Of a stretch of 20,265 bases of DNA, positions 1 through 20,265 are shown piece after piece; position 1 is the first letter of the stretch, and each line of letters begins with the position of its first letter. Under the pieces are notes generated by a model, which worked only from the letters and a program-made list of their open reading frames with translations, had not been told where the DNA came from and ran no database searches. The position numbers and the translations under genes were made by a program. This DNA is from a virus: the IMG/VR virus record IMGVR_UViG_3300020438_000365, positions 1 to 20,265 of that record; one strand, written 5' to 3'.

Positions 1-2778
1 AAAATTGATGTTAAAGCACCTTCTGAAAATGATAGTCCTGAAACTAAAAGAGAATTAGAAATGATGACTGAACTATTTAAGAAAAGAACTAGTGCAGTAA
101 AAGAGAGTGTAAAGAACCACGACCAAGAAACATTTTATGGTATTGAAGAATACTTAATGAAATATAATTTAGAATATGATAAGAAAGATATATCTGAATT
201 AAAGAAAGCAGGTAGTGGTGTAGTTAGACATTACAAAAACAAATTTCAAAGACCAAGACCATATGAACTTGCAAAAGAAATGAATATGGATTTTGATAGT
301 ATGGAATTAATTTCTGATAGTATGAAGACACCAGCATATCCATCTGGTCATAGTTTACAAAGTAGACTAATTGCAGAATACTATGGTAAATTATATCCTA
401 AACATAAAGATAATCTAATAGAACTTGCTGATGAATGTGGTTATGGTAGAGTTGTTGCAGGTTGGCACTATCCATCTGACCATACAATGTCTGTAAAGAT
501 TGCAGATAAGTTAATCAATATGGTAGATATTCAGGAAAGTATTATTGACATTCCTAGAAAAACATATGCACCTGCTGTATTTGATAATGCAGATACAAAT
601 AATCCTAAAATAAAAGCAAGTGTAGTAAAACAAATACAAGACCAAATCAAAGTATTTGAAAAAGAATTTCCAGTTATTAAGTATGGTTTGATTGGTTCTA
701 TTCTAACACATAGATATAGAAATGACGCAGACCTAGACATCAATGTATTATTTGATGTACCTGAAAGTGAAAGAGTTGCAGAAAGAGAAAGACTATCTTT
801 ACAATATCTTTCATCAAAGAATCCAAATAACATACAAGGTAAATTAATACCTGGTACAAAACATCCTATTAACTATTATTTTGTAACCGATGAAGCAACA
901 TATAAAGACCAAGAGAAAAAAGCAGACGCAGTATTTTCAATTACAAGAAATGTATTTGTTAAAAGACCTGAAGATTTTACTTTTAATGTTGATGATTATA
1001 TTGCTGACTTCAATAAGAAAGTACAAGAAATAGATGTAGTCAAAGGTGAACTAAAAAGAGACATTGTTGACTATGACGAATTAAAAGAATTAAGTCCTGA
1101 CGATATAGAAAACTTACAAGCAAGAGTAGAGAGTAAGTTAGAAGAAATAGAAACTGATATAGAGGACATAATAAAGATTGGTGACGGTGTTGACGCAGAA
1201 AGAAGAAGTGCGTTTGATACAGATATGTCGCCAGACGAAATCAGAAAGTATAGTATTAAAAACAGATTACCTAAAAATGTAATCTATAAGATGTTAGAGA
1301 AATATCATTACATTACTTTCTTTAAGAAGTGCAAGAAGATTTTAGATGACGGTATAGTTACCGATAAAGAAATTGATAGTCTAAAAACTGAAGCAGTAGG
1401 CACACCTAAAAAACATATCGCATTTACATTTGGTAGATTTAATCCACCAACGATAGGCCACGAAAAGTTAATTAACAAAGTGGCGTCTGTAGGTGCTAAT
1501 GATTATCTCATTGTGCCAAGTGGTTCGCAAGACCCAAAGAAAAATCCATTAAAAGTTAACGACAAGATTAGAGTTATGAAATCTATGTTTCCTAGACACG
1601 CAAGTAAGATAAAACAAATTACTGGTGCTAGAACAGCAATTGAAGTTGTTAATAAATTAAATGGCAAAGCAAACGAAATAACAATGGTAGTTGGTTCAGA
1701 TAGAGTAAGAGAATTTGAAACACTACTAAACAAGTACAACGGTGTACAAGCAAGAGGAACAAATTACGAGTTTGATAAAATCAATATCGTATCTGCTGGC
1801 GAAAGAGACCCAGACGCTGAAGGCGCTATGGGAATGTCAGCAAGTAAAATGAGAGCTGCGGCTCAATCTAATGACCTTAAATCTTTTAAACAAGGTCTAC
1901 CTACATCTTTTAGAGATAAAGATAAACTATTTGGATTAATTAGAAAAGGAATGAACTTGGCTGCAGGTTATACTGGACCAGGTATCGGAACATATCAACC
2001 TATCGCTAGTGTTGAAAGCTTTACTAAATGGCATTTAAGAGACTTGTATATCCGTGAACAACTATTTAACATAAACGATAGTGTTGAAGACCAAGAACAA
2101 GAGATTACAGGTAAAGTAATTCGTAGAAGTACAAACTATGTTGTATTAGAAGACAATAATTCTAACTTACATAAATGTTGGATATGGAATTGTATTCCAC
2201 AGACTAACATAGATGAAACTAAATTACACGAAATTAATTTAAATGTAGACTATGGTTTTGAAGCAGTATCAGAAACGGAAGTCAAAATGAATGAAGAATA
2301 TGGTAAGAAATTACCACAAGATAAAGATGTAAAATCTAAAAAAGGTACACAACCTAAAAAGTATTACAAAGATATGAAGAAAGGTGAAAAAGAAAAAAGA
2401 GCAAAACACTTTTCTAAACAAAAATATAATAAATCAGATAATGATAAAGATTACAAAGCTGCACCAGGAGATAAAGACGCAAAGACAACTACTAGTGTAC
2501 ATACAAAGAAATATCAACAAATGTATGGTAAAGAATCTTACGAGATAGGTAAAGATTATGCAGACCATACTAAAAGAGTAACCCCAGGACAGCGTGCAGA
2601 AACGAGTCCAGAGACAATAAACCAAGAAGATATACAGAAATGGGCTTCTTCAAGTGAGACTATTGATAAATATAAGAAACGATACGGAGAAGAATATCAA
2701 GTAGAATTGAATGACGCTGTGAAAAAAATGGAGGAGAGATTGAAAGTACAATCTTTTAAAGAATATGTTAAGATTTAG
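1..2778 (+). CDS. Fused PAP2-type phosphatase / nucleotidyltransferase / TxGH nucleotidylyltransferase protein (5' partial)
   Basis: The reading frame is open from base 1, so the true start lies upstream; at least 925 residues are present. Three enzyme-like modules are visible in order. (a) A PAP2/acid-phosphatase motif set: K-x6-RP near 232-267, PSGH at 340-351, and R-x5-H-x3-D at 448-480. (b) A DNA polymerase beta-type nucleotidyltransferase core: GS at about 694-699 and D-L-D at 730-738. (c) A cytidylyltransferase-like domain with GRFNPPTIGH ending at 1461 and the SASKMR signature near 1837-1854. The last 170 residues are rich in lysine and match, from memory, a tail found in marine T4-like phage proteins. 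All catalytic residues of the PAP2 motif are intact. Substrates cannot be read from sequence; phospholipid, nucleotide or NAD-type metabolites are possible. The stop codon lies inside the next gene (14-base overlap), implying coupled translation. Confidence 0.85.
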   Translation, partial: KIDVKAPSENDSPETKRELEMMTELFKKRTSAVKESVKNHDQETFYGIEEYLMKYNLEYDKKDISELKKAGSGVVRHYKNKFQRPRPYELAKEMNMDFDSMELISDSMKTPAYPSGHSLQSRLIAEYYGKLYPKHKDNLIELADECGYGRVVAGWHYPSDHTMSVKIADKLINMVDIQESIIDIPRKTYAPAVFDNADTNNPKIKASVVKQIQDQIKVFEKEFPVIKYGLIGSILTHRYRNDADLDINVLFDVPESERVAERERLSLQYLSSKNPNNIQGKLIPGTKHPINYYFVTDEATYKDQEKKADAVFSITRNVFVKRPEDFTFNVDDYIADFNKKVQEIDVVKGELKRDIVDYDELKELSPDDIENLQARVESKLEEIETDIEDIIKIGDGVDAERRSAFDTDMSPDEIRKYSIKNRLPKNVIYKMLEKYHYITFFKKCKKILDDGIVTDKEIDSLKTEAVGTPKKHIAFTFGRFNPPTIGHEKLINKVASVGANDYLIVPSGSQDPKKNPLKVNDKIRVMKSMFPRHASKIKQITGARTAIEVVNKLNGKANEITMVVGSDRVREFETLLNKYNGVQARGTNYEFDKINIVSAGERDPDAEGAMGMSASKMRAAAQSNDLKSFKQGLPTSFRDKDKLFGLIRKGMNLAAGYTGPGIGTYQPIASVESFTKWHLRDLYIREQLFNINDSVEDQEQEITGKVIRRSTNYVVLEDNNSNLHKCWIWNCIPQTNIDETKLHEINLNVDYGFEAVSETEVKMNEEYGKKLPQDKDVKSKKGTQPKKYYKDMKKGEKEKRAKHFSKQKYNKSDNDKDYKAAPGDKDAKTTTSVHTKKYQQMYGKESYEIGKDYADHTKRVTPGQRAETSPETINQEDIQKWASSSETIDKYKKRYGEEYQVELNDAVKKMEERLKVQSFKEYVKI
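2729..2738 (+). promoter_or_regulatory. Strong Shine-Dalgarno-like sequence inside the end of the upstream gene
   Basis: TGGAGGAGAG is an unusually good ribosome-binding match inside the first gene. It is 26 bases from the ATG at 2765, too far to serve it directly. It is correctly spaced only for an in-frame TTG at 2740, which would give a 12-residue peptide ending at the same stop as the upstream gene. It could load ribosomes that terminate at 2778 and restart at 2765, or it may simply be Met-Glu-Glu-Arg coding sequence. Confidence 0.25.
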
Positions 2779-3304
2779 TGATTATGCAGATAAGATAACG
2801 GTCTCGTTAAACTATCATATTGAGAATAGCATACCTCTTGCTGAGAACATATATAGAGTACATAGCGAAGAGTTTTATGCCTTGTTTAGAGAAGCAAGAC
2901 ATATGTTTAATGAAGGTCTATTACAATGCGAAAGTGAATGGGATAGAACTTTATTAGAAACAGACATTGGAGAATTTGCTGAATATGAAGGTATGAAAGT
3001 ACCTTTAGATTGTCCGATACAAGAAGAAGACGAAAAGAATCCGCCTTTAAATAAACCAAAAAAAGGTGGACCTAAAAAGTTTTATGTTTTTGTAAAGGAC
3101 GGAGATAAGATTAAGAAGGTTACTTGGGGAGACACTACTGGTTTAAGAGTTAAGTTAAACGACAAACAAGCCAGAAAATCTTTTGCTGCTCGTCATAAGT
3201 GCGACCAACAAAAAGATAAAACAAGTGCTGCCTATTGGGCTTGCAACTTACCTCGTTATGCGAAGTCATTAGGACTATCGGGTGGGGGTAACTTTTACTG
3301 GTAG
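2765..3304 (+). CDS. DUF5872-like phage protein
   Basis: A 179-residue protein whose start overlaps the end of the upstream gene by 14 bases. The N-terminal half (residues about 25-85) includes a stretch reading TDIGEFAEYEG-x-KVPLD. After a lysine/proline linker, the C-terminal 80 residues carry KKFYVFVKD, WGDTTGL, FAARHKCDQ-x-KDKT and YWACNLPRYAKSLGL, ending in GGNFYW. From memory this C-terminal part is the domain catalogued as DUF5872, common in T4-like marine phages. Function is unknown. Its conserved Cys, His and Arg residues and high positive charge suggest nucleic-acid or capsid association, which is inference. The start has only a weak AAAGA ribosome site, so translational coupling is likely. 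Confidence 0.8.
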   Translation: MLRFSDYADKITVSLNYHIENSIPLAENIYRVHSEEFYALFREARHMFNEGLLQCESEWDRTLLETDIGEFAEYEGMKVPLDCPIQEEDEKNPPLNKPKKGGPKKFYVFVKDGDKIKKVTWGDTTGLRVKLNDKQARKSFAARHKCDQQKDKTSAAYWACNLPRYAKSLGLSGGGNFYW

Positions 3305-3313
3305 GAGTTGACA

Positions 3314-3589
3314 ATGGAATTTTATGATGAAAGACCGGACGAAACAAAAACGGACGATTTCTTTCAACGGAGTTTCGGACAAGACGCCAAAGAAGAGAAT
3401 TTAGTTTGGCACCGAGATAGACGAAATAGAACGATAAGAATTATTGCAGGAGTTAATTGGAAATTACAAATGGATAATAAACTCCCAGTCATTATGAAAG
3501 TAGGAGATGTTTTTGATATACCAAAGGAAACATTTCATAGAGTACACAAAGGTGAAGGTAGACTAATTATAGAAATAAAGGAATTTTAG
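3314..3589 (+). CDS. Small cupin-like protein
   Basis: A 91-residue protein. I chose ATG 3314 over the in-frame TTG at 3308 because the TAGGAG ribosome site (3302-3307) abuts the TTG but is properly spaced from the ATG. The C-terminal 60 residues look like a single cupin barrel: VWHRDRRNRTIRI (strand), GVNWKLQMDN, then PVIMKVGDVFDIPKETFHRV, which resembles the second cupin motif (G-D-x-x-x-I-P-x-x-x-x-H), and a closing strand LIIEIKEF. Only some of the metal-binding histidines of classic cupins are present, so it may be a structural or ligand-binding barrel rather than an enzyme. It sits 9 bases after the DUF5872-like gene and 14 before the next gene, in one operon. Confidence 0.75.
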   Translation: MEFYDERPDETKTDDFFQRSFGQDAKEENLVWHRDRRNRTIRIIAGVNWKLQMDNKLPVIMKVGDVFDIPKETFHRVHKGEGRLIIEIKEF

Positions 3590-3603
3590 GAGAGAAATAT
3601 AAG

Positions 3604-5568
3604 ATGACAAGATATACACAAACAATGAGAGAAGCACTAGAAGAGGTGTGGGCAAACGATATTCAGATTGACGAAGGCAAGATGAAGACTATTGCTACTC
3701 TTTTTGACCAAGGTAAATCAGCTGAAGACATTGCAAAACAAATGAAGTTGCCTGTTGCAACCGTTAAAACTATTCTAGGTGAAGAAGACATCAAGGAAGA
3801 ACAACTGGTTGAATTTACAGACCAACAAATCAAAAAGTTAAAAGCAGAATATGCTAGTCTTGCAGGTAAGAGAATATCTATCGCAAGAGCAAATCAGTTA
3901 AGAAACATCTTTGACAAAATTGCAGACGCACAACTTCCTAAACTCTTCAAAGCAGACATTCCTTTTATTTCAGCAATGGCAGTTAGTCGTATGATACAAA
4001 AAGGTATCAAAGTACCTAAAGGTGTAAAACTTTCAGCATTTGAAAACAAATCTTGGGACCAAGTTATTTTAGAATATACTGATTATGTAGAGTATATGGC
4101 AAAGAACGGTGGTGAAGCAAGTAAGATTGCAAATATGTTTAAAGGTAAAACAGGTGGTGGAGAAATTTCTAAATCTGGTTCAGAAGTTAGAATTGATAGT
4201 GCAAAAGATGTAGAAGCAATCCATAAAAAAGTAATGGATAACTTCCCAGACACTAGAATACTAACTAAAGAAGAAGACGAATTAAACGAAGGTACAGGAA
4301 CTATTAAAGGTTTCACAAATGAAAAAGAGAAATCAAATATGGTTTCACTTGCAAAACAACACGGATTAAAAGTATCAGATGTACCTGGTGGTATTGAACT
4401 AAAAGGTAATATGAGAAAAATTTTAGATATGCAATTAGCAACTAGGTCTCACTTAAAGACTGAAAGTAAAATTGAAGAGGCAGTACTTGCTGGTAGAGAT
4501 TACAAATATACTGGTAAAGGTCCTGTTGAAATCAGTAAAGCAAATTTCAAAAAGATTAATAAAGATTATAAGAAGACTACACCAGGACAAGAAATGATGG
4601 TAGTACTAGACCCAAAAACACACGGTACGGTATTAGCACCAGTTAAGTTTACAGAAGAAACAGAAAATGGTGAAGTTGAATCTGGTAAGATTAAGTTTAA
4701 AGACTTGAAGAAAGAGAAGAAAGATGAACCTAAAGTTGATGTAGACGCTCTTAAAGACCAGATACATATGTTAAAAACAAAATTAGAAAACGAAAAGAAT
4801 AAAGCAATCAAACCAGAACCAAATCCTGATACAGGAGAAGTTCCATTACAAGTTGGATTAGCACAAAAGATATTAAGAGATAAACAAAAGAAAAATGTAA
4901 AAGAAGAAGTTATTTCAGAAGCTACATTTACTTCACAACAAATCAAAATGGCATATGGCGTTGCAAACGATAAGAGATATAAAGGTGGCGATATGACAGG
5001 TGCCATTAAGGCAATTGAAAAAATCGCAAAAGGTTTATCTGACCATCCAGATGTTCAAAAAGTATTACAAAGAACTAACGAAGGCTTTGCTTCAGACGCA
5101 CAAAGAAAAGCTGCTTTCGCAAATGGATATAAAGAACCAAAGAATAAAGAGAAAAAAGAAGATACTGATATGACTAAAGGTCAAATCAAACAAGTACATA
5201 AAATGGCTGATGAATTACCGAAGAAGAAATTTAAAGACGCTTACGGTAAGAAAGGCGATAGTGTTAGATACGGAACTGCTACTAATATGGTTAAGAAGAA
5301 ACTTAACATTGAAAACAAAAATCATCCTGCAAAAGAAATGTATGAAGCAATTGAAGGATTAAAAAACAAAGCAGAAAAATCTGGAATGCCATATGGTATT
5401 CTAAAGAAAGTATACGATAGAGGAATGGCTGCCTGGAAAGGTGGACATAGACCTGGGGCTAGTCAACACCAATGGGCGTTTGCTAGAGTAAATTCATTTA
5501 TAACTAAATCAAGTGGAACTTGGGGTGGGGCAGACAAAGACCTTGCCGCTAAAGTAAAAGGAAGCTAA
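3604..5568 (+). CDS. Large lysine-rich multidomain phage protein, DUF5824-like C terminus
   Basis: A 654-residue hydrophilic protein preceded by TAGGAG. Visible segments: an N-terminal helix; a helix-turn-helix-like stretch (ATLFDQGKSAEDIAKQMKLP followed by ATVKTILGE, residues about 30-60); a helical domain beginning FTDQQIKKLKAEYASLAGKR (about 75-140); an acidic/lysine linker; a small beta-rich part around DYKYTGKGPVEISKANFKKI; a coiled coil near residues 380-405; short modules GFASDAQRKAAFANGYK and KFKDAYGKKGDSVRYGTAT; and a C-terminal 60-residue domain with MPYGILKKVYDRGMAAWKGG, HRPGASQHQWAFARVNSF and GTWGGADKDL. From memory the last domain is DUF5824, and several of the other segments recur as mobile modules in marine T4-like phages. 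The role is unknown. Modularity, charge and context suggest a capsid-internal or DNA-associated protein (inference). Confidence 0.8.
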   Translation: MTRYTQTMREALEEVWANDIQIDEGKMKTIATLFDQGKSAEDIAKQMKLPVATVKTILGEEDIKEEQLVEFTDQQIKKLKAEYASLAGKRISIARANQLRNIFDKIADAQLPKLFKADIPFISAMAVSRMIQKGIKVPKGVKLSAFENKSWDQVILEYTDYVEYMAKNGGEASKIANMFKGKTGGGEISKSGSEVRIDSAKDVEAIHKKVMDNFPDTRILTKEEDELNEGTGTIKGFTNEKEKSNMVSLAKQHGLKVSDVPGGIELKGNMRKILDMQLATRSHLKTESKIEEAVLAGRDYKYTGKGPVEISKANFKKINKDYKKTTPGQEMMVVLDPKTHGTVLAPVKFTEETENGEVESGKIKFKDLKKEKKDEPKVDVDALKDQIHMLKTKLENEKNKAIKPEPNPDTGEVPLQVGLAQKILRDKQKKNVKEEVISEATFTSQQIKMAYGVANDKRYKGGDMTGAIKAIEKIAKGLSDHPDVQKVLQRTNEGFASDAQRKAAFANGYKEPKNKEKKEDTDMTKGQIKQVHKMADELPKKKFKDAYGKKGDSVRYGTATNMVKKKLNIENKNHPAKEMYEAIEGLKNKAEKSGMPYGILKKVYDRGMAAWKGGHRPGASQHQWAFARVNSFITKSSGTWGGADKDLAAKVKGS

Positions 5569-5569
5569 T

Positions 5570-5890
5570 ATGTCATATTTAAAAAGTAAACCTGGTTCAG
5601 TTGAAGAAGCGATAACAGCTGCAGTAATGCAAGAGAAGTTATCTCCGAAACAACAAAAATTAGATAAGAACAATAACGGTAAGATTGATGGTTCTGACCT
5701 TGCAAAATTAAGAGCAAAGAAAGAAGATAACACAAATAAAGATATGTCCGGAGATACGGTTCTACCTAAATCACAAGAACCTAAAGACCCTATGAACATC
5801 AAGTCAAAAGAACCTGAAAAGAAAACTACATTAAACGCAAGTAAATCAGACAAGATTGATGTTAATCCTAAGATAGATTATACAACATAA
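5570..5890 (+). CDS. Small protein with an EF-hand/dockerin-type calcium loop
   Basis: A 106-residue protein starting one base after the upstream stop, with AAAGGAAG as ribosome site. Residues 32-43 form a calcium-loop pattern: D32-x-N34-x-N36-G37-x-I39-D40-x-x-D43, followed by a helix LAKLRAKK. The Asp at loop position 12 is dockerin-like rather than the usual Glu. The opening SYLKSKPGSVEEAI resembles an N terminus I recall from several marine phage proteins. The second half is disordered and rich in Lys, Pro and Glu. A single loop with no partner EF-hand suggests a structural or protein-binding motif; calcium binding is not demonstrated. It is the last gene before a promoter-bearing gap, so probably the end of this operon. 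Confidence 0.75.
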   Translation: MSYLKSKPGSVEEAITAAVMQEKLSPKQQKLDKNNNGKIDGSDLAKLRAKKEDNTNKDMSGDTVLPKSQEPKDPMNIKSKEPEKKTTLNASKSDKIDVNPKIDYTT

Positions 5891-5915
5891 TTACATCTTT
5901 TTGCTCATTTTGTGC

Positions 5916-5944
5916 TTGACAAAGCTATAGAAATGTGTTAATAT
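5916..5944 (+). promoter_or_regulatory. Sigma70-like (early) promoter for the HAD nucleotidase gene
   Basis: TTGACA at 5916-5921, a 17-base spacer, then TAATAT at 5939-5944 (4 of 6 matches to TATAAT). The -35 sits in GTGCTTGACAAA (5912-5923), which recurs exactly at 15986-15997 in front of the primase gene. The C before TTGAC fits the CTTGAC consensus of alphaproteobacterial housekeeping promoters. An overlapping TATAAAGC at 5942 weakly resembles a T4 late box, so dual use is possible. Confidence 0.7.
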
Positions 5945-5975
5945 AAAGCATAATGAAAAAAGGATATAAAACACT

Positions 5976-6572
5976 ATGAAATTCAAAGAACTCCGAAGTG
6001 ATGTTGTACATCAAGTCAAAAAACTATCATTAAAAAACGAAGCATTTAGACAAGACAATAAGAAGTTGCCTCGTATCTATTGTGATATGGACGGAGTCCT
6101 ATGTAATTTTGAACAAGCTGCACAAAAGGCAGTTAAAATGCCTCTATCACAATGGGCATTAGAACCTAGAAAGAAATTTAAAACAATAAGAGATAAGTGG
6201 CAACCAATAATGCAGACTAAAAATTTCTGGTCTACATTACCTTGGAATCCAGGTGGTCAAAGACTTTGGTCTTTCATATCAAAGTATGACCCACATATCT
6301 TATCTGCTTATGTAGAACAGACTTCGGATCCTAGTTGTATTCCTGGCAAATCAAAATGGGCTAGAACAAAATTAGGTATGTCCGGTAGTAAAGTGAATTT
6401 AGTAAAACGAAGAGAAAAACAGAATTTTGCTAAAGTTGGTGGTATGCCAACAATTCTAATTGACGACTATATTAAAAACATCAATCAGTTTAGAGCAAGA
6501 GGTGGTATAGGTATTCATCATACTAGTACTGCTAAAACGATTTCTGAATTGAAGAAACTTGGTTTTAAATAG
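5976..6572 (+). CDS. HAD-superfamily 5'(3')-nucleotidase-like phosphatase
   Basis: A 198-residue protein preceded by AAAAAGGA. HAD motif I is clear: IYCDMDGVLCNF with the nucleophile D37 and acid/base D39. Motif II is probably the Ser in HILSAY (S110). A conserved Lys region KVNLVKRREKQNFA follows, and motif IV is TILIDDY (D163/D164). The C-terminal GGIGIHHTSTAKTI is a pattern I recall from phage HAD nucleotidases. These enzymes hydrolyse nucleoside monophosphates, plausibly to balance nucleotide pools for phage DNA synthesis; the exact substrate is not readable. The first 30 residues precede the HAD fold and form a basic helix. It has its own sigma70-like promoter and stands apart from its virion-gene neighbours. 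Confidence 0.85.
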   Translation: MKFKELRSDVVHQVKKLSLKNEAFRQDNKKLPRIYCDMDGVLCNFEQAAQKAVKMPLSQWALEPRKKFKTIRDKWQPIMQTKNFWSTLPWNPGGQRLWSFISKYDPHILSAYVEQTSDPSCIPGKSKWARTKLGMSGSKVNLVKRREKQNFAKVGGMPTILIDDYIKNINQFRARGGIGIHHTSTAKTISELKKLGFK

Positions 6573-6579
6573 TCAATCT

Positions 6580-6587
6580 TATAAATA
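6580..6587 (+). promoter_or_regulatory. T4-type late promoter box
   Basis: An exact TATAAATA, the T4 late promoter -10 consensus, located 47 bases before the ATG of the next gene in a 62-base intergenic gap. T4 late transcription needs no -35 element; it uses the gp55 sigma factor and the sliding clamp. Two further exact copies (7278, 12494) also lie in intergenic gaps before likely late genes. Confidence 0.7.
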
Positions 6588-6601
6588 TAAACGATTAATC
6601 A

Positions 6602-6615
6602 TTAAGTTAACTTAA
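6602..6615 (+). repeat. 14-base perfect palindrome in the 5' leader
   Basis: TTAAGTTAACTTAA is perfectly self-complementary and follows a second palindrome, GATTAATC (6593-6600). Both lie between the late box at 6580 and the ribosome site AAGGAGAG of the gene at 6635, so they are within or at the start of the transcript. They could form an mRNA 5' hairpin or bind a dimeric protein; AT-rich sequence makes chance palindromes more likely. Confidence 0.5.
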
Positions 6616-6634
6616 ATTAATAAGGAGAGATACT

Positions 6635-7213
6635 ATGAGTTTATGGGGATCAAGCTCCAGTGATGAAAGTAAACCTAAAAATCTTACTACAACTGAAAAA
6701 GCAGAAGTTTTTGCTAATGAAAAAGGTTGGGTTGTAAGAGCAGGGTCTGCTAGAACTGGAAACGGAAATACTTCCGCTACTCCTGAAGTACTAGTCGCAA
6801 TTGGTGGATTAGCAACAGCATTAGCTGCCGCTACAATTTCATCAACTGAATGGGATATATCAGAATTTGATGTATCTGCTGGTGGTACTTTATCGGTAAC
6901 GGTAAACTATAACGAACAAATAACGGTTGCAGGTTCGCCTACAATCGCAGTAACCAACTCACAAGCAGGTGGTGGTTCAGCTGCGTCATTAACATTGACG
7001 AAATCGGCTGCAACTGCTAACACGGTAACATTTACATTAGTTGTAGGTGCAGGTGGTTCAACTATTAGTGCAGATGATGTACTATCTATTGCGGCTCAGA
7101 ATGTCGCTTTAGCAGGTGGAACTATTACTGATACGGTTGCTTCAAGTGCTGCTGCTGTCGCTATATCAGCTGCTGCTGGTTCTGGCGCAGGAACAATTAC
7201 TGCTGTTGCGTAA
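6635..7213 (+). CDS. Virion structural protein with Ig-like beta domain
   Basis: A 192-residue protein behind a late promoter and a strong AAGGAGAG ribosome site. It opens MSLWGSSSSDESKPK, close to the MSLWG start I recall from virion proteins of T4-like cyanophages and pelagiphages. After a segment KAEVFANEKGWVVRAG come PEVLVAIGG and a beta-rich domain (residues about 75-190) rich in Thr, Ser, Ala and Gly. That domain has alternating-strand patterns such as GGTLSVTVNYNEQITVAGSP, typical of bacterial Ig-like folds on phage surfaces. Almost no Lys, Arg or Cys occur in the second half. A rho-independent terminator directly follows, so it is expressed as a single late gene, consistent with an abundant particle protein. 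Which part of the particle it forms is unknown. Confidence 0.8.
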   Translation: MSLWGSSSSDESKPKNLTTTEKAEVFANEKGWVVRAGSARTGNGNTSATPEVLVAIGGLATALAAATISSTEWDISEFDVSAGGTLSVTVNYNEQITVAGSPTIAVTNSQAGGGSAASLTLTKSAATANTVTFTLVVGAGGSTISADDVLSIAAQNVALAGGTITDTVASSAAAVAISAAAGSGAGTITAVA

Positions 7214-7246
7214 TAGATAATAAGAACAATAAAATTAACAATATTA

Positions 7247-7272
7247 GGGGATCCTTTGTGGTCCCCTTTTTT
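7247..7272 (+). terminator. Rho-independent terminator
   Basis: GGGGATCC, loop TTTGT, then GGTCCCC followed by six T. The stem has seven base pairs with one bulged T. It lies 34 bases after the stop of the Ig-like virion gene and just before the next late promoter, separating the two transcription units. Confidence 0.9.
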
Positions 7273-7277
7273 ATTTG

Positions 7278-7285
7278 TATAAATA
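7278..7285 (+). promoter_or_regulatory. T4-type late promoter box
   Basis: An exact TATAAATA, six bases after the terminator T-run and 68 bases before the ATG at 7354. The terminator-then-late-box arrangement strongly suggests a true transcript start near 7292. Confidence 0.75.
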
Positions 7286-7295
7286 GTATTAATGG

Positions 7296-7335
7296 TGCGT
7301 ATATGATGTACGCAGTAGTTTACCACAATTAGTGG
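7296..7335 (+). promoter_or_regulatory. Two-hairpin 5' untranslated leader
   Basis: TGCGTA (7296-7301) pairs with TACGCA (7309-7314) around a 7-base loop, and CCAC (7323-7326) pairs with GTGG (7332-7335) around AATTA. Both fall between the late promoter and the TAGGAG ribosome site of the gene at 7354. They may stabilise the mRNA or tune translation. The first stem is convincing, the second short. Confidence 0.45.
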
Positions 7336-7353
7336 AATTATAGGAGAACAAAA

Positions 7354-7803
7354 ATGGCAGACAAGAAAATTACAGCCCTAGATAACCTAGGCACATCATT
7401 GGCAGTAGAGGATTTATTTCATATTGTTGATGACCCTTCAAATACACCAATTAATAAAAAGGTAACAGCGAAAGATGTTTTTAATAACATCCCAACTTTT
7501 ATCGGATTGACATCAACTAGTGAAGCATTAACTTCTACTAGTACAGCGATTAACACAACATCAGCAATTACAGAAGTAGACCAATCTGGCGGTGCAACAG
7601 CACTTTCAATGGCAGATGGTACTAACGGAATGATTAAAACAATTATTGCAGTAGGTACTGGTGGTAACGCCATCACTATTACACCAGATAATTTAAGAGG
7701 ATATTCAACTATCTCTTTAGATGGTGAAGGTGAAACGGTAACTTGTTTATTTAAAAATTCTAAATGGAATGTAATTGCACATAATGGTGCTACACTCGCA
7801 TAA
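7354..7803 (+). CDS. Probable virion structural protein
   Basis: A 149-residue protein with TAGGAG upstream and its own late promoter. The N terminus MADKKITALDNLG, then AVEDLFHIVDDPSNTPINKK and VTAKDVF, is a pattern I recall from phage tail-fibre and particle proteins, in which short beta elements hold trimers together. The C-terminal half (residues about 75-149) is beta-rich: GGATALSMADGTNGMIKTII, then repeated strands ending WNVIAHNGATLA, resembling the end of tail-fibre or head-fibre domains. No cysteines, no signal peptide and no membrane segment are seen. Promoter, leader and context support an abundant late product. Whether it is a head fibre, decoration or tail-fibre attachment protein cannot be decided here. 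Confidence 0.75.
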   Translation: MADKKITALDNLGTSLAVEDLFHIVDDPSNTPINKKVTAKDVFNNIPTFIGLTSTSEALTSTSTAINTTSAITEVDQSGGATALSMADGTNGMIKTIIAVGTGGNAITITPDNLRGYSTISLDGEGETVTCLFKNSKWNVIAHNGATLA

Positions 7804-7830
7804 TATTAATTAATTTGAGGAGAAATAATT

Positions 7831-8073
7831 ATGGCTATATCACTTGGCGTAGTTGAGAAAGAATATAATCAACTATTTAAAGAAAGAGAAACACTAACTG
7901 AAAGTGTTAACAAACTAGAGAATGAACTAGCAAGTACAAAGTCTCGTTTAAATGCTTTGCACGGTGCAGTACAAGTACTAGAAAAGTTAATGCGAAAAGC
8001 AGATAGCGATTTGACATTAAGAGAAGCAGAAAAAGAGTTAACACCCGCTGTAGAGGAACAACCAAATGGATAA
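7831..8073 (+). CDS. Small coiled-coil protein
   Basis: An 80-residue protein with TGAGGAGA upstream. Residues about 10-60 form one long heptad-patterned helix (KEYNQLFKERETLTESVNKL continuing to LMRKADSDL), followed by a short acidic/proline tail. There is no transmembrane segment. It lies 27 bases after the structural gene above, likely in the same late transcript, and its last 8 bases overlap the start of the next small ORF. Similar coiled-coil proteins are common in phage structural regions. I do not recognise a family; a chaperone, scaffold or particle component are all possible. Confidence 0.7.
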   Translation: MAISLGVVEKEYNQLFKERETLTESVNKLENELASTKSRLNALHGAVQVLEKLMRKADSDLTLREAEKELTPAVEEQPNG

Positions 8074-8215
8074 AATAACTGAAAAGTCAAATACTTTACA
8101 AGAGATTTTAACGGTTAACCCAAACGAGGTTAATACTGAAAATGACCTTAATGAATTTGAAGAAGATTTAGTACCTGGTACTAAAAAAGATAATAAAAAA
8201 GAAAAAGAGGAATAA
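8066..8215 (+). CDS. 49-residue acidic hypothetical protein
   Basis: The ATG at 8066 lies within the end of the upstream gene (8-base overlap) with GAGGAACAACC as ribosome site, and the stop directly abuts the ATG of the next gene at 8216. The 49 residues are strongly charged: an Asp/Glu-rich middle (NDLNEFEEDL) and a Lys/Glu-rich end. It fills a gap that would otherwise be 142 bases in an operon with almost no gaps, which supports it being real. No family is recognised. Confidence 0.6.
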   Translation: MDKITEKSNTLQEILTVNPNEVNTENDLNEFEEDLVPGTKKDNKKEKEE

Positions 8216-8638
8216 ATGAAAACTTTTAAAGAACACATAAAAGAAGACAAGATGGTCGGAACAGCTACATCAAATGCTGCTGAAGATAGTAATATCGGTA
8301 CAGCAAATTTGAAAGACCCTAATGTACTTAAAAGAGTTAACGCATTTGTTGGTTCGGTTGCAGATATGGAATATATCAAACCACAACAAGCAGTTGATTC
8401 ATTAAGAGAAAAGTTAATGAGAATTGGTTTAGACATTTCACCTATGAAATTAGAAGGTGACGCTGGAACGGTATCTGGTGAAGTAAAACAATTCGGTGGT
8501 ACATACGGTAAAACAACTGAAACGAAACCTGAAGATGTAGTAGTAGATAATGGTCCTGGTATTGATAACTTAAAATTAGAAGTTAAGTACGAAACATTGT
8601 CTAACGGTTCATCAAAGGTTTACGCTAAATTAAAATAG
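8216..8638 (+). CDS. Conserved phage protein with capsid-targeting-like N terminus
   Basis: A 140-residue protein starting directly after the preceding stop. Its first residues, MKTFKEHIKED, resemble the T4 capsid-targeting sequence of internal proteins (known form MKTYQEFIAE-A): 6 of 10 positions identical, with I-x-E at the T4 gp21 protease cleavage position. This suggests packaging inside the prohead and cleavage after residue 10. The remainder has a helical part (DPNVLKRVNAFVGSVADMEY and PQQAVDSLREKLMRIGLDIS) and a beta C terminus (GTVSGEVKQFGGTYG; LKLEVKYETLSNGSSKVYAK). I recall similar proteins in marine T4-like phages without function. The targeting role is inference from the N-terminal match. 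Confidence 0.75.
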   Translation: MKTFKEHIKEDKMVGTATSNAAEDSNIGTANLKDPNVLKRVNAFVGSVADMEYIKPQQAVDSLREKLMRIGLDISPMKLEGDAGTVSGEVKQFGGTYGKTTETKPEDVVVDNGPGIDNLKLEVKYETLSNGSSKVYAKLK

Positions 8639-8648
8639 GCGTAAGTTA

Positions 8649-9011
8649 ATGTTCAAACAGATAACCGATAAGAATTGGTTATTATATGCACAAAAGCATT
8701 ATGATAATCCGACATTTGAAACTGAAAAAGAATTTTGGGATGATATAAAGAGATTTAAATATCTCAAAAGATTGTTTCGGAAATATGAAACTACGAGCCT
8801 ATTAAAAATTAGGTTGGTAACAAATCATATTATCGTACTACAAAATGTTTTCGGTACGGATGCCTGTATAACTTTATTGTTATATAAAAATGATACGAAG
8901 TATTGGCCAATCCTAAAGTCTGTTTTTAAATACCTAAACTATTTGTATCCGTCGGAACTAAATGAACTGACAGAAGACGAATATGTTAAACAGGAGTTAG
9001 AGAAACTATAA
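8649..9011 (+). CDS. DUF7207-like conserved phage protein
   Basis: A 120-residue, mainly helical protein. Its segments ALKHY-type YAQKHYDNPTFETEKEFWDD, RFKYLKRLFRKYETTSLLKI, LVTNHIIVLQNVFGTDA and KYWPILKSVFKYLNYL match from memory a family widespread in T4-like marine phages and catalogued as DUF7207. Function is unknown. The stop shares one base with the next start (TAATG), so the two genes are translationally coupled. No membrane segment or signal peptide is apparent. The ribosome site is weak (GGCGTAAG). Confidence 0.8.
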   Translation: MFKQITDKNWLLYAQKHYDNPTFETEKEFWDDIKRFKYLKRLFRKYETTSLLKIRLVTNHIIVLQNVFGTDACITLLLYKNDTKYWPILKSVFKYLNYLYPSELNELTEDEYVKQELEKL

Positions 9012-9604
9012 TGGCAAGTAGAGCAGTAGATTTATTAATAGCTTATAGAGTAATTAAATTATTGGTTACTCCGTTTAAGAACCAAGCAGCGTTTAAAACA
9101 GGTATTATAGACGCAGATGGTAAAGTACTTAAACCATATAGACTATTAAAAACAGGTGCAGAAAAATCATCTTACACAATGCTACATAGATTTGTATTCA
9201 ACTTAAAAAGAATACTAGGTAGAGTAGGATTAGGTGGTAAGATAGGTTCATTTGCTGTTGCATTAGGTTTATTACTAAAAGAAGATAAAGAGTTTGCTTT
9301 AGACCAAGGTAAGAACATAGAGAGTACACTTGTTAAGATATTAAAAGAGAAGAACGAATTAGTTTATTCTATGTCTCTTAATGAAGAGTACTTTACAGAT
9401 TCAACTTTAAAAGTTGGAAGTTATCAATTAAAAGAAGAACTATTTACTGGCGAAGAATTTTTACCTAAAGGTACAGATGTCTTTACTTTAGAAGAACTTA
9501 CACCTGATTCCACGGTGTTAGGTTTAGATATATATAAGATGAAGTACGGTAAAGATATGCAAGAAATATATGTTCCTGGAGACTATTTAGATGAGCGAAG
9601 ATAA
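9011..9604 (+). CDS. Conserved marine-phage hypothetical protein
   Basis: A 197-residue protein coupled to the upstream gene through TAATG. The N-terminal half is basic and helical, with SRAVDLLIAYRVIKLLVTPF, then TGIIDADGKVLKP and SYTMLHRFVFNLKRILGRV, a stretch I recall as strongly conserved in T4-like marine phages. A Gly/Ala-rich helix (GSFAVALGLLLKED) follows and could be weakly membrane-associated. The C-terminal 80 residues contain short beta strands around GEEFLPKGTDVFTLEEL. Function is unknown. It overlaps the next gene by 14 bases. Confidence 0.75.
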   Translation: MASRAVDLLIAYRVIKLLVTPFKNQAAFKTGIIDADGKVLKPYRLLKTGAEKSSYTMLHRFVFNLKRILGRVGLGGKIGSFAVALGLLLKEDKEFALDQGKNIESTLVKILKEKNELVYSMSLNEEYFTDSTLKVGSYQLKEELFTGEEFLPKGTDVFTLEELTPDSTVLGLDIYKMKYGKDMQEIYVPGDYLDERR

Positions 9605-10181
9605 AAAATTAAAAGAATTTAAAGATGTATGGGAAGCTTGTTGGACAGGTTACAAACAAGTCGGCACTAAAAAGAAAGGTGACCGAGTTGTACCTAATTG
9701 TGTTCCAGAAGAAGCGCCTGCTAATGCAGTTGCACACGGTGGAGTATCTATGCCACCTGACGCTGTACAAGATAAGAAAAAAAAGAAAGATGTTCTAACT
9801 AGACTTGGTACAAAGATTAAAGAGAACAAAGATAACAATAACGCTGTACTGAATAGTGTATTAGACCAATTAGATAGACTAGATGTTATTGTAGACGAAT
9901 TAACATACGGTAAAAACGAACCAGAGTTTGTCGTAGGTGAACAAAAAAAATCAATTTTAGAAAAAGCAAAATTAACTGATAGTGCCTTTGGTAGTATCGG
10001 TCAAGGTTCTTATGGTTCACTTAACCCAATACCAAGTTTAGGAGATACTCCTCCAGTTAGTGCAACACGACCTAGCAGGAAGATTGGTTTACAAGCCAAC
10101 AAGGATCCTAGACACGGAATAAAACAAGATAAGAAAACAAAGAACTTAAAAATAGTTAAACGAGAGGATAACAATGAGTAG
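9591..10181 (+). CDS. Lysine-rich phage protein with CWxGYKQ...PNCVPEE motif
   Basis: A 196-residue protein overlapping the upstream gene by 14 bases. The N terminus has EACWTGYKQVGTKKKG followed by RVVPNCVPEE, a short two-cysteine module I recall as recurring in many marine T4-like phage proteins. Next come a lysine run (QDKKKKKDVLTRLG), a helix NAVLNSVLDQLDRLDVIVDE, a Gly/Ser/Pro-rich segment and a basic tail. It is disordered for much of its length and strongly positive. The two cysteines and basic residues suggest a small metal- or nucleic-acid-binding motif, which is unproven. No enzyme signature is present. Confidence 0.7.
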   Translation: MSEDKKLKEFKDVWEACWTGYKQVGTKKKGDRVVPNCVPEEAPANAVAHGGVSMPPDAVQDKKKKKDVLTRLGTKIKENKDNNNAVLNSVLDQLDRLDVIVDELTYGKNEPEFVVGEQKKSILEKAKLTDSAFGSIGQGSYGSLNPIPSLGDTPPVSATRPSRKIGLQANKDPRHGIKQDKKTKNLKIVKREDNNE

Positions 10182-10677
10182 TTTTAACGGATTATTAGAC
10201 GCAATATTTTTACCACCAAGAAACTGGGTATTAAATAAAGCGCTAAGGTTTAAATCAGATGATTTAGATAATACAGAAGTAGAAATGTTGAAAGAATGTA
10301 GCGTAGATGTTATTGATAATGGAAAAAATACAGCAACAATTACGGTACCAAAAAATTATATAACAGACCTTGCAAGTGTACCAAGAATATGTTGGGCATT
10401 TATTGCTCCATTTGATGTTGCAAGAGCAGCTGTAATACACGACATTTTATACGAAAAAATTAACGGTGCATTTAAAGAAGGTATCATATCTACAAAGAAA
10501 CAAAGAGAACTATATAGAAGTATAGCAGATAAGATATTCAGACAAGGTATGGAAAATTCAGAACCTTCAGTTCCTAAGTGGAAAATTAAATCTGCTTACT
10601 ATAGTGTGAGAATGTTTGGTCGTTGGGCAATCAACTCAAGCGCTCCACGAGGTGCAAAACCACAGGCGAAAAAATAA
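10174..10677 (+). CDS. DUF1353 family protein
   Basis: A 167-residue protein overlapping the previous gene by 8 bases. It shows the DUF1353 (PF07087) pattern: VPKNYITDLASVPRICWAFI, then AAVIHDILYEK, a helical insert, RSIADKIFRQGM, and a final AYYSVRMFGRWA. The family is widespread in tailed phages and prophages. Its biochemical function is not established; conserved TDLASVP and HD residues hint at a hydrolase-like or metal-binding fold. In many phages the gene lies near lysis or tail genes, and here it lies just before a run of membrane proteins. The C terminus is basic. Confidence 0.85.
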   Translation: MSSFNGLLDAIFLPPRNWVLNKALRFKSDDLDNTEVEMLKECSVDVIDNGKNTATITVPKNYITDLASVPRICWAFIAPFDVARAAVIHDILYEKINGAFKEGIISTKKQRELYRSIADKIFRQGMENSEPSVPKWKIKSAYYSVRMFGRWAINSSAPRGAKPQAKK

Positions 10678-10678
10678 T

Positions 10679-10948
10679 ATGTGGTTCTTTTTAATAAAAT
10701 CTGCTATGGGTGCCATAGTAGGACAATCTACTAATGCCTGGTTTAAGAAAACTAAAATGGGTATCTGGTTTTACAAGAAAGTAGATAAGTGTTATAGTTG
10801 GGCAGCCAAGAGATACGATTTAGATGTTCTTTCTAAAGAAGAGAAACTAATACAAAAGTTTCCTATGTTAGTAAAGAAAATTAATAAACTAGAAGATGAA
10901 ATAGCAAAAGTGAAAGTAGAACAAGTAAAATTAAGAGGTAAAAAATAA
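10679..10948 (+). CDS. Small basic protein with hydrophobic N terminus and C-terminal coiled coil
   Basis: An 89-residue protein. The frame could begin at TTG 10616 but ATG 10679 is preferred because it follows the previous stop by one base and removes an overlap of 62 bases. The N terminus MWFFLIKSAMGAIVGQSTNA is hydrophobic but short and could lie in or along a membrane. A basic/aromatic middle follows (MGIWFYKKVDKCYSWAAKRY), then a coiled coil (residues about 55-89, KKINKLEDEIAKVKVEQVKL). It has no recognisable family. The stop shares one base with the next ATG (TAATG). A membrane-associated role is possible given its neighbours. Confidence 0.65.
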   Translation: MWFFLIKSAMGAIVGQSTNAWFKKTKMGIWFYKKVDKCYSWAAKRYDLDVLSKEEKLIQKFPMLVKKINKLEDEIAKVKVEQVKLRGKK

Positions 10949-11055
10949 TGTTTTTAACAATAGGACTTATAGTTGGTTTTGTTTTAGGTTGGTATGTAAA
11001 CGAAAAGTTTGAAGACCTAGCAGAATTAACAAGTAAATTAAAATTCTGGAGATAA
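10948..11055 (+). CDS. 35-residue single-pass membrane peptide
   Basis: A short ORF translated by TAATG coupling from the upstream gene and ending 4 bases before the next ATG. The sequence is a clean N-terminal transmembrane helix, MFLTIGLIVGFVLGWYVNEK, followed by a charged tail ending KLKFWR. The exact fit between two genes, coupling signal and hydrophobic composition support it as a real gene. Similar tiny membrane ORFs occur in marine T4-like phages (from memory). The role is unknown; a small holin-like or accessory lysis peptide is one possibility, unproven. Confidence 0.65.
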   Translation: MFLTIGLIVGFVLGWYVNEKFEDLAELTSKLKFWR

Positions 11056-11059
11056 TAAT

Positions 11060-11533
11060 ATGATATTCGGTGGTGCAAAAATGATTATGGCAGGTATATT
11101 GATTGCAGGACTAGCCGGTGGTGCAGCTTATGTTTATAAGTTGAAAGCAGACAATGAGATATTGAAAGCAAATCAAATCAAGTTAGAAGAAGCAGTTAAC
11201 GACCAAAAGGCTGTAATCAAACAACAAAAAGAAGACTTTGGTAAAATACTAGAAGCGAACAAACAAATGAATGTTCTGGTGAGTGCCCTAAAGAAAGACT
11301 TAACCGACCTTGACAAAAGGTTTAATAAAAAACAACGAGACATTGGTAAACTTGCTGTAGAGAAAACAAAAGTAATAGAGAGAATAGTTAACAAAGGTAG
11401 TGCAAATGCTACTAGATGTATTGAAATCGCTATGGGTTCTCCTCTTACAGACAAGGAAATTAAAGCAACTAAAAAGAGTGAAATTAATTCTGAATGTCCA
11501 TCAATAGCGAATCCAAATTATGTACAATATTAA
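11060..11533 (+). CDS. Membrane-anchored coiled-coil protein, candidate inner-membrane spanin
   Basis: A 157-residue protein with TGGAGA upstream. Residues about 8-27 form a transmembrane helix (MIMAGILIAGLAGGAAYVYK), followed by roughly 90 residues of coiled coil (KLKADNEILKANQIKLEEAV to VEKTKVIERIV) and a tail with two cysteines (ATRCIEIAMG and SECPS). This N-in, periplasmic coiled-coil plan matches Rz-type i-spanins, which join inner and outer membranes in the last lysis step. The next gene overlaps by 14 bases and encodes a lipoprotein, the expected o-spanin partner arrangement. No endolysin or holin is recognised alongside, so the spanin assignment rests on architecture only. Confidence 0.6.
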   Translation: MIFGGAKMIMAGILIAGLAGGAAYVYKLKADNEILKANQIKLEEAVNDQKAVIKQQKEDFGKILEANKQMNVLVSALKKDLTDLDKRFNKKQRDIGKLAVEKTKVIERIVNKGSANATRCIEIAMGSPLTDKEIKATKKSEINSECPSIANPNYVQY

Positions 11534-11885
11534 AAATATACTTTTAGTTTTAATACTTGCAATCGCAGTTAGTGGTTGTTCTTCTGTTAAGAAGTTAGAC
11601 ATCTTTAAAACAGAAGTAGAAAGAGCAAAACTAAATTTAGATAAACCAACACCACCTGAACTAGAACAGATTAAGTGGATTATTATTACTTCTGAAAATG
11701 CAGAAGAAGTATTTAAGAAGTTAGAAGAAGCAGGTATAGACCCTGTGTTGTTTGGTTTAACAGACGCTGACTATCAACTCATTGCAAAGAACTTTGCTCA
11801 GATTAGAAATCATATGGTAAAGACTAATAGATTATTAGATGAGTATAAAAAATATTACGAACCTGAAGAGAAAAAAGATAAATAG
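11520..11885 (+). CDS. Lipoprotein, candidate outer-membrane spanin
   Basis: A 121-residue protein. The signal peptide MYNIKNILLVLILAIAVSGC ends in a lipobox (V17-S18-G19-C20), and Ser at +2 permits sorting to the outer membrane. The mature part starts with a helix, then a Pro-rich PTPPELEQIKW, EEVFKKLEEAGIDPVLFGLT, and a final charged helix DEYKKYYEPEEKKDK. It overlaps the upstream membrane coiled-coil gene by 14 bases, like overlapping spanin pairs. At about 100 mature residues it is longer than the smallest o-spanins (lambda Rz1) but within the range of o-spanins encoded by other phages. It could instead be an unrelated phage lipoprotein such as a superinfection or surface factor. Confidence 0.65.
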   Translation: MYNIKNILLVLILAIAVSGCSSVKKLDIFKTEVERAKLNLDKPTPPELEQIKWIIITSENAEEVFKKLEEAGIDPVLFGLTDADYQLIAKNFAQIRNHMVKTNRLLDEYKKYYEPEEKKDK

Positions 11886-11945
11886 TAGTATCTGAATTGA
11901 ATTGTACTTTATGACTATAAAACTTTAGCATAAGGTATAAGGACA

Positions 11946-12425
11946 TTGATAGACCCTATTTCTGCCATAGCAATGGCAACATCAGCATACAAAGCAGTAA
12001 CCAGAGCAGTCGCATTAGGCCAAGAAGCTGAACATACTTTCAAACAAATGGGAAAGTGGTATACTGCTGTAGCAGATATACGCAAAGCACAAGAACACAA
12101 TAAGAAACCTCCTATATTCAAAAAGTTATTTCAGGCAGGTTCTGTAGAAGAAGAATCTCTACAATTACTATTACACGAAAAGAAAATAATGGAACAAGAG
12201 AAAGAGTTGAGAACTCTTTTAAACTTCAGGTTTGGTCCTAATACCTGGAAAGAACTTACGGATATGCGTAGAAAGATAAGAGCTCAAAGAGAAAAGGAAA
12301 TCTATGCACAAAAGGAGTTGCAACGCAACATATTAGATGGTATCGCCATCACTTTACTAATACTTCTAGTCGCAGCCACAATAGGTGGTTTGATATGGTT
12401 AGCAATTAGTCAAGGAAAACTCTAG
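11946..12425 (+). CDS. Tail-anchored membrane protein with TTG start
   Basis: A 159-residue protein starting with TTG at 11946 behind ATAAGGACA, the same ribosome-site type used at 12533 and 13322. No ATG fits, and the N terminus IDPISAIAMATSAYKAV matches the IDP-type start I recall from related phage proteins, which supports the TTG. A long helical region (residues about 15-50, and 75-127 with repeated Lys/Glu/Gln and coiled-coil pattern) leads to a single C-terminal transmembrane helix, residues about 132-153, with a short tail SQGKL. Most of the protein would therefore be cytoplasmic or, in a virion, internal. Family function is unknown. A terminator follows within 10 bases. Confidence 0.7.
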   Translation: MIDPISAIAMATSAYKAVTRAVALGQEAEHTFKQMGKWYTAVADIRKAQEHNKKPPIFKKLFQAGSVEEESLQLLLHEKKIMEQEKELRTLLNFRFGPNTWKELTDMRRKIRAQREKEIYAQKELQRNILDGIAITLLILLVAATIGGLIWLAISQGKL

Positions 12426-12434
12426 TCAAATAAC

Positions 12435-12459
12435 TGACACCTCCCTGTGTCAAATTTTT
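12435..12459 (+). terminator. Probable rho-independent terminator
   Basis: TGACAC, loop CTCCCT, GTGTCA, then AATTTTT. The 6-base-pair stem is short and not very GC-rich, but the T-run and its place between the end of one gene and a new late promoter support it. Confidence 0.65.
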
Positions 12460-12493
12460 CCCACGAAAACAACCATTTAGAATGTGCCTTCTC

Positions 12494-12501
12494 TATAAAT
12501 A
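12494..12501 (+). promoter_or_regulatory. T4-type late promoter box
   Basis: Exact TATAAATA in a 107-base gap, 31 bases before the ATG at 12533 and 34 bases after the terminator. It should start the transcript for the exported-protein operon 12533-15985. Confidence 0.7.
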
Positions 12502-12532
12502 ATAATATAGAACATACTCAAGGACACACACA

Positions 12533-13312
12533 ATGGATAGATTATTTAATCTTTTTATAGTATGTTTCATTATGCTAGGACTCACTACAAGTCCTGTTTG
12601 GTCTGATACGACATCATCTGGAGCGACTACAAATACTCTCTCAAATTCTACGGGAAGTAATACTACAATCACAGGTGGATATTCACAGGAAGAAACAACT
12701 ACTTACCAAGATGGTTCGTCTAGTAATACCACAAGTACGACTAACGCAACCACAAACAACAACTCAAACATAAGAGACCAACAGAATACTGCCTCAGCGC
12801 CCTCTATGAGTGCTATGTCGCAAGATGTTTGCGTTATGGGTATGTCTGGTGGGTTACAATATCCTGGTATCGGATTATCACTTGGTGCTCATATAAGAGA
12901 CGAAAATTGTGAACGAATTAAATTAAGTAAAGTCTTAAATGACCTAGGTATGAAGGTCGCTGCTGTTTCTATATTGTGTCAGGATCCTAGAGTGTTTGAA
13001 GCAATGATACATTCCGGAACACCTTGCCCATATCAAGGTAAGATTGGTTCAGAAGCACAAGCACAATGGAACAAATACGATAAGTTAAGACCAGACTATG
13101 ATTTATATGTTGAGAAACTAAAAGTCATAGAGAACAAAGAAAAAGAATTAACAAAGACTAGTGAAAAAGACAAGTCTTTAAATTACCAATTAACTGAACA
13201 AACTGCTATCGCTAATGAGATAAGAAAAGAAAATAAGAAGTTAGACGCATACGCAGATAAACTTGAAAAGAAAGTTGAGAAACTTGAAAAGAAAGTAAAT
13301 AAATCAAAATAA
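12533..13312 (+). CDS. Exported four-cysteine protein with Ser/Thr/Asn-rich N terminus and coiled-coil C terminus
   Basis: A 259-residue protein. Residues 1-24 form a signal peptide (basic start, hydrophobic core LFIVCFIMLGL, V-W-S cleavage before D25). Residues 25-90 are almost entirely Ser, Thr, Asn and Gly. The core (98-170) has four Cys, C100, C126, C149 and C165, in a conserved-looking block: DVCVMGMSGGLQYPGIGLSL, NCERIKLSKVLNDLGMKVAA, CQDPRVFEAMIHSGTPCP. I recall this block in hypothetical proteins of other phages. Residues about 195-259 are a lysine-rich coiled coil. Two periplasmic disulfides are plausible. Signal peptides are unusual for phage virion proteins, so an envelope function is favoured. 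The ribosome site is AAGGACAC. Confidence 0.8.
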   Translation: MDRLFNLFIVCFIMLGLTTSPVWSDTTSSGATTNTLSNSTGSNTTITGGYSQEETTTYQDGSSSNTTSTTNATTNNNSNIRDQQNTASAPSMSAMSQDVCVMGMSGGLQYPGIGLSLGAHIRDENCERIKLSKVLNDLGMKVAAVSILCQDPRVFEAMIHSGTPCPYQGKIGSEAQAQWNKYDKLRPDYDLYVEKLKVIENKEKELTKTSEKDKSLNYQLTEQTAIANEIRKENKKLDAYADKLEKKVEKLEKKVNKSK

Positions 13313-13321
13313 GGACACACT

Positions 13322-13435
13322 ATGGAAACATTAATATGGTTAACAATTTATACAGGAGTAATAGTATATGCGTGGTTTAAATGTGATAAACTTGCTGACG
13401 ACCTTAATCCTTATAATTTCCGTAAACGAGATTAA
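13322..13435 (+). CDS. 37-residue membrane peptide overlapping the next gene
   Basis: The ATG follows ATAAGGACACACT, nearly identical to the start context at 12533, so initiation here is credible. The peptide METLIWLTIYTGVIVYAWFK (residues 1-20, a transmembrane helix) ends in a charged tail with one Cys. Its last 68 bases overlap, in another frame, the signal-peptide region of the gene at 13368, and it carries that gene's AGGAG ribosome site at 13352-13356. Either it is a real membrane peptide, or its translation mainly serves to couple the downstream gene. No family is recognised. Confidence 0.55.
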   Translation: METLIWLTIYTGVIVYAWFKCDKLADDLNPYNFRKRD

Positions 13436-15155
13436 GGCAGAAACAGCAACAACTGGTAATCTATTACCTAACGCAGGCGATGGACAATCTAGTTATCAGA
13501 ATACACAAGACTCTCACACACCTGATAAGGTAGGTAGTGGTTCAGGTTTTACCATTGATAGTGGTATACAAGCATTTCAAAACGAACTAGAAGCAAAAGG
13601 AACTGGTAATATTACTGCCAATGGTTCACTAGTTGGTATAACTACAGAAAAACAAAACGGTGGTCAGTTTAATATAACTGCTGATAGTTTAGATGGTGGT
13701 CTATCACTTAATTCACTTACAGAAGTGCAGAATTGCGAATGGATAGGTTCTAGTAGTCGTTGTGGTTCAGCAACTAACGGACAAGATAGTTTTTCAACAA
13801 CATTAAAAATACTAGACGCCAACAACAATGTACTTGCGACTACTTCTATAACTAGAAACAATGACGCCGGTTACGGTTCTAACTCATATACATATAGCGA
13901 TACAATTACTCACAACGGAACAGGTGCAAGAAATTGGGATTGGAAATGGCAAGGTATAGATGGTAACAACTCTAGTGCAACTGCTTCAGTAGGACCTAAC
14001 TTATTAGGTGCAAGTCTAACTGCTACTCTAACAGATATAAATTTTCAACAATTAACAGAAGAACAAACAACTAATATATCATCAGCAAATACGCAGATAG
14101 AAGAATCACAAACAGCATTGACAGAAGTATTTAAAGAGGTACAACTATTTACACCTGAAGTTAATGTACAAATTGCACCTCCTAGAATACAAAGAGAAGA
14201 AATTAAAATAGAAGAATTTAAAGCACCTGCTATAGAAATGAAGCAACTAGAAACTATGGTAATTGAACAATTTAAACAGATAATCGTAAAGGAAAATTTA
14301 GTACAAGAATTTAATACTGCTCTCGTTGAAGAGAATATAACAGAAGAACAATTTTTTGAAGAAGTAGGTAATATGATGAAGGAGGAACTTAATGTTGCTC
14401 CAGAACCTAAAGTAAAAGAACCTAAAATGGAGGAAAATAATGTTGTAGCAAAGAAATCTAATTTAGAAGAAGAGACTATCAAAGAGGAACCTAAACAATC
14501 AGGTGAACCTAAAATAGAAAACGAACCTAAACAAGAGGAATCAAATGCAAGTAATTCAAATTCAACTGAACCAAAACCTAATAACACCGAGACTACTAAA
14601 GAAGATGAGACAAGTAGTGAGAGTGAACCTGAGGCAAGTGAGAACACAGAAGAGAAGTCAACTGAATCTTCTATGGACGAAGATAAGAAAGCAGAAGGAG
14701 AGGAGACGGAGAAGACAAATGAAGAAAAATTGGATGCAGATGAGACTGGCACAACAAAGGAAACAGATGTTGATAGCGGAGATGAGAAGAATATCGCAAG
14801 CAGCATAAGTGCCAAAGTAGAAAAGATTATTAAGAAATTAGAGAATACATTAATGACGGTAGACCAGAAAGTAAAAGCAGTACAATTTATAACACTAAAG
14901 GCAATGAGTGATAACGCTCCTGATATGTCTTCATATAAAAATCAGTCCTTTTACTCTTCTACTCAACTTCCTGATGGTAATGTAGATTTCTTTAATCAAC
15001 TAAATATAGAACAAACACAAATATATAAAGGTGTAACCTTAGCAAAATATACTGATAACGACCCGCTGACTAGTCAACGAATTGAGTTAGACAGAATTAA
15101 GACTGAGGAAAACAGACTAAAAATTGAACTAGAACAATTAAGGAAACAACTATGA
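13368..15155 (+). CDS. Large exported protein with beta domain and acidic repetitive linker
   Basis: A 595-residue protein with AGGAG 11 bases upstream. Residues 1-24 form a signal peptide (hydrophobic core INLLTTLILIIS, I-K-A cleavage before E25). Residues 25-225 are beta-rich with many Gly, Asn, Ser and Thr and a two-Cys loop (C123 and C132). Helical segments at about 225-340 lead to a long disordered acidic stretch (about 343-480) with repeated Glu-Pro-Lys and Glu/Thr/Ser/Asp. The C-terminal 110 residues are helical and end in a coiled coil (QRIELDRIKTEENRLKIELE). The layout resembles a periplasmic spacer protein with globular head and coiled-coil foot. No enzyme motif is seen. Overlap with the next gene is ATGA. 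Confidence 0.8.
   Translation: MRGLNVINLLTTLILIISVNEIKAETATTGNLLPNAGDGQSSYQNTQDSHTPDKVGSGSGFTIDSGIQAFQNELEAKGTGNITANGSLVGITTEKQNGGQFNITADSLDGGLSLNSLTEVQNCEWIGSSSRCGSATNGQDSFSTTLKILDANNNVLATTSITRNNDAGYGSNSYTYSDTITHNGTGARNWDWKWQGIDGNNSSATASVGPNLLGASLTATLTDINFQQLTEEQTTNISSANTQIEESQTALTEVFKEVQLFTPEVNVQIAPPRIQREEIKIEEFKAPAIEMKQLETMVIEQFKQIIVKENLVQEFNTALVEENITEEQFFEEVGNMMKEELNVAPEPKVKEPKMEENNVVAKKSNLEEETIKEEPKQSGEPKIENEPKQEESNASNSNSTEPKPNNTETTKEDETSSESEPEASENTEEKSTESSMDEDKKAEGEETEKTNEEKLDADETGTTKETDVDSGDEKNIASSISAKVEKIIKKLENTLMTVDQKVKAVQFITLKAMSDNAPDMSSYKNQSFYSSTQLPDGNVDFFNQLNIEQTQIYKGVTLAKYTDNDPLTSQRIELDRIKTEENRLKIELEQLRKQL
14402..14580 (+). repeat. Imperfect GAACCTAAA (Glu-Pro-Lys) repeat
   Basis: Six Glu-Pro-Lys units, most encoded as GAACCTAAA, occur in about 180 bases at irregular spacing inside the exported protein gene. 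They form a charged, probably extended spacer. Such repeats can expand or contract by slippage, so length may vary between related phages. Confidence 0.6.
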
Positions 15156-15484
15156 TAAAACAATTAAAAGATAACTTGGCAAGTGTGGCAGCTTTAATCG
15201 CAGCCGTAGTTGCTATTGGTGGTGGATTCGTTAAATACGGAGAATTGACTACTAAAATGAACGCATTAGAAGAAAGAAAAGGTGTTAATATTGCACCTCT
15301 ACAAGAATCAATTAAAGCATTAGAAATTAAGATTACAGAATTAGAAGGTAATATACCTGCTGATATTTCTGGTAGTGTACAAAAGAACAAAACACAAACA
15401 AAAGTAAACGAGAAAGAAATTGAAGTCTTAAAACTACAAATCCAAGAACTTAAATTAAAAGCAAAAAATCCGCTAGCGGGTTAA
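15152..15484 (+). CDS. N-terminally anchored coiled-coil membrane protein
   Basis: A 110-residue protein starting in the stop of the upstream gene (ATGA overlap), with AAGGAA as ribosome site. Residues about 10-29 form a transmembrane helix (ASVAALIAAVVAIGGGFVKY); the rest is coiled coil in two parts (LTTKMNALEERKG and ESIKALEIKITELEGN; then QTKVNEKEIEVLKLQIQELK) joined by a Gly/Pro-containing hinge NIPADISGS. The anchor-plus-coiled-coil plan resembles a second spanin-like or membrane-scaffold protein. No family is recognised. Together with the next gene, which has the reverse layout, it closes the envelope-protein operon. A 10-base palindrome CCGCTAGCGG sits over its last codons (15470-15479). 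Confidence 0.7.
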   Translation: MIKQLKDNLASVAALIAAVVAIGGGFVKYGELTTKMNALEERKGVNIAPLQESIKALEIKITELEGNIPADISGSVQKNKTQTKVNEKEIEVLKLQIQELKLKAKNPLAG

Positions 15485-15508
15485 TTGACTTTGGGAGAAT
15501 AAGTCGCT

Positions 15509-15985
15509 ATGTCTACAACAGGAAACGGTGAAACAAGGGCAACCATAACTTCACTATCTAAAGAAGTGTACGATAACCGTACGAGTATAGAGGTGTTGAA
15601 ATCGGAACTTCAACAGAGCAATATGGTACATAAAAGACTAGACACAGCGATTGACAAGTTAACTAATATCAGTAGTGGTATTAAATCAATGTTAGCTGTA
15701 CACGAAGAAAAGTTAAACCAAGCAGAAAAATTAGATGAGATTATCTTCTCAAAGTTAAAGGACAGACAAGAAGATACTGAAGCGAGATATAGACAACTAA
15801 AAGATAATATAGATATGACTGAAAAGCGTATTATGAACGAAATACGAAGTATTAAGAACTCTCTAGGAGAAAAGGTAAATATGCTAGAGAAGTGGAAGTA
15901 CTTAATAATCGGTGGTTCTATAGTAATAGGTTTCATTTTAGCAAGAAATTTCCCATTAGTTGTAGAATTAATGAAAGTATCATAG
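15509..15985 (+). CDS. Coiled-coil protein with C-terminal membrane anchor
   Basis: A 158-residue protein with TTGGGAGA upstream. Nearly all of residues 10-125 are heptad-patterned helix (EVYDNRTSIEVLKSELQQSN through DNIDMTEKRIMNEIRSIKNS). A linker LEKWKY then leads into a transmembrane helix, residues about 131-148 (LIIGGSIVIGFILARNF). From memory, similar coiled-coil/tail-anchor proteins occur in many T4-like marine phages and resemble hemolysin-XhlA-type proteins in layout, though I do not claim that homology. Topology would place the coiled coil in the cytoplasm, opposite to the preceding gene. The last gene of the late operon, it ends just before the primase promoter. Confidence 0.75.
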   Translation: MSTTGNGETRATITSLSKEVYDNRTSIEVLKSELQQSNMVHKRLDTAIDKLTNISSGIKSMLAVHEEKLNQAEKLDEIIFSKLKDRQEDTEARYRQLKDNIDMTEKRIMNEIRSIKNSLGEKVNMLEKWKYLIIGGSIVIGFILARNFPLVVELMKVS

Positions 15986-15989
15986 GTGC

Positions 15990-16018
15990 TTGACAAATAG
16001 CATAAGATATAGTATGAT
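15990..16018 (+). promoter_or_regulatory. Near-consensus sigma70 promoter for primase-nrdAB
   Basis: TTGACA (15990-15995), a 17-base spacer, TATGAT (16013-16018). This is 11 of 12 matches to the sigma70 consensus at ideal spacing, 28 bases before the primase ATG. It shares GTGCTTGACAAA (15986-15997) exactly with the promoter at 5912-5923. It predicts early expression by host RNA polymerase. Confidence 0.8.
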
Positions 16019-16046
16019 GTGTACTATATTAATTAAAGAGTGCTAA

Positions 16047-17057
16047 ATGTCAAGTTATACAGATTTAAAATTCATCAACGAAATCTCGGCCCGACTAGGT
16101 CATTTTAAGAAAAAAGGTGACTATCTATTTAACTTTAGATGTCCCCATTGTGGTGATAGTCAAAAGTCCAAACTAAAGTCCAGAGGTTATTTCTACCGTA
16201 AGAAAAACGATATGTTTTTCAAATGCCACAATTGTGGTATGGGTCAGAACCTCGCTAACTTTCTAAAACACATAGACCCAAAAGTCTATGAAAAATATCT
16301 ATTAGAAAGATATAAGTCGGACGCACCAGCGACACCAAAACCAGAGTTTAAGTTTGATTTTAAACCGAAGTTAAAGATAGAGAATGACTACATATCTGAA
16401 CTTACGGCAATATCAAATTTAGAAGACAAACATCCAGTACGAGAGTATGTGGAGAAGAGAATGATACCTGAAAAGTATTTTGACAAACTTTTCTTATGTC
16501 ATAAGTTTTACGAGTGGGCACACAAAATCGCACCTCGTAAATACAACACTAGTAAGTATGACCATCCAAGACTAGTGATACCGTTCTATGATACAGACGG
16601 TAAAATATTCGCCTATCAAGGTCGTGCCTTTGGTAAAGAGACACCAAAGTATGTAACCATTAAGTTAGACGAAGACAAAGATAAGATATTCGGATTAGAA
16701 AGAGTAAACTTTGCACAACACATTTATGTTGTAGAAGGTCCTATTGATAGTTTGTTTATTGAAAATAGTATTGCAGCCGGCGGCGCTGATTTGACGCTAG
16801 ATAGTAAATATAATCCTGAAAAGGTGACATATATATTTGATAACGAACCGAGAAACAAAGAAATAATTAAACGAATGGAAAAGATAATTGATTTAGGTTA
16901 CAACATTTTTATTTGGCCAGAAGATATACAACTCAAAGATGTTAATGACTTAATTATGACAGGTGTATCTAAAGTACAACTACAAGAGATTATAAGTATC
17001 AACACATATTCAAAATTATCAGCGAAACAAGTTTTAACAAATTATAGAAAAGCATAG
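16047..17057 (+). CDS. DNA primase, T4 gp61-like
   Basis: A 336-residue protein, close to the 342 residues of T4 gp61. It lays RNA primers for lagging-strand synthesis together with the replicative helicase (gp41 in T4). The N terminus has a zinc finger C32-P-H-C35 ... C60-H-N-C63. The TOPRIM core shows YVVEGPIDSLF with catalytic E230, AAGGADL, and the acidic site FDNEPRN (D265 and E267, a D-x-E variant of D-x-D). A final acidic site DVNDLI follows. The helicase gene is not in this window. It starts the early operon and nrdA begins 12 bases after its stop. Function assignment is firm; helicase partner and template preference are inferred from T4. Confidence 0.93.
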   Translation: MSSYTDLKFINEISARLGHFKKKGDYLFNFRCPHCGDSQKSKLKSRGYFYRKKNDMFFKCHNCGMGQNLANFLKHIDPKVYEKYLLERYKSDAPATPKPEFKFDFKPKLKIENDYISELTAISNLEDKHPVREYVEKRMIPEKYFDKLFLCHKFYEWAHKIAPRKYNTSKYDHPRLVIPFYDTDGKIFAYQGRAFGKETPKYVTIKLDEDKDKIFGLERVNFAQHIYVVEGPIDSLFIENSIAAGGADLTLDSKYNPEKVTYIFDNEPRNKEIIKRMEKIIDLGYNIFIWPEDIQLKDVNDLIMTGVSKVQLQEIISINTYSKLSAKQVLTNYRKA

Positions 17058-17069
17058 TAGGAGAAATAG

Positions 17070-19436
17070 ATGACTGAAAAACAAATTAATGTTATAAAAA
17101 GAAATGGGCGTGGACAAGAGCCTTTGAATATTGACAAGATACACGATATGGTAGAATATGCTTGTGAAGATATAAAAGGTGTTTCATCAAGTCAAGTTGA
17201 AATGAATAGTGGTTTACAATTTTATGATAATATTCCTACAGACCAAATACAACAGATTTTAATTAGGTCTGCTTCAGACTTAATCTCATTAGAATATCCA
17301 AACTATCAATATGTTGCAAGTAGACTTCTTCTTTATAGTTTAAGAAAAAGTATCAATGGTAAACTATGGGACCATCCTCATTTGTTTGCTCACACAAAGA
17401 AGTGTGTAAAGTTAGGTGTCTATGACGAAGACATTTTAGTACAATATGATGAAGGTGACTTTGATAGAATGAATACTATGATTGACCACGATAGAGATTA
17501 TAATTTTACATATGCTGGATTAAGACAAGTTATGGATAAGTATCTTGTACAAGACAGAAGTAGTGGTACAATCTTTGAGACACCACAATTTATGTATATG
17601 ATGATTGCGGCTACAATCTTTGCGAAGTATCCAAAAAACAAAAGATTATCATATATTAAAAAGTATTACAATGCTATCTCACAATTTAAGATAAACATTC
17701 CTACGCCTGTTATGGCGGGTGTTAGAACCCCTATGAAACAATATGCTAGTTGTGTACTTGTAGATGTTGCAGATAGTCTTCCTAGTATCTTTAGCAGTGA
17801 TACAGCGATTGGTTATTACACAGCACAAAGAGCAGGTATAGGTATCAATGCAGGTCGTATTAGAGGTATCAATAGTAGAATTAGAGGTGGTGAAGTTGCA
17901 CATACAGGTGTTGTTCCTTTCTTAAAGAAGTTTGAAGCAACCGTAAAATCTTGTACACAAAACGGTGTAAGAGGTGGTTGTGCTACGGTACACTTTCCTA
18001 TCTGGCATAAAGAAATAGAAGACATTATTGTTCTAAAGAATAACAAAGGTAGTGAAGATAATAGAGTTAGAAAATTAGATTACTCAATTCAATTATCAAA
18101 ACTATTTTACGAGAGATTTATTAATGATGAAGAAATGACATTATTTTCTCCACACGAAACACCAGGTCTTTATGACGCTTTCGGTACACCAGAGTTTGAT
18201 GAGTTGTACAAGAAGTATGAGAAAGATACAAAGATTTTTAGAAAGAAAGTAAGTACACAAAAATTGTTTATGGACTTATTAAAAGAAAGAGCAGAAACAG
18301 GTCGTATGTACATTATGAATATTGACCACGCTAACTCTCACTCTTCTTTTAAAGACAAAGTTAATATGTCTAATCTATGCCAAGAAATTACATTACCTAC
18401 AGACCCTATTGAACATATAGATGGTGATGGTGAAATCGCATTATGTATTTTAAGTGCAATCAATGTAGGACTATTAAAGAATTTAGATGAGTTAGAAAGT
18501 TTATGCGACTTATCAGTAAGAGCATTAGAAGAGATTATAGACCATCAGAAGTATCCAGTAAGAGCTGCTGAAATCTCTACAAAGGCACGAAGAAGTTTAG
18601 GTATTGGTTATATCGGACTTGCACATTATCTAGCGAAGAAAGGTTTTAATTATGACCAAAAGCTGGCGTGGAAAGAAGTTGATAAACTAACAGAAAGTTT
18701 CCAATACTACCTGTTGAAAGCAAGTAATGAAATTGCAAAAGAAAAAACAAAGTGTGATTACTTTGACAGGACAAAATATTCAGATGGTATCTTACCTATT
18801 GATACTTACAAAAAAGAAGTTGATGAGATTGTAAATCGTAAACTCAGCTTTGATTGGGAAGCATTAAGAAAAGATATTATGCAATATGGGCTAAGACACA
18901 GCACTCTCTCCGCTCAAATGCCTTCTGAATCATCTAGCGTGGTTTCCAATGCTACAAACGGCATTGAACCACCTAGAGATTATCTATCAGTTAAGAAGAG
19001 TAAGAAAGGTACATTGAAACAAGTTGTACCTGACTATGCAAGACTAAAGAATAACTATACTTTATTATGGGATATGAAGAGTAATGAAGGTTATATAAAT
19101 ATCGTTGCAGTAATGCAGAAGTATTTTGACCAAGGTATATCAGGTAACTGGTCATACAATCCAGAACTTTTTGAAGAAAACCAAGTTCCTGTATCTACAA
19201 TGGCACAAGACTTGTTAAATACATATAAGTATGGTTGGAAAACATCTTACTATCAAAACACTTATGACGGTAAGAAAGAAGATGAACCTATGCACCCTAT
19301 GACTTATGATGAACAAATCGTAGGTAGTGTTAATCTTCAACCAGAGCAAAACAAGAATGTCTTACAAGACACACAAACAGAAGTTTCGGTTCCTGTCGTA
19401 GAAGATGACGGTGAATGTGAAGCTTGTAATATTTAA
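17070..19436 (+). CDS. nrdA: Ribonucleotide reductase class Ia, alpha subunit
   Basis: A 788-residue protein (E. coli NrdA 761, T4 754), with TAGGAGA upstream. It reduces ribonucleoside diphosphates to deoxyribonucleotides for phage DNA synthesis. An ATP-cone (VIKRNGRGQEPLNIDKI, residues about 8-90) is present, so allosteric control by ATP/dATP is expected. Catalytic residues are intact: C228 in YASCVL (E. coli C225), N435-L-C437-x-E439 (E. coli N437, C439, E441), C459 in ALCILSAINVG (E. coli C462), the radical-path tyrosine pair in SYYQNTYD, and the C-terminal CEAC (C783/C786) that relays electrons from thioredoxin or glutaredoxin. nrdB follows after 19 bases. Confidence 0.97.
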   Translation: MTEKQINVIKRNGRGQEPLNIDKIHDMVEYACEDIKGVSSSQVEMNSGLQFYDNIPTDQIQQILIRSASDLISLEYPNYQYVASRLLLYSLRKSINGKLWDHPHLFAHTKKCVKLGVYDEDILVQYDEGDFDRMNTMIDHDRDYNFTYAGLRQVMDKYLVQDRSSGTIFETPQFMYMMIAATIFAKYPKNKRLSYIKKYYNAISQFKINIPTPVMAGVRTPMKQYASCVLVDVADSLPSIFSSDTAIGYYTAQRAGIGINAGRIRGINSRIRGGEVAHTGVVPFLKKFEATVKSCTQNGVRGGCATVHFPIWHKEIEDIIVLKNNKGSEDNRVRKLDYSIQLSKLFYERFINDEEMTLFSPHETPGLYDAFGTPEFDELYKKYEKDTKIFRKKVSTQKLFMDLLKERAETGRMYIMNIDHANSHSSFKDKVNMSNLCQEITLPTDPIEHIDGDGEIALCILSAINVGLLKNLDELESLCDLSVRALEEIIDHQKYPVRAAEISTKARRSLGIGYIGLAHYLAKKGFNYDQKLAWKEVDKLTESFQYYLLKASNEIAKEKTKCDYFDRTKYSDGILPIDTYKKEVDEIVNRKLSFDWEALRKDIMQYGLRHSTLSAQMPSESSSVVSNATNGIEPPRDYLSVKKSKKGTLKQVVPDYARLKNNYTLLWDMKSNEGYINIVAVMQKYFDQGISGNWSYNPELFEENQVPVSTMAQDLLNTYKYGWKTSYYQNTYDGKKEDEPMHPMTYDEQIVGSVNLQPEQNKNVLQDTQTEVSVPVVEDDGECEACNI

Positions 19437-19455
19437 AGAATAAGAGGAAATAAAA

Positions 19456-20265
19456 TTGAGCAATACGGTATTCAATAAAGGAAAATCAATAGACTACACT
19501 AAACAACCTATGTTTTTTGGTGAGGAACTACAGGTTCAAAGATACGATAATATGAAATATCCTATCTTTGATAAACTTACACAACAACAATTAGGTTTTT
19601 TCTGGAGACCTGAAGAAGTATCTTTGCAGAAAGACAGGTCTGATTGGTCAGCATTAAGACCAGAACAGAAGTTTATCTTTACATCTAATCTAAAATATCA
19701 AACTATGTTAGATAGTGTACAAGGTAGAGGTCCGTGTCTTGCGTTTTTACCTTTCGTATCATTACCAGAACTAGAAGGCTGTATTGTAACCTGGGACTTT
19801 ATGGAAACAATTCATAGTAGAAGTTATACATACATTATTAAGAACTTGTATTCAGACCCAGCAGAAATATTTGATACTATTATAACAGATGAAAAGATTG
19901 AACGAAGAAGTAAATCAGTAACCAATGCCTATGATGACTTTATCACTACAGGTATGAAACATCAATTAGGTAATAAAGTTGATGAGTATGATTTAAAAGA
20001 AAAACTATGGAGAACACTTGTAACCGTAAACATATTAGAAGGTTTAAGATTTTATGTTTCTTTTGCTTGTAGTTTTGCATTTGGTGAACTAAAACTTATG
20101 GAAGGTAGTGCAAAGATTATCTCTTTTATTGCTAGAGACGAATCACAACACCTTGCCGTATCACAAAGAATTATTAATAACTATCGTGGTCCTGAAAACG
20201 ATAAGGTTATGAATAAGGTTATAAAAAATAATGAAAAGTATGTTGAACAGATGTACAAAGACGCA
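19456..20265 (+). CDS. nrdB: Ribonucleotide reductase class Ia, beta subunit (3' partial, TTG start)
   Basis: An open frame of 270 codons running off the right edge (E. coli NrdB has 376 residues). The start is TTG at 19456 with AAGAGGAAA upstream: the product then begins (M)SNTVFNKGKS, matching the MSTVFN start of known NrdB proteins, while the first in-frame ATG (19510) would delete conserved sequence. The diiron-tyrosyl radical site is complete in the visible part: D86, E117, H120, Y124, E195, E229 and H232, corresponding to E. coli D84, E115, H118, Y122, E204, E238 and H241. The subunit generates the radical used by NrdA. The radical-transfer C terminus lies outside the window. Confidence 0.95.
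   Translation, partial: MSNTVFNKGKSIDYTKQPMFFGEELQVQRYDNMKYPIFDKLTQQQLGFFWRPEEVSLQKDRSDWSALRPEQKFIFTSNLKYQTMLDSVQGRGPCLAFLPFVSLPELEGCIVTWDFMETIHSRSYTYIIKNLYSDPAEIFDTIITDEKIERRSKSVTNAYDDFITTGMKHQLGNKVDEYDLKEKLWRTLVTVNILEGLRFYVSFACSFAFGELKLMEGSAKIISFIARDESQHLAVSQRIINNYRGPENDKVMNKVIKNNEKYVEQMYKDA

Follow-up and report, generated by a model that had tools for sequence, protein, structure and literature searches.

Why would a T4-like marine phage join a phosphatase-type, a nucleotidyltransferase-type and a nucleotidylyltransferase-type domain in one polypeptide, and where would such a chain act? We analysed the complete IMG/VR record IMGVR_UViG_3300020438_000365 (20,265 bases, referred to here as the window), a virus fragment whose left edge cuts into the gene in question. 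The open reading frame at positions 1-2778 of the + strand is a single stop-free frame of 925 amino acids with an open 5' end. The original prediction had placed three catalytic motif sets in one frame of at least 925 residues, and all the motifs that it named were found there. The gene is organised as follows (arrows mark cleavage-type positions):

1-2778, +: fusion gene; 5' end lost at the window edge, 925 of 974 amino acids by comparison with the relative L002
10-519, +: PAP2 domain of the class A acid phosphatase type, covering about residues 4-173 and containing six residues of the catalytic motifs
529-540, +: joint between PAP2 and NT, I177-Q-E179↓S180, a prohead-protease-like site in a low-confidence linker
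601-1365, +: Pol-beta-type nucleotidyltransferase (NT) domain and helical part, with GS 232-233, D244, D246 and Asn291 at the third-acid place
1381-1395, +: joint between NT and CyT, L461-K-T-E464↓A465, E↓A conserved
1408-1950, +: nucleotidylyltransferase (CyT) domain, TxGH 478-487 and SASKMR 613-618
2056-2199, +: small all-beta domain after CyT, also in S-CREM2 gp154
2296-2733, +: lysine-rich tail module (KKGTQPKKYYKDM...), common to HTVC008M gp130 and the Melnitz CyT, mostly disordered

The fusion gene recurs across metagenomes

The missing start, which was to be sought by extending the contig leftwards, is supplied by the IMG/VR relative L002, which carries the whole gene (974 amino acids, 99.6% identical; its residue 50 is residue 1 of the window). 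Because the window terminates inside the gene, an assembly error joining separate genes had to be considered. However, the same fusion occurs at 55-100% identity in contigs from many metagenomes and is complete within longer ones. This recurrence rules out an artefact for all practical purposes. No place in 50,697 phage genome records covers 80% of the fusion. A four-domain form, L013, adds a zeta-toxin/AAA_33-type kinase to the PAP2-NT-CyT chain, as do L105-L108; in our tally of the relatives' open reading frames domain content is what counts, the tabulated order being an artefact of the first-listed piece per domain.

Domain structure of the fusion protein

The first domain carries KNKFQRPRP, YPSGH and GRVVAGWHYPSD, following the pattern K-x6-RP, PSGH, R-x5-H-x3-D. 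Pfam PAP2 matched residues 77-166 (E 4.6e-9, 36.6 bits, cut-off 27.2), and AlphaFold/Foldseek retrieved the class A acid phosphatases 7f17 (E 2e-6), 1d2t, PhoC and PhoN, with TMt values of at most 0.66. The motif residues were present in 16 of 16 aligned relatives, with the Ser of PSGH changed to Ala in L007 and Gly replacing the Ser before R. Motifs and fold thus confirm the assignment to the PAP2/class A acid phosphatase class. Searches of cultured phages with the PAP2 segment gave three weak matches and no others, and a search for a cellular source gave two weak, unlike ones. Among the new loci of a second scan, all intact PAP2 reading frames carried the other domains with the exception of L130 (2660-3580), a stand-alone 306-residue PAP2 on a T4-like contig with the targeting-like N-terminus MSFKSFCNFILE↓Q; such phages thus also encode PAP2 as a separate gene.

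The third domain contains GRFNPPTIGH and SASKMR, with strictly conserved catalytic residues. It was matched by Pfam CTP_transf_like (E 6.1e-9, 36.6 bits, cut-off 21) and by the PHROG cytidyltransferase family (E 9e-72), and its closest folds in AlphaFold/Foldseek were NadM, NadD and CoaD. It thereby combines the (H/T)xGH motif, the SxSxxR motif and the Rossmann-type fold of the HxGH/TxGH nucleotidylyltransferases. Against the NCBIfam equivalogs for NMN adenylyltransferase (NadD/NadM/NadR) it scored far under cut-off, e.g. 22.5 vs 112 bits. The AlphaFold model of the fusion, built from a 39-row alignment, had a mean pLDDT of 63.7 and a disordered tail. From its secondary structure, the all-beta domain behind CyT may be SH3-like.

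The middle domain is a weaker match. It carries the Pol-beta-type motif GSILTHRYRNDADLD and scored slightly below the Pfam NTP_transf_2 cut-off (E 1.1e-3, 19.8 bits, cut-off 21). Folded alone (model m2a8ca407cefe), the segment reached a mean pLDDT of 77.5, with most of the core above 85, and Foldseek returned weak matches to aminoglycoside nucleotidyltransferases (ANT), AadA and MNT. It had no homologue in cultured phages at E 0.01, and the single weak PADLOC match fell on the NT core. The three folds foreseen in the original prediction were thus recovered for PAP2 and CyT by both Pfam and structure, and more loosely for this segment. GS and DxD are unchanged in 39 of 39 aligned relatives; the third acidic position, placed from sequence and not from structure, is Asn (HPIN) in all 39. 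Because this Asn is invariant, NT activity is doubtful, and the earlier claim of two transferase activities in the chain is not supported in that form, the middle domain lacking one catalytic acid.

In S-CREM2, a separate virion-detected NTP_transf_2 protein, gp156 (L084 31013-31726), is encoded two genes after CyT and has Glu where the fusion NT has Asn. The NT profile missed gp156 at E 0.01, so we rejected it as a homologue and claim superfamily likeness alone.

The invariant Asn, together with the lysine-rich, disordered tail, could also mean that the protein is a head core or assembly component in which the enzyme domains have only partial activity and a structural role, as cargo or scaffold. 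We regard this as improbable, since the catalytic residues of PAP2 and CyT are strictly kept, which argues for catalysis.

The CyT domain is the positional counterpart of a cyanophage virion protein

Upstream of the fusion, the gene order in L002 is uvsX-like, gp41-type helicase (both named from position and sequence start), adenylate kinase, MazG, SET-domain protein and zeta-toxin/AAA_33-type kinase; the fusion is followed by tail-module genes. In the window, a primase and then NrdA and NrdB lie downstream of the fusion. The CyT of S-SM1 and S-CREM2 precedes the same gp61-nrdA-nrdB series, and in S-SM1 it also lies behind uvsX and gp41. This shared order (uvsX, gp41, CyT, gp61, nrdA, nrdB) shows that the fusion's CyT domain is the positional counterpart of the cyanophage virion "cytidyltransferase".

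The cultured phage nearest in primase is Pelagibacter phage Mosig (61%), followed by HTVC008M (48%). Since HTVC008M is the sole Pelagibacter phage among the fusion matches shown, Mosig appears to be without a CyT of the fusion type.

The next gene and a nearby one are of note:

2765-3304, +: next gene, with a C-terminal KFYVFVKDGDKIKKVTWGD module
8216-8638, +: nearby gene with the T4-IP-like N-terminus MKTFKEHIKE↓D

The KFYVFVKDGDKIKKVTWGD module is also C-terminal in the Melnitz CyT and in some fusions of 1135 amino acids. Judged by its N-terminal peptide, the product of 8216-8638 is possibly further head cargo. Several other genes were noted. A 654-residue gene at 3604-5568 has a C-terminus (DUF5824, LKNKAEKSGMPYGILKKVYDRGMAAW) common to HTVC008M gp130 and the Melnitz CyT, and a 5'-3' deoxyribonucleotidase-like gene at 5976-6572 has an equivalent at the same place in HTVC008M. 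The CWTGYKQVGTKKKGDRVVPNCVPEE module at 9591-10181 is also found in the tails of some fusions (L024 and L052), and the virion-detected S-CREM2 gp160 has a divergent version of it. In L002, a small SET-domain protein gene (6903-7193) belongs to the same gene run, and the adenylate kinase-type gene (6007-6606) has an extended N-terminus, MDTFKQYLFNFLNE↓A; its product may possibly be head cargo too.

Relatives carry T4-like putative capsid-targeting peptides

In T4, residues 4 and 7 guide capsid targeting, residues 8 and 10 guide processing, and gp21 cleaves after L/I-X-E (PMC9026906). The CyT of S-SM1-type cyanophages begins with MKKFSAFLxE↓A or a near form in 80 of 80 loci; this peptide follows those rules and has the spacing of MKTYQEFIAE↓A, the N-terminus of T4 IPII and IPIII. 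S-CREM1, S-CRM01 and S-CREM2 have divergent versions. Cyanophage virions have been reported to contain odd enzymes, and CyT was found by mass spectrometry in purified virions of both S-SM1 (PMC3037559) and S-CREM2 (gp154), for which the authors do not exclude contamination (PMC10665884).

A common T4-like N-terminal layout was found in the virion-detected SAM hydrolase, APH-like kinase, gp13, gp136 and CyT of S-CREM2, and its virion-detected Cas9 has LRFASFMAE↓A slightly inside the annotated start. Several non-structural, virion-detected S-CREM2 proteins (OR473000; L084-L087), the Cas9 with its internal site among them, have this layout: gp6, gp12, gp13, gp14, gp136 and gp154. In our main test, the fixed-spacing T4 motif matched 3 of 52 virion-detected vs 0 of 167 other S-CREM2 proteins (p 0.013). 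A first, loose motif gave 8 matches and was not significant (p 0.09), and a tighter one gave p 6.5e-4 after being shaped on the data. The statistics are modest, and the looser motifs were in part chosen post hoc.

Within the window's clade, PAP2-less relatives begin with MRFKDFINE↓S, MKKFREIIE↓S and similar peptides, some with just MKTFKE↓S. PAP2-bearing forms have the degenerate MRFKDFIDID, and L002, the full-length relative nearest the window, starts with MPDNFQKKHRMDYVKELL, likewise degenerate, in which neither a targeting peptide nor a cleavage site can be clearly recognised. The kinase gene immediately upstream in L002 (7190-7864) begins with MKTFKHIIQE↓G; the N-terminus of this family is variable, yet L/IxE↓G stands ahead of the conserved part, and in the four-domain L013 the N-terminus is that of the kinase, MKQFKSIIQE↓G. 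The HTVC008M CyT N-terminus, MKTLKELLRKK, is a poor match.

The virion detection of the counterpart CyT and the relatives' T4-like targeting peptides make head packaging likely. To this extent the proposal that the enzyme is packaged like T4 Alt holds as a probable fate; likeness to Alt ends at the delivery logic, and no ADP-ribosyltransferase domain was found in the fusion. Weighing against packaging are the degenerate peptides of L002 and other PAP2 forms, and the fact that the virion detections concern counterparts without the fusion.

The chain could instead be an unpackaged, intracellular auxiliary metabolic enzyme of NAD, CoA or nucleotide salvage, with the counterparts' virion detections due to contamination. 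The NadM/NadD/CoaD-like fold of CyT would suit such a role, as would the adenylate kinase, MazG, primase and ribonucleotide reductase genes of the locus, the carry-over allowed for by the S-CREM2 authors and the jumbo-phage CyTs, such as that of Escherichia phage A4, that have no N-terminal peptide. We nevertheless consider it unlikely, as CyT counterparts were found in two independently purified cyanophages and the xxE↓A N-terminal peptide is conserved without apparent metabolic reason.

The domain joints resemble prohead protease sites

At each joint, xxE↓S or xxE↓A is kept in 96 of 97 sequences, while the linkers vary. P3 is hydrophobic in all 96 sequences at the PAP2-NT joint; at the NT-CyT joint it is hydrophobic in 82 (I/L/M in most lineages other than the window's) and Lys in 14, including the window, the rows being related and so not independent events. 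Proteins contain about four [LIMVF]xE[AS] motifs each, about half of which are the joints, and both joints fall in disordered linkers (pLDDT <50). The SIIDIPRR block after the E is the same at the PAP2-NT joint and in PAP2-less N-termini, and the NT-CyT joint, where IAFTFGR comes after E↓A, is built much like the Melnitz CyT N-terminus, MKKFSEIIE↓ARGDTAVFTFGR. The joint sites thus coincide with the end of the downstream domain's own targeting peptide in unfused relatives, and may be either fusion fossils or working cleavage sites. It is conceivable, at rather low probability, that the chain is a head-delivered polyprotein, packaged whole and cut at xxE↓S and xxE↓A by the prohead protease, the phosphatase, NT and CyT then being injected as separate enzymes.

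Comparison with known systems

The cyanophage CyT family T4-GC190 (S-SM1 SSM1_190, syn9 gp184, S-CREM2 gp154) resembles the fusion in CyT homology and genome place and has a T4-like targeting peptide, but is without the PAP2, NT and tail modules. HTVC008M gp130 and the CyT of Methylophilales phage Melnitz share CyT and a related tail module (about 37-40% identity across both) and likewise lack PAP2 and NT; HTVC008M has the same kinase type (gp129) immediately upstream. The top BFVD match, A0A218MMA9, an uncultured-virus "putative cytitidyltransferase", is 54% identical along a long stretch, but at 543 amino acids it is too short for the full three-domain chain.

T4 IPI-IPIII and Alt share the delivery logic of an N-terminal targeting peptide and a prohead protease site, IPII and IPIII matching the peptide better than Alt; their mature parts have no sequence or domain relation to the fusion. 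Polyvalent proteins (Iyer et al. 2017, PMC5512222) combine several effector domains, including Pol-beta NTs, in one probably packaged chain, although the main text mentions neither PAP2, NMNAT nor cyanophage. By domain content and T4-like locus, the fusion is like that group in having at least two effector domains per chain in a terminase-portal phage. A literature search of a limited set found nothing relevant on PAP2 plus cytidyltransferase in phages or on cyanophage capsid targeting.

A candidate head-packaged effector

We favour the interpretation that a T4-like marine phage (pelagiphage-like Kyanoviridae) packages the fusion in its head as an effector enzyme; the packaging and injection of the protein, its enzymatic activity and its substrates are what we infer from the evidence above. 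The ancestor would have been a nucleotidylyltransferase of the virion that bore a capsid-targeting peptide of T4 type; it would have been joined first by the Pol-beta-type domain and second by the PAP2 phosphatase; in one lineage, the neighbouring P-loop kinase would have joined as well. The protein would enter the prohead core, possibly be cut there, and then be injected with the DNA. In the early phase of infection its domains may work on small phosphorylated compounds of the host's nucleotide or cofactor metabolism.

The PAP2-NT-CyT chain is therefore probably, but not certainly, T4-like head cargo in a new multi-domain form, and illustrates how such cargo may be assembled domain after domain. 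Cleavage at the joints, if it occurs, would make the chain a phage head polyprotein. That several virion enzymes have a T4-type targeting peptide in common points to a simple rule by which the head cargo of abundant marine phages could be predicted from sequence.
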